From: Ruminococcus sp.
GTDB lineage: Bacteria; Bacillota; Clostridia; Oscillospirales; Ruminococcaceae
NCBI GenBank assembly: GCA_017543335.1
Contig: JAFYGE010000035.1
Span: forward strand, 1-64,000
Reading direction: 5' to 3'
DNA: 64,000 nt
In this document: one piece after another, positions 1 to 64,000 of the stretch
Numbering within the stretch: the first letter of the stretch is position 1
How the letters are laid out: each line of letters opens with the position of its first letter
Notes under the pieces: generated by a model
Told to the model about the DNA's origin: nothing
What the model saw: the letters and a program-made list of their open reading frames with translations, nothing else
Database searches by the model: none
Made by a program: the position numbers and the translations under genes

Positions 1-4
1 AGTC

Positions 5-184
5 TTAAGGCAACACCGCACAAAGCTTGTGCTGAAGATACGCAGTCATATTTTTCGTCAGATTGTATAGAAATTCCGCAGGCATACTGATGTATGTCAA
101 GGGATTTCTGTGCAAGATGACGGGAAATATGCCAGTAGATTCAGTGCAAAACCGACAGGCGGGATTTGTGCGGTGTTGCCTTAA
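5..184. repeat. MITE-like palindromic element, 180 bp
   Basis: The element is bounded by a perfect 20-bp terminal inverted repeat, TTAAGGCAACACCGCACAAA at 5-24 and its reverse complement at 165-184. Inner segments are also self-complementary: the stretch around 46-60 pairs with the one around 120-131, AGAAATTCC pairs with GGGATTTCT, and GCATAC pairs with GTATGT. The whole unit can therefore fold as one long imperfect hairpin. No transposase is encoded, so any mobility would depend on an enzyme supplied in trans. A lone copy of one end is at 18881-18912. A 61-codon minus-strand reading frame spans the element but is probably a by-product of the palindrome. Confidence 0.8.
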
Positions 185-189
185 ATACA

Positions 190-218
190 TTGAATTATCA
201 TCGGACTTATGATATAAT
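190..218 (+). promoter_or_regulatory. Putative sigma-A promoter for the ACT/MBL gene
   Basis: TTGAAT (190-195) and TATAAT (213-218) are separated by 17 bp. The -35 box starts only six bases after the MITE end. It probably drives the three-gene plus-strand run that starts at 267. Confidence 0.55.
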
Positions 219-266
219 TATCAAAAAGCCACTGCAAATCTGATAAAATGAATGGATAGATGAAAT

Positions 267-1709
267 ATGAATAAAACCTTTGTAACTAAAATGCCTAATC
301 ATATAGGTGCATTTTTAAAAGCCAGCAAGTGCTTTGCTTCTCTTGGTGTGAATATTACAAGAGTAAGCTATAATAAAGCGGTAGACTCGCATTTGCTTTT
401 CATTGATGCGGAAGGAACTGCTCAGCAGCTTGCTAAAGCAACAGAAGAACTCACCGCTATAGGTTATCTGCAATGTGACGATGATGCCCGCAGTGTGGTA
501 TTGCTCGAATTTCGTCTGAAAGATATTCCCGGCAGTGTTACTTCTATACTCGAACTTATAAGTGAACACAACTTCAATATTTCGTATATAAGCTCGCAGG
601 AAAACGGAACTGAATATCAGCTTTTCAAAATGGGACTGATCGTTGATAACTCCGACAAAATAAATGTCTTTATTGAAGAAGCAAAAAAACTGTGCAGTGT
701 AAGAGTGATCGACTATAATCATGCCGATAAAATATATGACAACAGCTTCTTCTATAAGACATTCGTGAGTGAGCTTTCTTCATCTATGGTCATTTCCGCC
801 GAAGCTAAAAATGAACTTCTTGTCAATACCAATCTTGCAATGCAGATACTTGACGAATCCGGAGTTTCTCCGTATCGTACATTCGACAGTATCAGCCGTT
901 TCGCTGAACTCCTTGTAGCTTCAAGAGGTGAAAACTTCTCACCACGTATAACTACTCACAAAATTACAGACAAAACTTCTATAACTCTTATCGAACCACC
1001 TTGCGGAAGCAATATGGCGATAATCAAAAGCGGTGAAGACTGCCTTTTCATCGATACAGGATATGCCTGCTATAAAGATGAAATGCTGCCTGTTATCAGA
1101 AATATAGTCCCGGATTTCGACAATATCGAAAAAAAGTGCTTTATAACTCACGCAGAGTTGGATCACTGCGGACTTCTTCCTCTCTTTGATACCATTTATG
1201 CAAGTGCCAAAAGTGCAGAATGTCTCGTACTTGAATGCAAGGGCAAGGACGGTTTCCGTGAAAAAAATATACTTCATAAACCATACATCCGCATATGCAA
1301 GGTGCTTACGTCATACTCGCCTGTTGATCCGGACAAAATAAAAATTATTGGTGATACAAAGGAAATAAATCAGTTTATCGAACAGACCGGCTTCTTCGAT
1401 TTTGGTGAGCTTCACTTTGAGCTTTATGAAGGTAAAGGAGGTCACCTTGCCGGAGAATCTGTTCTTATCGACTTTGAACATCATATCGCTTTTACAGGTG
1501 ACATTTTCGTTAATATGAAAGATATGACAGCAAAACAAGCTGAATATAACAAATATGCTCCGATACTTATGACATCAGTCGATACTGACAAAGCTCTGTG
1601 TACGGCTGAGAGAAACGCTGTATTTCAGCGTCTTGGCATTGGTACATGGCAGATTTTCGGAGGTCATGGCGGCAAAAAAGTCTATACGGTCAAGCCGGCA
1701 GAAATATGA
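267..1709 (+). CDS. Tandem ACT domains fused to a metallo-beta-lactamase-fold domain
   Basis: 480 residues. The first ~150 residues form two ACT-like repeats; the first starts with a PNHIGAFLKA-type segment and the second with DIPGSVTSIL. These are small-molecule (usually amino-acid) sensing folds. Residues ~225-480 look like a metallo-beta-lactamase fold, with a THAELDHCG segment, GGHLAGES, AFTGDIF and a C-terminal GGHGG. The usual HxHxDH metal motif reads H295-A-E297-L-D299-H300, so the second His is Glu. Either the metal site is altered or activity is lost. Upstream is a good promoter next to a MITE, but the ribosome-binding site is weak. The cyclase gene follows after 9 bp. The substrate is unknown. 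A ligand-gated hydrolase is an inference from the fusion. Confidence 0.75.
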   Translation: MNKTFVTKMPNHIGAFLKASKCFASLGVNITRVSYNKAVDSHLLFIDAEGTAQQLAKATEELTAIGYLQCDDDARSVVLLEFRLKDIPGSVTSILELISEHNFNISYISSQENGTEYQLFKMGLIVDNSDKINVFIEEAKKLCSVRVIDYNHADKIYDNSFFYKTFVSELSSSMVISAEAKNELLVNTNLAMQILDESGVSPYRTFDSISRFAELLVASRGENFSPRITTHKITDKTSITLIEPPCGSNMAIIKSGEDCLFIDTGYACYKDEMLPVIRNIVPDFDNIEKKCFITHAELDHCGLLPLFDTIYASAKSAECLVLECKGKDGFREKNILHKPYIRICKVLTSYSPVDPDKIKIIGDTKEINQFIEQTGFFDFGELHFELYEGKGGHLAGESVLIDFEHHIAFTGDIFVNMKDMTAKQAEYNKYAPILMTSVDTDKALCTAERNAVFQRLGIGTWQIFGGHGGKKVYTVKPAEI

Positions 1710-1718
1710 GGTGAAAAT

Positions 1719-2306
1719 ATGAGTAAGATAATCGATATTTCACAGGAGGTTTTTTCGTGTAATATTTTTCCCGGAGATCCCTCTCCGTCAAAGAGATCAC
1801 TTCTCAGCATTAAAAAAGGCGACGTTTGCAACCTGACATACTTTTCGATGTGTGCTCATAACGGTACACATATCGATGTGCCTTTTCACTTCATTGAGGA
1901 CGGAAAAACTGTCGAACAAATGCCGCTTGATACTTTTGTCGGAGATTGCTTTGTAGCACGTCATAATGGTGATGTTACCGCTAAAGATGCAGAAAATATT
2001 ATGAAAAAAGCAAGAGATGCCGGTGCTCCCGAAAGAATCCTGATTGCCGGCAAAGCTACGGTTACTGCCGGTGCAGCTCGCATATTTGCTGATGCCGGTA
2101 TAAAACTTCTCGGAAACGAAAGTCAGACAGTAGGTCCGGAGGGCGGTCCAATGCAGGTTCATCTCACACTCCTTGGTGCAGACGTTGTCTTGCTTGAAGG
2201 AATAGTGCTTGAAAACGTAGATGAAGGACGCTGCTTTTTAAGTGCTGCACCGCTTAATCTTGGCGGCTGTGACGGTGCTCCATGCAGGGCGTATATTATA
2301 AAATAA
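1719..2306 (+). CDS. Cyclase / kynurenine formamidase-like metal-dependent hydrolase
   Basis: 195 residues, close to the usual size of the cyclase family (bacterial arylformamidase KynB and relatives). The family signature HGTHxDxPxHF appears as HNGTHIDVPFHF near residues 47-58; its His and Asp residues bind the catalytic metal. The start is ATG after GAGGTGA, 9 bp behind the ACT/MBL gene, so the two are probably co-transcribed. No other tryptophan-catabolism gene is nearby, so an arylformamidase role is not supported. The pairing with an ACT-domain hydrolase suggests metabolism of an amino-acid-derived acid or amide. The family assignment is firm; the substrate is unknown. Confidence 0.75.
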   Translation: MSKIIDISQEVFSCNIFPGDPSPSKRSLLSIKKGDVCNLTYFSMCAHNGTHIDVPFHFIEDGKTVEQMPLDTFVGDCFVARHNGDVTAKDAENIMKKARDAGAPERILIAGKATVTAGAARIFADAGIKLLGNESQTVGPEGGPMQVHLTLLGADVVLLEGIVLENVDEGRCFLSAAPLNLGGCDGAPCRAYIIK

Positions 2307-2348
2307 ACTGCTCTTATAATGTCTTCCAAATAAAATGAGGAATAATAA

Positions 2349-3083
2349 ATGAAGAATATAACAGTAACCAATGATGATTTTTCACATGGTGGTTTTACTT
2401 CCGGAATGTGTGGAATATGGACCAGAAATGAACCTCTTGATCCTCCGACAAATGACTATGTCACTTTGAGCGATATGCTTGGTGTTCCCTTATCACAGAT
2501 CATACGTCCGTATCAGGCAAGCGGAGATAAAGTAAGAATAGTTGATAGCAGTTACGGTGGTTCAGGAGTTGTAAAAGATAATGAGCTTAAAAAAGTCGAC
2601 GGGCTTATAACTGCTGAAAAAAATCTCGTCCTAAGCATTATTGCAGCAGATTGTGTTCCGGTATACCTTATTGAAAAAAAGGCTGGTATCATAGGTCTGC
2701 TGCACTGCGGCTGGCGTTCAGCATCAGGGTTTATCATACGAAATGCTGTGGAATGTATGAGGAAGCTCGGTGCATCTCCGGACCGGATACAAATTATTAT
2801 CGGACCTCATATTTGTCCTGACTGCTACGAAGTGGGCGAGGATGTTAAAAACACATATGCACAGTTTTTCTCGCATAACGAGCTTGATAAACTCTTCACT
2901 TTACATGATAAAAAACTCCACCTCAACCTTCTACAGACTATCCGTATAAAATCAGTCTCTGAGGGAATACCGGTTCAAAATATCTCAGACGTAAATGAGT
3001 GTACCTTCCATAACACTTCATTTTACTCGTACAGACGTGGTGACAGAGGCAAACAAAATCTCGCTTTTTTAATGATGAAATAA
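2349..3083 (+). CDS. pgeF: PgeF/YfiH-type multicopper-like purine nucleosidase (laccase-domain protein)
   Basis: 244 residues, normal for the YfiH/PgeF (DUF152) family. Members are cytosolic zinc enzymes with purine nucleoside phosphorylase and adenosine deaminase activity, and also edit peptidoglycan precursors (UDP-MurNAc-Ser in E. coli). Diagnostic segments are AADCVPVYL, the HCGWR metal-site motif, and GPHICPDCYEVGEDV with its Cys and His ligands. The C-terminal SYRRGDRGKQNLAFLMMK is also typical. The start is ATG at 2349 after a GAGG Shine-Dalgarno. It is the third gene of the plus-strand run and ends 50 bp before a bidirectional terminator. Confidence 0.85.
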   Translation: MKNITVTNDDFSHGGFTSGMCGIWTRNEPLDPPTNDYVTLSDMLGVPLSQIIRPYQASGDKVRIVDSSYGGSGVVKDNELKKVDGLITAEKNLVLSIIAADCVPVYLIEKKAGIIGLLHCGWRSASGFIIRNAVECMRKLGASPDRIQIIIGPHICPDCYEVGEDVKNTYAQFFSHNELDKLFTLHDKKLHLNLLQTIRIKSVSEGIPVQNISDVNECTFHNTSFYSYRRGDRGKQNLAFLMMK

Positions 3084-3133
3084 TAATCGGAACTCATCAT
3101 GCAAAAATATAAGCTACAGATAAAAGTGAATGC

Positions 3134-3162
3134 AAAAAAGTCCGGAAAACCGGACTTTTTTT
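3134..3162. terminator. Bidirectional intrinsic terminator between pgeF and purF
   Basis: The hairpin AAAAGTCCGG-AAAA-CCGGACTTTT has an A tract before it and a T tract after it. It can end transcripts from both converging operons. Confidence 0.85.
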
Positions 3163-3163
3163 C

Positions 3164-4585
3164 TTACTTATGTATTTTTTCGTCGAATTTATTCTTGCTT
3201 CCTGCACCTGAAATGTCAACCGGATAGTCGCCTGTAAAACAGCCGGCACAGTAACCGAACTTATTATCCACAAGTTCACCCAGACACTCAACAGGGAGAT
3301 ATGCAAGAGTATCAGCACCTATAAACTCCGCTATCTCCTCAGTAGAAGTGCATTTGCCTGCAATGAGATTCTCCTCGGAATCTACATCTGTTCCGAAATA
3401 GCAGGAATGTAAAAACGGCGGCGACGAAATACGAACGTGTACTTCCTTTGCTCCAGCTTCTCTGAGCAAACGTACTATCCTTGCACTTGTTGTGCCTCGC
3501 ACTATAGAATCATCTATCATTATCACACGTTTGCCTTCAATACTCTCACGAACAGCGTTAAGCTTTATTTTGACGGCATTTTCACGCTGATTCTGGTCAG
3601 GCTGTATGAAGCTTCGTCCAATATATTTGTTCTTTATAAAGCCTATACCGTATGGTATCCCACTTTCATTTGCATATCCAAGAGCCGCATCAAGTCCCGA
3701 ATCCGGTACACCTATAACGATGTCTGCATCGACCGGACTGTACTTCGCAAGCAGATTTCCTGCACGAAGTCTTGCATGATGCACCGAAATACCCTCGATA
3801 ACTGAATCCGGACGTGCAAAATAAATATATTCAAATATACAAACGTTACGCTTATTTCCGCAGTTAGTACGTATCGAACGCAGTCCGCTGCTGTCTATGA
3901 CAACTATCTCCCCTGCTTCTACATCACGGATAAACTCCGCACCAACCGTTTCAAGAGCACATGACTCAGAAGCTACAACATATGCACTGTCCGCAGTCTT
4001 ACCGATACAGAGCGGACGAAATCCGTTCGGATCACGGAAAGCAATGAGCTTTGTAGCAGTCATAAGAATACATGAGTAAGCTCCCTTTATGAATGGCATC
4101 GCACGTTCAACAGCTTCCTCTGTCGAACTGCTTGTCAGTCGCTCACGGACTATAGAATAAGCTATTGCCTCCGTATCGGAAGTTCCATGAAAAATAGCTC
4201 CGGACATCTCAAAAGAACTTCTCAGCTCTGCCGCATTCACAAGGTTACCATTGTGGACAAGTGCCATATTTCCCTTGATATGACGTATAACAAGCGGCTG
4301 GATATTATTATGGTTGTGACCTCCGGTAGTGGAGTATCTGACGTGTCCGACTGCCATATTTCCACACCCAAGCTTTTCAAGTTCAGTTTTAGTAAATACC
4401 TCTGAAACAAGACCGTCTGCACGTTTATGGCGGAATACACCGTCGTCACACACGGTTATACCGCAGCTCTCCTGACCTCTGTGCTGAAGAGCATAAAGTC
4501 CGAAATATACCGATGCCGCAACATTAGCGGTCTTATTCTCAAAAATGCCGAAAACTCCGCATTCTTCGTGTATCGAATCAAACAT
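3164..4585 (-). CDS. purF: Amidophosphoribosyltransferase (glutamine-dependent)
   Basis: 473 residues, typical for PurF, which makes phosphoribosylamine from PRPP and glutamine, the first step of purine synthesis. The N-terminal MFDSIHEECGVFGIFE supplies the glutaminase nucleophile Cys9 after removal of a short propeptide. The PRPP-binding loop is VIMIDDSIVRGTTS. Cysteines in SCYFGTD and GYCAGCFTGDYP match the Bacillus-type enzyme that carries a 4Fe-4S cluster. The start is ATG at 4585 after GAGGTG. It is the last gene of the gltB-gltD-GS-like-ANTAR-purF run, which links purine synthesis to glutamine supply. The rest of the pur pathway is not in the window. Confidence 0.95.
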   Translation of the reverse strand: MFDSIHEECGVFGIFENKTANVAASVYFGLYALQHRGQESCGITVCDDGVFRHKRADGLVSEVFTKTELEKLGCGNMAVGHVRYSTTGGHNHNNIQPLVIRHIKGNMALVHNGNLVNAAELRSSFEMSGAIFHGTSDTEAIAYSIVRERLTSSSTEEAVERAMPFIKGAYSCILMTATKLIAFRDPNGFRPLCIGKTADSAYVVASESCALETVGAEFIRDVEAGEIVVIDSSGLRSIRTNCGNKRNVCIFEYIYFARPDSVIEGISVHHARLRAGNLLAKYSPVDADIVIGVPDSGLDAALGYANESGIPYGIGFIKNKYIGRSFIQPDQNQRENAVKIKLNAVRESIEGKRVIMIDDSIVRGTTSARIVRLLREAGAKEVHVRISSPPFLHSCYFGTDVDSEENLIAGKCTSTEEIAEFIGADTLAYLPVECLGELVDNKFGYCAGCFTGDYPVDISGAGSKNKFDEKIHK

Positions 4586-4596
4586 TTTTCACACCT

Positions 4597-5178
4597 CTAT
4601 AAATACTGCTCACTTATCTTATCTATGATCGCAAGTGCAGCAAGACTTTTCTTTTTACGCTTGTTCATAGCATACTGCTCAATATATGCATGAGCCTCGC
4701 TCTCGGTCATATGTCTGTATTCCATAAGCATAAACTTTGCCTTATCGATAGTCTGTATCTCATTTATTTTTTCTTCAAGACGTGCATTCCTCAGATATAA
4801 CTCGGCAGAACGATTTGCCGCAATATCAACCGTCCTGAGTATCTGATAAAGGACTGTCTTGCTGAACGGCTTTCCAACAATTATTATACCTGCTTTTTCA
4901 GCTCGCTCACCGATCTTGTCAGCAGTCTCAGCTTTTATCATAAGAACACAGTTAGCTGTCGTATTTTCTGTAACATACTCGGCAAATTCCACACCCGATT
5001 CGTCCATGAGCGGAGAGTTTATCATAACAAGCTCGGTCAGTATATCAGACTCAAGAATAACCTTAGCCTGATATGCCGACTCAACTATCTTAGGCGTACA
5101 ATTGAATGATCCACGGAGAAAATCATGGAGAGTCTCAGAAGCATTTTTATTACTTGAAACTACAAGTATCTTTTCCAA
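4597..5178 (-). CDS. ANTAR-domain response regulator (NitR-like antiterminator), copy 1
   Basis: 193 residues. The N-terminal ~120 residues form a receiver-like domain, but the acceptor Asp region is degenerate (ELVMINSPLMDESG). A coiled linker (LRNARLEEKINEIQTIDKAK) leads to a C-terminal ANTAR domain, with the segment IDKAKFMLMEYRHMTESEAH and the YAMNKRKK turn. ANTAR proteins bind RNA hairpins with six-base loops and prevent termination. In solventogenic Clostridium a regulator of this kind (NitR) sits directly behind glnA, as here. The start codon is TTG after GGAGG, 12 bp behind the GS-like gene. Likely targets are the amt and gltB leaders, which carry matching hairpins. Confidence 0.85.
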   Translation of the reverse strand: MEKILVVSSNKNASETLHDFLRGSFNCTPKIVESAYQAKVILESDILTELVMINSPLMDESGVEFAEYVTENTTANCVLMIKAETADKIGERAEKAGIIIVGKPFSKTVLYQILRTVDIAANRSAELYLRNARLEEKINEIQTIDKAKFMLMEYRHMTESEAHAYIEQYAMNKRKKKSLAALAIIDKISEQYL

Positions 5179-5190
5179 AATTTACCTCCA

Positions 5191-6468
5191 TTACAGTGAA
5201 TAGAAATATTTCTTATCAAAGAAGGCTTCTTTATCGTATGCAGAAGTATACTCCTTCCAATCCTCACGGCTTTTTTTAATAAGAACTTCAAGTATATTCT
5301 CAGGAATATATTTTTTCAGGAACTCGGAATTCTCTGCTGTCTCTATTGCTTTTTCGAGAGTTTCCGGAAGTCTTTCATTGCCGTTGTTTTTCTCGGGAAG
5401 CACAGCTCCGGAAGCTATACCCTCAAGTGCAGCATATATCATAAGTCCGATAACGAAATAAGGGTCACAAACGCAGTCAGCAGCTCTCAATTCCACGGAA
5501 GTATCATCACTGTCCGGATTCATTCTTATAAGCTGAGCTCCCTCCTCATCCGACCATATTATATCTCTCGGAGCTGTAAATTCTCCGAGCCTTGCATATG
5601 AGTTTACCGTGGAATTCGTAAACATTGTGAATTCACGGATATGCTCCATAATGCCGGCAGCAGCACTCTTTACCATATCTCCGCACTCAGACGCACGTTC
5701 CTCTAAAAAATCACTGTCAGGGAAAAGTGTGAAGCTTATGTGCATACCATTTCCACAGTCGTTACGCAAAGGCTTCGGCATGAAGCTTGCATGAACTCCA
5801 TGAGCCTCTGCAACAGATTTTACAGCAGATTTGAAACTCAGGAAGGTATCCGCTGCTTTCAGAGCTGATGAGGTATTGAAGTCTATCTCATGCTGACCGC
5901 AGCCGCTCTCGTGACACGACGAAACAGGATGTATCCCCATTTGTTCGAGTGTGAGACAAACATCACGTCTTATATTTTCGCCCTTATCGTCCGGAGCAGT
6001 ATCGCAGTAACCTGCAAAATCATGCGGAGTTTTAGTCGGAAGTCCGTTCTCATCGAGGTGGAAAAGAGTGAACTCGCATGATGTTCCGAAGCGGAAACAA
6101 TAACCGGCTGAAACAGCAGCTTTCATTGCTTTTTTAAGGAAGTAACGGCTGTCGCCCTCAAACGGAGTACCGTCCTTGTAGCGGATATAGCAGAACATTC
6201 TTATAACCCTGCCCTGCTGAGGTCTCCACGGAAGAACGGTCATAGTCTGAGCATCAGGGAACAGGAAAAGGTCTTTTCCGCCGGCAGCCTCAAAACCTGC
6301 GATCTTTTTTGCTGCGATCCTAACTCCCTGCTCGAACGTTACGGCAAGTTCGGATGAAAGTATGGATATGTTTTTCAATCTGCCGTGCAGATCACAAAAA
6401 GTCAGCTTTACGAATTTAACATCGTTTTCTTCAATATACTGCAATATCTCATTTTCTGAATAGATCAT
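5191..6468 (-). CDS. Glutamine synthetase I-like protein with missing catalytic residues, copy 1
   Basis: 425 residues, aligning end to end with Bacillus-type GlnA (from memory). Retained: the second metal Glu (CEFTLF), both Glu of the CHESGCGQHEI segment, the His of GNGMH, and Glu/Arg of VELRAAD. Altered: the first Glu of GPExEF is Ser (GTSCEF), the DGSS loop is lost, the flap Glu of GYEAP is Thr (FTAP), and the substrate Arg of NRS is Gly (EEGA). Full synthetase activity is therefore doubtful. It sits 12 bp behind gltD with an ANTAR gene 12 bp after it. A role as glutamine sensor or ANTAR partner is inferred. The genuine enzyme here is GlnN at 16.4 kb. Confidence 0.8.
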   Translation of the reverse strand: MIYSENEILQYIEENDVKFVKLTFCDLHGRLKNISILSSELAVTFEQGVRIAAKKIAGFEAAGGKDLFLFPDAQTMTVLPWRPQQGRVIRMFCYIRYKDGTPFEGDSRYFLKKAMKAAVSAGYCFRFGTSCEFTLFHLDENGLPTKTPHDFAGYCDTAPDDKGENIRRDVCLTLEQMGIHPVSSCHESGCGQHEIDFNTSSALKAADTFLSFKSAVKSVAEAHGVHASFMPKPLRNDCGNGMHISFTLFPDSDFLEERASECGDMVKSAAAGIMEHIREFTMFTNSTVNSYARLGEFTAPRDIIWSDEEGAQLIRMNPDSDDTSVELRAADCVCDPYFVIGLMIYAALEGIASGAVLPEKNNGNERLPETLEKAIETAENSEFLKKYIPENILEVLIKKSREDWKEYTSAYDKEAFFDKKYFYSL

Positions 6469-6479
6469 TTTACCCTCCG

Positions 6480-7967
6480 TTATTTCAGGTTTGTGTACCC
6501 CATAAGGTACTCATCAACTTCCGCAGCAGCATCTCGTCCTTCACGTATTGCACGTACAACAAGTGACTGACCGATATGCATATCACCTGCGGTGAATATC
6601 TTTTTTACGCTTGTCGAATGTTTATTGGCTTCTGTTTTTACGTTTGTGCGGTTGTCCAGTTCAATACCGAATGCTTCCGCAACATAGCTCTGAGAGCCTA
6701 AAAACCCTGCTGCAATAAGGCATATCTCGCATGGGAGAGTCTGCTCACTGCCTTCGATCTCCTTCATAGAGCGTCTTCCTGTTGCAGGGTCAGTAACAAA
6801 TTCAAGCTTCACTGTTTTTACTGCTGCAAGATCACCTTTTTCATCCTTGATGAACTCCTTTACAGTAGTCTCGTAAATACGTGGATCATGACCAAATACA
6901 GCTATAGCTTCTTCCTGACCATAATCAGTCTTGCATACTCTCGGATACTGCGGGAACGGATTGTTCTCAGCACGTTCATCCGGAAGCTTTGGCATCATTT
7001 CAAGCTGAGTTACCGACTTGCATCCGTGACGCACAGAAGTACCGACACAATCATTACCGGTATCACCTCCGCCGATGATAACTACATTCTTGTCCTTGGC
7101 AGAAATGTATTTACCGTCTGTCAGATCAGAATCGAGCAGACTTTTTGTTGTTGCTTTGAGGAAATCAACTGCAAAGTAAATTCCATTTGCATCACGTCCC
7201 TCAGCATTAATATCACGAGGATTTGATGAACCGCAGGCAAGTACAACAGCGTCAAAATTCCCGGTTATCTCCGACGCAGAAACGTCTCCGCCGACATTTG
7301 CATTCGTTACAAACTGTACTCCCTCAGCTTTCATGAGCTCAACTCTGCGTTCGATAATTCGCTTTTCGAGCTTCATATTCGGGATACCATACATGAGAAG
7401 TCCGCCAACTCTGTCTGAACGCTCAAATACAGTGACGCTGTGACCTCTCTTGTTAAGAGTATCAGCTGCGGCAAGTCCGGAAGGTCCTGAGCCAATTACT
7501 GCGACCTTTTTTCCACTGCGTACAGCCGGCGGCTGCGGAGCTATTATCCCATTTTCAAATCCATATTCTATGATAGAATTCTCGTTTTCCTTAACAGTTA
7601 CCGGACTGTCATAAACTCCGCATATACAAGCTTTTTCGCAGAGTGCCGGACATACTCTCGAAGTAAACTCCGGAAAATTATTTGTCATAAGCAGACGTTC
7701 AAGTGCCTGTTCTTTCTGACCGTGATAGATAAGGTCATTCCACTCAGGTATAAGGTTGTTCAGCGGACATCCTGACACCATTCCGCAGAGCATTTTTCCG
7801 TTCTGACAAAACGGAACTCCGCAGTCCATACATCTTGAAGCCTGCTCACGTCTTTGTTCATCACTCAGCGGAACATGGAACTCATTATAATCATTTATAC
7901 GCTCTGAAGGCTCTTTTGCCATACTTTCGACTCTTTTATATTCAAGAAAACCTGTTGTCTTTCCCAT
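6480..7967 (-). CDS. gltD: Glutamate synthase (NADPH) small subunit
   Basis: 495 residues, normal for the beta subunit of GOGAT, which passes electrons from NAD(P)H through FAD to the large subunit. The N-terminal domain has Fe-S cysteines in RCMDCGVPFCQ, CGMVSGCPLNN and CPALCEKACICG. FAD binding is shown by VAVIGSGPSGLAAA and nucleotide binding by NVVIIGGGDTGNDC. The C-terminal IFTAGDMHIGQSLVVRAI is typical. The start is ATG at 7967 after AAAGGAG, 3 bp behind the large-subunit reading frame. The spacing shows a single transcript with gltB. Confidence 0.95.
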   Translation of the reverse strand: MGKTTGFLEYKRVESMAKEPSERINDYNEFHVPLSDEQRREQASRCMDCGVPFCQNGKMLCGMVSGCPLNNLIPEWNDLIYHGQKEQALERLLMTNNFPEFTSRVCPALCEKACICGVYDSPVTVKENENSIIEYGFENGIIAPQPPAVRSGKKVAVIGSGPSGLAAADTLNKRGHSVTVFERSDRVGGLLMYGIPNMKLEKRIIERRVELMKAEGVQFVTNANVGGDVSASEITGNFDAVVLACGSSNPRDINAEGRDANGIYFAVDFLKATTKSLLDSDLTDGKYISAKDKNVVIIGGGDTGNDCVGTSVRHGCKSVTQLEMMPKLPDERAENNPFPQYPRVCKTDYGQEEAIAVFGHDPRIYETTVKEFIKDEKGDLAAVKTVKLEFVTDPATGRRSMKEIEGSEQTLPCEICLIAAGFLGSQSYVAEAFGIELDNRTNVKTEANKHSTSVKKIFTAGDMHIGQSLVVRAIREGRDAAAEVDEYLMGYTNLK

Positions 7968-7970
7968 GAT

Positions 7971-9158
7971 TCACGACTCCTTTCTGATACGTTCAAAGGC
8001 TTCTATTTCAGCCTGTTCATGTGAAACTCCCGACTTTTCAAGCTCGGTTACGGTGCGTTGTATCTTTGCGTAGTCGTGTGGGATTATCTTCTTGAAGAAT
8101 GGGAGATAGTTTTCAAAATCAGCAAGTATCATATTTGCTTTTTCTGAACCTGTAGCTTCTGCGTGTTCAGTGATAATACTTTTCAGCTCTGAAACATCAT
8201 CTGCATCTTTTACGGATTCAAGTGAAACAAGAGCTTTGTTCAGGCGAGTATAAAGATCGTGTTTTTCATCGAGTACATAAGCTATACCGCCCGACATACC
8301 TGCTGCAAAGTTTTTGCCGGTATTGCCGAGTATAACGGCTCTGCCGCCTGTCATATACTCGCAGCCGTGATCGCCTACGCCCTCACATACTGCAACAGCT
8401 CCGGAATTTCTAACGCAGAAACGCTCACCTGCGATACCATTGATAAATGCTTTACCGGAAGTTGCTCCGTAGAGTGCAACATTTCCTGCAATGATATTTT
8501 CGTCAGCTTTAAAAGCAGACTCTTTCGGCGGATAGAGAACTATCTTGCCTCCGGAAAGGCCTTTTCCGAAGTAGTCGTTGCTGTCGCCGCAGAGTTCAAG
8601 AGTAAGTCCCTTTGGAATAAATGCACCGAACGACTGTCCTCCGCTGCCATTGCATTTTACAGTGAATGTGTCGTCTGCAAGGACGTTCTCACCGTGTATA
8701 CGAGTGATTTCAGCTCCTGTAAGAGTTCCGACAGAACGATCTGTATTTACAACATCAACTGAAATAGTCTTTGGAGTACCTGCCTTCAATGCTTTTCCTA
8801 TACCCTTTATTATAACACGTCTGTCAACAGTGTTGTCAAGTTCAAAATCGTAAACATCTTCCGGAACAAAATGCTGTTTATCACTCTTAGAATTTGCAGT
8901 AAGTATATTTGTGAAGTCTATATTTTTCTTTTGACTATCGGACTTTGTACGGAGAAGATCAGTACGTCCAACAAGCTCGTCAACCGTTCTTACACCGAGC
9001 TTAGCCATATATTCACGGAGCTCCTGAGCAATGAAGTGCATGAAGTTAACAATGTACTCCGGCTTTCCTCTGAATCTCTTGCGAAGCTCAGGATTCTGTG
9101 TTGCGATACCCATAGGACAAGTATCAAGGTTGCATACCCTCATCATAACGCATCCCAT
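7971..9158 (-). CDS. gltB: Glutamate synthase large subunit, C-terminal part (after a frameshift)
   Basis: 395 residues covering the end of the FMN/3Fe-4S synthase domain and the C-terminal beta-helix domain of GltB. It opens with MGCVMMRVCNLDTCPMGIAT, which contains the 3Fe-4S cysteine cluster, and goes on to the GGQSFGAFIPKG segment and the Gly-rich beta-helix (GGKIVLYPP, GNVALYGATSGKAFI, GGRAVILG). The nominal ATG is an internal Met, not a real start: the reading frame is open upstream to about 9178 and encodes the expected [11 protein letters not shown] one-base loss separates it from the 5' part. The combined length (~1,510 residues) matches full GltB. Confidence 0.85.
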   Translation of the reverse strand: MGCVMMRVCNLDTCPMGIATQNPELRKRFRGKPEYIVNFMHFIAQELREYMAKLGVRTVDELVGRTDLLRTKSDSQKKNIDFTNILTANSKSDKQHFVPEDVYDFELDNTVDRRVIIKGIGKALKAGTPKTISVDVVNTDRSVGTLTGAEITRIHGENVLADDTFTVKCNGSGGQSFGAFIPKGLTLELCGDSNDYFGKGLSGGKIVLYPPKESAFKADENIIAGNVALYGATSGKAFINGIAGERFCVRNSGAVAVCEGVGDHGCEYMTGGRAVILGNTGKNFAAGMSGGIAYVLDEKHDLYTRLNKALVSLESVKDADDVSELKSIITEHAEATGSEKANMILADFENYLPFFKKIIPHDYAKIQRTVTELEKSGVSHEQAEIEAFERIRKES

Positions 9159-9160
9159 TG

Positions 9161-12100
9161 TTACAAGCGGAGCTGTTGCAAACCGAACTCCTCAGCACCA
9201 AGCAGTGCTGCAACGAGTACATCTCTGCCTGTCATGAGCTTGCCGTCAGTCTCTATGCGGACTCTTGAACGAAGTCCGTTGAGCACCAATGACTGATGAG
9301 CCTCAGCAAGACCGAGTTCCCATGGAAGTCCGGCATTGTATATCGAGCTCTTAGGTGCAGCTCCTGTACCGCCGTCATATCCGGAAATGAGTATTACCTG
9401 AGCTCCTGCCTTAGCAACTCCGGCAGCAACAGTACCTACTCCGGCTTCTGATACGAGCTTGACTGAGATACGAGCCTTATCGTTAGCATTTTTAAGGTCA
9501 TATATGAGCTGAGCCAAGTCCTCGATAGAGTAAATATCGTGATGAGGAGGCGGCGATATAAGTCCCACACCAGCTGTTGAGTGACGTGTCTTAGCTATCC
9601 ATGGATAGACCTTTCCTGACGGAAGATGTCCGCCCTCACCCGGTTTAGCTCCCTGAGCCATTTTTATCTGTATCTCCTGAGCTGATACGAGGTATTCGGA
9701 AGTAACACCAAAACGTCCTGACGCTACTTGCTTTATTGCTGAGCATTTATCGGATTTCAGACGCTCCGGACTTTCTCCGCCCTCACCGCTGTTGGATTTA
9801 CCGCCAATGCTGTTCATAGCTACTGCCATGCACTCGTGAGCTTCCTGTGAGATAGAACCATAGGACATAGCACCTGTTTTGAATCGAGTGCATATGCTTT
9901 CCACTGATTCTACTTCGTCAATTGAAATACCGCCGTTTTCAGGATAATTAAAGTCAAGCAGACTTCTGAGAGTAAGCTCGTTATCTTCTCGTGAAATAGC
10001 CGCAGAATAGGACTTGAAAGTCTCATAGCTTCCTGTCCACGCAGCCTGCTGAAGAAGGTGTATAGTTTCCGGAGTATAGAGATGATCTGTCTTTCCGCTG
10101 CGGAGTTTGTGGCTGCCTGCACTGCCGATATTATTATTCACAGCAAGTCCGAGAGGATCAAATGCAGAAGTGTGGAGCTTCTCAGTGCGGCGGCTTATCT
10201 CAGCAAGACCTATTCCTCCGATACGGCTGACTGTTCCGGAGAAATATTTATCGATAAGCTCCTTTGAAATACCAACAGCCTCGAAAAGTTTGCTTCCCTG
10301 ATAGGACTGTATTGTGGAGATACCCATTTTTGAAGCTATCTTTACGATACCGTGGAGTATTGCACTATTATAGTCGTCCTCAGCAGCATAGAAGTCCTTA
10401 TCAAGAGTACCGTCCTCGATGAGTGAACGGATAGTTTCGTGTGCAAGATACGGATCAACCGCACAAGCACCGTAACCGAGAAGTGCAGCAAAATGATGTA
10501 CTTCTCTTGGCTCGGCAGATTCGAGTATCATAGCAACTGCGGTACGTTTTTTAGTTGAAACAAGATGCTGCTGCAAAGCTGAAACAGCAAGAAGTGAAGG
10601 TATCGGACAGTGGAATTCATCCACATCACGGTCTGAGAGGATGAGTATTGAAGCACCGTCACGGTAAGCCTTGTCAGCTTCAATGAAAAGTCTCTCAACA
10701 GCCTTTTCAAGAGAAGTGCCGATGTAATATGTTATCGGTATAACAGCACTTTTTAGTCCCTTTCCGTTAAGGCTCTTGATTTTGAGCATATCCGTTTCTG
10801 TGAGTATAGGATTCTCAATTTTAAGCACATGACAGTTCTCAGGACGCTCTTCAAGAATGTTGCCGTCCTTACCGATATAAACGCTTGTATCTGTAACAAC
10901 TTCCTCACGGATAGCGTCAAACGGCGGATTAGTCACCTGTGCAAAAAGCTGACGGAAATAGTTGAAGAGCGGCGGCAGCTGCTTATCAAGCGGCGGCAGA
11001 GGTATGTCACTTCCCATAGAAGCAATCGGCTCTGCACCTTTTTCAGCCATTGGCAGGATAGATGTCCTTATATCCTCATAGGAATAACCAAAAACTCTCT
11101 GGAGTTTTTCAAGTTCGTCTTTAGAATATGACTTTATTCCCTTGTTCGGGATATGAAGGTCATGAAGACGAACAAGATTTGCGTCGAGCCACTCACCGTA
11201 TGGCTGACGTGAAGCGTAAGTGGATTTTATCTCATCGTCCTCGATGATACGTCCCTGCACTGTATCTGCAAGGAGCATCTTTCCGGGACGAAGTCTGTCT
11301 TTTTTTATTATCTTTTCAGCCGGTATATCTATGCATCCTGTCTCGGATGAGAGAACGAGGTAACCGTCACTTGTAATGCAGTATCTTGACGGACGAAGTC
11401 CATTTCTGTCAAGTACAGCTCCCATTACATCACCGTCTGAAAACAGTATAGATGCCGGACCGTCCCAAGGCTCCATCATAGTTGCATAGTACTGATAAAG
11501 GTCATATTTAGACTTTGAGATGGTCTTATCATTCTTCCACGGCTCAGGGATAGTTATCATTACTGCCAGAGGAAGTGGCATTCCGGACATCACCATGAAT
11601 TCCAGAGCATTGTCAAGTCGTGCGGAGTCAGAACCGTTCACATTTATAGCCGGAAGAATCTTGTACATATCATTTTTAAGTACTTCACACGACATACTTT
11701 CCTCACGGGCAAGCATCTTATCAGCATTGCCGGTAATAGTATTTATCTCGCCATTGTGTACTATAACACGGTTTGGATGAGCCTTCTGCCAGCTTGGATT
11801 GGTATTTGTAGAAAAACGTGAATGTACCATGGCTATTGCAGACCTGAAGTCATCATGCTGGAGGTCAGCATAGAACTTTCTAAGCTCATCAACAAGGAAC
11901 ATTCCTTTATATACGATAGTACGGCTTGAAAGTGAGCACACATATGTATTCTCATTGGATTGCTCGAATTCACGTCTTGCAATAAAAAGCTTACGGTCGA
12001 ATTCAAGTCCCTTTGAGCAGCTGTCAGGACGCTTTACGAAAGCCTGCATAATGCAAGGCATACTCTCAATAGCCTTCTGACCGAGAATATCAGCCGAAGT

Positions 12101-12505
12101 TGGTACAGTTCGCCAGAATAAAAAATCCATACCATTCTTTTTAATTATGATCTCAAATAATTTCTTAGCCTGATCTCTTTTAAGTTCATTCTGAGGAAAG
12201 AAAAACATTCCCACACCGAAATCTCCGATACCGCCGATATCATATCCGAGCTTTTCAGCTTCACCCATAAAAAAGCTGTAAGGCATCTGAACAAGTATGC
12301 CTACACCGTCACCGGTTTTACCCTCTGCATCTTTACCGGCTCTGTGTTCGAGCTTTTCAACGATAGTAAGAGCACTGTCAACAACGTATCTTGTCTGTTC
12401 ACCTTTGATATTGACAACTGCACCTATACCGCAGTTATCATGTTCAAATCTTGGATCATAGAGCCCTTGCTGAGCGTATGGGGCTTCTGTTCTGAAATTA
12501 TCCAT
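9161..12505 (-). CDS. gltB: Glutamate synthase large subunit, N-terminal part (frameshifted before the Fe-S motif)
   Basis: GltB transfers the glutamine amide to 2-oxoglutarate. The N-terminal glutaminase domain begins [12 protein letters not shown], with its nucleophile Cys about 25 residues from the start. A central domain and most of the FMN-binding synthase domain follow ([35 protein letters not shown]). The frame breaks after GAEEFG, where homologues continue FATAPLVxMGCVMMRxC; here it reads LQQLRL-stop. Restoring one base near 9177 rejoins both parts. The start is ATG at 12505, which fits the AAAGGCGAG Shine-Dalgarno better than GTG at 12514. The leader carries a terminator and ANTAR-type hairpins. 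Confidence 0.88.
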
Positions 12506-12524
12506 ATCATTCACTCGCCTTTCA

Positions 12525-12645
12525 AAAGTCCGAGCTCCATTGATCGGACTTTAAATAAAAAAAGACGCTCATAACGGGCAATTATCCCGTAATGAACGTC
12601 CTTGTTCTTGTTTTATATCTTAGCACGTTAAAGTGAAAATGTCAA
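12525..12645 (-). promoter_or_regulatory. gltB promoter and dual-hexaloop antitermination leader
   Basis: Read on the minus strand, TTGACA (12640-12645) and TAAGAT (12617-12622) are 17 bp apart. Just after the start site is GAAC-AAGGAC-GTTC (12594-12607), a hexaloop hairpin with A at loop position 1 and G at 4. Its loop and 3' arm overlap the 5' arm of a strong terminator ending in seven T (about 12558-12600). Next is an 11-bp stem with one mismatch (12525-12552) whose loop is AATGGA, again A1 and G4, lying against the gltB Shine-Dalgarno. ANTAR proteins recognise exactly such loops. Regulation by the ANTAR genes in this window is inferred. Confidence 0.75.
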
Positions 12646-12745
12646 TAGAAAAAAAACGAAAAATTCTCTTTCGTTTATTTTTGCCAGTTATTTTCACCTA
12701 ACTTCGCAATAAAAATGTGATATACGTCAAATTTCAAAAAAACTA

Positions 12746-12902
12746 TTGACAACTCCCGCTCAATGAGCTATAATGGCATTGTAAACAGCAAGGGAGCTGC
12801 GGACGAATAGTCTGTAGCTCTCTTTTTTTGTTATTAGTACTAATTCCATACACAAAGGGGTGTATGATCTCAGGCGTTTAACCTGATTTCATACACCCCT
12901 TT
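12746..12902 (+). promoter_or_regulatory. amt promoter and dual-hexaloop antitermination leader
   Basis: TTGACA (12746-12751) and TATAAT (12769-12774) are 17 bp apart. About six bases into the transcript is CAGC-AAGGGA-GCTG (12786-12799), a hexaloop hairpin with A1 and G4. It is mutually exclusive with a 14-bp terminator stem (about 12791-12822) followed by seven T. Further on is CATACAC-AAAGGG-GTGTATG (12847-12866), with a perfect 7-bp stem and again an A1/G4 loop. It excludes a second 14-bp hairpin, whose arms are 12854-12867 and 12889-12902. The layout matches the gltB leader and fits control by ANTAR antitermination. Confidence 0.78.
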
Positions 12903-12941
12903 CGTATTTTATGCTGTAATTTTATCTAAGGAGGAATCCCT

Positions 12942-14753
12942 ATGGATGCTCAGGCAATCATTCAGGAAATGACTGATTATACAGACAAAACAGTATTTGG
13001 CGTATGGTTTATGATAGCAGTAGCTCTCGTATTCTTTATGCAGGCAGGCTTTGCTATGGTGGAGACAGGCTTCACTCGTGCTAAGAATGCAGGCAATATA
13101 ATTATGAAAAACCTTATGGATTTCTGTATCGGTACAGTAATGTTCATACTCATTGGCTTCGGACTTCTTCTCGGCGAGGATGCCGCTGGTCTTATAGGTA
13201 AGCCCGGATTTGATATATTTACAAATTACGCTGATTTTCAGTGGGATCAGTTCATATTCAACCTTGTATTCTGTGCTACAACATCTACAATTGTATCAGG
13301 TGCAATGGCTGAGAGAACAAAATTCCTTTCATACTGTGTATATTCAGGAATCATAAGTGCTCTTATCTATCCAATTGAAGCACACTGGATATGGGGCGGC
13401 GGCTGGCTTGCAGAACGTGGTTTCCATGATCTTTCCGGCTCATGTGCTATTCACATGGTAGGCGGTATATGTGCACTTATCGGAGCAAAATTTGTCGGTC
13501 CAAGAATCGGTAAATTTCACAAAACCAAAGACGGCGAGATAAAAGTCAACGCTATCCCCGGTCACAACCTCACTATAGGTGCACTCGGCGTGTTCATTCT
13601 CTGGTTCGGCTGGTACGGCTTCAACCCGGCAGCAGCTTCAAGTGTAGCACAGCTCGATTCTATCTTCCTTACAACAACAGTAGCTCCGGCATTTGCAACA
13701 GTAACTTGTATGATATTCACATGGATAAAATACGGCAAACCTGATGTTTCAATGTGTCTGAACGCTTCGCTCGCAGGACTCGTGGGTATCACAGCAGGCT
13801 GTGATGTCATGGACTGTTTCGGTGCGATCGCTGTAGGAATTGTTTCCGGATTTCTCGTATGTTTCGGTGTATGGCTGCTCGACTATGTACTTCACATTGA
13901 TGACCCTGTAGGTGCTGTTGCAGTTCACATGATGAACGGTATATGGGGAACTATCGCAGTAGGTCTTTTCGCAACAGAAACTGCTCCGGGTTATGCGATC
14001 CAGCTTGAAAGCGGCGGCATAAAGTCAGAGGGAATCTTCTACGGCGGCGGATCCGAACAGCTTGGCTTACAGCTTCTCGGCTTCATTTCTGTAGCTTCCT
14101 TCGCAGCAGTTGCTATCACTATCACATTCACCATAATAAAATCAACTCTTGGACTTCGTGCTTCCGAACAGGAAGAGATACTCGGTCTGGATATAACCGA
14201 ACACGGACTTATTTCTTCTTACGCTGATTTCGCACCTTCAATGAACGATGTTTCAATGAAAGGCTACACAAAAGATGATGCAAAGAGCGTCAAGAAAGTT
14301 GGTACACCGGAGGCTCCTGCTGTGCCTGTTGACAAAGCAGTCGAGGTAGAGAACTACTCAATTCCTTCACCTGACGGCAGACCAAAAATGACTAACATCG
14401 TTGTCGTATTCAAACAGCAGAAATTACAGCAGTTCATTGAAGCAATGGAGGCTATCGATGTTAAAGGCATCACTGTTACAAATGTTATGGGATGCGGTAT
14501 GCAGAACGGTCAGAGAAACTATTATCGTGGAACTACCGTTGAAATGAACCTGCTCCCAAAAGTAAAAGCTGAGATCGCAGTTTGTGCGGTACCTGTAGAA
14601 AAAGTAGTCAACGCAGCAAAAGCTGCTCTCTATACCGGTAATTACGGCGACGGAAAAATGTTCATTTACGATATAGAAAACGTAATTAAGATCCGTACAG
14701 GAGAGGAAGGCTACAACGCTCTCCATGATTCAGAGGAATGGGAACGTTCATAA
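12942..14753 (+). CDS. amt: Ammonium transporter fused to a C-terminal PII domain
   Basis: 603 residues. Residues ~1-415 form an Amt/Rh channel of about eleven membrane helices, with GFAMVETGF, GAMAERTKFLSY, the HWIWGGGWL pore segment and the conserved His of DDPVGAVAVHMMNGIWG. After a linker, residues ~483-590 are a PII (GlnB/GlnK) domain ending GDGKMFIYDIENVIKIRTGEEG. The T loop is present (NYYRGTT), but the position of the uridylylated Tyr51 is Val. The fused sensor therefore probably responds to ATP/ADP and 2-oxoglutarate rather than covalent modification. The start is ATG at 12942 after AGGAGG. It heads the amt-pyrG-glnN run. Confidence 0.93.
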   Translation: MDAQAIIQEMTDYTDKTVFGVWFMIAVALVFFMQAGFAMVETGFTRAKNAGNIIMKNLMDFCIGTVMFILIGFGLLLGEDAAGLIGKPGFDIFTNYADFQWDQFIFNLVFCATTSTIVSGAMAERTKFLSYCVYSGIISALIYPIEAHWIWGGGWLAERGFHDLSGSCAIHMVGGICALIGAKFVGPRIGKFHKTKDGEIKVNAIPGHNLTIGALGVFILWFGWYGFNPAAASSVAQLDSIFLTTTVAPAFATVTCMIFTWIKYGKPDVSMCLNASLAGLVGITAGCDVMDCFGAIAVGIVSGFLVCFGVWLLDYVLHIDDPVGAVAVHMMNGIWGTIAVGLFATETAPGYAIQLESGGIKSEGIFYGGGSEQLGLQLLGFISVASFAAVAITITFTIIKSTLGLRASEQEEILGLDITEHGLISSYADFAPSMNDVSMKGYTKDDAKSVKKVGTPEAPAVPVDKAVEVENYSIPSPDGRPKMTNIVVVFKQQKLQQFIEAMEAIDVKGITVTNVMGCGMQNGQRNYYRGTTVEMNLLPKVKAEIAVCAVPVEKVVNAAKAALYTGNYGDGKMFIYDIENVIKIRTGEEGYNALHDSEEWERS

Positions 14754-14766
14754 GCAGATAAGGTGC

Positions 14767-14788
14767 GGAAGCCGAATATCCGGCTTCC
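14767..14788 (+). other. Intercistronic hairpin between amt and pyrG
   Basis: GGAAGCCG-AATATC-CGGCTTCC is an 8-bp perfect stem with a six-base loop and no following T tract, so it is not a standard terminator. It may be a processing or stabilising element. The loop begins with A but has no G at position 4, so it does not meet the ANTAR rule. Confidence 0.55.
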
Positions 14789-14824
14789 AGCTGCCTGTCA
14801 TATATAATGTTTTCAAGGGAGTAA

Positions 14825-16426
<1,602 letters not shown>

Positions 16427-16441
16427 TCGGAGGTTTTTATT

Positions 16442-18529
16442 ATGGAAAAGATAACAGATTTTTACGGTTCAATGGTATTTGATGACAGAATCATGAAAGC
16501 TACTCTTTCAGAGAAAGTCTATAAGTCACTTAAAAGAACTATCGACAGAGGAACTCCCCTTGATATATCAGTAGCAAATGCGGTTGCCGCAGCTATGAAG
16601 GACTGGGCAATTGAAAAAGGAGCTACCCATTATACTCACTGGTTCCAGCCAATGACCGGCGTTACAGCTGAAAAGCATGACAGCTTCATCTCACCTGCTC
16701 CAGACGGCAGAGTTATTATGGAATTCTCAGGTAAAGAGCTTGTTAAGGGTGAGCCTGACGCTTCTTCATTCCCTTCCGGCGGACTTCGTGCAACTTTTGA
16801 AGCAAGAGGTTATACTGCATGGGACCCTACTTCCTACGCTTTCATCAAAGACGGAACTCTTTATATCCCTACTGCTTTCTGTTCATATACAGGTGAGGCT
16901 CTTGATAAGAAAGTACCTCTTCTCCGTTCAATGGAGGCTATCAATAAACAGGCACTTCGTATCCTCAAGCTCTTTGGAAATACTAAGGTAAAAAGCATCA
17001 AGACATCCGTTGGTCCGGAACAGGAATACTTCCTTGTTGACCGTGATATGTGGAAGAAAAGAAAAGACCTCATAATGACAGGCCGTACTCTTTTCGGTGC
17101 TATGCCTCCTAAGGGACAGGAAATGGACGATCACTATTTTGGTTCAATAAAGCCTCGTGTAGCCGAGTATATGGCTGACCTTGACCGTGAACTCTGGAAG
17201 CTCGGAATACTTGCTAAAACTAAGCACAACGAGGTCGCTCCTGCTCAGCACGAGCTTGCTCCTATCTATGATACAACAAATATTGCTGCTGACCACAACC
17301 AGCTTACAATGGAAGTTATGCAGAAAGTTGCACTCCGTCACAATCTTGTATGCCTCCTCCACGAGAAGCCGTTTGCCGGAGTAAATGGTTCAGGCAAGCA
17401 CAATAACTGGTCTATCTCAACAGATCAGGGCGAGAATCTTCTTTCTCCCGGTGAAACACCTGCTGAGAATGCTCAATTTCTCCTCTTCCTCGCAGCAGTT
17501 ATCAAAGCTGTTGACGATTATCAGGATCTTCTCAGACTTTCTGTTGCTACAGCCGGCAACGATCATCGTCTTGGAGCAAATGAAGCTCCGCCTGCTGTTA
17601 TCTCCATATTCCTCGGCGACGAACTTACTGCTGTTCTCAATGCTATTGAAACTGATACTCCATACGGCGGTACAAAGAAAGAGAAGATGCAGCTCGGTGT
17701 TGATGTACTCCCTAAGTTCAGCAAAGATACTACCGACAGAAACAGAACATCTCCGTTTGCTTTTACCGGAAATAAATTCGAGTTCCGTATGCTTGGTTCT
17801 TCAAACAGCATCTCCTGTGCTAATATTCATCTGAACGCTGCTGTTGCTGAGGTACTCAAACAGTTTGCAGATGAACTCGAAACAGCTAAAGACTTCAACT
17901 CCGCTATGCACGATCTTATCAAGCGTACAATAAAAGAACATAAGAGAATAATCTTCAACGGCAACGGTTACGATGATGAGTGGATCAAAGAAGCTGAAAA
18001 GCGTGGACTTATGAATCTTAAAACAACCGCTGACGCAATGCCGCATATCTGCGATAAGAAGAATGTCGATATGCTCACAGCTCACGGTATATTCACTGAG
18101 GCTGAGATATTCTCCCGCCGTGACATCATGCTCGAAAATTATATCAAGACCGTTAATATCGAAGCAGTAACAATGGTAGATATGGCTCGCAAAGAGATCA
18201 TTCCGGCAGTTGCAAAATTCGCTTCTGACACAGCTTCTGCTGTTGCAGTAAAGAAGAGCGTTGCCGAAGTTGCCTGCAAATACGAGACTAAACTCGTTTC
18301 AGAGCTTTCTGCTCTTATCGATGAAATGGATACCGCAACATCTGAACTTGAATCAGCTGTTTCAAAACTCAAGGATATAACCGATATTATAAAAGCATCC
18401 GAGTTTGTACGTGACACTATGCTCTCAGCTATGGATAAACTCCGCAGTGCTGCTGATAAGGCTGAAACAATGACTGCCGAAGATTATTACCCATTCCCGA
18501 CTTATGATAAACTCCTTTTTGGTGTTTGA
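16442..18529 (+). CDS. glnN: Glutamine synthetase type III
   Basis: 695 residues, matching the large GSIII family (GlnN) known from Bacteroides, cyanobacteria and ruminococci. It condenses ammonia and glutamate with ATP in the cytoplasm. Family features include HWFQPMTG, SFPSGGLRATFEARGYTAWDP, the TAFCSYTGEALDKK segment, GPEQEYFLVDRD with its paired metal Glu, KHNEVAPAQHELAPI, and NGSGKHNNWSIST. The catalytic motifs look intact, unlike the two GlnA-like proteins in this window, so this is probably the working glutamine synthetase. The start is ATG at 16442 after CGGAGG, 15 bp behind pyrG. It ends shortly before a terminator. Confidence 0.96.
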   Translation: MEKITDFYGSMVFDDRIMKATLSEKVYKSLKRTIDRGTPLDISVANAVAAAMKDWAIEKGATHYTHWFQPMTGVTAEKHDSFISPAPDGRVIMEFSGKELVKGEPDASSFPSGGLRATFEARGYTAWDPTSYAFIKDGTLYIPTAFCSYTGEALDKKVPLLRSMEAINKQALRILKLFGNTKVKSIKTSVGPEQEYFLVDRDMWKKRKDLIMTGRTLFGAMPPKGQEMDDHYFGSIKPRVAEYMADLDRELWKLGILAKTKHNEVAPAQHELAPIYDTTNIAADHNQLTMEVMQKVALRHNLVCLLHEKPFAGVNGSGKHNNWSISTDQGENLLSPGETPAENAQFLLFLAAVIKAVDDYQDLLRLSVATAGNDHRLGANEAPPAVISIFLGDELTAVLNAIETDTPYGGTKKEKMQLGVDVLPKFSKDTTDRNRTSPFAFTGNKFEFRMLGSSNSISCANIHLNAAVAEVLKQFADELETAKDFNSAMHDLIKRTIKEHKRIIFNGNGYDDEWIKEAEKRGLMNLKTTADAMPHICDKKNVDMLTAHGIFTEAEIFSRRDIMLENYIKTVNIEAVTMVDMARKEIIPAVAKFASDTASAVAVKKSVAEVACKYETKLVSELSALIDEMDTATSELESAVSKLKDITDIIKASEFVRDTMLSAMDKLRSAADKAETMTAEDYYPFPTYDKLLFGV

Positions 18530-18570
18530 TAATATAGCGATATGTACCTTCCGTCAAGAATCCATATAAT

Positions 18571-18598
18571 AAAAAAGTCCGATCATTCGGACTTTTCA
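18571..18598 (+). terminator. Intrinsic terminator after glnN (first of two identical copies)
   Basis: The stem AAAGTCCGA-TCAT-TCGGACTTT is preceded by A and followed by TTTTC. The same 24 bp recur in direct orientation at 18843-18866. Confidence 0.8.
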
Positions 18599-18843
18599 GC
18601 CTGTTGAAAAAGTATTGATTCTTTAGGGGACGCCCTCTCGTGCAGGGCGTCCGCCTCTTCAAAAACAGTCCACCGGACTGTTTTTGAATTCACCCCTTGC
18701 GGAGCGTTTGGCAGCTATATGTGGGGCTTTGCCCCACTCCCCACAAGGGCTGTCAGCCCTTGACCTGACCAAAGGGTTAATAAACCCTTTGGAATCCCAT
18801 TATTATGGTTATCATTTTATTTTATAGTTTTTCGACACTCTGA
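18596..18843. repeat. Hairpin-array element with imperfect terminal inverted repeats
   Basis: About 248 bp with no reading frame of note. The ends are related: TCAGCCTGTTGAAAAAGTAT at the left, and at the right the reverse complement of TCAGAGTGTCGAAAAACTAT (16 of 20 match). Inside are five perfect hairpins: GGACGCCCT/AGGGCGTCC (18628-18652), CAAAAACAGTCC/GGACTGTTTTTG (18660-18686), GTGGGGC/GCCCCAC (18721-18737), CAAGGGCT/AGCCCTTG (18744-18762) and CCAAAGGGTT/AACCCTTTGG (18769-18792). The element is flanked by a direct duplication of the glnN terminator. It is G+C-richer than its surroundings. It looks like a dispersed intergenic repeat or non-autonomous mobile unit. Confidence 0.7.
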
Positions 18844-18869
18844 AAAGTCCGATCATTCGGACTTTTTTT
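18843..18869 (+). terminator. Second copy of the glnN terminator
   Basis: The 24 bp at 18843-18866 are identical to 18573-18596 and are followed here by a longer T run. It is probably either the original terminator or the duplicated target of the inserted hairpin element. Confidence 0.7.
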
Positions 18870-18880
18870 ATTATATGATC

Positions 18881-18912
18881 TTCAGCACAAGCTTTGTGCG
18901 GTGTTGCCTTAA
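18881..18912. repeat. Solo end of the MITE
   Basis: These 32 bp are the exact reverse complement of positions 5-36, the left end of the MITE. No partner end is nearby, so this is a decayed or partly excised copy. Confidence 0.8.
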
Positions 18913-18913
18913 A

Positions 18914-18941
18914 TAAAAAAAGGACGGAACAAGTCCGTCCT
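18914..18941 (-). terminator. Intrinsic terminator after paaK
   Basis: On the minus strand AGGACGGA and TCCGTCCT form a stem followed by seven T. It lies just downstream of the paaK stop codon. Confidence 0.85.
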
Positions 18942-18952
18942 AAAACATATTC

Positions 18953-20293
18953 TCAGATAGAATAATCGATCTTTCTTTCATCAATAACACGTCTTGACTT
19001 ATGCTCTGAACGTGTATCAAGTCCGCCGTCCTTATGGACTATTACCTTTGCAGGCTTAACACCGATACGAGCTTTAAGTGCTGCTGAAACCTCAGCTGCT
19101 ACTGTATCATCATCCTTTGTATTGTCAGCTGACTTCTCTATCTCAACTGCATACTTATTTGTGAAGTCCTTCTCAAAAATACGGATGAGATACTCACCTG
19201 TTATACCGCTCTGCTCACGGATAACAGCTTCGATGTCGCTTGGGAAAACGTTAACAGCTGAAACGATAAACATATCGTCCTTTCTGCCGAGTATATGTAT
19301 TCTTCCGTGAGTACGTCCGCATTTGCACTTTGTAGTGTCGATACGTCCGATATCACCTGTCTTGAATCTGATAAGCGGACGAGCGTGCTTGCGAAGTGTT
19401 GTGAATACGAGTTCACCAGTCTGACCCGGTTCAAGTACTTCACCTGTATGGATATCTATAGTTTCAACAAGTATATGGTTTTCAGCAATGTGCAGACCGT
19501 CGTGGTATTCGCACTGTGCTGCACAAGCTCCGAATATATCAGAAAGACCGTAGAAATCGTAAACCTCAGCTCCCCAGAGATCCTCGATAGCCTTTCTTGT
19601 TGCATCGATAGAACCGCCAAGCTCACCGGCAACGATTATCTTCTTGATATTGAGGTCTTTCTTAGGATCAATACCGGCTTTGAGTGCTTTTTCACCGAGC
19701 TGCCATGCATATGAAGGTGAAGTCCAGATTATAGTCGGCTGATAAGTTTTGAGTATGAAGAGAAGTCTTTCGCTTGGGAGTGTTCCGCCCCAGATACATA
19801 ATGCTCCAAGATTCTGAGCACCGATTACGTCAGGACCTCCAACATAAAGTGAGAAGTTTAAAGCGTGTACATAACGGTCATTTGGTCTCATTCCTATCTG
19901 CCAGAACCAACGGCTCTCAGTATCCTGAAACTCGTCGAAATCCTTCTTAGAGAATGGGCTCATAGTAGGTACACCGGTTGAACCGGAAGATGTTGAAATA
20001 AATACTACATCCTCCTCCGGAACAGCTGCAAGCTCACCTAAGAAAGAGCCAACGCCCTGTGTGTCACGCTGAGTTTTCTTGTTGATGAATGGGAACTTTT
20101 CAATATCCTTGAGTGTCTTGATGTCCTCAGGCTTAACACCGGCTTCATCAAATGAACGCTTGTAATACGGTGCATTGTCGTATGCAAACTTTACGATCTC
20201 TTTGAGATCTTCAAGCTGTCTCTTTTCAAGTTCCTCACGAGGGAGAGTTTCAAGTTCCTCGTCCCAGTATTTATTGTTTATATCTCTGCTCAT
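18953..20293 (-). CDS. paaK: Phenylacetate-CoA ligase family protein (PaaK-like)
   Basis: 446 residues, typical for PaaK, an AMP-forming acyl-CoA ligase. The ATP-binding motif is ISTSSGSTGVPTMSPFSKKD. Other family marks are YDFYGLSDIFG, the RFKTGDIGRID segment with CKCGRTHGR, and LGRKDDMFIVSAVNVFPSDIE near the C-terminus. It sits next to a four-subunit 2-oxoacid:ferredoxin oxidoreductase operon and shares its promoter architecture. Together they would activate aryl- or branched-chain acids and interconvert them with 2-oxo acids. Rumen ruminococci are known to need such acids for amino-acid synthesis. The exact substrate cannot be read from sequence. Confidence 0.88.
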   Translation of the reverse strand: MSRDINNKYWDEELETLPREELEKRQLEDLKEIVKFAYDNAPYYKRSFDEAGVKPEDIKTLKDIEKFPFINKKTQRDTQGVGSFLGELAAVPEEDVVFISTSSGSTGVPTMSPFSKKDFDEFQDTESRWFWQIGMRPNDRYVHALNFSLYVGGPDVIGAQNLGALCIWGGTLPSERLLFILKTYQPTIIWTSPSYAWQLGEKALKAGIDPKKDLNIKKIIVAGELGGSIDATRKAIEDLWGAEVYDFYGLSDIFGACAAQCEYHDGLHIAENHILVETIDIHTGEVLEPGQTGELVFTTLRKHARPLIRFKTGDIGRIDTTKCKCGRTHGRIHILGRKDDMFIVSAVNVFPSDIEAVIREQSGITGEYLIRIFEKDFTNKYAVEIEKSADNTKDDDTVAAEVSAALKARIGVKPAKVIVHKDGGLDTRSEHKSRRVIDERKIDYSI

Positions 20294-20329
20294 AATAATT
20301 ATCCTCCATTTACTTATATTTCATATATG

Positions 20330-20380
20330 TTTGGTATGGTTATATTATACACCCTATTGATGTAATTGTCCAATACCAAA
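20330..20380 (-). promoter_or_regulatory. paaK promoter with flanking inverted half-sites
   Basis: On the minus strand TGGACA (20367-20372) and TATAAT (20344-20349) are 17 bp apart. The promoter is bracketed by perfect 8-bp inverted arms, TTTGGTAT and ATACCAAA, at 20373-20380 and 20330-20337. The core GGTATTGG...CCATACC spans 45 bp, exactly as in the ferredoxin oxidoreductase promoter at 23282-23326. It is probably an operator for a shared dimeric regulator. Confidence 0.65.
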
Positions 20381-20390
20381 GGATTATCAT

Positions 20391-20415
20391 GAGTTATAGT
20401 GTGAAACTATAACTC
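20391..20415 (-). other. Hairpin at the end of the oxidoreductase operon
   Basis: GAGTTATAG and CTATAACTC form a 9-bp stem with a 7-base loop. The 5' arm on the minus strand contains the stop codon of the beta subunit. There is no strong T tract, so it is at best a weak terminator or a 3'-end stabiliser. Confidence 0.5.
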
Positions 20416-21300
20416 AAAATTTTTATTTATATACTCCCATTTCTTATCACGGGAAGCTTCAATAAGCTTTATATCCTCATCTGCGAGATGCTTGAAGCGT
20501 CCCTGCTTTTTGAGGTATGCTTCAACGCTTGAAAACTCCTTAGGCTTATAATTAAGCTTGAAATTACCGTTTTCATACTCTGCAAGATACCAGAGTCCGC
20601 TTTCAACAACTTCTTTTGCTATCGCTACAGTTTCATCCGGAGCAACTCCCCAGCCTGTAGGACATGGAGCAATAACGTGTATGTATTTAGTACCTTGTAT
20701 CTGTGATGCCTTCTGCACCTTTTTAATAAAGTCCGGCAAATTACCTATACTTGCTGTAGCTGCATACGGAATATCGTGTGCAGCTGCTATCTCGAACATA
20801 TTCTTCTTCGGACGTATATTTCCATGAATATTTTTTCCGGCAGGAGTAGTTGTGGTCTTTGCACCAAATGGGGTCAGACCGCTTTTCTGTATACCTGTAT
20901 TCATGTAAGCTTCGTTATCATAGCAGATATAAATTATATTATCGTTACGGTCAATAGCACCTGAAAGTGCCTGTATACCGATATCTGCTGTACCGCCGTC
21001 ACCTGCAAATCCTACTGCTGTGAAGTCCTTGTATCCTCTTGCACGAAGTCCGGCTTCAACTCCTGTGAGCATAGACGCAGTACCTGCAAAAGTGGAAATA
21101 ATGGAGTTATTTGAAAAACAAAGCTGTGGGAAGTTGAATCCTACTGCGGACATACATCCAGCCGGAAGTACTGATACAACATTTGGTCCGAGTACTTTCA
21201 GTGCCGCTCTTACTGCGAGACTTCCGCCGCATCCTGCACAAGCTTTATGTCCGTAGAAAAATTCATCACGGGAAATGCTCTCTGCTGTTTTATTAGCCAT
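20407..21300 (-). CDS. 2-oxoacid:ferredoxin oxidoreductase, beta (TPP-binding) subunit
   Basis: About 297 residues from the ATG at 21300, which follows AGGAGGTG by 8 bases; the longer GTG start at 21309 has no matching Shine-Dalgarno. The subunit holds thiamine diphosphate and an Fe-S cluster: HKACAGCGGSLAVRAAL supplies two of the cysteines, GFAGDGGTADIGIQAL is the Mg-TPP motif, and DNEAYMNTGIQ follows. It overlaps the alpha gene by 8 bp (ATGGCTAA), showing translational coupling. It resembles PorB/VorB. The substrate is probably a branched-chain or aryl 2-oxo acid rather than pyruvate because of the paaK neighbour; this is an inference. Confidence 0.88.
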   Translation of the reverse strand: MANKTAESISRDEFFYGHKACAGCGGSLAVRAALKVLGPNVVSVLPAGCMSAVGFNFPQLCFSNNSIISTFAGTASMLTGVEAGLRARGYKDFTAVGFAGDGGTADIGIQALSGAIDRNDNIIYICYDNEAYMNTGIQKSGLTPFGAKTTTTPAGKNIHGNIRPKKNMFEIAAAHDIPYAATASIGNLPDFIKKVQKASQIQGTKYIHVIAPCPTGWGVAPDETVAIAKEVVESGLWYLAEYENGNFKLNYKPKEFSSVEAYLKKQGRFKHLADEDIKLIEASRDKKWEYINKNFEL

Positions 21301-22459
21301 TGTTTCCACCTCCTATGCCGATAAAATTCACAATTTCAGTTCCGTTAGCAATATCGCTGTATATCTGTTCAATATCAGAAGCGGAGATATTTCTTCCGCC
21401 AAGTCCGCCGATGAAGTTGTATCCCTTTGCATTTATTCCAGACTTTTTAAGTGCGGAGTTTACATTTGTGAACACAGTACCCTCGTTGCCGAAACTTATA
21501 TCCTTTTCCAATACTGCATAAGCCTTGACATTACGCAGTACGTCAGCTATTTCATCATTCGGGAAAGGTCTCATGTAGCGTATGCGGACTACTCCAGCCT
21601 TTATTCCCTGCTCTCTGAGTTTATCAGCAGTTTCACGGCAAAGACCTGCGATACTTCCAAGTGTAACTATCACATAATCTGCATCATCAGTCAGATAATT
21701 CTCGATAAGTCCGGTGTACTTTCTGCCGAATATCTCTGCAAACTCCTTTTCAGTCTCGTTGATGACCTTACGGGCAGCAAGCACTCCCTCGTGCTCCTTA
21801 AACTTGAATATATAGTTAGTATCCGGACCTGCTGAGAATGCCATATTCTTTGGATTCTCCAAATCTATACGATTATCGGTCTCATAAGGCGGAAGGAATC
21901 TATCAGCCTGTTCACGCTCCGGAATATCAACTGTTTCATATGTATGAGTGAGCACAAATCCGTCCAGATTTGCCATATACGGAGTCGATACGTCCTTATT
22001 TTCAGCTATTTTATAGCTCATCAAAGCAAGGTCAAGAGCTTCCTGAGCGTTCTCTGCATAAGCCTGTATCCAACCGCTGTCGAGCTGAGAAAGGCTGTCA
22101 CGCTGATCTCCGTAAATATTCCAAGGAAGAGCAGTTGAGCGGTCTGCATTCATCATAACGATAGGGAAACGTCCGCCTGACGCATAATACAGGCACTCAG
22201 CCATATAGAGAAGTCCCTGTGAGGAGGTGGCTGTAAATGCTCTTGCACCGGCTGCACTTGCTCCTATAGCACATGACATTGCTGAATGTTCAGACTCAAC
22301 ATGAACATATTCAGCTTTAAGACTTCCGTCCTCGACCATTTCTGAAAGTCTTTCAACAACAATGGTCTGAGGTGTTATCGGGTAAGCAGAAATGACCTGC
22401 GGACGTGCAAGACGGATACCCTCTGCAAAAGCTTCATTTCCTGATAAAAACTTTTTCAT
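21293..22459 (-). CDS. 2-oxoacid:ferredoxin oxidoreductase, alpha subunit
   Basis: 388 residues of the PorA/VorA type: MKKFLSGNEAFAEGIRLARP, the AYPITPQT segment, VESEHSAMSCAIGASAAGARAF, TSSQGLLYMAE and the C-terminal RIRYMRPFPNDEI. The complex cleaves or forms the bond between a 2-oxo acid's carboxyl carbon and its acyl-CoA, exchanging electrons with ferredoxin. It overlaps the ferredoxin-like subunit by 4 bp upstream and the beta subunit by 8 bp downstream. The start is ATG at 22459. The subunits are separate genes, unlike the single-chain pyruvate enzyme common in this class. Confidence 0.88.
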   Translation of the reverse strand: MKKFLSGNEAFAEGIRLARPQVISAYPITPQTIVVERLSEMVEDGSLKAEYVHVESEHSAMSCAIGASAAGARAFTATSSQGLLYMAECLYYASGGRFPIVMMNADRSTALPWNIYGDQRDSLSQLDSGWIQAYAENAQEALDLALMSYKIAENKDVSTPYMANLDGFVLTHTYETVDIPEREQADRFLPPYETDNRIDLENPKNMAFSAGPDTNYIFKFKEHEGVLAARKVINETEKEFAEIFGRKYTGLIENYLTDDADYVIVTLGSIAGLCRETADKLREQGIKAGVVRIRYMRPFPNDEIADVLRNVKAYAVLEKDISFGNEGTVFTNVNSALKKSGINAKGYNFIGGLGGRNISASDIEQIYSDIANGTEIVNFIGIGGGNNG

Positions 22460-22749
22460 TTTCTCTCCGCCTCCATTTCAATTGCACCTATTTTGCATAT
22501 TTTAGCACATATTCCGCAGCCTTTACAAAAGTCATAGTCAATAACTGCCTTGCCATTATCTATCGAAATAACTCCGTCCGGACAGTAAAGATAGCACTGT
22601 TCACAACCAACGCACTTTCCACTGTTTATAACAGGTCTGATACTTCTCCAACCGCTGTTTACGGTAGTGAGATAGCCTGCCTCAAAAGAGGTATTCTCCG
22701 GAACATCGTCAAAAGTAAAGTTCTTTTTTTCTCTTATATAAGGTCTCAT
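22456..22749 (-). CDS. 2-oxoacid:ferredoxin oxidoreductase, delta (2x4Fe-4S) subunit
   Basis: 97 residues ending in two ferredoxin motifs, CVGCEQCYLYC and CKGCGICAKIC, each holding a 4Fe-4S cluster that relays electrons to external ferredoxin. The first half is a short extension typical of PorD/VorD. It overlaps both neighbours by 4 bp (ATGA junctions), so the four genes are tightly coupled. Confidence 0.92.
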   Translation of the reverse strand: MRPYIREKKNFTFDDVPENTSFEAGYLTTVNSGWRSIRPVINSGKCVGCEQCYLYCPDGVISIDNGKAVIDYDFCKGCGICAKICKIGAIEMEAERK

Positions 22750-23261
22750 TTTACCGCCTCCTCTTTAGCTTTCAAAAGAGCTGAAATATTCCGCTCCTGT
22801 ATTTTCGGAGGCATATATCCTTTTATGGACTCAACTGCATTCTCTGCTGTAACTATATCCGAACGTCCAATAAGAAGTCCGAACATAACTGTATTAACTG
22901 TAGGGAGTCTGAACTCCGCAGCAATTCCCTCTGCATCAAATGTCAGAGCTCCATCAATTATCTTTTTTGAATTGACTATTATCTGTCCGTTATCCTTCAG
23001 AAGTTCCTGAAGCTGCGGACTGTAAAGAGTATCGTCAAGTATCACGATATAGTCAGCTTTTTCGGTCTGACTTCTGTCAACGACAGGCTTTGTATCGAGC
23101 TTTGTAAAAGCTCTTACAGGTGCTCCTCTTCTCTCCGGTCCAAATGACGGAAAGGCAAGAGCATATTTTTCTCTGCTATCAATAGTATAAGCCGCACCAA
23201 GCAGTTTGGCAGCTGTGAAAGCTCCCTGACCGCCTCTGCCGAGCCATATTATCTCTTTCAT
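22746..23261 (-). CDS. 2-oxoacid:ferredoxin oxidoreductase, gamma subunit
   Basis: 171 residues of the PorG/VorG type, starting MKEIIWLGRGGQGAFTAAKL and including FPSFGPERRGAPVRAF, the characteristic CoA-binding region. It is the first gene of the gamma-delta-alpha-beta operon, and its ATG at 23261 follows AGGAGAAG. A promoter with TATAAT at 23293-23298 lies directly upstream. The order is as in archaeal and clostridial four-subunit enzymes. Confidence 0.9.
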   Translation of the reverse strand: MKEIIWLGRGGQGAFTAAKLLGAAYTIDSREKYALAFPSFGPERRGAPVRAFTKLDTKPVVDRSQTEKADYIVILDDTLYSPQLQELLKDNGQIIVNSKKIIDGALTFDAEGIAAEFRLPTVNTVMFGLLIGRSDIVTAENAVESIKGYMPPKIQERNISALLKAKEEAVK

Positions 23262-23281
23262 ATCTCTTCTCCTATCAACAT

Positions 23282-23326
23282 GATATGGATTAATTATACG
23301 CCGAACTGCGTAATATGTCCAATATC
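23282..23326 (-). promoter_or_regulatory. Oxidoreductase operon promoter with inverted half-sites
   Basis: On the minus strand TGGACA (23316-23321) and TATAAT (23293-23298) are 17 bp apart. GATATTGG opens and CCATATC closes a 45-bp block, the same geometry and largely the same bases as upstream of paaK (30 of 45 identical). A shared regulator is inferred. Confidence 0.65.
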
Positions 23327-23360
23327 AAAGCTTTATGGCAGGTTATAGATAATTTCTATA

Positions 23361-24272
23361 TCAATCGTAAAGTCCTGTACTGAAATAGCGGTCGCCACGG
23401 TCAGGGAATACTGTTACAATATTTCCTTTAGTTCCGCTTTCTATGAGTTTAACTACCGCTGCCATAGCAGCTCCGGAAGACGAACCTGCAATTATTCCCT
23501 CTGATTTTGCAAGCAAACGAGCTGTATCGAACGCTTCTTTATCATTTATTTTTATAACTCTGTCCACAAGGGACATATCCATAGTTTCAGCAATGAAATC
23601 ATTTCCGATACCTTCTATATTGTAGTCACTGTGCTCACCGCCGCCCATTGTAGAACCTACCGGATCAGCGAGTACTCCCTTTGCATCCGGAACTCTCTCC
23701 TTGATGTAGCGAAGTATACCTGTGTAAGTTCCGCCGCTTCCTGCACCTGCAACAACGTAGTCTATCTTTCCGTCAAGGGATTCAAATATCTCACGACCTG
23801 TAGTCTCGTAGTGAGCAAGCGGATTGCTCTGATTTTTGAACTGCTCAAGTGATATTGAATCCGGTATCTGAGCTTTAAGTTCTTCGGCTTTTGCAACAGC
23901 TCCGAGCATTCCCTTTTCACGTGGAGTGTTTATTACCTCAGCTCCGAGTGCTCTGAGCAATGCCTGCTTTTCAGCTGAAAACTTTGTAGGTACTACAAAT
24001 ATTATACGGTATCCACGGTTAAGTGCGGCAAATGCAATTCCAAGACCGGTGTTGCCGGCTGTAGCCTCAACGATAGTACCTCCTTTTTTTAGAAGTCCTT
24101 TTTTCTCAGCATCGTTTATCATGTAAAGACCTGTTCTGTCCTTAACGCTTCCGGAAGGATTGTAAAACTCCAGTTTTGCAAATACGTTAACTCCGCTGTT
24201 CTGAACGATATTTCCAAGTCTTACTAATGGAGTATTTCCTATAAGAGCCTGCATGGAATCAAAATAATTCAT
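23361..24272 (-). CDS. Cysteine synthase family protein (CysK or MccA-type cystathionine beta-synthase)
   Basis: 303 residues, a fold-type II PLP enzyme. Key segments are IGNTPLVRL, the PLP lysine in PSGSVKDRTG, the substrate loop ATAGNTGLG, the phosphate-binding GSGGTYTG, and SSGAAMAA. It could make cysteine from O-acetylserine and sulfide, or cystathionine from O-acetylserine and homocysteine. The gene order methyltransferase, cystathionine lyase, this gene recalls the Bacillus yrrT-mtnN-mccA-mccB operon, which favours the MccA role. It is the last gene of the operon, 10 bp behind its neighbour. Family firm; exact reaction uncertain. Confidence 0.85.
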   Translation of the reverse strand: MNYFDSMQALIGNTPLVRLGNIVQNSGVNVFAKLEFYNPSGSVKDRTGLYMINDAEKKGLLKKGGTIVEATAGNTGLGIAFAALNRGYRIIFVVPTKFSAEKQALLRALGAEVINTPREKGMLGAVAKAEELKAQIPDSISLEQFKNQSNPLAHYETTGREIFESLDGKIDYVVAGAGSGGTYTGILRYIKERVPDAKGVLADPVGSTMGGGEHSDYNIEGIGNDFIAETMDMSLVDRVIKINDKEAFDTARLLAKSEGIIAGSSSGAAMAAVVKLIESGTKGNIVTVFPDRGDRYFSTGLYD

Positions 24273-24282
24273 AATATTTACC

Positions 24283-25443
24283 TCACTTTATCTCTGCTTT
24301 TGCGATAGCCTGTTCAATGTCTGCAAGAATATCCTCAATGCTTTCAATGCCGACTGAAAGACGGATAAGTCCGTCAGTGATGCCGACCTTCTTGCGGATG
24401 TCAGCAGGAATTGAAGCGTGTGTCATTGTTGCAGGATGGCATACAAGAGACTCAACTCCGCCAAGACTTTCAGCGAGCGAGACAAGTTCAAGGCTCTCAA
24501 AAAACACTCTTATGTCGTAATTTTCATGAAGCTCAAATGAGATCATCGCACCACCGTTTTTTGCCTGTCTGCGGTTGATCGCATATCCCTGACTGCTTTC
24601 AAGTCCAGGATAATATACGTTCTTTACTGCCTTGTGAGCTGAAAGGTACTCAGCTGCTTTTTGAGCATTATAAACGTGTCTGTCCATACGGACTGCAAGA
24701 GTTTTTATACCTCTGATAAGCAGGAATGAGTCAAATGGTGCGAGAACTCCGCCAGTCGAATTCTGAATAAATGCTATCTGCTCAGCAAGCTCCTTTGTGC
24801 TTACTACTGCAAGTCCTGATACTACGTCACTGTGACCGCCAAGATATTTTGTTGCACTGTGAACTACTATATCAGCTCCGAGTTCAAGCGGTTTCTGCAA
24901 GTATGGAGTCATAAAAGTATTGTCAACGATAACGAGTAAACCGTGCTTGTGAGATACTTCTGCAACTGCTTTTATATCGGTAACAGTCATAAGCGGATTT
25001 GCCGGACTTTCTATAATAACTGCCTTAACATCATCTGTTATCTGACTTTCATATACTTCAAGATCAGTTGTATCTGCAATAGTGTAATTAATAGAAAAAT
25101 GATCAAATACTTTATTGAGAAGTCTGAATGTACCGCCGTATACATTGCTTGAAATGAGTACTCTGTCGCCGCTGTGGAGCAGACTGAGTACTGCTGTGAG
25201 TGCTGCCATTCCGGATGCAAATGCAAATCCTGCAACTCCGCCTTCAAGCTCAGCGATAAGTGCTTCAAGAGCTTCTCTTGTCGGATTTCCTGTACGTGAA
25301 TACTCATATCCACGCATTTTACCAAGTCCATCCTGCTTGTAAGTTGAAGTCTGATAAATAGGAACATTAACTGCTCCTGTACGTTCGTCGATGGAGATAC
25401 CTCCGTGTATAAGTGCTGTTTCAGTGTTTGTAAATTTACTCAT
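24283..25443 (-). CDS. Cystathionine gamma-lyase/synthase family PLP enzyme (MccB-like)
   Basis: 386 residues of the Cys/Met metabolism PLP family. It shows PIYQTSTYKQD, YEYSRTGNPTREALE, the PLP lysine in VHSATKYLGGHSDVV, and SLGGVESLVCHPA. Members split cystathionine into cysteine, ammonia and 2-oxobutyrate (gamma-lyase) or make cystathionine (gamma-synthase). In an operon with an MccA-like protein and a SAM methyltransferase, reverse transsulfuration to cysteine is the better fit. It is the middle gene, with 12-bp and 10-bp gaps to its neighbours. Expression is probably governed by the cysteine attenuator upstream of the first gene. Confidence 0.87.
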   Translation of the reverse strand: MSKFTNTETALIHGGISIDERTGAVNVPIYQTSTYKQDGLGKMRGYEYSRTGNPTREALEALIAELEGGVAGFAFASGMAALTAVLSLLHSGDRVLISSNVYGGTFRLLNKVFDHFSINYTIADTTDLEVYESQITDDVKAVIIESPANPLMTVTDIKAVAEVSHKHGLLVIVDNTFMTPYLQKPLELGADIVVHSATKYLGGHSDVVSGLAVVSTKELAEQIAFIQNSTGGVLAPFDSFLLIRGIKTLAVRMDRHVYNAQKAAEYLSAHKAVKNVYYPGLESSQGYAINRRQAKNGGAMISFELHENYDIRVFFESLELVSLAESLGGVESLVCHPATMTHASIPADIRKKVGITDGLIRLSVGIESIEDILADIEQAIAKAEIK

Positions 25444-25455
25444 AATAATTCTCCT

Positions 25456-26352
25456 TTATTCATAATCATAGCCTGCGGTATAAGTTGCCGAGATCAGGCT
25501 CACATTTTCAAAAGCTTTCATGCCGTCCTGTCTGCCGCTGAAGTATTCAGTCTGCACCTTTTCAGGCGGCATATACGTATCTATCTGGAATCCAAGCGAA
25601 TAGAGTGCTCGTGAAACTTCATTGTAATCAAATCCGCCACGCATTACTTCACCGAGAGATTCCGTTATCTCTGCAAGTTTCTGTACCCTTCTTGGGAAAT
25701 CACCGCTCTTTATCGGATAATCAAAAACTACCGCACTTCCAAGTGAAGAAAGTTCCATCATTTGACGTAGTGTGTCAGTAAACACATCAAGAGTGAGGTA
25801 ATAAGAAACTCCGAGTATACTGAAAAAAGTTTTTTTGCTTGGATCAAAACCTGCTGATATAAGCTTATCACACATTCGCTCACGTTCAAAATCGACTGGG
25901 ACAAAGTGTACGTTTTTAGGGATATTCCAGCCAAGCTCGTCAATTCTTTCAAGCTTGTAACGCTGTGTATCAGGATGATCTATCTCAAATACTGTGATAT
26001 TCTCATTATCGTTTCTGAACGAAAAAGTATCCGAACCCGCACCGCATATCACATATTGTATATCGCCATATTCAGCTGCAAATTTACGAAGTCTTACTTC
26101 ATTGAAATGAATTCTTGAAAGAGGTATCGAAGCAAAATACTCGTTTATTATCTGCTCTGTATCCTCCTTTGAAAATCTATATATTCCGTCAAAACCGCTG
26201 CTTATCAGGTCGTAGATACTGTCATATTCCTCCTTACCCATGAAATCATAGGCAAGGTAATCGTCATAGATCTTCTGACGTGCCTTGTTAGAGTGCCATG
26301 CTCTTACGAAAGCACATATCTTAGCTGTGACGCTTTCTCTCTCATCTACCAT
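25456..26352 (-). CDS. SAM-dependent methyltransferase, leucine carboxyl methyltransferase-like family
   Basis: 298 residues resembling the LCM/Ppm1-like methyltransferase family. SAM-site segments include YVICGAGSDTFSFR and VFEIDHPDTQRYKLERI, followed by HFVPVDFER and FSILGVSYYLT. The methyl acceptor is unknown. It is the first gene of the cysteine operon; in Bacillus a methyltransferase (YrrT) holds the same place in the reverse-transsulfuration operon, feeding S-adenosylhomocysteine recycling. YrrT is from a different subfamily, so this is an analogy. The start is ATG at 26352 after CGGAGG, with a transcription attenuator just upstream. Confidence 0.75.
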   Translation of the reverse strand: MVDERESVTAKICAFVRAWHSNKARQKIYDDYLAYDFMGKEEYDSIYDLISSGFDGIYRFSKEDTEQIINEYFASIPLSRIHFNEVRLRKFAAEYGDIQYVICGAGSDTFSFRNDNENITVFEIDHPDTQRYKLERIDELGWNIPKNVHFVPVDFERERMCDKLISAGFDPSKKTFFSILGVSYYLTLDVFTDTLRQMMELSSLGSAVVFDYPIKSGDFPRRVQKLAEITESLGEVMRGGFDYNEVSRALYSLGFQIDTYMPPEKVQTEYFSGRQDGMKAFENVSLISATYTAGYDYE

Positions 26353-26370
26353 AAATACCTCCGGAAAATA

Positions 26371-26482
26371 AAAAATGCGGAATGCTCAACACATTCCGCT
26401 CTCAGCTAAACAAACTGTTCCCATACTCATTGACATCGATAAAAAGTGCAGTACTGTTGGGCATGGATATGCGAAATATGTC
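26371..26482 (-). promoter_or_regulatory. Cysteine-responsive transcription attenuator (antiterminator and terminator)
   Basis: On the minus strand GCGGAATG (26392-26399) and CATTCCGC (26377-26384) form a terminator stem followed by six T, 19 bp before the methyltransferase start. The segment GACATATTTCGC (26471-26482), inside the leader ORF, pairs over 12 bases (three G-U) with GCGGAATGTGTT (26388-26399), the terminator's 5' arm. The two folds exclude each other. The antiterminator arm begins about 20 bases after three Cys codons, so a ribosome stalled there leaves it free. Confidence 0.8.
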
Positions 26483-26528
26483 TATATTCTTTCATATTCA
26501 TACAACAACATATCATGTACTTGAACAT
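26427..26528 (-). CDS. Cysteine leader peptide (33 residues) of the transsulfuration operon
   Basis: A short ORF starts with ATG at 26528 after a strong AAAAGGAG Shine-Dalgarno and ends in TGA at 26427-26429. It begins MFKYMICCCMNMKEY. Residues 7-9 are encoded by three consecutive TGT codons, and Cys recurs at 27 and 32. It lies between a consensus promoter and an intrinsic terminator ahead of cysteine-synthesis genes. This is the classical layout of ribosome-mediated attenuation: scarce Cys-tRNA stalls the ribosome and favours read-through. The peptide probably has no function of its own. Several Met codons (1, 5, 10, 12) may add methionine sensing. Confidence 0.8.
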   Translation of the reverse strand: MFKYMICCCMNMKEYRHISHIHAQQYCTFYRCQ

Positions 26529-26580
26529 CTTTAGCACTCCTTTTCATCGTTTTCATAGTATTCCTACTGGAACAATATGA

Positions 26581-26609
26581 ATCATACCATACTATTCATA
26601 CTTTGTCAA
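26581..26609 (-). promoter_or_regulatory. Promoter of the cysteine operon
   Basis: On the minus strand TTGACA (26604-26609) and TATGAT (26581-26586) are 17 bp apart, about 50 bp before the leader ORF. The rest of the 26353-26692 gap holds the leader ORF, the attenuator and a CCTATAT/ATATAGG hairpin at 26648-26664. Confidence 0.7.
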
Positions 26610-26692
26610 TAGGTATACTAAATATTTAGCGTTAATAATAATTTTCTCCTATATTTCATATAGGTATTTGTGATAATTGACAGTGAAACTTG

Positions 26693-27613
26693 TTATCTCT
26701 TCCACCTTAGAAGACTGCTTTGAAGTTTGTTGAACAGGAACGTTACTCCTATAACTACAAAACCTATAACAAGAAGACCTGTAATTGTACGTGTATAGTC
26801 ACCGAAATCGGAATAATATTTCACATAATATCCCATTCCGTCCTTAGCTCCTATCATCTCGGCGGATGTTAGAAGTATGAATGAAACGCTCAGTCCCTGA
26901 TTGCATCCGAGGAATATCTGCTGCAGCGAAGCCGGAAGTATAACTCTGAAAAGCATCTCTGGTTTGCTTACGTTGAGCACCTTTGCTGAGTCAATTATTT
27001 TCTTGTCGACTCCAAGAACACCGCTCATAGTACCTGCAAATACGGGCCAGAATGTTGCGAGGAATATAACAAATACTGATACAGACTTGAAAGACGGTAA
27101 AAGTGCGATACCGTATGGGATATACACTATCGGAGGTATCGAACTGAAAAACTTTGTGATGTATGTTGCAGCACTTCCTATTCTCGCACTCCAACCAATA
27201 AACAGTCCAAGAGGAACTGCGATCACTACTGCAAGAAAGAAACCTTTAAGCGTAGTTCTCAGTGAACTTTTTATGTTTATAAAGATCTTATCTTTGTCTA
27301 AAACAAACTGGTGTATGACCTTTCCCGGTGCAGGAAATAACAAATCATTAAGATAGTTGTACTTAGCTGTTGCAAGACTCCATACTGCAAGAAGAACATA
27401 TAAAAATCCTGCAATATCCACGAGCAATGCCAGACTTTCTTCTTTTTTGATTATCGCAGATGCCGCAAGTACTATAACCTCAACACCAACTGCAAAGCTT
27501 ATAAGTGAGTTTGTGAAAACATCCTTTGTAGACTGGTCGGGGAGAAATTGTATCAGGATCAATGCGATAAACAGCAAATGTGCTATGCGGAGATACCTCT
27601 TTTTAATCGTCAT
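26693..27613 (-). CDS. ABC transporter permease, nitrate/sulfonate/taurine type
   Basis: 306 residues with about six to seven hydrophobic segments and the binding-protein-dependent permease (EAA) loop near DSAKVLNVSKPEMLFRVILP. The FPAPGKVIHQF segment before the core is typical of SsuC/TauC/NrtB permeases. It is the last of three genes, overlapping the ATPase by 4 bp. The substrate is not determined. Transport of a sulfur compound is inferred from the cysteine operon next door and the Cys-Cys leader ORF at the operon start. Confidence 0.85.
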   Translation of the reverse strand: MTIKKRYLRIAHLLFIALILIQFLPDQSTKDVFTNSLISFAVGVEVIVLAASAIIKKEESLALLVDIAGFLYVLLAVWSLATAKYNYLNDLLFPAPGKVIHQFVLDKDKIFINIKSSLRTTLKGFFLAVVIAVPLGLFIGWSARIGSAATYITKFFSSIPPIVYIPYGIALLPSFKSVSVFVIFLATFWPVFAGTMSGVLGVDKKIIDSAKVLNVSKPEMLFRVILPASLQQIFLGCNQGLSVSFILLTSAEMIGAKDGMGYYVKYYSDFGDYTRTITGLLVIGFVVIGVTFLFNKLQSSLLRWKR

Positions 27614-28428
27614 AATACCACCTCATCTCCACCGATACGCTCGGCAATATCGTTGTAGAGAAGTGAGAGGAGCCTGTTGCGGAATTTTGCGTATTCATCA
27701 GTTTTTACCAGTTCCGCACGGCTGCGTGGACGCTCGAAAGGTACATTTACGATCTCATTTACTGTTCCGGGATGTGCAGTCAGTACGACTATTTTATCTG
27801 AGAGAAGAATAGCCTCATCGATATCATGAGTTACAAAGACAACTGTCTTACGCTCCTCAACGCCGTCGCCCTCCCAGAGGTTAAGAAGAAGCTCCTGCAA
27901 TAATACACGATTCTTAGCATCTATAGCACTAAACGGCTCATCCATGAGAAGGATCTCTGTATTCATTGCCAAAGCTCTTGCTATAGCAGCACGCTGCTGC
28001 ATACCGCCTGAAAGCTGTGAAGGATACTTACTGCCGAAACCTTTAAGTCCAACCTTAGTGAGAAACTCCTCTGCTATCTTTCCACGCTCACTGCGTTTTA
28101 CATCGTGACGTGACTGCTTGATGCCAAATTCTATATTCTTTTTAGTAGTCATCCACGGGAACAGTGAGTAGTGCTGGAACACTACTCCCCTTTCTGTACC
28201 TGTTCCACGAAGTTCCTTACCATCTATCTGTACAGTGCCGCCTGCCGGAGTATAAAGTCCCTCAAGAACGCTGAGAAGAGTTGACTTTCCGCATCCGCTC
28301 GCACCTATTACACTTACAAATTCACCCTTGCCAACTCCGAAAGAAACGTTATGCAAAGCGTTGAAGCTCTTTTTATTTTCTATGTAGTTGACTGTAAGGT
28401 CTTTTATCTCAATTTTATTCGTAGTCAT
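27610..28428 (-). CDS. ABC transporter ATP-binding protein, nitrate/sulfonate/taurine type
   Basis: About 272 residues, an SsuB/TauB-like ATPase: Walker A GASGCGKST, the Q loop in VFQHYSLFPW, the signature LSGGMQQR, Walker B ILLMDEPFSAID and the H loop FVTHDIDEA. It energises the adjacent permease. The start is ATG at 28428 after AAAGGAG; it overlaps the end of the binding-protein gene by 14 bp. Confidence 0.9.
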   Translation of the reverse strand: MTTNKIEIKDLTVNYIENKKSFNALHNVSFGVGKGEFVSVIGASGCGKSTLLSVLEGLYTPAGGTVQIDGKELRGTGTERGVVFQHYSLFPWMTTKKNIEFGIKQSRHDVKRSERGKIAEEFLTKVGLKGFGSKYPSQLSGGMQQRAAIARALAMNTEILLMDEPFSAIDAKNRVLLQELLLNLWEGDGVEERKTVVFVTHDIDEAILLSDKIVVLTAHPGTVNEIVNVPFERPRSRAELVKTDEYAKFRNRLLSLLYNDIAERIGGDEVVL

Positions 28429-29584
28429 CAAAATGCTCCTTTAAAGATTTATATATCTCGTCATCTGGATTTTCCTTTAATATGCTTTCGAGAGCCTGCT
28501 TGTATATATCAGTATTGTAATACGGCTCTATATCGTAATCATCTGTGTATCCAAGCTCTATGATAGTATCTTTAAGTGTGAGAGTACCCTTCTTATCCGG
28601 ATCAGGACTTGATACACTGTATCCGCCGTAAACCTCAGTATCTATGAAGTCTTCTTCAATATCTATATACTTCTTTACATCATCAATTGTTCCGTCGTGG
28701 TCGGTCTGAGTAAAGTGATAAGCCTTGATGAATGCACGTTCAAGTGCTTTATAGGTATTAGGAGAATCACTCAGTGAAGATGTCTTTGCGACCTGACGGC
28801 AGCATGGCTGATTTTCGAGAGCCTTTTCATGTGCACAGTAGTAAACTACTTTGTAGCCCTGAGACTTTGCAAGTGATGCATATGGTGAGTAAACTGAAGC
28901 CGCATCTATTGACTGATTGAGCAGTGCAGCATATGCATCCTTCTGACTGTCGAAGTAAACTATGTTAACTTCGTCATCGCCTTCTCCGATCTCAATGCCT
29001 GCGTTTTTAAGAAGTATTTGCAGCTCAGCATCCTGAACGCTGTTCTTTACTGATGCAACATTTCTGCCTTTGAGTATCTCAACGCCAAGCTCATCCTCGT
29101 CAGCGTACTCTGACTTGATAACATATCCGTGACCATTTGTCATTGCTCCGCCAAAGATCGAAACGTCATGTCCCTGACTCTGGAAAGTAAGTGTTGGAAC
29201 TGAACCAATGAAAGCAACATCAAGCTTATCAGATTCAAGTCCGTTAACAAGCTCTGCTGCACTTGAGAACTGTGTGAGTGAAACATCAAGTCCCTCTTCT
29301 TCAAAGTAGCCTTCCTCCTCAGCAACAAAAGCAAGCAGATGAGCTGTTGAATTGAGGTAACCAATGTTTATATCGCTTTTTTCAAGAGAACCGCCCTCAT
29401 CATCGCAGCAATCACTTGAACCGTCTCCGCAGCAGTCCGGAATGTCTGAACCTTTTTTATCTTCACAGCAGTCTGAGCTGCTTGAAGCTTTTTTAGAAGA
29501 CGAAGAGCTGTTATTTAATCCTGCACATCCTGTAAGTAATGAAAGAGATGCGAGTACTGAAATTATCTTTGCTGTTTTATTCAT
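28415..29584 (-). CDS. ABC transporter substrate-binding lipoprotein with a Cys-rich linker
   Basis: About 389 residues from ATG at 29584, which fits AAGGTGA; the GTG three codons earlier does not. A lipoprotein signal ends in LLTGC, giving a lipidated Cys20. A Ser-rich linker follows, with three Asp-Cys-Cys repeats (SSDCCEDKK, IPDCCGDG, SSDCCDDE). The rest is an SsuA/NMT1-like domain: NIGYLNSTAHLLAFVAEEEGYFEEEGLDV, then VAFIGSVPT. Two more Cys are in QPCCRQV. This many cysteines is unusual for a protein expected under sulfur shortage. A metal or redox role, or metal-linked cargo, is possible. Confidence 0.85.
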   Translation of the reverse strand: MNKTAKIISVLASLSLLTGCAGLNNSSSSSKKASSSSDCCEDKKGSDIPDCCGDGSSDCCDDEGGSLEKSDINIGYLNSTAHLLAFVAEEEGYFEEEGLDVSLTQFSSAAELVNGLESDKLDVAFIGSVPTLTFQSQGHDVSIFGGAMTNGHGYVIKSEYADEDELGVEILKGRNVASVKNSVQDAELQILLKNAGIEIGEGDDEVNIVYFDSQKDAYAALLNQSIDAASVYSPYASLAKSQGYKVVYYCAHEKALENQPCCRQVAKTSSLSDSPNTYKALERAFIKAYHFTQTDHDGTIDDVKKYIDIEEDFIDTEVYGGYSVSSPDPDKKGTLTLKDTIIELGYTDDYDIEPYYNTDIYKQALESILKENPDDEIYKSLKEHFDDYE

Positions 29585-29648
29585 ATTAATCACCTTTTAT
29601 ACCTTTAATCAAAATTATTTTTCTATTTTCTTTAGTTCACTTAATGTC

Positions 29649-29699
29649 TCAACAACATCGCATTCGCTCTGAATTGGTGATATATCTGTAATTATTCAT
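29649..29699 (-). CDS. Short leader peptide ending Cys-Cys, upstream of the transporter operon
   Basis: A 16-codon ORF, MNNYRYITNSERMRCC, starts with ATG at 29699 after AGGGAGTG and ends TGT-TGT-TGA, 64 bases before the lipoprotein start. It lies downstream of a plausible promoter. No strong terminator follows, so control could work on translation: ATCACC in codons 7-8 can pair with GGTGAT of the lipoprotein Shine-Dalgarno. Cys codons in leaders of two neighbouring operons argue for a common cysteine response. Confidence 0.6.
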   Translation of the reverse strand: MNNYRYITNSERMRCC

Positions 29700-29733
29700 T
29701 CTTTAATCACTCCCTGTTTTTCTCGATGTACTA

Positions 29734-29762
29734 ATCATATCATACCTATAGGCATTTGTCCA
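29734..29762 (-). promoter_or_regulatory. Putative promoter of the transporter operon
   Basis: On the minus strand TGGACA (29757-29762) and TATGAT (29734-29739) are 17 bp apart, with a CCTATAGG palindrome between them. The TATTGGACA -35 region resembles those of paaK and the oxidoreductase operon. The rest of the gap to 29997 is A+T-rich with no further clear element. Confidence 0.55.
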
Positions 29763-29997
29763 ATACGAAAGGCTGATTATTACCAATAGGATTTTTTTAT
29801 AACTCCGCAGCATACATAAAAATTGCCAACAAATTAATAGGTTAAAAGCTATTTTTAACGAACGCAAATATTTTTTATTTTAACTTAAAATTTATGTACG
29901 TTTTTTTATTTTTCCTTCGAGTGTTATAAATGCAAGGCAAAAATTCTTTAAACTTGCAATACCATACTTATTAATTAATATTATTCAGGAGGAAAAT

Positions 29998-32955
29998 ATG
30001 GACAACAAATCTAATCACCTTTGGAAAAAAGGTATAGCCGCTGCACTTGCTCTTACACTAATATGCGGTGCTGCACCATTAAATCAATTCAGCAGCACTG
30101 CTTTAAACAGCATAACTGCTGAAGCCGCTGAAACTTCATCTGCATCAAAAAAATCATACATCGAACCTGTTTTCACTTTCAAACAGGATTTTGATAATTT
30201 CTGGGTGAATGCTTTTATACCTGTGAGTGATACCAAAGGTTTAAAAGTAACCGTAAACGGCAAGGCAGTTCCGACATACATTACAGAAGACGGAATCAAC
30301 GCTCTTATCAAAACTGAACCTAAGAAAATGGGCGACGAATTTACTTTGACCGTTAAAAAAGATAAAAAAGTAATATCCGAAAAGAAAACCACCGTCAAGG
30401 ATATTGCAATGAATATCATCAACGCTGACGAAAACACCAAAGAAGCTAAAGCTTTTAAATGGATGCTTCATTATGGTGCAGCAGCTCAGAACTACTTCAA
30501 TTATAAAACTGATTCACTTGCTGATGCTGAAGTAACAAATACCCCTATACAAGGTATTCCGTCTTTATACTCATTAAAATTCGACAATAAGGCAATGAAC
30601 GACTATCTGAAAAGTATTGATGCACCTGTTGTTTACGACGGAATGAGCGTTATTTTTGACGCTGATATCGGATTAAAAATAATTTTCAGTCCTGCTGAAA
30701 ATGTCGACTTCAAAACAGCTGAGGATTTTTTCAATAAAACTATAGATTTTGCAGATTCTGATTATATAAAAGAAGTAAACGGAAATAAGTTCTGTATTAT
30801 AAAAAAGAACATCTCACTGTATAATATCTATACACAATATCCATTACAAATTGGAAAAGCTTCAAGAAGTGTAAGTCTTATGATGTATATAGCTAATGCT
30901 TACACTGAAAAAAAGGATACTGAAGAACACAAGAAGCTTAAAGAACTTTTACGTGCATTTATGATGTACAGAAACTTCACATCTAATATAAATTATATCG
31001 ACAGAGATATAGTGATCGAATACCCAAAGAACGAAGAAGCTCCGGCAGTAACAACTTCAGTTTCATCCCCTGTCATTACAACAACCCTGACTTCAACATC
31101 AGGTAACAGCAGCGTAACTTCCACTACATCTAAATCCGATGATAAGACTCCGGAAAGCATAACCACTGTGACTTCTGAACCAAAGGACGCTATTAATTTT
31201 ACTCCGACTAAAGATAAAGGTGTGTATATTTCAGATTATTCATTTGATAAGGACGAAAACATCAGTGTATACCACTTCGATGATCCGAATAAAGCTTTAT
31301 TAGTCAGATACACACCTACCTGTACACTCGGAAAATTGATAGATACGCATACTTTTGAAATTCTAAAGGATATAAATCTTTCTAAAGAATATACATTATA
31401 TTCAGAAAAAAATTATATACAAATATATAACGACAATACAAAAATAACTGAATTCTATGATTCGTCATTCAACCTCGTAAAGGAATTCAAACAGACGGAT
31501 GGATGCGAAATCATAGCTTACAGTAATGATCTGAACTATTTAGCTATTCAGGATTATAAAAATGGCTTACAATTTATTTATGATACAATAAATGATAAAA
31601 AAATCCTATTGCCGGAAGAATTTAACAGTGGATACATAAGAGGTTTCATGGACGATCATTTTGTTATCGGAACCAACGAAAATTTATATGCTTATTATCT
31701 TGACGGCTCCTATGAAATACTATCTCAATACCCTGAATTCTGGGGACAGGATTATCAGAAATATGATATTATAAAACACAAAAACAATATGACAATTTAC
31801 TCAAGAGAAACCGGAGAGAATATTTGTGTAGTTCACGATACCGATAAAGATGAATATTTAACAGCATATTTAGGTGACCGTTTTATAACAACTAAAAACA
31901 AATATTTAACATTCTATGACCGTGTAAATAACAAAAAAAGTCAGAAATATGCTCTTAACAATTTCTATCTGATGAATGTGACCGATAATAATACCGTATT
32001 TGGTACAGCAATATTCAATAACATAATGTACTATGTAAAAATAGACCTCAATGAGATCGATTATAATATCGACTGCACTATTGATATTCCAGTCGAAAAA
32101 GAATCCGGATTTGAAACTTTCTTCAAGAAACCTGAAACATCTGATCCTGAACTCCGTTCGATCATTGATGAACTGGACGAAAAATATAATGTTGAAGTTT
32201 CTTTTGAACTTGCTGATGAGCTCGATCATTCCATAGATTATTATGATACAGATGATTTCACCGGTGATAAAGTAGCAATACTCAATGATATAAAAGATTA
32301 TCTCAGCCTATGGCCAGAGGATATCTGCCGTGAAATAACCGGTGACCCTGATATGAAAGTCTGGATATATATATGCGATAAAATAACACCAAATGTTAAC
32401 GATTCGGAAATAATAGAACCTGCGGCATATGTTACAAAGTACCTTGATAATCCAACTATTTGTACAGTTGGATTCGATAATAATACCGACAGATTCCTTA
32501 ACACATTCTCTCACGAATTCATACATCTTCTTGATTTCCAGCTTACAAATGATCAAATTATGGAATGGGACACACTCTCTCCGGAAGATGCTTACATGAA
32601 TTCCTATGCTAATTTCTACGGACTCAAAAAATACGTTGATTATTATACCGGTGACACCGACATCTATTTTTCAAGAGATTATGGACGTACAAACGCTGAA
32701 GAAGATCGTGCTACTATAGGTGAAGTACTTTTTGATTCATATGTTCAGGAAGCAAGAGCAAAGTCGCTTGACTTTGAAGGCACAAAGGCTAAATGCGAAA
32801 CTCTTTGCAGATTCATCCGTGAAAACTATCCTTGCCTTGCTTCTGTACCTGTAGGCGAGCTTTATCTCGAAAAGGCTATGAATATGCAGGCTGAGGATTT
32901 CACACCAATAAATTATGAAGATTACGATTTCGGCTATGGCTACGGTCAGGGCTGA
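29998..32955 (+). CDS. Large secreted zincin metalloprotease with Thr/Ser-rich linker
   Basis: 985 residues. A signal peptide occupies about residues 1-43. Residues ~48-340 form a duplicated domain, each half a beta region followed by a helical FKWMLHYGAAAQNYFNY-type segment. Residues ~350-395 are a Ser/Thr-rich linker. Residues ~400-690 look like short beta repeats, perhaps a propeller. The C-terminal domain has H839-E-F-I-H843, the zincin HExxH, with Glu901/902 in NAEEDRATIGE as a likely third ligand. No membrane anchor or dockerin is visible. The start is ATG after AGGAGG. A 44-codon ORF follows by 23 bp. Substrate unknown; extracellular or surface proteolysis is inferred. Confidence 0.75.
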   Translation: MDNKSNHLWKKGIAAALALTLICGAAPLNQFSSTALNSITAEAAETSSASKKSYIEPVFTFKQDFDNFWVNAFIPVSDTKGLKVTVNGKAVPTYITEDGINALIKTEPKKMGDEFTLTVKKDKKVISEKKTTVKDIAMNIINADENTKEAKAFKWMLHYGAAAQNYFNYKTDSLADAEVTNTPIQGIPSLYSLKFDNKAMNDYLKSIDAPVVYDGMSVIFDADIGLKIIFSPAENVDFKTAEDFFNKTIDFADSDYIKEVNGNKFCIIKKNISLYNIYTQYPLQIGKASRSVSLMMYIANAYTEKKDTEEHKKLKELLRAFMMYRNFTSNINYIDRDIVIEYPKNEEAPAVTTSVSSPVITTTLTSTSGNSSVTSTTSKSDDKTPESITTVTSEPKDAINFTPTKDKGVYISDYSFDKDENISVYHFDDPNKALLVRYTPTCTLGKLIDTHTFEILKDINLSKEYTLYSEKNYIQIYNDNTKITEFYDSSFNLVKEFKQTDGCEIIAYSNDLNYLAIQDYKNGLQFIYDTINDKKILLPEEFNSGYIRGFMDDHFVIGTNENLYAYYLDGSYEILSQYPEFWGQDYQKYDIIKHKNNMTIYSRETGENICVVHDTDKDEYLTAYLGDRFITTKNKYLTFYDRVNNKKSQKYALNNFYLMNVTDNNTVFGTAIFNNIMYYVKIDLNEIDYNIDCTIDIPVEKESGFETFFKKPETSDPELRSIIDELDEKYNVEVSFELADELDHSIDYYDTDDFTGDKVAILNDIKDYLSLWPEDICREITGDPDMKVWIYICDKITPNVNDSEIIEPAAYVTKYLDNPTICTVGFDNNTDRFLNTFSHEFIHLLDFQLTNDQIMEWDTLSPEDAYMNSYANFYGLKKYVDYYTGDTDIYFSRDYGRTNAEEDRATIGEVLFDSYVQEARAKSLDFEGTKAKCETLCRFIRENYPCLASVPVGELYLEKAMNMQAEDFTPINYEDYDFGYGYGQG

Positions 32956-32978
32956 TACATACAGATAGGAGATTTATT

Positions 32979-33113
32979 ATGTTTAATTATGTAAAACCAG
33001 AACTCGATATTATTCACTTCGATAATGAGGATGTTATTACTACTTCCGATCCTAACAGCGAGGTAAATACCTCTGCTTACGTTCCTTACGATAACGAGAC
33101 AAGCATCCACTGA
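32979..33113 (+). CDS. Small companion peptide (44 residues) with LDIIxFDxxDVITTS motif
   Basis: The ORF starts with ATG at 32979 after ATAGGAG and ends with TGA at 33113. The N-terminal half reads FNYVKPELDIIHFDNEDVIT. It is acidic and has no signal peptide or Cys. Its motif L-[DE]-I-I-x-F-D-x-x-D-V-I-T-x-S is shared with the 34-residue ORF at 48942-49046. Both ORFs directly follow a large secreted protein. The shared motif at two separate loci is good evidence that it is a real gene. Function unknown. Confidence 0.7.
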   Translation: MFNYVKPELDIIHFDNEDVITTSDPNSEVNTSAYVPYDNETSIH

Positions 33114-33171
33114 TAAATTTTGCCTCCTCGCTTTGTCTGAATATTTATAATATATCAGACTTAAAATAAAA

Positions 33172-33211
33172 AAAAGCTCCGTATGTGAATTATTTCATGT
33201 ACGGAGCTTTT
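33172..33211 (+). terminator. Intrinsic terminator after the zincin/peptide operon
   Basis: AAAAGCTCCGTA (33172-33183) pairs with TACGGAGCTTTT (33200-33211), preceded by an A tract. It serves the plus strand and, with its A-rich 5' side, possibly the minus strand too. Confidence 0.75.
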
Positions 33212-33228
33212 CTATCTAATCAAAAATA

Positions 33229-33262
33229 AAAAAACTTGCCGCATGAAAAAACGGCAAGCTTT
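33229..33262 (-). terminator. Intrinsic terminator after the MBL hydrolase gene
   Basis: On the minus strand CTTGCCG and CGGCAAG form a stem followed by a run of T, just downstream of the stop codon at 33270. Confidence 0.7.
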
Positions 33263-33269
33263 AGATATA

Positions 33270-33893
33270 CTATTTTATTTTTATAACTACCTTTATTTCA
33301 CTGTCAACAAGCTTATGGAAGTTTTCGCCGTCCTCCGGACTGCCTGTTACACTTCCGTAATGTATCGGCACAGCATACTCCGGCTTGATGATATTTGCAA
33401 GCTTTGCAGCTTTTTTGAAATTCATGGTATATGTACCTCCGACCGGAAGCATAGCTATATCACACTTTACATTTTGATTCTCCGATGTTAAATCAGTATC
33501 ACCGGCAATATATATTCTTCCGTTAGCAGAACTGTTTATGATATATCCTACCCAGCCATTTGACTTTGGGTGGAATGGTTTAAGCTTATTGTATGCCGCT
33601 ACAGTCTCAATACTTATCCCAAGCACTTCGATTTTGTCGGATGTTGAAACACGCACAACTTCAAGTCCCATATCATCGGCATCCTTCATGCTCTCAGGAC
33701 ATACCAATACCGTTTCCTGCTTCATGACCTTTTTAATGTCATCAGGAGAAAAATGATCGTAATGACTATGAGTAATGAGTATTATATCAGCATCGTGACT
33801 TTCTTCTGTTATTCTGAAAGGGTCGATATAAATTACCTTTTCATCGTTTATACGAATACTGCTGTGAGTGTTTACAGTTATAAAATCGAGCAT
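33270..33893 (-). CDS. MBL-fold metal-dependent hydrolase (UlaG-like)
   Basis: 207 residues of the short UlaG-like metallo-beta-lactamase group. The metal motif is complete, LITHSHYDHFSPDD, followed by IYIAGDTDLTSE and the C-terminal AVPIHYGSVTGSPEDGENFH. Such proteins are cytosolic Zn or Mn hydrolases of varied substrate; this one cannot be assigned. The start is ATG at 33893, and the gene ends near a terminator. It lies 18 bp behind acyP. Confidence 0.82.
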   Translation of the reverse strand: MLDFITVNTHSSIRINDEKVIYIDPFRITEESHDADIILITHSHYDHFSPDDIKKVMKQETVLVCPESMKDADDMGLEVVRVSTSDKIEVLGISIETVAAYNKLKPFHPKSNGWVGYIINSSANGRIYIAGDTDLTSENQNVKCDIAMLPVGGTYTMNFKKAAKLANIIKPEYAVPIHYGSVTGSPEDGENFHKLVDSEIKVVIKIK

Positions 33894-33911
33894 TTTTCAC
33901 AACTCCTTTTA

Positions 33912-34181
33912 TTATTTTACTTCAAATTCATAGTCCCCGTGAACAGGGATATTTTCAGCTTCCATACGTTCAATGCTGCCCCACGAATGATTTTCAAGAG
34001 CTTCTATCATATCCTCTATATCACGCACAGTTCCCTCAGCTTCCATTTCGACTGAACCATTATCAAGATTTCGTACCCAACCGGAAATACCTAAACGGTG
34101 TGCAGTATTTTTTGCTTTCCAGCGAAACCCTACTCCCTGTACATAGCCATAGAAAATAATATGTCTGCGAATCTTATCCAT
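33912..34181 (-). CDS. acyP: Acylphosphatase
   Basis: 89 residues, the standard size. The catalytic Arg lies in GYVQGVGFRWKAKNTA and the Asn in GWVRNLDNGSVEMEAEG, both family signatures. It hydrolyses acyl phosphates such as acetyl phosphate and 1,3-bisphosphoglycerate. The start is ATG at 34181 after AGGAGG. Neighbours give no pathway link. Confidence 0.94.
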   Translation of the reverse strand: MDKIRRHIIFYGYVQGVGFRWKAKNTAHRLGISGWVRNLDNGSVEMEAEGTVRDIEDMIEALENHSWGSIERMEAENIPVHGDYEFEVK

Positions 34182-34199
34182 TTTACCTCCTGTATTAAA

Positions 34200-34739
34200 T
34201 TATCTTTTTCTTTTGAATTTCGGAGCAAGACGTTTTATATATGTATTATATATAAGGTCGAGGTCGATGTCATAAATAATGAACAGTACATTGCAAAGAC
34301 CAAGAATAAAAAACTCTCCATATTTTCCATATTCATGCATCTCATCGACCATCTGTTTAAGTCCGAAAATATATACAGTGACAAAAAAGTACCCAAGCAC
34401 ACAGCTATTGAAAACTGCAAATTTTGCTATCCAGCATACGAGTTTTGGTTTTAATTTCACAATGTACCGCCTTAGTATCGGATAATGTCCGAAAAACATA
34501 ATGAATATCAAAGCTGCTTCTTTGTCAAAGGTTATTATCATGGACAATAAACTGACTGATATGTAGGTCAGCACAGCCCAGCTATTGCTGACCTCTATTG
34601 CTATCATCATTATGAGTATACCAGCTATCGCCGGAAGCAAAAGGTATAATGCAGGCAAAATTCCTGCAAGGAACATAGTAACGAGGCATAAAGCGGAAAC
34701 TATTCCTCCCAAAGCAACACGATAGCTTATGTCTCTCAT
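34200..34739 (-). CDS. Conserved hypothetical integral membrane protein
   Basis: 179 residues with about five hydrophobic segments, starting in GGIVSALCLVTMFLAGILPALYLLLP and ending with a basic tail (RLAPKFKRKR) that suggests a cytoplasmic C-terminus. The opening resembles the small substrate-binding membrane subunits of ECF transporters and related uncharacterised families, but I cannot place it. It sits between acyP and a short-chain dehydrogenase with short gaps, so it is probably co-transcribed. Confidence 0.7.
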   Translation of the reverse strand: MRDISYRVALGGIVSALCLVTMFLAGILPALYLLLPAIAGILIMMIAIEVSNSWAVLTYISVSLLSMIITFDKEAALIFIMFFGHYPILRRYIVKLKPKLVCWIAKFAVFNSCVLGYFFVTVYIFGLKQMVDEMHEYGKYGEFFILGLCNVLFIIYDIDLDLIYNTYIKRLAPKFKRKR

Positions 34740-34754
34740 CAGAACTTCTCCCCT

Positions 34755-35507
34755 TTAAAACTTTTTCTTTGCTTTCTGTACGTTATAGACTAATGCTGAA
34801 AGAAGTTTATTCGGAACAAATCTCTGTCCTATTGCCGCAGCCTTAGCTGTAAGACCGGGTATAGCGAAGAATTTTCCGGCAAGTGCCTTTTCAATTGCAT
34901 ATTCTGCTGCATAGCTTGCAGTTATAGGCTTAGCACTGAAGCTTACTCCCGCACGATTATTGAAATTAGTATCTACCGGTCCGGGACAAAGCACAGTTAT
35001 CGTTACATTTGAACGTTCACGGCGGAGCTCCTCATAAATCGCAAGAGAGAGTCTCAGAACATAGTTCTTTGATGCATAGTATGAAGAAAGCAGAGGACCG
35101 GTCATGAATCCGGCTACTGATGCCACATTCAGAATTATACCTTTGTCACGTTTTTTGAAGTCACGCAGAAACAGTTTTGTCAGAATATGGAGTGCTGTAA
35201 TATTGACATTTATCATATTCAGCTCATCTTCGAGGTCAGTCTCGTAAAATCTTCCGAATATACCGTATCCGGCATTATTTACCAGCATATCGATATTTTT
35301 ATCACGGCAGAACTCATACACTTTTTTTACCTGCTCACGATCGGCAAGGTCAGCAGTAATAATTTCAGTATTGCCGAGGTACTCCTTCATTTTAAGGAGT
35401 ACTTCTTCATTCCTGCCTGTAAGGATAAGCTCCCAGCCACGCTCGCTGAGTTTTTCAGCCATTTTTTTACCAATTCCCGAAGTTGCTCCTGTTATCAATG
35501 CTTTCAT
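34755..35507 (-). CDS. Short-chain dehydrogenase/reductase
   Basis: 250 residues with a classical SDR layout: cofactor motif TGATSGIGKKMAEKL, NNAGYG, the catalytic Ser region ILNVASVAGFMTGP, YYASKNYVL (Tyr and Lys) and PGPVDTNF. The TGRNEE region and an Arg after the glycine motif favour NADP(H). The C-terminal basic extension resembles DltE-like and lipid-linked SDRs. The start is ATG at 35507. The neighbouring DHHW/MBOAT pair suggests an envelope context, but the substrate is unknown. Confidence 0.87.
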   Translation of the reverse strand: MKALITGATSGIGKKMAEKLSERGWELILTGRNEEVLLKMKEYLGNTEIITADLADREQVKKVYEFCRDKNIDMLVNNAGYGIFGRFYETDLEDELNMINVNITALHILTKLFLRDFKKRDKGIILNVASVAGFMTGPLLSSYYASKNYVLRLSLAIYEELRRERSNVTITVLCPGPVDTNFNNRAGVSFSAKPITASYAAEYAIEKALAGKFFAIPGLTAKAAAIGQRFVPNKLLSALVYNVQKAKKKF

Positions 35508-35525
35508 GGTCTAACATCCTTTCTA

Positions 35526-36656
35526 TTATTTATTCAGTAATTCAAACAACTCACTGTTGCTCATACTATTGATACCCATTATAAAAAGAGTCTGCTCATA
35601 AGAATCAACATTAACTATACTGCTCAGCGGAACATTTAATTCTTCCGGTGAAACAACAGCTATCTCGCTGTAATGCTGAGTAAGAAACGGTATAAAACAG
35701 TCACCGAACCTGTCTTTTATCACAAGCAGTTTTCTATTATTATTTACTGTTGTTTTAATATTCAGATATGGTTTAGTTTCTCCCAAATAGACGTCATATT
35801 TGTATGCGGAATCGAGTCTTTCTTTGTCGCAAAGTTTCAGATTTTCACGCTTGCCGTTATTATCATAGCTGATGCAGCTTTTAATTTTAACACTGCTTAA
35901 ACATTTATAAATGTCTATTGTATCCGGATCGATATCTTTATATTGTGTGATGTCATACAAGTTACCTCTGAAGTCGAAGTCAACGTGTTCGACTGTATAC
36001 TTGCTGTAAGGTATCGGACTGAATCCGAGCTTTTGTATAACAGTCTTATATACGCAATAAGCTCCGTAAGTTGTCCACTTGTTATCGTTTTTGTAATAGA
36101 TGTAATTCTCGTTGAGCATCTTCAGTATATTATACGCATCAATCCTGCGTATATCCGCTGACAAGCTGTTATACAATGATGTTATCTGACGATTTTCTAT
36201 ATTTTTCTGATAGTACGGCGGAATTTCGTCACCGTAAACTCCGGAAGAAGTCGGCACGCATACAAAATATGCTGCACTGCTGTGGTCTTTACAGAAATTG
36301 TTTATAAGCTCTGCACTTTTATCTGTCGCATCTCTTTCCTCTGCACTTACATCCAGCAATCTGTCTCCGGATACATAAACTCCGTTGACTATGCTTTCGC
36401 TTACAAGAGTACTGAGTTTTGCACTTCCGGCAATAAAGCGGTCTCTGAAAGGAAAATGATCCGTAAAATACTTTTCAGTATTTTTAGCAAACTTGCCGTC
36501 AACTGCATCTGATAAGCTTAAATCCGGTGTTTCAGCAAGTTCACGGTTTTCATTTTCAGAAAAATCTTTTTTGTTCCCGAATACAAAGAAAGCACCAAAC
36601 AATATCATAACGCCGAGAACAAGTACAGCAGTTATTTTGCTCATATTATCAGCCAA
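35526..36656 (-). CDS. DHHW/AlgJ-like O-acetylation accessory protein
   Basis: 376 residues. One N-terminal membrane segment (ITAVLVLGVMILFGAFFVFG) leads to an extracytoplasmic domain. FTDHFPFRDRFIAG is the region that gives DHHW proteins their name. The SGNH-like AlgJ/AlgX/PatB group transfers acetyl from a membrane-bound MBOAT partner to a cell-wall or exopolysaccharide sugar. That partner is the next upstream gene. The start codon is probably TTG at 36656, well spaced from GGAGGG; the first ATG is too far away. Confidence 0.75.
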   Translation of the reverse strand: MADNMSKITAVLVLGVMILFGAFFVFGNKKDFSENENRELAETPDLSLSDAVDGKFAKNTEKYFTDHFPFRDRFIAGSAKLSTLVSESIVNGVYVSGDRLLDVSAEERDATDKSAELINNFCKDHSSAAYFVCVPTSSGVYGDEIPPYYQKNIENRQITSLYNSLSADIRRIDAYNILKMLNENYIYYKNDNKWTTYGAYCVYKTVIQKLGFSPIPYSKYTVEHVDFDFRGNLYDITQYKDIDPDTIDIYKCLSSVKIKSCISYDNNGKRENLKLCDKERLDSAYKYDVYLGETKPYLNIKTTVNNNRKLLVIKDRFGDCFIPFLTQHYSEIAVVSPEELNVPLSSIVNVDSYEQTLFIMGINSMSNSELFELLNK

Positions 36657-36670
36657 TCATTTTCCCTCCC

Positions 36671-38053
36671 TTACAGTTTCATCAATATCATTCCGGAACT
36701 TCCGCTGTACGATATCATTACTGTACATACTATCAGCATCCCTGTTACTGCTATCGGAGAAATGATATTAAAAGCTTTGCTGAGTTTATTCTTTCCCGAC
36801 CTTATCAACATATTTCTGAACAAGCTTGTAGATATATACAGTCCTATCAGAAGAATAACTATATAAGATTTCAGCAGATACAATGATATCGTATCAGCAA
36901 ATATTCTGTTGCCTCCCAGCATTGCAAGGAGATACCTGAAAGCTCCGGAAAAGCTCTCCTCTGCTAAAAATACTGAACATACAGCAACTATCAGGAAAGT
37001 ATATATCACTCCTGATATCATCATAATTCTTCTTTTATCGAGTCTGCTCTCTAAGGTCATAGCTGTACCGATAAGAAGTCCCCATATAAATCCGTTCATA
37101 CTGAATGTATACCAGAAACCGAATAGTCCCCATACAGCAATGGACACAGCTTGTCTTGCATATCTGTTCTTTATGCTCCTTGAAAGAGGTCTTGTAACAT
37201 ATCTTCTGAACCAGTGAGTAACATTGGTATGCCATCTTGCTGCAAAGTATCGTATCTTATTGCTTGACATAGGATAACTGAAGCTCTTAGGAAGTCTTAC
37301 GCCAAAACAATAGCTTATCCCCACGCCCATATCCGAGAAACCTGACAGCGTAAAGTAAAGACACAGTATATATGCGGTTATACCTATCCAAGCTGTAAGT
37401 GCCGAAAGCTCGTTATAATCCACACGTCCTACCGCCGTATAGAGCATATAAAGATTATCAGCAGCAATTATCTTTTTAGCAAGTCCCTTTACAAATATAG
37501 TAAAGCCGACTCCCATTTCATACAGACCGTCCCTGCGTTCTTTCACTGCTTTATTAAAGCTTCCATACCTCATTACAGGACCCATGATAAGTCTCGGAAA
37601 AAATATAATGTACAGAGCAAACCTAAGTACATTTTTATCAGACTTCATCTTTCCTGTATAAACGTCTATGAGAGTGCCTATAACAGAGAGCGTGAAAAAT
37701 GAAATTCCAAGTGGAAAGAAACCATTTGGTACTCCGATATCTGATAAAAAGCTGACAAAATATTTTGTTCTGAATATCAGTACAGCTGTCAGGTCGAAGC
37801 AGACTGCCGCTGCAAATGGTATGGACGCAATCTCTTTTCGCTCACTGAACTTGTCTATAGTCCGCATAGCAATATAGTTGACTGCAATATATACAAGCAT
37901 GAATCCCAGAAACCAGAGATTTATCATGCCGCAGAAAACAGCACTCAGTATAAGCAGAGTTTTTTCACGGTGTTTTGTCGGAGTTACATAATAAAGCAGT
38001 ATCGATACAGGCAGAAAAATGTATATGAACAAAAGACTGCTATATAGCATCAT
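36671..38053 (-). CDS. MBOAT-family O-acyltransferase (AlgI/DltB-like)
   Basis: 460 residues with about ten or more membrane helices. Family marks are LPVSILLYYVTPTKHRE near the start, FFPRLIMGPVMRYGSF, and a HVTHWFRRYV-type segment (RWHTNVTHWFRRYVTRPLSR) holding the catalytic His region, then WGLFGFWYTFSMNGFIWGLL. It would carry acetyl groups across the membrane for the DHHW protein next to it. It overlaps the RNase M5-like gene by 14 bp at its 5' end. The target polymer is unknown. Confidence 0.85.
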   Translation of the reverse strand: MMLYSSLLFIYIFLPVSILLYYVTPTKHREKTLLILSAVFCGMINLWFLGFMLVYIAVNYIAMRTIDKFSERKEIASIPFAAAVCFDLTAVLIFRTKYFVSFLSDIGVPNGFFPLGISFFTLSVIGTLIDVYTGKMKSDKNVLRFALYIIFFPRLIMGPVMRYGSFNKAVKERRDGLYEMGVGFTIFVKGLAKKIIAADNLYMLYTAVGRVDYNELSALTAWIGITAYILCLYFTLSGFSDMGVGISYCFGVRLPKSFSYPMSSNKIRYFAARWHTNVTHWFRRYVTRPLSRSIKNRYARQAVSIAVWGLFGFWYTFSMNGFIWGLLIGTAMTLESRLDKRRIMMISGVIYTFLIVAVCSVFLAEESFSGAFRYLLAMLGGNRIFADTISLYLLKSYIVILLIGLYISTSLFRNMLIRSGKNKLSKAFNIISPIAVTGMLIVCTVMISYSGSSGMILMKL

Positions 38054-38639
38054 TTTCCTCCTTCAATTCCTTCACCATCTGTTCAAGTCCGGCACTGTCC
38101 GTCATAGTACAAAGAACATCAACAAGTGCAGATGCGGACATAAGTGAAGGAAGTCCGAGTTTTTTCTGCAATTTCACTCTGAGTTCACTGCTGCACTTTC
38201 CTCCGCTGAGTCCCAGCTCGAATAAAGTCTGCTTGGTTATATCAGACCTTTTACCTCCGGACGAAGCTGTGATACCTGCTTTTCTGAATGCTTCAAGCAG
38301 CACCTTTGTATCAATGCCTTCAACTCCGAGCTTGCCCTCTGCTGACGGTTTTTCCTTACGTTTTTCCTTGCCGAATATATCGGGAATATATACGTTCATG
38401 ACCTTGCCTTCAGGTACAGCTCCCTTTATATAGCCACGTATTTTTCTTCCGGCACTGTCCGAATCGGTCAGTATTATTATACCTGTTTTTTTAGCATAAT
38501 ATCTTATAAGTCCGAGCTTTTCCTTATCGTGGAATATACGGAATCCGTTGGTAACTAAAATTATTCCGTCAATTACAGAATCGAGCTTTATCTTATCATA
38601 TTTTCCCTCAACTATTATTGCCTGATCTATTTTTATCAT
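38040..38639 (-). CDS. rnmV: Toprim-domain protein, ribonuclease M5-like
   Basis: 199 residues. The N-terminal Toprim domain shows the Glu motif AIIVEGKYDKIKL and the acidic ILTDSDSAGRKIRGYI. The C-terminal half matches the DUF4093 extension found in RNase M5 of Gram-positive bacteria, which trims 5S rRNA precursors. No rRNA operon is in the window, which is usual for this gene. The start is ATG at 38639, 10 bp from holA. Confidence 0.78.
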   Translation of the reverse strand: MIKIDQAIIVEGKYDKIKLDSVIDGIILVTNGFRIFHDKEKLGLIRYYAKKTGIIILTDSDSAGRKIRGYIKGAVPEGKVMNVYIPDIFGKEKRKEKPSAEGKLGVEGIDTKVLLEAFRKAGITASSGGKRSDITKQTLFELGLSGGKCSSELRVKLQKKLGLPSLMSASALVDVLCTMTDSAGLEQMVKELKEENDAI

Positions 38640-38649
38640 CTTATCACCA

Positions 38650-39711
38650 TCAGTTCTTAGTCATCAGCATTTTAGTAAGCATTTGTTCCAATACTATCTT
38701 CTCATCACCGCTTGTGGAATTGAGCTGTTCAGATGTATCACGTATTATGCGTATGCAGGCTCTCAGACGTCCTATACTTATCCTCTGACCATTTCTGTAA
38801 AGCTTTTCAATAATGAATGAACGGCTGAAATATCCGAAATCTCTTATTACAGCCTCTGCATTCAGTCCTGACTGTCTTGCAAGCTGAACTCTGTAGAGGT
38901 CGAGGAAAGAATTTGTTACATTAGCAAGTACAGAACCTCGGTTATCCTTATCCTGCATAAGATCATCAAGAGCCTCAAAAGCCTTGCGTCTATCAAAAGC
39001 AGCCACCGCATCTGCAAGCTTGAAAACGTTGACATCGCTCTGATGATGCACCATGCTCCCGATCATTTCTGACGTTATTTCACGTCCGGCAGCATATGCA
39101 CATAACTTTTCAATCTCATTTTTTATTGTCAGAGGGTCAGAGAGACAGATCTCAGCTATAAGACGTGCATTATCAATAGATATAGCACCGCCCCTCGCAG
39201 ATACACTTGCAGCTATTTCCTTTGCAAGCTCCTGCGGAGTTTTAAGTGCGAACTCAACTACAGCTCCGCTTTTTGAAATAATATCGGCAATCTTTTTATT
39301 CTTGTCTGATATAACACGTCCGCCGGCTTTTCTGTCGTACTTGGTCTTTACCTCAAATCCAGTTATATTGAAGATCATGACGGTCTGAGAAGGCACATTT
39401 TTAAGAGTATCGATCACCTGCTTAGTGACCTCCTCTCTCTGTTCCTCGCAGTTATAGTCGTTGACAAGAATACAGTTGTACTCCGACATCATCGGCATCA
39501 GCTCAGAAATATCTCTCAGCTCAGAAGGATCAAGGTTTTTACCGGCAATGCGGTTAAGTGCGAACTCCTCATTATCTCCGACTGCCGCTTTTATTATTTT
39601 CTTTGTGAGCTTTTCAACTCCGCTGACATCAGCTCCGTAAATATAATAAAGATTCTGCAATTCACCCTTTTTGAGCTGAGTTTCTACCTTTTTTGCGTCA
39701 ATATACGGCAT
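38650..39711 (-). CDS. holA: DNA polymerase III delta subunit
   Basis: 353 residues, the typical size of HolA, the clamp-loader subunit that opens the sliding clamp. NLYYIYGADVSGVEKLTKKI opens the AAA+-like fold, which is degenerate as in other delta subunits, and the collar region follows near ANVTNSFLDLYRVQLARQSG. Its ATG shares one base with the comEC stop codon (TGATG), the usual comEC-holA pairing of this class. Confidence 0.9.
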   Translation of the reverse strand: MPYIDAKKVETQLKKGELQNLYYIYGADVSGVEKLTKKIIKAAVGDNEEFALNRIAGKNLDPSELRDISELMPMMSEYNCILVNDYNCEEQREEVTKQVIDTLKNVPSQTVMIFNITGFEVKTKYDRKAGGRVISDKNKKIADIISKSGAVVEFALKTPQELAKEIAASVSARGGAISIDNARLIAEICLSDPLTIKNEIEKLCAYAAGREITSEMIGSMVHHQSDVNVFKLADAVAAFDRRKAFEALDDLMQDKDNRGSVLANVTNSFLDLYRVQLARQSGLNAEAVIRDFGYFSRSFIIEKLYRNGQRISIGRLRACIRIIRDTSEQLNSTSGDEKIVLEQMLTKMLMTKN

Positions 39712-41783
39712 CAGAGCCTCCTTATCCTGTATCCGCCTTTTTCCGGCAGTTTTATCTCGAAATTATTCATACTGTTCTCACGCTTTTTGTCCAGATATAT
39801 CACATCATAATTTGCACCAATATCCTTTATTGATGTTGAACTTCCGTATATCACCAGCAGGTCAGTATCATCAGGCACGTCGTCCTCACTGACTGATGCA
39901 GGTGCAAATACGATCTTCCGTCCGTCATACTCGATACTCAGCAGCTTATTCTCAAACCTGACAGTGTGATGTGATGACTCTAAAATATATCCCTCGTCAC
40001 CATAGCATATTACCGGTTTATCGCCGTATACTGAAGCATCCCCTGCCATTATCCATGAAGTTTTCTCATTTATATCAAGCTCATGTAAATATGCTGAGTA
40101 CTGCGAATGTACCTTTTTAGTGAGAACAACTGTATCAATATGAGCAATAGCATTCTCGGTCAGGTACTTATGCACATATTCCGGAGATTTATAATTTCCG
40201 CTGAGGTCTACTATATCAGTTGCACCTTTATACGTTATCACTATCGCACTGTTGCTTCCTTTGCCAAGCTCAGCGATAACAAATGTATCGTACATTCTTG
40301 CCCCATAAAGAGCTGATACGAGCATTACTGCTCCAAACGATAAAGCAGCTGAGATGCCTGTGATATGACGCTTCTGAAATATAATATGAACTAAAATTCC
40401 TGCACATAAAAGAGCAAAAGCAGTTGTCGTGACCCTTTCGCTTCCGCACGAAAAGTATATCCAATTCATCTTACTCAGCCTGTCTGTCAAAAAGGTCACG
40501 GTGCTAAGACAAAGGTCAGCAAACCAAAGAACAGGCAGCACTCCAAACGAAATGACGTACAATGCACCTGCTATAAGTGATGCTGAACATAGTGGCAGTA
40601 TCAAAATATTTGTTACCGGTGATATGAGCGATGTTTCGCCAAAATATTTCATGCTGAACGGCAATATGAACAGCATAGTACACAGCATGATAATGAAGCT
40701 TTTCCACACACGCTGAATAACAGTTTTTGTTTCAAACTTTGCCGTCATATACGGACCCCAGACTCCTATCCCAAATGTTCCTGCAATAGACAGTATAAAG
40801 CCACGGCTGTATATGCAGTCCGGATCAAAAACAGCTATCAACAGCACCGAAACTGCAAGCGAATTAAAGGTATCATTCTGCCTTCGGAAGATACCGGCAG
40901 CATAAACAAAATTCATCATTACTGCTGCTCTTACAGCTGACAGAGGAACGTCTGCCATTAGTATGAACAATGCAATAATGAGGTCGTTAACGATCAGAGA
41001 GTATGCTCTTTTTATTCTGAACTGACCTAATATCCTCATTATTGCCATAGCAATAATTGAAACATGAAGTCCTGAAACAGCAAGTATATGACCTATTCCG
41101 CATCGATACAGACTCCGCTTAACACTTTCGTCCATATTCTGCTTTACTCCAAAAAGCATTCCAGCAAGGAGATCTCCGTTTTCGTCACCAAGCTTGATCC
41201 GGAGCTCGGAAATGACCTCATCACGATGTTCAATAAGAGCATTTTTAAGTTTATTGCTATTATTGTGAACTACCTCAATTCCCTTCGCTGACCCTATACT
41301 GAGGTATATCCCCTCCGACTTGTAGTAGCTTTCGCTGTCGAACAGATAGTCGCCCTCCGGTACTGAGAATACACAGTTCTCTACTGAGATAGTATCGCCG
41401 TACTTGACGCTGAGGTCGGACGTATAAAAGCTTACTTTAGCTTTCTGACTCTCATTGATCCTGCCTTGAAGTGTGTAAGCAGCCTTATCACCCTCATAGT
41501 GTTTTATGTCTTTTACTGTTCCACTGAACGTACCGCTGCTGCCATTATATGCAGTAAGCTTTTTGCAGTAAAATTCATTTCTGAGCAGAGTTGATCCGCA
41601 TCCGACAGAAAAGACGATAACAAGCATAATTACGTCTTTTTGGGAAAAGCCATTCTTTCTTCCTATGGTCAGTAAGAGAGCGGCTGATGCTATAAAGATC
41701 GGGATATATATTCCGGTAAAAAAGGAAGCGAAAAATAATCCCGCCATATACGCTGCCGCAGCTCCAATCATTTTTCGCTTCAT
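39711..41783 (-). CDS. comEC: ComEC/Rec2 competence channel protein
   Basis: 690 residues. An N-terminal membrane segment and an OB-like DUF4131 region (FSGTVKDIKHYEGDKAAYTL) lead to the competence domain with many helices, marked by LLAGMLFGVK and GIGHILAVSGLHVSIIAM. The C-terminal domain is a metallo-beta-lactamase-like region, but it looks short and degenerate: I see no clear HxHxDH. The protein imports single-stranded DNA during transformation. No other com gene is in the window. It is translationally coupled to holA. Confidence 0.9.
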   Translation of the reverse strand: MKRKMIGAAAAYMAGLFFASFFTGIYIPIFIASAALLLTIGRKNGFSQKDVIMLVIVFSVGCGSTLLRNEFYCKKLTAYNGSSGTFSGTVKDIKHYEGDKAAYTLQGRINESQKAKVSFYTSDLSVKYGDTISVENCVFSVPEGDYLFDSESYYKSEGIYLSIGSAKGIEVVHNNSNKLKNALIEHRDEVISELRIKLGDENGDLLAGMLFGVKQNMDESVKRSLYRCGIGHILAVSGLHVSIIAMAIMRILGQFRIKRAYSLIVNDLIIALFILMADVPLSAVRAAVMMNFVYAAGIFRRQNDTFNSLAVSVLLIAVFDPDCIYSRGFILSIAGTFGIGVWGPYMTAKFETKTVIQRVWKSFIIMLCTMLFILPFSMKYFGETSLISPVTNILILPLCSASLIAGALYVISFGVLPVLWFADLCLSTVTFLTDRLSKMNWIYFSCGSERVTTTAFALLCAGILVHIIFQKRHITGISAALSFGAVMLVSALYGARMYDTFVIAELGKGSNSAIVITYKGATDIVDLSGNYKSPEYVHKYLTENAIAHIDTVVLTKKVHSQYSAYLHELDINEKTSWIMAGDASVYGDKPVICYGDEGYILESSHHTVRFENKLLSIEYDGRKIVFAPASVSEDDVPDDTDLLVIYGSSTSIKDIGANYDVIYLDKKRENSMNNFEIKLPEKGGYRIRRL

Positions 41784-41795
41784 ATTATTTATTCC

Positions 41796-42335
41796 TTACT
41801 TAAAGAAGAGCGGAAGCTTTTCAAGGAAGATTATATCGTCCCTGTCAGCTGCGTCACCCTCGGCGAGGACTGCCGCTTCTCCTGCAATATTTCCCTCAGC
41901 AGCTGCTGTGAGCTTTTCAAGTGCGTTAAGGGACTCACCGGTACTTATTACGTCATCGACTAAAAGTACTTTCTTGCCCTTTAAAAGCTCAGCCTTTTCC
42001 TTAGAAAGGTAAAGTGTCTGTTCTGCTGCCGTAGTTATTGACTTTACAGTAACTGAAATAGGATCAGTCATATAAAGCTTTACGGACTTTCTTGCAACCA
42101 CATAATTCTTACCGCTCTGTCTTGCCATTTCGTATGCAAGCGGTATTCCCTTTGATTCTGCTGTGAGGATTATATCGAACTCGCCGCATTTTTTCAGGAG
42201 CTCCTCTGCACAAGCAACAGTAAGCTCGACATCAGAAAACATGATAAACGCTGCGATGTCTATCTTGTCGTTGAGCGGACAACGCATAAGTTCACGCTCA
42301 AGACCTGCTATTTTCATTTTATAGGTATTTGCCAT
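41796..42335 (-). CDS. Adenine phosphoribosyltransferase-like protein
   Basis: 179 residues of the type I PRTase fold. The PRPP loop is VLLVDDVISTGESLNAL, and IILTAESKGIPLAYEMAR corresponds to the Apt segment that contacts base and pyrophosphate. The length matches adenine phosphoribosyltransferase (about 170-180). The sequence departs from classical Apt, so another purine or a regulatory PRTase is possible. It lies 10 bp from the HIT gene and next to comEC. Confidence 0.75.
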   Translation of the reverse strand: MANTYKMKIAGLERELMRCPLNDKIDIAAFIMFSDVELTVACAEELLKKCGEFDIILTAESKGIPLAYEMARQSGKNYVVARKSVKLYMTDPISVTVKSITTAAEQTLYLSKEKAELLKGKKVLLVDDVISTGESLNALEKLTAAAEGNIAGEAAVLAEGDAADRDDIIFLEKLPLFFK

Positions 42336-42345
42336 TTTTTTCTCC

Positions 42346-42699
42346 TTACTCAGTCTTGCCGAGTGACTCAGGTCCCCAGCCCATTTTTACTCCTGCGAGC
42401 ATATGGAAGTGGATGTGCTTTACAGTCTGACCAGCGTCATCTCCGCAGTTATTGATTATACGGAAGCTCTCGATGCCCTCGTTTTTAGCTATCTTAGCAG
42501 CTGCCTCAAAAACCTTTGCAATAAGACCGGAATTTTCCTCAGTTACCTGATCTGCTCCGCTTATATGAGCCTTTGGAATTATGAGATAGTGAACAGGTGC
42601 GATAGGAGCAATGTCCTTGAATGCGAAAACAATTTCATCTTCATATACCTTTGTGCTTGGAATATCTCCGTCGATTATCTTGCAGAATAAACAGTCCAT
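42346..42699 (-). CDS. HIT family hydrolase (HinT-like)
   Basis: About 117 residues from ATG at 42699, which follows AAAGGAG; an upstream ATG at 42717 lacks a Shine-Dalgarno. It begins MDCLFCKIIDGDIPSTKVYE, with a Zn-type Cys pair, and ends with the histidine triad in GQTVKHIHFHMLAG. HinT proteins hydrolyse purine nucleoside phosphoramidates. The gene is just downstream of alaS, and HinT acts on aminoacyl-adenylates in other bacteria, so the link is suggestive. Confidence 0.92.
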   Translation of the reverse strand: MDCLFCKIIDGDIPSTKVYEDEIVFAFKDIAPIAPVHYLIIPKAHISGADQVTEENSGLIAKVFEAAAKIAKNEGIESFRIINNCGDDAGQTVKHIHFHMLAGVKMGWGPESLGKTE

Positions 42700-42749
42700 A
42701 ATAATTCTCCTTTGCATTTTATATTTACGTGACCGTGGTCACGTATAGA

Positions 42750-45380
42750 TCACTTTATAAATCCGGCAACGATCTCTTCAGCCTGAGCAAGAGCCTCATC
42801 TATCTTAGCAATATCGCCTGCACCAGCCATAGCACTGTCAGGCTTTCCGCCGCCTTTACCGCCTGTAACAGCTGATACGTTTCTGACTATCTGACCTGCA
42901 TTTGCACCCTTCTTTACAGCTCCCGGTGTACATACGCAGAAGAATGTACCTTTTTCACCAACTGTACCTGCAAAGAGAGCAACGATGTCCTCGCCCTTGT
43001 CCTTTACACTGTCTCCGAGCTTTCTGAGTGCATCCGGAGCAGTACCGTCAAGTCTTGCTGCAACGAACTTAACACCTTTTACATCCTTAGCATTATCGAA
43101 TAATGCTGCTGTCTTAGAGTTAGCTATCTGCTGTGTAAGACTTTCTATTTTCTTGTCCTTATCCTTTGACTCAGCTGCAACTGCTGCACACTTCTCAGGA
43201 AGCTCAGTGATATTTGCAAGCTTGAGTGCCTTTGCTGATCTGATTATAGAATCCTTGAAACCGTTGAGAAGCTCAAGTACACCAAGACCGGTAACAGCCT
43301 CGATACGTCTTACTCCGGCAGCAACCGAGCTTTCGGATACTATCTTGAAAAGACCTATCTGTGAAGTATTTGATATATGAGTACCTCCGCAGAACTCTAC
43401 AGACTTATCAGCTGTAACAACTCTTACAGTTGAGCCGTATTTTTCTCCGAACAGAGCCATTGCTCCGAGCTTTCTTGCTTCTTCGATAGGCATTTCCTGC
43501 ATTGTTACAGGTATTGCACTCATTATCTCAGCGTTGACTATCTCTTCAACCTTTGCTATTTCTTCGTCAGTCATAGCACTGAAGTGGTTGAAGTCGAAAC
43601 GGCAAGCCTTTTCATTAACGAGCTGTCCAGCCTGATGAACGTGATCACCAAGCACCTGACGGAGTGCATACTGAAGAAGGTGAGCTGTTGTATGGTTACG
43701 CATAATAGCCATTCTGCGTTCTTTTTCAATTTCAGCGAATACGTGGTCGCCCTTTGAGATGCTTCCCTGCTCGATAGTAGCGATATGGAGGAAATGTCCC
43801 TCTGACTTGATAGTATCGTCAACAGAAGCTATGCTTGCATCCTTGATAAGAGCACCTGTATCGCCTACCTGTCCGCCGCTTTCAGCGTAGAATGGAGTTA
43901 CATCGAGAACAATAACTACATCGTCGCCCTCAACAGCTGTCTCGACCTCTACACCGTCTTTGTATATAGCAAGTACTTCTGAATCATTAGCGGCAAAGTC
44001 AGTATATCCTGTGAATATAGTAGCAGGAGCATCTACCTTTATGCTATTATCAGCCCATGATGAACCAGCCTTTGCAGCGTGGTCAGCTTTAGCTCTTGCT
44101 CTCTGTTCTTTAGCGAGTTCAGTAAAGCGGTCACGGTCAACCTCAAAACCTTTTTCCTCACAGATCTCGACTGTAAGGTCTATCGGGAATCCATATGTAT
44201 CAGAGAGCTTGAATGCATCGTCACCTGAGAGTACTTTCTTACCCTCAGCCTTTAAAGCATCAGTGAAACCGTTGAGAAGTTCAGTACCCTTATCGATAGT
44301 CTTAGCGAAAGCCTCTTCTTCAACGCCGATTATTTTCTTGATGTAGTCACGCTTCTCAGCGAGTTCAGGGTAAGCACCTGCGTTCTCGTTGATAACTGTA
44401 TCGCATACATCGCAGAGGAATGGCTTTGTGATACCTAAGAGTCTGCCGTGACGAGCTGCTCTTCTGAGGAGTCGGCGGAGAACGTATCCTCTGCCCTCAT
44501 TTGAAGGCATGATACCGTCACCTACCATGAATGTTGTGCTTCTGATATGGTCAGTGATAACACGGAGTGAAACGTCCTTCTTAGCATCTTTTTTATACTC
44601 AACACCGGCAATGCGGGAAATATGCTTCATAATATTCTGAACAGTATCTACCTCAAAGATATTGTCGACGCCCTGCATTGCACAAGCAAGTCTTTCGAGT
44701 CCCATACCTGTATCGATATTCTTGTTCTTCATTTCCTCATAGTGACCGTTTCCGTCACTGTCGAACTGGCTGAAAACGAGGTTCCATATCTCGATAACAC
44801 GGTCTATATCGCTTGCCTGCTCGAAGTTCTCGAAAGGACCGTAGGCTTCACCACGGTCAAAATGTATCTCTGAACATGGACCGCATGGACCTGAACCGTG
44901 CTCCCAGAAGTTATCCTTCTTACCAAGACGGATTATTCTGTCATGAGGGATACCGATATGTTTTTCCCAGATCTGTTCAGCCTCGTCGTCGCTTTCAAAA
45001 ATAGTGATCCAAAGGCGATCTGCCGGTATTTCGAGTTCTTTTGTAAGGAATTCCCAAGCCCACTCGATAGCCTCTGTCTTGAAGTAATCGCCGAAAGAGA
45101 AGTTACCGAGCATCTCGAAATATGTACCGTGACGAGCTGTCTTACCAACGCTCTCTATATCAGGAGTTCTGATACACTTCTGACAAGTTGTAACTCTCTT
45201 ATTCGGAGGTGTAGCCTGTCCGAGGAAGAATTTTTTCAGAGGTGCCATACCTGAGTTGATAAGAAGAAGGCTCTTATCCCCCTGAGGTACAAGTGATGCA
45301 CTTGCCATTCTTGTATGATTTTTGCTTTCAAAGAAGGAAAGATACTTTTCACGAAGATCGTTAAGTCCTGTCCACTGCAT
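42750..45380 (-). CDS. alaS: Alanyl-tRNA synthetase
   Basis: 876 residues, full length. The class II catalytic core runs from FLSFFESKNHTRMASASLVP to GMGLERLACAMQG. The editing domain has the Zn ligands HTTAHLLQYAL and CGGTHISNTSQIG. The Gly-rich C-terminal DHHA1 region ends GGKGGGKPDSAMAGAG. It attaches alanine to tRNA-Ala and clears mischarged Ser and Gly. The start is ATG at 45380 after AAAGGAG. Expression is governed by a T-box leader. Confidence 0.98.
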   Translation of the reverse strand: MQWTGLNDLREKYLSFFESKNHTRMASASLVPQGDKSLLLINSGMAPLKKFFLGQATPPNKRVTTCQKCIRTPDIESVGKTARHGTYFEMLGNFSFGDYFKTEAIEWAWEFLTKELEIPADRLWITIFESDDEAEQIWEKHIGIPHDRIIRLGKKDNFWEHGSGPCGPCSEIHFDRGEAYGPFENFEQASDIDRVIEIWNLVFSQFDSDGNGHYEEMKNKNIDTGMGLERLACAMQGVDNIFEVDTVQNIMKHISRIAGVEYKKDAKKDVSLRVITDHIRSTTFMVGDGIMPSNEGRGYVLRRLLRRAARHGRLLGITKPFLCDVCDTVINENAGAYPELAEKRDYIKKIIGVEEEAFAKTIDKGTELLNGFTDALKAEGKKVLSGDDAFKLSDTYGFPIDLTVEICEEKGFEVDRDRFTELAKEQRARAKADHAAKAGSSWADNSIKVDAPATIFTGYTDFAANDSEVLAIYKDGVEVETAVEGDDVVIVLDVTPFYAESGGQVGDTGALIKDASIASVDDTIKSEGHFLHIATIEQGSISKGDHVFAEIEKERRMAIMRNHTTAHLLQYALRQVLGDHVHQAGQLVNEKACRFDFNHFSAMTDEEIAKVEEIVNAEIMSAIPVTMQEMPIEEARKLGAMALFGEKYGSTVRVVTADKSVEFCGGTHISNTSQIGLFKIVSESSVAAGVRRIEAVTGLGVLELLNGFKDSIIRSAKALKLANITELPEKCAAVAAESKDKDKKIESLTQQIANSKTAALFDNAKDVKGVKFVAARLDGTAPDALRKLGDSVKDKGEDIVALFAGTVGEKGTFFCVCTPGAVKKGANAGQIVRNVSAVTGGKGGGKPDSAMAGAGDIAKIDEALAQAEEIVAGFIK

Positions 45381-45420
45381 AAAGATTTATCTCCTTTTGA
45401 TAATATAATTAGCTCCAGTA

Positions 45421-45643
45421 CGCAAAAAAAGCCCCGCCGCCAATGGGACGAAGGCTTTCGTGGTACCACCCAAATTCAAAAGAGCAGAGCTCTTTTCTCA
45501 AGCATCTTTAACGCAGATATACGCTCCGGTTTTCCGAAGGGGCTCCGGGTAAGCACCTGTTTTGCACATGAAAGCTCGCACCAGCCGCTTTCTCTCTGAA
45601 ATGTGCTGCTGAACAGTCAGTCCCATCAAAGCCGTACATTATT
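45421..45643 (-). promoter_or_regulatory. T-box leader of alaS
   Basis: Read on the minus strand, the leader opens with a stem I region (AGAGAGAAAGCGGCTGGTGCGAGC) and a segment containing GGTGCTTACCCGGAG, where GCT is a plausible Ala specifier codon. The antiterminator bulge GGGTGGTACCACG lies at about 45459-45471. A terminator follows at 45424-45458 with seven T. Uncharged tRNA-Ala would bind and allow read-through. Conserved T-box elements are all present; the exact specifier position is inferred. Confidence 0.9.
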
Positions 45644-45671
45644 ATTATACCAGCTTTTGAGGAAATGTCAA
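45644..45671 (-). promoter_or_regulatory. alaS promoter inside the 3' end of the FemAB gene
   Basis: On the minus strand TTGACA (45666-45671) and TATAAT (45644-45649) are 16 bp apart. The -35 box lies within the last codons of the upstream gene. Confidence 0.75.
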
Positions 45672-46757
45672 TGGTTTTTCGTTAATTTCTTTCCTGCTGT
45701 CCAGCGAAAAAAGTGCAGCTGCTTTCAGAAACAGCTTTCTCAGACAGATAGCTGTCTCAACAAGATGAGAAGCTTTTCTGTCATAGATCATTTTAAATTC
45801 TCCGGCATAACCTGCTACTTCGCCGCCGAAACCGCTCTTGAACCTGTATACGCCGTAGTTCGAGTGATTTTCGTCATAGTAGTGCGGAATGCCCTGAAAA
45901 TCGTATACATCACAGCCTGCATCGATAGAATCGCTTATCATAGTCCACTGCATCAGATAATTCGGCATCACCTTACGCATATGCACAGTTGAAGCTCCGT
46001 AAACATATGATGCGACCTTGCCGTATTTTACGTAAACAGCTCCTGAAAGCGGAGTACCGTCACAATAGGTCATGTAGAGTTTAGCATTATCTCCCAGATT
46101 ATCAAGGAAGGCTTCAAAATAGCTCTTATCCCTTACGCAGAAGCCGTCTCTCTCACCTGTCTCACGAACAAGCTCGCAGAAATCGTCCAGAGCTTCTCTG
46201 CCGTATACTCTGCATTTTACGCCGTGACGCTCAGCAACACGGATATTATACCTCCATTTCTTATGGAATCCTGCAAAAACTTCATCCTTTGTACGTCCAT
46301 TGAAATTCAGCTTGTAATTATATTTTGACTGTATCAGCCTATCCTCTGAAATATTCTTGTAAGCAAAGCCTGCCGCTTTCATTTCAGCTATAGAAGCTTC
46401 GTCATTTTCAGATATAAAGGGATCGCATTTAAACTGGCAAGCTCTGTACTCGGCAGCAAGATCACGTATAGCGTCCAATAATTCCTTCAAAGTCTCGGTA
46501 TCCCCGAATGTGTACACCGGACCTCTCGGACAGTAAAAAAATGTCCTGCCGATAAATGGGAGCTTTTTTATAAGTATCAGTGCTGTGCCTTTGATATTAC
46601 CATTTCCGTCCTTTACCGCAACTGCTTCATGTCCCCAGCCTTCCTTAACATCAGCCCATTTCAAAGACTGTGTAAAACTGCCGTTTTCATGTCCGCTTAC
46701 AAACTTTTCGTACTCTTCTCTTTCTATATCATTATTGAAATCTATTATAACTTTCAT
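45645..46757 (-). CDS. FemAB-family peptidoglycan bridge aminoacyltransferase
   Basis: 370 residues of the FemX/FmhB/MurM type with two GNAT-like folds. Recognisable parts are SFTQSLKWADVKEGWGHEAVAV, FYCPRGPVY, YNIRVAERHGV, and YDFQGIPHYYDENHSNYGVYRFKSGFGGE near the end. These enzymes move an amino acid from aminoacyl-tRNA to the side chain of lipid II. Alanine is a possible donor because alaS lies directly downstream, but alaS has its own promoter and T-box. The start is ATG at 46757 after GGAGG. Confidence 0.85.
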   Translation of the reverse strand: MKVIIDFNNDIEREEYEKFVSGHENGSFTQSLKWADVKEGWGHEAVAVKDGNGNIKGTALILIKKLPFIGRTFFYCPRGPVYTFGDTETLKELLDAIRDLAAEYRACQFKCDPFISENDEASIAEMKAAGFAYKNISEDRLIQSKYNYKLNFNGRTKDEVFAGFHKKWRYNIRVAERHGVKCRVYGREALDDFCELVRETGERDGFCVRDKSYFEAFLDNLGDNAKLYMTYCDGTPLSGAVYVKYGKVASYVYGASTVHMRKVMPNYLMQWTMISDSIDAGCDVYDFQGIPHYYDENHSNYGVYRFKSGFGGEVAGYAGEFKMIYDRKASHLVETAICLRKLFLKAAALFSLDSRKEINEKPLTFPQKLV

Positions 46758-46884
46758 AGTGATGCCTCCATAGTGTTTTCTTTAATACTATGATAACACT
46801 GTTTTTCCAATGAAGTCCTCAAAAAAATGCAATAAAAATGAAAAGTTTACGCAAAATCCTTTATAACTTTATTTTCAACACCTA

Positions 46885-46913
46885 TTTACTTTTCAAATAA
46901 ATCATAGTATAAT
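46885..46913 (+). promoter_or_regulatory. Promoter of the second GS-like/ANTAR pair
   Basis: TTTACT (46885-46890) and TATAAT (46908-46913) are 17 bp apart. The leader to the start codon is under 30 bases and holds no hairpin, so this pair is not itself under an ANTAR-type leader. Confidence 0.65.
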
Positions 46914-46946
46914 AGTATACGATCAATGAATTTGGAGGTTTTTAAA

Positions 46947-48242
46947 ATGAGTTTTTCTCCTAAAGAGATCCTTAATTTTGTAGAGGAGAACGATGTAAAG
47001 TTTATAAGACTTACCTTCTGCGATATGACCGGTAATCTTAAAAACCTTGCTATAATGCCAGATGAGCTCCCGAGAGCTTTTGAATATGGAATCCCTTTCG
47101 ACGCTTCATGTATACACGAAGGATGCTCTGACCTTCTTCTTGTACCGGATATTTCAACCTTGTCCGTTTTACCGTGGAGACCTAAGTCCGGACGTGTTGT
47201 AAGATTCTTCTGTTCACTTAAAAATGTTGACGGCTCCGACTACGTAGGTGATATGCGTACTGAGCTCACAAGCTTCATAAATACCCTCAGATTAGACGGG
47301 TATTCCTGCGAAATGGGTACTAAATGCGAATTTTACCTTTTTGAACTCGACGAACACGGAGAGCCTACTAAAATTCCTCATGATAAAGGCAGCTATATGG
47401 ACGTAGCTCCGCTTGATAAATGCGAAAATGCAAGACGTGAAATATGTCTGTCACTTGAAGAAATGGGACTCAGTCCAAAGAGTTCATGTCATAAGCATGG
47501 TCCGGCTCAGAATGAAATAGAATTCCGTGAAAATGAGCCTGTAACAGCTGCCGACAATATGGCTCACTACAAGACAGTCGTTAAATCGATCGCTGCTCAG
47601 AACGGTCTTTTTGCTTCGTTCATGCCTAAGCCGCTTCCGGATGAACACGGCAGTGCTATGAGCATTTCTTTGAGCATCAAAAAAGGCGGAGAAAATATTT
47701 TCGGCTCTGACCTCAGTCAGATGTCACACGAGGGTAAATGCTTCATAACAGGAGTTTTACGCCATATTCGTGAGTTCACTGCTTTCCTCAACTGCTCCAC
47801 AAATTCATACAAGCGTTTCGGCATAGGTTACGCTCCGAAGTACGTTGACTGGTCTTTTGAAAATCTTTCACAGCTAATCCGCATACCAAGAGCTGTCGGA
47901 CTGACTCCGAGAATCGAAATACGCTCCGCTGATGCTACCTGCAACCCGTACATCACTTTCAAACTCATACTCGCAGCCGGAATCGAAGGTATAAAAAACG
48001 GAGACTGCTCGCTGCTTGACAGCACAATGAAAAGCGGCTCTGCTACAGGCAGTTTTGATGAGCTCCCCTCCACACTCGAAGAAGCTGTGAATATAGCTCG
48101 TTCAAGCGAATTTGTGACCCGCACTCTTTCATCAGAAATAAGAACTACTATCTTCTCCCAGCTCGATAAACAGATACAGGAATACAATCTCGCTAAAAGC
48201 AAGGACGAGTTTGAAGATAAAGCATACTTCAAGTTCATATGA
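46947..48242 (+). CDS. Glutamine synthetase I-like pseudoenzyme, copy 2
   Basis: About 431 residues from ATG at 46947, placed 8 bases after GGAGG; the ATG at 46926 lacks a Shine-Dalgarno. It is paralogous along its length to the protein at 5191-6468 (EENDVKFIRLTFCDMTGNLKN matches EENDVKFVKLTFCDLHGRLKN). More key residues are lost here: the GPExEF Glu is Lys (GTKCEF), the HHE Glu is Lys (SCHKHGPAQNEI), the NGSGMH His is Ser (HGSAMS), the flap Glu is absent, and the NRS Arg is Leu. Glu/Arg of RIEIRSAD remain. Catalysis is very unlikely. A regulatory role with the ANTAR protein encoded 5 bp downstream is inferred. Confidence 0.8.
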   Translation: MSFSPKEILNFVEENDVKFIRLTFCDMTGNLKNLAIMPDELPRAFEYGIPFDASCIHEGCSDLLLVPDISTLSVLPWRPKSGRVVRFFCSLKNVDGSDYVGDMRTELTSFINTLRLDGYSCEMGTKCEFYLFELDEHGEPTKIPHDKGSYMDVAPLDKCENARREICLSLEEMGLSPKSSCHKHGPAQNEIEFRENEPVTAADNMAHYKTVVKSIAAQNGLFASFMPKPLPDEHGSAMSISLSIKKGGENIFGSDLSQMSHEGKCFITGVLRHIREFTAFLNCSTNSYKRFGIGYAPKYVDWSFENLSQLIRIPRAVGLTPRIEIRSADATCNPYITFKLILAAGIEGIKNGDCSLLDSTMKSGSATGSFDELPSTLEEAVNIARSSEFVTRTLSSEIRTTIFSQLDKQIQEYNLAKSKDEFEDKAYFKFI

Positions 48243-48247
48243 GGTAA

Positions 48248-48823
48248 ATGATGAAAAAAGCTCTTATAATCTCATCTTTTCCTGATATAACTTCCTCTGT
48301 AGAAGCACTTCTGCACGAAGCAGACTATCGTCCGATTTTAAAAGCATCTTCCGGAAACGAGGTAAGACGCAATATCAGGTCAGAAGCCGAACCTGAGATA
48401 ATAGTCATAGTCTCTCCGCTGACCGATGAATTCGGTCAGGAGCTTGCTTTGATGCTTTCAGAAACTACCTCGTCAGGGATTCTGCTCCTATGCAGGAATT
48501 TTATATGCGATGACCTCTCCGAAAAGGTGGCAGGCTCAGGTATAGAGGTTGTACCGCTTCCTCTGAACCGTACTATTTTTCTTAATTCCGTCAAACGCAC
48601 CTCCGCTGCAAGAAGCAGAATGACCGGCATTAAAAAAGAAAACTCCAGTCTGCTCTCCAAAATAGATGAAATGCGACTCATAAACCGTGCTAAATGTACC
48701 TTAATGGAATATCTCAAATTCACCGAGCCTCAGGCTCATAAATATATCGAAAAACAAGCAATGAATAATCGTCAGACCCGACGTGAAGTCGCATTGAAAA
48801 TATTATCATCCTATAAAAAATAA
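48248..48823 (+). CDS. ANTAR-domain regulator, copy 2
   Basis: 191 residues, paralogous to the ANTAR protein at 4597-5178. The receiver-like half has lost the normal acidic pocket (IIVIVSPLTDEFG at the acceptor position). The ANTAR half is RTINRAKCTLMEYLKFTEPQ-like: LINRAKCTLMEYLKFTEPQAHKY, then KQAMNNRQTRREVALKIL. It lies 5 bp behind the GS-like gene with overlapping signals, so the two are co-translated. It is predicted to bind hexaloop hairpins such as those in the amt and gltB leaders. Two copies may respond to different cues or form mixed dimers. Confidence 0.82.
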   Translation: MMKKALIISSFPDITSSVEALLHEADYRPILKASSGNEVRRNIRSEAEPEIIVIVSPLTDEFGQELALMLSETTSSGILLLCRNFICDDLSEKVAGSGIEVVPLPLNRTIFLNSVKRTSAARSRMTGIKKENSSLLSKIDEMRLINRAKCTLMEYLKFTEPQAHKYIEKQAMNNRQTRREVALKILSSYKK

Positions 48824-48847
48824 ATCTTATTGATTTAGTTTATAATA

Positions 48848-48910
48848 AAATCCCCTTTTGTCTGTTAAACCAAGCATTTCATTATGCTGGTGCTTTCGAC
48901 AAAAGGGGAT
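48848..48910. terminator. Long structured terminator between converging genes
   Basis: AAATCCCCTTTTGTC near 48848-48862 pairs with GACAAAAGGGGAT (48898-48910). A smaller AGCAT/ATGCT hairpin lies inside. It separates the ANTAR gene from the converging small-peptide gene and can fold on both strands. T-rich sequence follows on both sides, though without a long uninterrupted T run. Confidence 0.6.
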
Positions 48911-48941
48911 CTCTTATTTAATATTCCAAATCATAAATTGA

Positions 48942-49046
48942 TCAAACATCAACATCGGGATAATTAATGCCTGACTTGGATGCTGTTATAACATCATCGC
49001 TATCAAAAGAGATGATCTCAAGATCAGCTGCTATATACTGTTCCAT
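48942..49046 (-). CDS. Small companion peptide (34 residues) with LEIIxFDxxDVITAS motif
   Basis: The ORF starts with ATG at 49046, two bases after the stop of the 1,893-residue surface protein, and ends with TGA at 48942-48944. Its Shine-Dalgarno AAAGGAGG lies inside the last codons of the large gene, so translation is coupled. The core is DLEIISFDSDDVITASKSG. The motif matches the 44-residue peptide at 32979-33113, which also follows a large secreted protein. No signal peptide, no Cys. Function unknown. Confidence 0.75.
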   Translation of the reverse strand: MEQYIAADLEIISFDSDDVITASKSGINYPDVDV

Positions 49047-49048
49047 TT

Positions 49049-52000
49049 TTAAGCCTCCTTTATGCTGCTTACGTATTTTTCAATTTCCTGATTGTAATAA
49101 TACAAAGCTTTCATTGAATTTGTAACATTTCTGTCAAAATCAAGTTCAATCACCTTTTTAGCATAAGTGAGGCAGCTGTACTCAACAGAAACGTAATCTG
49201 AAGCATCCCTCTTGGACTGTGCCTTAAAGAGATACATTCTGTCAAAATTATCAGGAGATATACCACTCATTGAAATTGTATAAGTATTTCCTGATTTCTT
49301 AGGTGTAACCGTTTTACCATCAATAGTAAACTTATAGTTATTTACATTCACACCGTCAGCAAGCTCAAATTTAACATTGATCTTTGCAAGTTCTTCAATT
49401 GTAATGCTTGCAGACTTGATAGTTATTGCACTGCTATTTACTGTCTTAACAGCATTAAACTCATCACTGATAAACGTATCAACGTCATCAAGCGGCATTC
49501 CGAGGTCAGCATTTACCGCATCTTCAGGAGCTGTTCCTGCATACATCTGAACATATCCACTGAAATTAACAAGTGCCTTTATGCTGTTAACTGTTGCTTC
49601 ACTGAAACTGCTTGCATTTGCAATGATATAGTCGGTATATTTCTTTACGCTGTAATCAAGGTATGACCCCTTTTCATTGTTGGAGTAGTAAACCTGAGCT
49701 CTGATGTTTTTGTTTATCTCATGGATATAAACACTGCAAGTGAAAGTATAGGTTCCGTCACCGTTATCAATAGCATCTGTGATCTTCTGTGTCTGAGTTG
49801 AACCGTCAGCCATTTCAAATACAACTCTGAGATTTCTGTCTGAGAGTGCCTTTTCAGTAAACATTACATTATACTTTATTTTAACATCGCTGCTTACTGA
49901 TATTCCGACCTTCTTGAATGCGTCCTTACCATTTTTAAGCTCACCGCACTTTGAGCACTTTCCGCTTGCTGTAAATGTGTGATGAATATCAGCGTAATAG
50001 ATCTTTGAGTGATTCTTGTCACCTGATGTGAATGGGACAAAAGGTTCAGTGAACTCAGCATCTGCGTACCAGCCATCGAATTCACAATCTCCTGAAAGAT
50101 CAGGGAGCTCTGTAACTTCCTCGCCGTACTTAACAGGCATGATCTCTGTTCTGCCGTCCCAGTATTTAAGAACGATATTTTCGTAAATATCATTTTCATG
50201 TGTAAAGTCAACATACTCGCCGTTAACAACGATGTGTGCTGAATTTCTAAATTTGATATTTGCAAAAGGTGTTATAATGAGCTTTACATTTTCAGGTATC
50301 ACAAGATCCTTATCAAGTGTAATGTTATCGAATATTGAAAGCTCAACTTCGTCGTAGTTTTCTCTTGCGTATTCAACAGCCTGATATACATTCTGGAACA
50401 TTTGACCGTCGCTGAGCATAGCGTAGAATGATGCAGGGATACGTCTTGTCTTTACAGGCTTTTTGCATTCTGTACATAACTTAACAGCAAGACCGTCATT
50501 TCCTGATTCAGGAGCACTTGCTACATAAAAGTTTTCTCCTGTACACTTGTGCTCAGGAACAGCAATAAACGGATAAACTTTCTCATTTCCTTCGTCATCA
50601 ACAAAATGAACGAAATAATCGCCTGGCTTATTAGCTCTTATTCTGATAAGAGAATCTTCATTAAGTGTATATACACCATTATTGTATTCATAATCACCAG
50701 TTAACACTTCAAATACGAAATCCGGTTCAGGTGAAGCCCAGACTTTTCTCATAAGATTCATACGAGGAGCAGGTGAAGGTGCAACATAAATTACTTTTCC
50801 ATTTGCATCCGTAACAAATGCACTGTAGCCTATTTTTCCCTCTTCTGTTTTAAAGATATGATTTAAATCTTCTAATACAGTGACTGTAGTACCGTTTATC
50901 CATTTACTATTTATTCCATATTCACTAAGATCACCCATAGCACTAAGGCCGTTTCCGCCATTAGAGAAAAGATATTCTATATATTCAGTCTGGTATTTTT
51001 CAAAAAATTCTTCTTCAGACATTTCGCCTTTAGTAACTTTTTGATAATCATCTATCATGTTTTTATTGAAATCTGTCTTAAACTTCATGTCATTTATGTA
51101 GTATTCAGCTCCATATGCAATCGCCTGTGCTCCCTCTGGAAGTAAGTTGATTGATGAATATGCAACTGCGTGTACGAAGTCAAATTCACGACCTTCACCT
51201 ATATCATCAAAATTGTCGTTAATGATGATCTGATAAGGGATTTTTGTTGTTGAACCTTCCAGAGTTGATACACAAATACTATCAAGTACATGCACAACTG
51301 TAATACCACTAATAATTTGAGAAGTTAGAGTTGCAAGAAATGCAGCGATTGGCATACCTATGGCTCCGGCTCCAAGTGCAAGAATATCAATAAAAAATTT
51401 ATTTTTTTCAAGTTCCTGCTGAAGAGGAGATTTCCATGCATCATGTACCACAACATCAATTACAGCGGATTCACCTGGGTTAAGTGTATCGACGTTTATC
51501 ACCTGTCCTCCACCAGTAGGACCAAGAGGTACAGGAGGTTTAGGAATAGTTTGTGAACCTACGTGCTTATATATGTAATATCCATGCTCAACTTTTGTTA
51601 TTTTATTTTCAAGACCGTAAATAGGTCTGTCAGAAACGTTTGTCATAGTAATCCTTATGGGATAATCGTAACCTAAGCACGAATAATTCGGAGCTTCGAT
51701 AGTCATTTTCAAAGCACTTCCGGCATAAACGTGAATATTATTCTTTGAATGGAACTCATATTCAAACTCATCACCGTCATTTGTTCCCTTGAAAAGAGCA
51801 CTTACACTATAATCACCCTCAACATCTCCACGCAGATACCAATGAACGTCGCTTACAGCATGAGGTGCAAGGTTGCCGACACTCTGTACCTGTTCACTGT
51901 TGCAGAGTGTAAGACCTACAGGTACATTAAGAGTTGCTGTACAGTCTTCAAGAGTTTCAGTGTCTCTGTTCATAACAATGAGCTGAACATCGTAGAATTC

Positions 52001-54730
52001 CTTGAGCCACTTGCTTTCACCATAGATGATGATATACATTTCCTGTTTTTCATATTCATAATATGTAACTATAAAGTCTTGGAAATGTACTGGTGTGTTT
52101 GGAGGGACTGGATCTTCATCTCCATAAGATATTGTCGTCTTAATAGGCGGTGTGATCTCTCCCGGATCACTTGTATCAATATTGATTGGAATAGCTTCAT
52201 ATTTTTTAAAGATGATCGGTTTATCATGGAATGTAAGCTCAATAGAGTAATTATAGTAGTGATAGTTACTCTCATCCTCAACATCGATTCCGGCATTTTT
52301 AATCTCTTCCATTGTCATTGGCTTTACAGTCAAGTCACCGGTAATGTTAAGCTTATTATTCTTTTCTTTTTCTATCTTTTCTTCAATATCAGGATCGTTT
52401 TCAGTAGTTACCGGAGCAAATGGAGCTCGTGTTGTAGTGGTAGTAGTTAATGTAGTAGATGTTGTAGATATAGTAGTCGTAGTTGTTGTTGAAGTTGTAG
52501 ATGTAGTCGACGTCGTAGTAGTTGTAGTAGTAGTTGTTGTTGTCGTCGTTACAGTAGTTGTTGTAACTACCATATCAGGATCAAAATGATTACACTTTAT
52601 GCAGTAACCATTGTCAGCATAGCTGTGTCCTGTAGCACGATGCCCTTCTTCATCACGTTCAAAAGTCTCAGCAGACTCTTTGCCGCAGTTGATACATCTC
52701 TTGTTCCAGAATTCATTTTCTGTACAAGTTGCCGGTACAACACACCTGCCCCAGTCATCAAATACATGCTCAACTATTTCAACTGTGCCTGATTTTTCAG
52801 AATCGTTAGTATACTTTGTTTCAGGCAGAGGGTCAGTCTCGCTGCATGAATGATTTACAGTGAAGGTGTAAACAACGTCTTCGCCTCTTAACTTAGGGAA
52901 TGAATCAGTTCCTAAGTTCTGGAACCATCCGCTTCCGAGCTTATATGCAGCCTTACCAGATGCAAAATCATCAGATGTAAATGACGTTGTACCAGTTTCG
53001 TCAGATAAACAATAGCTGTTTGAAACTGTACCTGTTGATACACCGAAGATCTTATTATCATTATCGATAGTACCTGCAAAGAAAGAATCAGTAATTTTTG
53101 AAGAATCGATACTATATACAAGACCAGCTGTATTATCACCGCTAAGATCAGCAAAGCTGTATACATTATCAATAGTAGTGTTTGAATCAGCACTTCCGGC
53201 AAGTGAACCTGTTGCACCATACTGACTTGAGAACTGTGAATCAACAATTCCGAGATCATGTATACGAGCACCACTTAATTTCTCAAATATACCACCATTA
53301 TGTTCTGCATCAGCAGATGTGAATTTAATTCCGCTTATCTCATAACCATTTCCGTTAAATTCACCGGAGTAATTTTTGATAGGAGTCCAGTTAATTCTCG
53401 CATCCTCAGGCATATTGATATCATGCATGAGCTGTACATTTGCATTTGCATTTATGCTTCCACTATTAATCTGCTCTGTGAACCACATTAACTGTCCGAA
53501 GTTTCTTATTTCATATTTATTAGAAACATAAATCGCAGGCTGGCAGAAGAATGTATCTTCAGTTACATGATCTATAAGAAGATCACAGTCATCTCCGCCA
53601 AAGCAGAAACCGTTCTCATTGAAAGAATGCTTACGGAAAAGATGAATATCTCCGGCTGCAAATACTGCATTTCTTGCTACTGTTTCGCCGGAGTTAAGTG
53701 AAATTCCCTGCCATGAATAGGCAATTCCTGAGTCATATGATCCGTCATATACAGATTTTAGATGACCTGAATATGCGTTTTCTCCTCTGGAACCGTAATA
53801 TCCCCACCAACAATCACCATCATCAGAAAGAGAAAGACTGAATATGTTTCCAGAGCCATCATGCATCTCAACATTAGGAACTGTTGAGAACTGTTCCTTG
53901 TTCTCATTTGTTACAAGAACCTGATCAATGCTGTATCCATAAATTGCAGCACTATCATTTCCGCCGATCATAACATCAGCTGTACTTGAAATTCCAAGTT
54001 CAGTTATCTCATTTTCTCCTCTGTTCTGAACGAGATACTCGATTTTCATGAATGTATTCTCAAGTTCATTTTCAGAGATCTCACCTTTTGAGTTACTGAA
54101 TGAAAATACGGGTGTAATGTAAACACCGTTACCTATGGAATATGTAGCTTTTGTTCCGTCAAAATAAAGATCTCCGTAAGTAATGCTGCTGTTTTCTCCA
54201 ACTTTATACTTATAATGTAATTCATATCCGTTATTATTATAAGTTGTTTTGAAATTTCCGCTTCCTTTAAGGTCAAAATAATGCTCATAAGAGTAGATCT
54301 GATATTTCAGATGTGAGAATTCATTTTCTTCTTCTCTTGAACCATAATTCCAGTTAGCAAAATACTTAGTGTCAGCCTGAAATTCAGTAACCGGCTCGTT
54401 TTCACTGTTTACCCACCCGGCAAAAACAAGGTTGGATCGTGCTGGAGCGACAGGATCCGGAATATAATCCGGCTTAGATTCGTCAGCAAGACTGCATACT
54501 CCATCAATTGTTACGAAGTTTTCATTTTCAATGCTTCCGCCATTAAGGTCAAAAAGCGTTGACGCAGATGTAACGACAGTACCTTGGTACTCTCCGCTTT
54601 CCTGTACTTCTTCCTCAGCATACGCACTTACAATATTAAAATTCAAAATAGCTGTAAACGGCTGCATTCCGGAAAGAAATGCAAGTGCAGTACATCCTGC
54701 AATGAAACGTTTGAGTTTTGAATGCTTCAT
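49049..54730 (-). CDS. Very large secreted surface protein (1,893 residues)
   Basis: The start is ATG at 54730 after AGGAGATTGATA; an upstream ATG at 54802 has no Shine-Dalgarno. A signal peptide (MKHSKLKRFIAGCTALAFLS) is followed by an InlB-like repeat (LVFAGWVNSENEPVTEF), a GLUG-like region (GGIFEKLSGARIHDLGIVDS), Cys-pair motifs of the form HxxxxxGxCxxC, a poly-Thr linker (about 52443-52575), Ig-like and CARDB-like segments, a second InlB-like repeat, and a C-terminal duplicated domain with KALVNFSGYVQMY and KALYYYNQEIEKY. That domain is also in the secreted zincin. No LPxTG or dockerin is seen. An adhesive or carbohydrate-associated surface role is likely. Confidence 0.75.
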   Translation of the reverse strand: MKHSKLKRFIAGCTALAFLSGMQPFTAILNFNIVSAYAEEEVQESGEYQGTVVTSASTLFDLNGGSIENENFVTIDGVCSLADESKPDYIPDPVAPARSNLVFAGWVNSENEPVTEFQADTKYFANWNYGSREEENEFSHLKYQIYSYEHYFDLKGSGNFKTTYNNNGYELHYKYKVGENSSITYGDLYFDGTKATYSIGNGVYITPVFSFSNSKGEISENELENTFMKIEYLVQNRGENEITELGISSTADVMIGGNDSAAIYGYSIDQVLVTNENKEQFSTVPNVEMHDGSGNIFSLSLSDDGDCWWGYYGSRGENAYSGHLKSVYDGSYDSGIAYSWQGISLNSGETVARNAVFAAGDIHLFRKHSFNENGFCFGGDDCDLLIDHVTEDTFFCQPAIYVSNKYEIRNFGQLMWFTEQINSGSINANANVQLMHDINMPEDARINWTPIKNYSGEFNGNGYEISGIKFTSADAEHNGGIFEKLSGARIHDLGIVDSQFSSQYGATGSLAGSADSNTTIDNVYSFADLSGDNTAGLVYSIDSSKITDSFFAGTIDNDNKIFGVSTGTVSNSYCLSDETGTTSFTSDDFASGKAAYKLGSGWFQNLGTDSFPKLRGEDVVYTFTVNHSCSETDPLPETKYTNDSEKSGTVEIVEHVFDDWGRCVVPATCTENEFWNKRCINCGKESAETFERDEEGHRATGHSYADNGYCIKCNHFDPDMVVTTTTVTTTTTTTTTTTTTSTTSTTSTTTTTTISTTSTTLTTTTTTRAPFAPVTTENDPDIEEKIEKEKNNKLNITGDLTVKPMTMEEIKNAGIDVEDESNYHYYNYSIELTFHDKPIIFKKYEAIPINIDTSDPGEITPPIKTTISYGDEDPVPPNTPVHFQDFIVTYYEYEKQEMYIIIYGESKWLKEFYDVQLIVMNRDTETLEDCTATLNVPVGLTLCNSEQVQSVGNLAPHAVSDVHWYLRGDVEGDYSVSALFKGTNDGDEFEYEFHSKNNIHVYAGSALKMTIEAPNYSCLGYDYPIRITMTNVSDRPIYGLENKITKVEHGYYIYKHVGSQTIPKPPVPLGPTGGGQVINVDTLNPGESAVIDVVVHDAWKSPLQQELEKNKFFIDILALGAGAIGMPIAAFLATLTSQIISGITVVHVLDSICVSTLEGSTTKIPYQIIINDNFDDIGEGREFDFVHAVAYSSINLLPEGAQAIAYGAEYYINDMKFKTDFNKNMIDDYQKVTKGEMSEEEFFEKYQTEYIEYLFSNGGNGLSAMGDLSEYGINSKWINGTTVTVLEDLNHIFKTEEGKIGYSAFVTDANGKVIYVAPSPAPRMNLMRKVWASPEPDFVFEVLTGDYEYNNGVYTLNEDSLIRIRANKPGDYFVHFVDDEGNEKVYPFIAVPEHKCTGENFYVASAPESGNDGLAVKLCTECKKPVKTRRIPASFYAMLSDGQMFQNVYQAVEYARENYDEVELSIFDNITLDKDLVIPENVKLIITPFANIKFRNSAHIVVNGEYVDFTHENDIYENIVLKYWDGRTEIMPVKYGEEVTELPDLSGDCEFDGWYADAEFTEPFVPFTSGDKNHSKIYYADIHHTFTASGKCSKCGELKNGKDAFKKVGISVSSDVKIKYNVMFTEKALSDRNLRVVFEMADGSTQTQKITDAIDNGDGTYTFTCSVYIHEINKNIRAQVYYSNNEKGSYLDYSVKKYTDYIIANASSFSEATVNSIKALVNFSGYVQMYAGTAPEDAVNADLGMPLDDVDTFISDEFNAVKTVNSSAITIKSASITIEELAKINVKFELADGVNVNNYKFTIDGKTVTPKKSGNTYTISMSGISPDNFDRMYLFKAQSKRDASDYVSVEYSCLTYAKKVIELDFDRNVTNSMKALYYYNQEIEKYVSSIKEA
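52443..52575 (-). repeat. Poly-Thr-coding low-complexity tract
   Basis: About 45 codons, nearly all Thr with some Ser, encoded mainly by ACT/ACA/ACC mixtures. It forms an extended and perhaps glycosylated linker in the surface protein. The codon mixture suggests selection on the protein rather than simple triplet slippage. Confidence 0.85.
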
Positions 54731-54832
54731 TATCAATCTCCTTTTTTTCGGCAAAGCCGTATTTTTGTCTGATAAAACCACCAATACCAGACAAATCATC
54801 ATACAAATAAATAAAATTTGTACAACGATAAT

Positions 54833-54861
54833 ATTTTATCATATTTACAATAATGTGTCAA
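54833..54861 (-). promoter_or_regulatory. Promoter of the large surface protein
   Basis: On the minus strand TTGACA (54856-54861) and TAAAAT (54833-54838) are 17 bp apart. The 5' leader of about 100 bases includes two hairpins, TTTGTCTG/CAGACAAA and CGGC/GCCG followed by seven A. Confidence 0.7.
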
Positions 54862-55079
54862 TAGAAACGCTCCAAACATAGATATTGTAATTCTACAAAA
54901 ATTAAATATCTTACGAAGAAATTTCAGTTTACTATTTTACCTTGATAAAATCTTTATAAAATCCTATAGAAATAATTTATATCTGTACATTCACTTTAAA
55001 TTGTTCCCCCAAAAAACACAAAATAAAACCCACTTTATAATGTATTCTATAGAAATATCTTAGAACAGCCAAAAATTCC

Positions 55080-55108
55080 TTGACAATATTTTATAACTAT
55101 GATATAGT
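55080..55108 (+). promoter_or_regulatory. Promoter of the secreted-protein pair at 55.2 kb
   Basis: TTGACA (55080-55085) and TATAGT (55103-55108) are 17 bp apart; TATAAT lies five bases later as an alternative. The 54731-55183 gap otherwise holds the divergent promoter and A+T-rich sequence. Confidence 0.55.
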
Positions 55109-55183
55109 ATAATTGTGCTTAATTGATGAATAATGTATAACATTTTTGTTTTCTTTGACATTTTTCGTAAGGAGAAAAATAAA

Positions 55184-56440
55184 GTGAAGTTAAAAAAAAC
55201 AGCACCTTTTATTCTGGCATTAACTATGTGTACAAGTGTGCCGGTAATTTATGCGAATGCAGCAGAAAAAACTCAGAATGATGTAAAGCTTGTCGTATCA
55301 ACTGATAAAAAAGTCTATGATGGAAATGACGACATTATTGCCGAAGTAAGACTTGAAAATAACAGCGACAGCGATATCATCGACGTATCTATAGATAGTA
55401 TTATTCCTGAGGGGTATCATCTCTCAGATGACAGCAAATCTGTCCTCAGGTCAACATATGTAATGTCCGGAGATTCGATAAATTCAGAACTCGTATTGAT
55501 TTCCGATAATAAAAAGACTAATGAAACCACAACTACAGCAGTGACTACAGTAAGTTCAACTACAAAAAATGGTTCAACTACTGTGACTACAAGCAAGAGC
55601 ACTTCTGCTGAAAACACAGAAACTTCAACCACTTCCATAAAAGCTGACAAAGACGACAGTGATGATGATAAGGACTCCGGCAGCAAAGTCGCAGTTGCCG
55701 CAGTAATTGGTGCTGTACTTCTCGCAGCCGGCGGAGCTGTTGTGATTTTCAAAAAGAAAGGCAAAGGAAAGAACCTGATGATATTGCTCTGCCTGATAGC
55801 AGCAGGCTCTTTCTGTACGGTACAAGACGCTAAAGCTGACGAACCTGATGTGTATACATTCTCCGTTACTAAAGCTGTTAATGTCGCAGATAAAAAAATT
55901 GACATTACAGCTAACGTGAAGTTTTCGATCGACAAAGCAGATATGCAGTCAGCAGTAGAGGAGTATTACAGTGATAACTCCGAAGAAATAGTTTCAGTCG
56001 AAGCAGCTGCCGAGACAAGTAAGGTCTATTCTGAAAAAGAAGCGATCAAACTCTTGGCTGAAAGAGGTTTTTCAGATTTTCCGCTTACATATGACTATGA
56101 TATGAACGGAACTTATATGGATGAAAAAGAAGCATCAGCGGAGTCCGATGAAAAACATCCTATGTATCAGACTTATTTTGTTTCTGAGGACGGTTCGATA
56201 TGGACAGTATTTATTGTCGGAAAATCTATTATCGCCAATCCAGCTTCATACAATCTCGAATCTGACATAGATGCACAGGTGCTTGTGTCTGAAACAAATA
56301 CACTTACAAGCTATACCGAAATGGGCAACAAATTCTATGAAACTGTACCGAAAGAATCTGCGGTCATATTAAAGGTCGTAGATCAAATAACAAGCAAAAA
56401 ACTCAATGATCTTAATTACGAGGAGGTAATCAATCAATGA
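55184..56440 (+). CDS. Secreted/membrane protein with Thr-rich linker and internal signal-like segment
   Basis: About 418 residues if it starts at the GTG at 55184, which is spaced 9 bases from AAGGAG and opens a signal peptide (KLKKTAPFILALTMCTSVPV). An upstream ATG at 55133 is less likely. The N-terminal domain resembles a DUF11-like beta sandwich, followed by a Thr/Ser linker, an acidic stretch and a membrane helix (VAVAAVIGAVLLAAGGAVVI) ending in lysines, as in a wall-anchored protein lacking LPxTG. A second signal-like helix then starts (NLMILLCLIAAGSFC) and a second outer domain follows. It overlaps the GDSL gene by 4 bp. Function unknown. Confidence 0.7.
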   Translation: MKLKKTAPFILALTMCTSVPVIYANAAEKTQNDVKLVVSTDKKVYDGNDDIIAEVRLENNSDSDIIDVSIDSIIPEGYHLSDDSKSVLRSTYVMSGDSINSELVLISDNKKTNETTTTAVTTVSSTTKNGSTTVTTSKSTSAENTETSTTSIKADKDDSDDDKDSGSKVAVAAVIGAVLLAAGGAVVIFKKKGKGKNLMILLCLIAAGSFCTVQDAKADEPDVYTFSVTKAVNVADKKIDITANVKFSIDKADMQSAVEEYYSDNSEEIVSVEAAAETSKVYSEKEAIKLLAERGFSDFPLTYDYDMNGTYMDEKEASAESDEKHPMYQTYFVSEDGSIWTVFIVGKSIIANPASYNLESDIDAQVLVSETNTLTSYTEMGNKFYETVPKESAVILKVVDQITSKKLNDLNYEEVINQ

Positions 56441-57876
56441 AGAAAGGTCTAATGAAAAAGCTTGTATCATCCGCGATGGTGTCTCTCATGGCACTTTCAG
56501 CGATCCCCATGAGTTCATCCGCAGCAACTACAGCTGCTGATCCGCTTGTGGTCGTATCCCTTGGTGACTCTTATTCTTCCGGTGAAGGCATCCCTGCATT
56601 CTATGGACAGGACAAGGCTTGGGAACAGAGAGTTTACGACGAAGACTGGCTCGCACACAGATCAACAAAGAGCTGGCCTGGTCTGCTCGAATTTCCGGAA
56701 GTTAGCGGAAAAATGAGAGATTATAACGCAAAGCAGGTAAACTCTTCAAAGTGCAAATGGTACTTTGGAGCTGCTTCCGGTGCTGAAACAAAGCATTTCA
56801 GCAAACAGACACAGGAGAAAAAGACTTATAAGAGACTTTCTCTCTTCAAGACACTCAAAACTACATCCTATCTTCCTAAGCAGGTCGATTACATCAAAAA
56901 AGCAGCAGGAAATGTTGACTATGTAACACTTACTATAGGAGGAAACGATGTCGGATTTGCTGACATTATCACAACCTGTGCAACAGGAAGTACATATCTG
57001 CATTTCGGCAACGATAAGCTCAAGCTCGAAAAGCAGATGGATTCAATCTGGGCTCAGTTCGCTACTACAAGAGCTAATATCAAGAGCGTATACACAGGTA
57101 TACAGTCCGCAGCAGGTTCTCAGGCTAATATCATAGTAGCAGGCTATCCAAAGCTCCTCGATAAGGAAGGAAAGGGCGTTCTCATCAGTGAGAAGGAAGC
57201 TACTATCGTTAATCAGAACGTAACAAAATTCAACAACAGCATCAAGGACATTGTTAACGAATGCAAGAATCAGGGTCTTAATATCTACTTCGTTGACGTA
57301 GAGGCTGAGTTCGACAAGGACGGCGGTCATCAGGCTTACTCCGACAACGCTTGGATCAACAAGATCATCCTCACAAAGCAGGATCAGGATCTTGATCAGA
57401 GCGGCATCGCAAGTGCTTACTCCATTCATCCAAACGAGGAAGGTGCTAAGGCATACGCAAGATGCGTTAACGCTAAGATAAAAGAGATCGCTAACAAGAA
57501 GAATACTCTCCGCAGCTCAGCTATTCTTGCATCTGAAGCTCCTGCTGAAGAGGCTGTAACAGAAGAAACACCTGTTGTTTCCGGTAAGATATGTGATGAC
57601 TCTAACGAAGCTATCGAGAATGCTGTTATAAACGTATACAAGGATGACGAGATCGTTGCAACTACTACTACAGATGCTGACGGTACTTATTCTTTCGATG
57701 CTGTTGACGGCGATATCGAGATAGAAGTTCAGGCTGAGGGTTACGAAGACGCTGTTACTTCACTTAATGTTAATGAAAACGAGGATGTAGAACTCAACGT
57801 TATTTCTCTTATAAAAGAGGTAGTTGAAGAAGTTGTTGTTAATAACGCATTTTCTTTCATTAAATTCATAAGATAA
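56437..57876 (+). CDS. Secreted SGNH/GDSL-type hydrolase with C-terminal Cna-B-like domain
   Basis: 479 residues. A signal peptide (residues ~1-30) precedes the esterase domain. The nucleophile is in VVVSLGDSYSSGEGIPAF, the Gly-Asn block in TIGGNDVGFADI, and the Asp/His pair near SIHPNEEGAKAYA. After residue ~375, an acidic Ala/Glu linker leads to a carboxypeptidase-regulatory-like beta domain (VINVYKDDEIVATTTTDADG, YSFDAVDGDIEIEVQAEGYE). It probably deacylates polysaccharide or lipid outside the cell. The start overlaps the preceding stop (ATGA). A terminator lies 25 bp downstream. Confidence 0.85.
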   Translation: MKKGLMKKLVSSAMVSLMALSAIPMSSSAATTAADPLVVVSLGDSYSSGEGIPAFYGQDKAWEQRVYDEDWLAHRSTKSWPGLLEFPEVSGKMRDYNAKQVNSSKCKWYFGAASGAETKHFSKQTQEKKTYKRLSLFKTLKTTSYLPKQVDYIKKAAGNVDYVTLTIGGNDVGFADIITTCATGSTYLHFGNDKLKLEKQMDSIWAQFATTRANIKSVYTGIQSAAGSQANIIVAGYPKLLDKEGKGVLISEKEATIVNQNVTKFNNSIKDIVNECKNQGLNIYFVDVEAEFDKDGGHQAYSDNAWINKIILTKQDQDLDQSGIASAYSIHPNEEGAKAYARCVNAKIKEIANKKNTLRSSAILASEAPAEEAVTEETPVVSGKICDDSNEAIENAVINVYKDDEIVATTTTDADGTYSFDAVDGDIEIEVQAEGYEDAVTSLNVNENEDVELNVISLIKEVVEEVVVNNAFSFIKFIR

Positions 57877-57900
57877 TTACTTTTTGTAATAATACTGGCA

Positions 57901-57939
57901 AAAGCTGTGCTTTTACATCATGTAGGAGCACAGCTTTTT
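57901..57939 (+). terminator. Intrinsic terminator after the SGNH hydrolase
   Basis: AAAGCTGTGC (57901-57910) pairs with GCACAGCTTT, followed by a T run, 57928-57939. Confidence 0.85.
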
Positions 57940-57982
57940 CTAAAAATCCTTATAAATACATAAAACACGGAGGTGCAAAGAT

Positions 57983-58974
57983 ATGAAAAAGTATCGCTGG
58001 GGAATTATTGGTACAGGCAGAATAGCTCACTCATTTGCAGAGGCACTTAAAGGTGTGGAAAATGCCTCGCTTTACGCAGTAGGCTCAAGGAACTTACAGA
58101 AAGCTGAGGACTTCGCCAATAAACACGGATTTGAAAAAAGCTATGGAAGTTACGCTGAACTTGCTGCTGACCCTGATATCGACATAGTTTATATAGCAAC
58201 TCCAATGGCAAGTCATTACGCTGATTCAATGCTCTGTATAAACAGCGGCAGGAATGTTTTATGCGAAAAAAGTCTTGCACTGAATACTGCTCAGGCAGAA
58301 GAAATGATAAATACAGCTCGTAACAAAGGCATTTTCTTTATGGAGGCAATGTGGATGAAGTGCCGTCCCGTGTACCGCAAAGCTATGGAGTGGCTCAGCA
58401 GCGGAAAAATCGGGAAAGTACACTATGTTAAAGCAGACCTCTGCACTTTTACTCCATATAATAAAAATGACAGACTTTTCGCTCCCGAATGCGGCGGCGG
58501 AGCTCTTCTTGACCTCGGAGTTTATCCAATAACTTTTGCAGCCGATATTTTCGGAGATACTCCAGAAGAGATAATAAGCTTTGCAAACATTTCCCGTGAT
58601 GTTGATATAAGTAACAGTGTAACCTTAAAATATCACAATGGTGTTGCTGTATTACAGTCAGGATTTGAACTTCTTGGCTCCAACAGAGCTCTTATATCCG
58701 GCGAAAATGGCTCGATAGTTTTCGACGAATGGTTCCACTGCACATCCGGAGTCACTTTATATGACAGCTTCGGAAAGAAATTGAACGTGCGGATATACCT
58801 CCGATAGTAAACGGATATGAATATGAGATAATGGAAGCTCAGAATTGCCTTGCAAATGGACTCATAGAAAGCAGCATTATTCCACATTCCTCAACACTTG
58901 CAGTCATGAAAATCATGGACAAGTGCAGACAAAGCTGGGGATTGTATTATCCGGAGGAAAAATATGCTGAATAA
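57983..58974 (+). pseudogene. Gfo/Idh/MocA-family oxidoreductase, frameshifted near its 3' end
   Basis: The open frame from ATG at 57983 (after GGAGG) runs 274 codons to 58807. It shows the NAD(P) motif WGIIGTGRIAHSFAEAL, the CEKSLALN lysine motif and the GGGALLDLGVYPITFA segment. Beyond about 58770, the expected C-terminus continues in another frame, starting KEIERADIPPIVNGYEYEI and ending at TAA 58974. Adding one A to the AAA at about 58775 joins both parts into a 330-residue protein, the family norm. It is a sugar or inositol-type dehydrogenase of unknown substrate. The defect could be real or a sequencing error. Confidence 0.8.
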
Positions 58975-58975
58975 C

Positions 58976-59015
58976 AAAAAACGTCATAACTCAATCGGTT
59001 ATGACGTTTTTTTGC
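58976..59015. terminator. Bidirectional terminator between the oxidoreductase and metH
   Basis: AAAAACGTCATAAC and GTTATGACGTTTTT form a 14-bp perfect stem with A and T tracts on both sides. Confidence 0.9.
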
Positions 59016-59032
59016 GTATTTATTTATGGCTA

Positions 59033-61495
59033 TCAGCCATTTTCTGAATTCATAGCAGCTTCAAGTTCCTCAGCATAACGAACAGTTTCCATAGCGTCAC
59101 GGCAATAGCGGTCAGCACCGATACTGTCGGCATATTCCTGAGTAAGAACAGCTCCGCCCACGCAGACTTTGACCCACGGAGCCTGTTCACGAAGAAGTTT
59201 TATAGTATTCTCCATAGCCGGTACAGTTGTAGTCATAAGAGCACTCAGTCCCACTACCGGAGCATGAACTCTGATAGCCTCATCAACTATATCTTGCTCA
59301 GGGACGTCCTTTCCAAGATCAGAAACGGCAAATCCATAGTTTTCGAGTATAAGCTTGACTATATTCTTTCCTATATCGTGAATATCGCCATGTACAGTTG
59401 CTATTACAAACGGACTTCTTGTAGGAGCTCCGCCGTCATCAGACTCAGCCATTATGAGCTTTACCTCTTCAAATGCTGCTTTTGCGGCATCAGCTGCCAT
59501 AAGAAGCTGCGGAAGATAGACTTTCTTTTTTTCAAACTGCTCACCAACTATATTCAGTGCAGGGATTACCTCATTCTGAATAATTTCAATAGGTTTATTT
59601 TCCTTCAGAAGCTCCTTTGTAAGATTGCCGGTCTTTTCCTTCAGTCCCCTTACTATTGCATTTTGAAGCTCCGAGACTGAACTTTCATTCTGAGCCGGCT
59701 GAGATGCAGAAGAAGCTCCTCCGGCAGCACTTCCGCTTGCAGCCTGTGAGCCGGCAGGTACCATTTCAGGAAGTTTTTCCGTATAGCTGATATAGTCCAT
59801 ACAGTTTTCGTCCATATCATGCAGTGCCTTGAAAGCATAGTAGACGTTCATCATTTCAGTTGAATATGGATTCATTATCGCTGCTGAAAGTCCTTCTTCA
59901 AGGCACAGAGCAAAGAAAGTCGACGTAATAATATTTCTTACCGGAAGTCCGAAAGATACATTTGATACACCAAGTGAAGTATTGACTTCAAGTCCGTGTC
60001 TTATCATGTGAACAGCCTTCATTGTTGCGAGAGCTGCTGTTGTATCAGCTGAAATAGTCATAGCAAGAGGGTCGAAAATGAGGTCTTTTTTAGCAATACC
60101 GAATTCTGCCGCACGTTTTATAATTTTTTCAGCTATCTGAACTCTTTTCTCAGCTGTTGCAGGTATACCGTCCTCGTCAAGTGTGAGAGCTACGACGAAA
60201 CCGCCGTATTTAGCAACAAGTGGAAAAACTGCGTCCATTACTTCATCCTTGCCGTTAACAGAATTGACCATAGCTTTTCCGTTATAGGCACGAAGTCCGG
60301 CTTCCATAGCTGCCGTATCAGTTGTGTCGAGCTGAAGCGGAAGGTCGGATACAGCCTGAAGTTCCTTAACAACATTTACAAGCATTTCCGGCTCATTTAT
60401 CTCAGGCAGACCCACATTAACGTCGAGCACCTGAACTCCGGCATCCTGCTGCTTCAGACCTTCACCTAAGATATAGTCTATATCATTTTCTCTTAAAGCC
60501 TGTTTAAAGCGTTTTTTACCTGTAGGATTTATTCTTTCACCAATGAGTATAGGTGCTTTGCCGAACTCAACGGCGTGAGTGTATGACGATATAAGTGAAA
60601 ATTCCTTTTCAGTGACAGGAACAGGCTCCATTTCAGCTGCCTTATCGCACACAGCTTTGATATGTCCCGGTGTAGTGCCGCAGCATCCGCCGATTATCCT
60701 CAGACCTTTTTTCATGAGTTTTTCTATGGAGTCAGCAAATTCTTCCGGAGTTACATCAAAAACAGTCTTTCCGTTTTCAGCTCTTGGGAGTCCGGCATTT
60801 GGTTTGAGAAGCACAGGTACAGAGGAATATTCAAGATACTCCTCAATAACACCTATGAGCTGGTCGGGACCTAATGAGCAGTTTGCTCCTATTGCATCAG
60901 CGTGCATACCCTCCAGCATTGCGACCATTGAAGCCGGTGAAGCACCTGTCATCAGCTTGCCGTCACTGCCGTATGCATTTGATACAAATACCGGTAGATT
61001 TGAATTTTCCTTTGCTGCGAGCAGAGCTGCTTTAGTGTCGTAGCTGTCATTCATTGTCTCGATGAATATAAGCTCTGCACCTGCTTCAACACCGTATCTC
61101 ACGGTCTTTGCATACATCGCAACAGCATCTTCAAACTCATAGTCACCATAAGGTTTCAGCAGCTTTCCTAATGGACCAATGTCAAGTGCTATGAACTTTT
61201 CGTGGTCGCTTATACTTTCCTCACGAGCTTTTTTTGCATTTTCTATAGCAGCTGTAATAAGAGTTTTAAGCTCGTCGTCATCAAATTTAAGACCGTTCGC
61301 ACCAAAAGTATTTGAAAGTACAACGTTGCTTCCGGCATCAAAATAATTCTTTTGTATACGGACTATCTCTTCCGGATGAGTTACATTCCATCTTTCAGGG
61401 AGCTCGCCGGGCTGAAGTCCTGCTTCCTGAAGCAGAGTGCCCATACCTCCGTCCAATATAACAAAATGATCTTTCATGTATTCACGAATATCCAT
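59033..61495 (-). CDS. metH: B12-dependent methionine synthase lacking the activation domain
   Basis: 820 residues. Residues 1-~290 are the homocysteine methyltransferase domain (DGGMGTLLQEAGL, then the Zn cysteines of GANCSLGP and GGCCGTTPGH). Residues ~310-570 are the pterin-binding domain (LIGERINPTGKKRF, VLDVNVGLPEI). Residues ~615-820 are the cap and cobalamin domains, with the cobalt-ligand motif in VHGDIHDIGKNI. The C-terminal AdoMet-dependent reactivation domain of E. coli MetH is absent but is encoded separately at 61557-62240. A Ser/Ala-rich linker separates catalytic and B12 modules. The start is ATG after AGGAGA. Confidence 0.94.
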   Translation of the reverse strand: MDIREYMKDHFVILDGGMGTLLQEAGLQPGELPERWNVTHPEEIVRIQKNYFDAGSNVVLSNTFGANGLKFDDDELKTLITAAIENAKKAREESISDHEKFIALDIGPLGKLLKPYGDYEFEDAVAMYAKTVRYGVEAGAELIFIETMNDSYDTKAALLAAKENSNLPVFVSNAYGSDGKLMTGASPASMVAMLEGMHADAIGANCSLGPDQLIGVIEEYLEYSSVPVLLKPNAGLPRAENGKTVFDVTPEEFADSIEKLMKKGLRIIGGCCGTTPGHIKAVCDKAAEMEPVPVTEKEFSLISSYTHAVEFGKAPILIGERINPTGKKRFKQALRENDIDYILGEGLKQQDAGVQVLDVNVGLPEINEPEMLVNVVKELQAVSDLPLQLDTTDTAAMEAGLRAYNGKAMVNSVNGKDEVMDAVFPLVAKYGGFVVALTLDEDGIPATAEKRVQIAEKIIKRAAEFGIAKKDLIFDPLAMTISADTTAALATMKAVHMIRHGLEVNTSLGVSNVSFGLPVRNIITSTFFALCLEEGLSAAIMNPYSTEMMNVYYAFKALHDMDENCMDYISYTEKLPEMVPAGSQAASGSAAGGASSASQPAQNESSVSELQNAIVRGLKEKTGNLTKELLKENKPIEIIQNEVIPALNIVGEQFEKKKVYLPQLLMAADAAKAAFEEVKLIMAESDDGGAPTRSPFVIATVHGDIHDIGKNIVKLILENYGFAVSDLGKDVPEQDIVDEAIRVHAPVVGLSALMTTTVPAMENTIKLLREQAPWVKVCVGGAVLTQEYADSIGADRYCRDAMETVRYAEELEAAMNSENG

Positions 61496-61556
61496 TTTTA
61501 TCTCCTGTCAATAAAGGCATCACCGTACAATTAGTGTATGTATTGCCTGAAATATA

Positions 61557-62240
61557 TCATAATCGTTCAAGTCCGATTATAGCGGTGACTGATTTAGAGG
61601 GTGCCATAAGAAATGACTCTCCAAGAGTTATCCCCATTCGTCTGCCTGCGTCAAGAAGGCTCAGAAATTCCTTCTGCACCGTTATCGGAAGGTCACCAAA
61701 TCCCGGAGAGTATCTCGGATGAGCTTTATACCCCGAAAGTCTTGCCGCTTCCTTCACATCAGAATTGAACTTGTTGCATAATGCTTCCGCACGCTCTGCA
61801 CCGCAAGCCTGCATATAAAGAGCCATTTTAGTATCTGTTCTCTCATATCTTCTTATGAACATATCAATTCCGGAACCTATAGTTGCCGCAAATAGAACAG
61901 CCTTTCCGCAGTCTTTCATATTCATTTTGAGCTTTTCAGAGTGCTGCTGAAACGGAAGTATAAGAAATCCTTCTTCATCACGCTTTACCGTGACTATCTT
62001 ATATCCGACTTTAAAACTTAGTTTCCCTTCTACAAGTTTTGCGGCTTTTTCGGCAGTCTCCAATACATCCGGAGCATCATCAGTTCCGTCTGCAATAGCT
62101 TTTGCACGAATGAGTGGGAACCCTGAATATCGCAGTAATTCGGTCATATTGACTTCCGGAGGCTCATATTCCAGATACTGTGTGACCGCAGCACCGTCAT
62201 TTTCTATATCATCAGCTATCTTGCTTACGAATCCGCTCAT
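61557..62240 (-). CDS. Stand-alone methionine synthase activation domain protein
   Basis: 227 residues matching the vitamin B12-dependent methionine synthase activation domain. The AdoMet-binding motif is seen in RYSPGFGDLPITVQKE, and ACGAERAEALCNKF is the preceding helix. It reactivates oxidised cob(II)alamin on MetH by reductive methylation with AdoMet. It overlaps metF by 4 bp (ATGA) and precedes metH by 61 bp, so it is the missing part of the MetH in the same operon. Confidence 0.88.
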   Translation of the reverse strand: MSGFVSKIADDIENDGAAVTQYLEYEPPEVNMTELLRYSGFPLIRAKAIADGTDDAPDVLETAEKAAKLVEGKLSFKVGYKIVTVKRDEEGFLILPFQQHSEKLKMNMKDCGKAVLFAATIGSGIDMFIRRYERTDTKMALYMQACGAERAEALCNKFNSDVKEAARLSGYKAHPRYSPGFGDLPITVQKEFLSLLDAGRRMGITLGESFLMAPSKSVTAIIGLERL

Positions 62241-63124
62241 AAAAAGTCCTTCCAGAGTATATCAGAAAGATTATCCATTATTGCCTGAGCAACGTCAGGT
62301 TTGTTCATAGAGTACACATGAACATTTGTAACTCCGTTTGCATAAAGGTCGATTATCTGGTCAGTAGCATATGCAATACCGGCTTGTTTCATTGCATCCG
62401 GGTCCTGTCCGAAATAGTCAACTATTGCTTTGAAACGCTGAGGCATGAAAGAGCCTGAAAGCTTTATAGCACGTTCTACCTGATTTGCGTTGGTGATCGG
62501 CATTATTCCGGGTATTACAGGAACGGTTATACCTGCTTCACGAATTTTGTACAAAAAATTATAGAAAAGATTATTGTCAAAAACCATCTGTGTTACAAGA
62601 AATTCTGCACCTGCGTCAACTTTTTCCTTCAAGTGAAGTATGTCCTCACGCTGATTTGGACTTTCAGGATGCACCTCAGGATAGCAGGCAGCTCCGATAC
62701 AAAAGTCGTACCCACTCTCTTTTATATCCCTGATAAGTTCAACAGCATACCGATAATCCCACTGAGTTCTGTCAGTAGCCTCAAGCTCCGGAGTAAGGTC
62801 ACCTCTGAGAGCCATTATATTCTGTAGTCCAAGGTCATGTATCTCTTTTATTTTAGCTTTGACAGTATCACGATTTGATGATACACAAGTGAGGTGAGCT
62901 AAAGTAGGAACTCCATAGCGTTCCTCGATATTCTTAGCTATATCGAGTGTAAAACGGCTCGTACCGCCGCCTGCTCCGTAAGTAACGCTCATATATGCAG
63001 GTTTATTTGCAGCTATATGCTCGGTAGTCTCTTTAACTCCCTCAAATCCGGCTTCCTTTTTCGGCGGAAAAACCTCAAATGAAAGAGACATATTCTTTCT
63101 GTTGAGTATATCTATTATCTTCAT
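62237..63124 (-). CDS. metF: 5,10-methylenetetrahydrofolate reductase
   Basis: About 295 residues from ATG at 63124, which follows GGAAGGTG; the in-frame ATG at 63151 lacks a Shine-Dalgarno. The FAD-containing barrel shows SLSFEVFPPKKEAGF, YMSVTYGAGGGTSR, NIMALRGDLTP and TQMVFDNNLFYNF. It supplies 5-methyl-THF for MetH. It is the first gene of metF-activation domain-metH. Confidence 0.95.
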   Translation of the reverse strand: MKIIDILNRKNMSLSFEVFPPKKEAGFEGVKETTEHIAANKPAYMSVTYGAGGGTSRFTLDIAKNIEERYGVPTLAHLTCVSSNRDTVKAKIKEIHDLGLQNIMALRGDLTPELEATDRTQWDYRYAVELIRDIKESGYDFCIGAACYPEVHPESPNQREDILHLKEKVDAGAEFLVTQMVFDNNLFYNFLYKIREAGITVPVIPGIMPITNANQVERAIKLSGSFMPQRFKAIVDYFGQDPDAMKQAGIAYATDQIIDLYANGVTNVHVYSMNKPDVAQAIMDNLSDILWKDFL

Positions 63125-63160
63125 GGCGTTCACCTTCCTGTTTACTTTCATACAAAATAT

Positions 63161-63189
63161 ATTCTACCATAAAAATCACTTTAAATCAA
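63161..63189 (-). promoter_or_regulatory. Promoter of the metF-metH operon
   Basis: On the minus strand TTGATT (63184-63189) and TAGAAT (63161-63166) are 17 bp apart. The leader of about 30 bases is too short for a SAM or cobalamin riboswitch. Confidence 0.6.
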
Positions 63190-63217
63190 CAGTTATCTTA
63201 CATTGTTTTTCAAAATA

Positions 63218-63256
63218 AAAAGGACAGATACATATGCATGAAATATCTGTCCTTTT
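63218..63256. terminator. Bidirectional terminator between metF and flavodoxin genes
   Basis: AAAAGGACAGATA and TATCTGTCCTTTT form a 13-bp stem. It lies downstream of the flavodoxin gene on the minus strand. Confidence 0.85.
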
Positions 63257-63332
63257 ATATAATTGATTAATTGAAAATTTCAGGCTGAATGGTGCGATTA
63301 ATCAAATACGGCTGCAAAAGTCATGCGTAGAC

Positions 63333-63797
63333 TTAATTAATTGCAGAAAGTGCTTCTATATCCTTAGCTGACGGATTCACTTTTCCCTCAATTATCTCAG
63401 CGTTCGGAGCACTGGGCTGTAAATTTTGAACAGCTTTTCCGAAACCGCTTCCGCCTGACGTCGCAAAAAGAATGATCTTCTTTCCTGAAAAGTCATAGCT
63501 TTCAAGGAATGTATTGATGATAGTAGGTGCAATGTACCACCATACCGGGAAACCAATATATATCGTGTCATACGCAGCAATATCAGCATTTGTATCTGCA
63601 AGTGCAGGACGTGAGCTGTGGTCACTCATCTCAATGCTGCTGCGTGACTGCTTGTTTTGCCAGTTGAGGTCTGCACTTGTGTAAGGTACAGCAGGGCATA
63701 TCTCGTAAAGGTCTGCACCAGCTGCTTTTGCCAGATCATTTGCAAGTCTTGCAGTTTTGCCGCTTGCAGAAAAATATGCTACTAATTTCTTTTTCAT
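63333..63797 (-). CDS. Flavodoxin
   Basis: 154 residues. The FMN-phosphate loop is AYFSASGKTARLA, the first flavin-stacking region is FPVWWYIAPTI and the second is ATSGGSGFGKAV. This is the flavodoxin_4 type common in gut Firmicutes. It carries electrons, possibly for MetH reactivation, whose genes are nearby, but a terminator separates them. The start is ATG at 63797 after GGAGG. Confidence 0.9.
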   Translation of the reverse strand: MKKKLVAYFSASGKTARLANDLAKAAGADLYEICPAVPYTSADLNWQNKQSRSSIEMSDHSSRPALADTNADIAAYDTIYIGFPVWWYIAPTIINTFLESYDFSGKKIILFATSGGSGFGKAVQNLQPSAPNAEIIEGKVNPSAKDIEALSAIN

Positions 63798-63810
63798 AAT
63801 ATTACCTCCA

Positions 63811-64000
63811 TTATAGTGATCTTCCTAATTTATATGCTTTTTCAGGGTATCCGCTTGCTCTTGTCATCGACGGACTTCCGCACCCATAGCCCAACACCAT
63901 GCCTTTATCCTCAAAATTTATGTAGCGTACCAGTGTTTTATAGTGAGCCTGCAAAGCTTCAAATGTCCAGTCATCAGCATTCCACGCAACAGTCAGAAGT
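63811..64000 (-). CDS. Flavodoxin-family NAD(P)H-dependent oxidoreductase, 3' part only
   Basis: The open frame enters from the right edge and ends in TAA at 63811-63813. The visible 62 residues include LVRYINFEDKGMVLGYGCG and SMTRASGYPEKAYKLGRSL, typical of the C-terminus of NADPH-dependent FMN reductase-like proteins. It is truncated by the window. It lies 13 bp ahead of the flavodoxin gene, so the two are probably one operon. Confidence 0.7.
   Translation of the reverse strand, partial: LLTVAWNADDWTFEALQAHYKTLVRYINFEDKGMVLGYGCGSPSMTRASGYPEKAYKLGRSL

Follow-up and report, generated by a model that had tools for sequence, protein, structure and literature searches.

The window, by which we mean the whole stretch of 64,000 nucleotides of Ruminococcus sp. 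DNA analysed here, carries a short leader followed by three genes. The first encodes a SAM-dependent methyltransferase, the second an mccB-like enzyme, for which the best NCBIfam match (NF005810) scores under the curated cut-off, and the third an mccA/cysK-like enzyme. A sequence-only reading of the same DNA had proposed methyltransferase-mccB-mccA-like genes behind the leader, which the family profile matches bear out, as well as a promoter, a 33-codon ORF with Cys codons at positions 7–9, an antiterminator arm and a T-tailed terminator, in an order that we also recover. It gave no strand; all elements of the proposed attenuator lie on the minus strand, where the 5' to 3' order is promoter, palindrome, GGAG, leader ORF, antiterminator arm, terminator with T tail, GGAGG and methyltransferase gene, the GGAGG, located 3' of the T tract, being the methyltransferase's own. 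The elements are:

26581..26609, minus strand: sigma-70-type promoter, TTGACA-17-TATGAT, with 11 of 12 consensus matches and a TG before the -10 element
26561..26572, minus strand: operator-like palindrome TTCCAGTAGGAA, at the expected transcription start
26537..26540, minus strand: Shine-Dalgarno GGAG of the leader ORF, 8 nt before its ATG, conserved in our alignment A2
26427..26528, minus strand: leader ORF MFKYMICCCMNMKEYRHISHIHAQQYCTFYRCQ, 33 codons plus TGA (ORF list, gap pattern)
26502..26510, minus strand: putative control codons TGT TGT TGT (Cys 7–9), with Cys runs recurring in relatives
26471..26482, minus strand: antiterminator arm (arm 2) GACATATTTCGC (covariation; p = 0.02 in the window)
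26437..26450, minus strand: segment able to pair with the leader Shine-Dalgarno region at about 26549..26533 (window folds)
26391..26399, minus strand: arm 3, the 5' arm of the terminator, with which the antiterminator pairs (terminator scan, covariation)
26377..26385, minus strand: arm 4, the 3' arm of the terminator, with the T tract after it (terminator scan, covariation)
25456..26352, minus strand: SAM-dependent methyltransferase (TIGR00027, LCM family; profile matches), operon gene 1
24283..25443, minus strand: mccB-like cystathionine gamma-lyase / homocysteine desulfhydrase (Pfam Cys_Met_Meta_PP)
23361..24272, minus strand: mccA/cysK-like PLP enzyme (best NCBIfam match TIGR01136, just under the curated cut-off)

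The gene set fits a conversion of methionine and homocysteine to cysteine, with the families assigned by homology and the pathway taken from the available part of PMC2940859. The leader of the window folds more stably than shuffled sequence (fold z-score -3.57; none of 200 shuffles equally stable). Upstream on the same strand lies a transporter operon with an ssuA-like binding protein, an ATPase and a permease. Elsewhere in the window, the plus strand encodes a 985-aa protein (29998..32955) with a signal-like start, a Thr/Ser-rich linker and no Pfam match.

At E <= 1e-20, 31 of 396 genomes sampled from the family have a match to the methyltransferase, with the weakest hits at about 30–40% identity and possibly paralogous; within the genus, at E <= 1e-30, the count is 54 of 125. 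A scan of named genomes supplied the loci compared here, the top 80 out of 479 and so a set biased to near relatives, which come from Ruminococcus (many of them R. flavefaciens), Oscillospiraceae, Lachnospiraceae, Eubacterium and Clostridia. In 79 of these 80 the upstream region spans 200 nt or more. The script detects a Cys-rich ORF there in 65 of the 79, always with one or more Cys-Cys; two more were added by eye, L087, which has four spaced Cys and no run and stays outside the set of 66 leaders through the script filter, and L088, which has a longer frame. No such leader was found by script at 12 of the 79 loci. Three of these 12 have, by eye, an mccA-like gene directly upstream of the methyltransferase, eight have a gene like the AMP-binding ligase (Pfam) of L020, either directly upstream (six) or about 230 nt away (two), and in L111 the only Cys-rich ORF ends 199 nt before the methyltransferase. 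Two more distant loci, L024 and L028, have an mccA-like gene before the leader, Cys codons in the loop of a first hairpin and a second, similar hairpin after it, which by eye is a different attenuator layout.

The leader ORF bears the marks of a translated sequence, and its cysteine codons are kept more faithfully than most of the peptide. In alignment A2, which has 39 rows (the window and 38 of the 39 leader-bearing loci of the genus, L074 being excluded; L073 was excluded for its short upstream region), the length is divisible by three (3, 6 or 12) in every one of the 64 gap runs that fall within the ORF, versus 22 of 185 after the stop codon, the remaining 163 having other lengths. Cys makes up 18.7% of the residues over the 66 leaders (282 TGT and 115 TGC codons), with 4 to 8 per leader, and Cys-rich codon runs are retained while the residues outside them drift, apart from an end motif, AQRCC, common to most leaders of the genus; lengths and Cys spacing vary between clades. 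Single Cys codons are missing in some leaders, as in CWYCMC of L041 and CCMQYCC of L065. The conservation that the sequence-only reading proposed to look for is thus present, and no close relative was seen to retain the leader yet lose its Cys codons, the outcome that this reading had named as evidence against itself: all 66 leaders keep at least four. None of six leader peptides tested had an NCBIfam match. A search of the genome by DNA similarity for further copies scored well with the leader itself only, the other 22 matches having E >= 0.068.

Arm 2 starts after a gap of 19 nt from the last Cys codon, and GACATATTTCGC can pair over 12 bases with GCGGAATGTGTT (26399..26388), as the sequence-only reading had it, three of the pairs being G-U. 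The terminator (26399..26377) reads GCGGAATGT-GTTGA-GCATTCCGC, with nine pairs (five GC), a loop of 5 and a T tail; a scan for terminators found this one where chance would give 0.4. Of 200 dinucleotide shuffles of a 54-nt stretch beginning 6 nt 3' of the Cys codons, 2% equalled the antiterminator duplex of the window (p = 0.02), and the duplex reaches p <= 0.05 in 17 of the 40 leaders at genus level and in 7 of the other 26. By automatic picking, 21 of the 40 genus-level leaders, that of the window among them, have the arm starting 20–22 nt past the Cys run. Since these single-sequence statistics are modest, it is conservation that takes the element beyond chance.

In a scan of all column pairs of the 39-sequence alignment, made with no structure given, the top-ranking helix was the terminator, with 11 bp and 95% pairing, and the next was the antiterminator, with 10 bp and 93% pairing. 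The terminator has 96.9% of its cells paired and two-sided changes in 8 of 11 pairs, with a covariation score of 0.371 versus 0.258 for shuffled alignments, and the antiterminator helix of 10 bp has 93.6% of its cells paired and two-sided changes in 5 of 10 pairs, with a score of 0.286 versus 0.250; in neither case did any of 500 shuffles score as high, a comparison that relatedness among the sequences can inflate. Two-sided cells in the antiterminator amount to 6 of 389, while a version slid by +2 columns has 10, yet pairs in only 49.5% of its cells; the leader arm carries codons, and its freedom to change is therefore limited. The compensatory changes that had been suggested as a check are thus found in both helices. 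Outside the genus, L099, L101 and L102, which are near-identical and come from Lachnospiraceae/Eubacterium, combine Cys codons, a 9-bp helix of arms 2 and 3 and an 11-bp terminator in a different sequence.

Folding of the window's leader predicts a clear switch. In the absence of a ribosome the terminator has a predicted probability of 0.99; in the RNA downstream of a ribosome that is stalled at the Cys codons this drops to 0.04, and downstream of one located at the stop codon it is 0.99. With the middle shuffled the stalled value is 0.99, none of 40 shuffles being as low; the minimum-energy fold of the stalled segment retains the antiterminator also when arm 4 is included. The proposal that a stalled ribosome would leave the arm free for antitermination thus agrees with the predicted fold, and by these predictions the leader of the window is clearer than most. 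At genus level, the 40 leaders average 0.64 when stalled versus 0.84 when shuffled, and in 14 of them no more than 5% of shuffles equal or undercut the stalled value. Seven of the 40 (L040, L061, L063, L064, L071, L072 and L076) have a terminator probability below 0.5 even without a ribosome; in all of these except L040 the automatic caller picked a longer hairpin, which depresses their figures; the counts include them. L041 and L086 have no Cys-Cys other than a late one, and the modelled stall was placed there. An earlier pairing measure (means of 0.74 stalled, 0.62 without a ribosome and 0.43 at the stop), which had no control, is not counted as evidence. An equilibrium switch across all clades was rejected, as the 26 distant leaders average 0.91 stalled versus 0.92 shuffled, with 2 of 26 at the 5% level; since folding alone predicts no switch there, kinetic capture of arm 3 before arm 4 emerges would be needed in those clades.

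The start of the leader can itself be paired away. In folds of the window, a helix around AAAAGGAGTGC and GCACTTTTT masks the leader Shine-Dalgarno, and it differs from the helix in relatives, where a conserved hub near the ORF end (mostly TATGCTCAGCGATGTTGC within the genus) is able to base-pair with the start region of the same leader. The start:hub pairing has 98.0% of its cells paired and is invariant, with no two-sided change, and the duplex of the Shine-Dalgarno/start region with the hub reaches p <= 0.05 in 21 of 39 genus-level leaders and 5 of 25 others (p = 0.065 in the window). A helix between the Cys run and the conserved CAGCGATGT hub was considered as an anti-antiterminator and dropped: its nine columns have 93.2% of cells paired and no two-sided change, and it does no better than shuffles, with p <= 0.05 in 1 of 39 genus-level leaders and 3 of 25 others. 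In L099, L101 and L102 arm 2 is enclosed by a 14-bp version of this helix, into which the last part of the Cys run is drawn.

A ribosome covers about 15 nt upstream, and between the end of arm 2 (26471) and the stop codon (26429..26427) there are 41 nt, so that a ribosome at the stop codon would not mask arm 2 in the manner of trp-type leaders. The statement that a moving ribosome covers the arm therefore holds for a ribosome in passing and fails for one resting at the stop, and termination under plentiful cysteine needs either kinetics or a lock that masks the start.

Taken together, the anatomy, its conservation, the coding constraint on the ORF and the covarying terminator and antiterminator are observed, and they lead us to read the leader, with a probability of about 85%, as a ribosome-mediated transcription attenuator whose signal is charged tRNA-Cys. 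RNA polymerase would start at the promoter and a ribosome would follow on the leader ORF. Where Cys-tRNA is scarce, the ribosome would stall at Cys codons 7–9, so that arm 2, which lies 19 nt beyond them, remains accessible to the emerging 5' arm of the terminator and pairs with it; with arms 2 and 3 paired, no terminator would form and the methyltransferase-mccB-mccA operon would be transcribed. Where Cys-tRNA is plentiful, the ribosome would pass, the terminator halves would pair and transcription would stop. After its passage, or without a ribosome, the start region of the leader may fold back on the ORF end, which would hinder re-initiation and hold arm 2 inside a loop. Stalling, the response to cysteine and this start-region lock are the parts that we infer.

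The DNA ahead of the leader suggests a further layer of control. The 1.2-kb scan returned three promoter-like sites against 4.1 expected by chance, so that the promoter stands out through its quality and conservation only: a strict TTGACA/TATAAT-type promoter precedes the leader ORF in 52 of the 66 leaders. A motif of the CCGATAGG/CAGTAGG/CCTATAGG type is present in the 97-nt upstream region of 54 of the 66 (counted without a shuffle control; in one of the 54, L108, it lies far from the start site), and most relatives have the palindrome in the version TTCCGATAGGAA. The palindrome looks like the operator of a DNA-binding regulator, and the conservation of both elements makes it probable that such a regulator acts here too. 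Motifs like CCTATAGG are present at the transporter promoter as well.

That a repressor at the TTCCGATAGGAA-like palindrome is the main control, with the leader real but only tuning it, is the alternative we take most seriously, although we consider it unlikely. Besides the frequencies just given, it can draw on the two Rrf2-family genes above cut-off in the genome of the window, given that CymR, a member of this family, senses cysteine availability according to the accessible part of PMC5015018; a tie between the palindrome and these genes would be our inference from the sequence. No regulator gene is linked to the motif, which was matched to no published site, and a repressor leaves the kept Cys codons, the frame-preserving gaps and the covarying antiterminator unexplained. 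The same covariation weighs on the idea that control is Rho-dependent or purely translational, with the ORF coupling translation to the downstream gene and the hairpin a constitutive weak terminator. Cys leaders without terminators in Actinobacteria, as described in the part of PMC1262725 available, lend it some plausibility, as does the second leader of the same locus, which looks translational (see below), but here the terminator covaries, its 5' arm covaries with the leader arm, and the methyltransferase has a GGAGG of its own after the T tract, all of which makes this reading improbable. Least probable of all, and in our view very hard to sustain, is a functional cysteine-rich small protein (with a metal or redox role) beside incidental hairpins: the high Cys content and the shared AQRCC end speak for it, whereas the peptide drifts outside the Cys codons and end motif, differs between clades in length and Cys spacing, has no NCBIfam match among the six tested and recurs in its position before the methyltransferase.

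The transporter operon upstream is preceded by a short ORF of its own:

29649..29699, minus strand: second leader ORF MNNYRYITNSERMRCC, before the ssuA-like transporter operon; conserved as an ERM-motif ORF
29676..29682, minus strand: TATCACC, a stretch of the second leader ORF with complementarity to the binding-protein gene's Shine-Dalgarno
29588..29595, minus strand: Shine-Dalgarno region AGGTGATT of the binding-protein gene, whose ATG is at 29584..29582
28415..29593, minus strand: ssuA-like substrate-binding lipoprotein of an ABC transporter (SsuA_fam, below cut-off)
28431..27610, minus strand: transporter ATPase, downstream of the binding protein
27613..26693, minus strand: transporter permease, downstream of the ATPase

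The ERM-motif ORF precedes the transporter gene in 34 of the 40 sequences in which this gene could be placed, window included (its start was not found in L061 and L090, and L071, which has another gene downstream, is not among them). By pattern it is absent from L063, L077, L087, L093, L114 and L117, although SERMRCC is visible in the alignment for L063. A Cys follows the ERM motif in 33 of the 34 and Cys-Cys in 18. Pairing of TATCACC and its variants with the Shine-Dalgarno reaches p <= 0.05 against dinucleotide shuffles in 18 of 34 (median 0.0275; 0.13 in the window), and in L068 both sides differ together, AAGCTTTTCGG with CGAAAGGCT. This complementarity and the paired change point to a possible translation attenuator of this sulfonate-type transporter, in which the SERMRC(C) leader would mask the binding-protein Shine-Dalgarno and a ribosome stalled at the closing Arg-Cys(-Cys) codons would open it; as a single Cys, or a Cys after another residue, is common in this leader, cysteine sensing is less certain than for the first. 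The binding-protein lipoprotein itself has a Cys-pair-rich stretch near its N-terminus (29473..29390, minus strand; DCCEDKKGSDIPDCCGDGSSDCCDDEGG), with similar stretches in L039, L067 and L159 and none in the other relatives inspected.

In many relatives both leaders end their ORFs with CGATGT(TG), that is Arg-Cys(-Cys), and in the first leader this element can also pair with the start region, so that it may act as a late cysteine checkpoint after the early one. We tentatively suggest, at somewhat less than even odds, that one locus carries two different cysteine-codon leaders acting at two levels, a transcription stop with such a late checkpoint and SERMRC(C) translation masking. The DNA motif GARCGAATGCGATGT has 18 matches in 15 of 60 genomes; of the seven inspected, four lie before the transporter gene and three (L150, L151 and L157) in another, non-leader context.

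The genome probably senses Cys-tRNA in another way too, by a T-box-like leader directly before cysE, with cysS following (C70:12297-12502, minus strand; L176 2055-2260, minus strand), which scores 79.1 bits, below the 93-bit gathering score. The TGC at the relevant alignment position we take to be its specifier, which makes this leader likely to be Cys-specific. The window also holds an ordinary T-box leader (45441..45638, minus strand; 94.5 bits) directly upstream of an alanyl-tRNA-synthetase gene (45380..42750; Pfam tRNA-synt_2c, tRNA_SAD and DHHA1).

Ribosome-mediated transcription attenuators of the trp/his/leu type are a textbook class, and the first leader shares with them an ORF with cognate codons, an antiterminator that competes for the terminator 5' arm and a biosynthetic operon downstream. 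Its ORF is translatable and has a run of codons for the amino acid thought to be regulated, which enzymes of the mccB and mccA type, by homology, would make; an intrinsic terminator lies between the ORF and the first gene; and in the window and the genus the antiterminator is exclusive with the terminator and has its arm just 3' of the control codons, a trait that is weaker in other clades. It differs from the class in its amino acid, cysteine, in that arm 2 would stay unmasked by a ribosome resting on the stop codon, and in that the start region can pair with a hub at the ORF end. Of the candidate counterparts of the trp-type arm 1 lock, the Cys-run:hub pairing has no two-sided change and is not above shuffles; the start:hub pairing has no two-sided change either, and its duplex with the Shine-Dalgarno included exceeds shuffles in 21 of 39 genus-level leaders.

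Rfam has no family match at the leader, only two chance-level snoRNA matches, and the T-box family RF00230 does not match it. Among published elements, the uORFC-8-2 motif before cysS of Rhodobacterales is, by its description in the available part of PMC8632094, likewise a Cys-codon ORF with a terminator and predicted ribosome-mediated attenuation, but it belongs to Alphaproteobacteria and usually has two Cys codons at 14–15 inside a stem, so that our leader, with three at 7–9 and a different operon, falls outside it. The cysteine leader ORFs of Actinobacteria also have Cys codon runs in a short ORF before cysteine genes; as far as the accessible text of PMC1262725 goes, their Cys codons lie near the stop codon and their terminators are not conserved, in contrast to the early codons and covarying terminator here, which set our leader apart from them. 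Mycobacterial polycysteine ORFs are reported to couple translation to the downstream gene (Canestrari et al. 2020, as cited in the portion of PMC13236596 available). In Firmicutes, whose usual device is the T-box, leader-peptide attenuators are described, in the available parts of the respective papers, for His (hisS/hisZ, PMC2965389) and Leu (S. aureus ilv-leu, PMC5794164), that is for other amino acids, genes and orders.

A further relevant system is the Cys-specific T-box before ubiG-mccB-mccA in Clostridium, which by the available part of PMC2940859 shares with the reading proposed for our leader Cys-tRNA sensing, a methyltransferase-mccB-mccA operon and premature termination, and in which tRNA binds the RNA directly with no leader peptide; the methyltransferase is of the LCM family here and named ubiG there. 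The best-ranked matches of a largely open-access literature, at the level of title and beginning of abstract, include no cysteine leader-peptide attenuator in Firmicutes. Given that a Cys leader with a terminator has been predicted in Rhodobacterales (PMC8632094, in the part available) and that both Cys leaders and Firmicutes leader peptides are in print, the novelty is narrower than the sequence-only reading stated.

In the reading we favour, a leader-peptide attenuator serves an operon of a kind that certain other clostridia place under a Cys T-box. The means of sensing one charged tRNA thus seems to have been exchanged, with target and output kept, and the family offers about 66 natural variants, from rumen and gut bacteria, in which arm position, kinetics and start masking may be probed.
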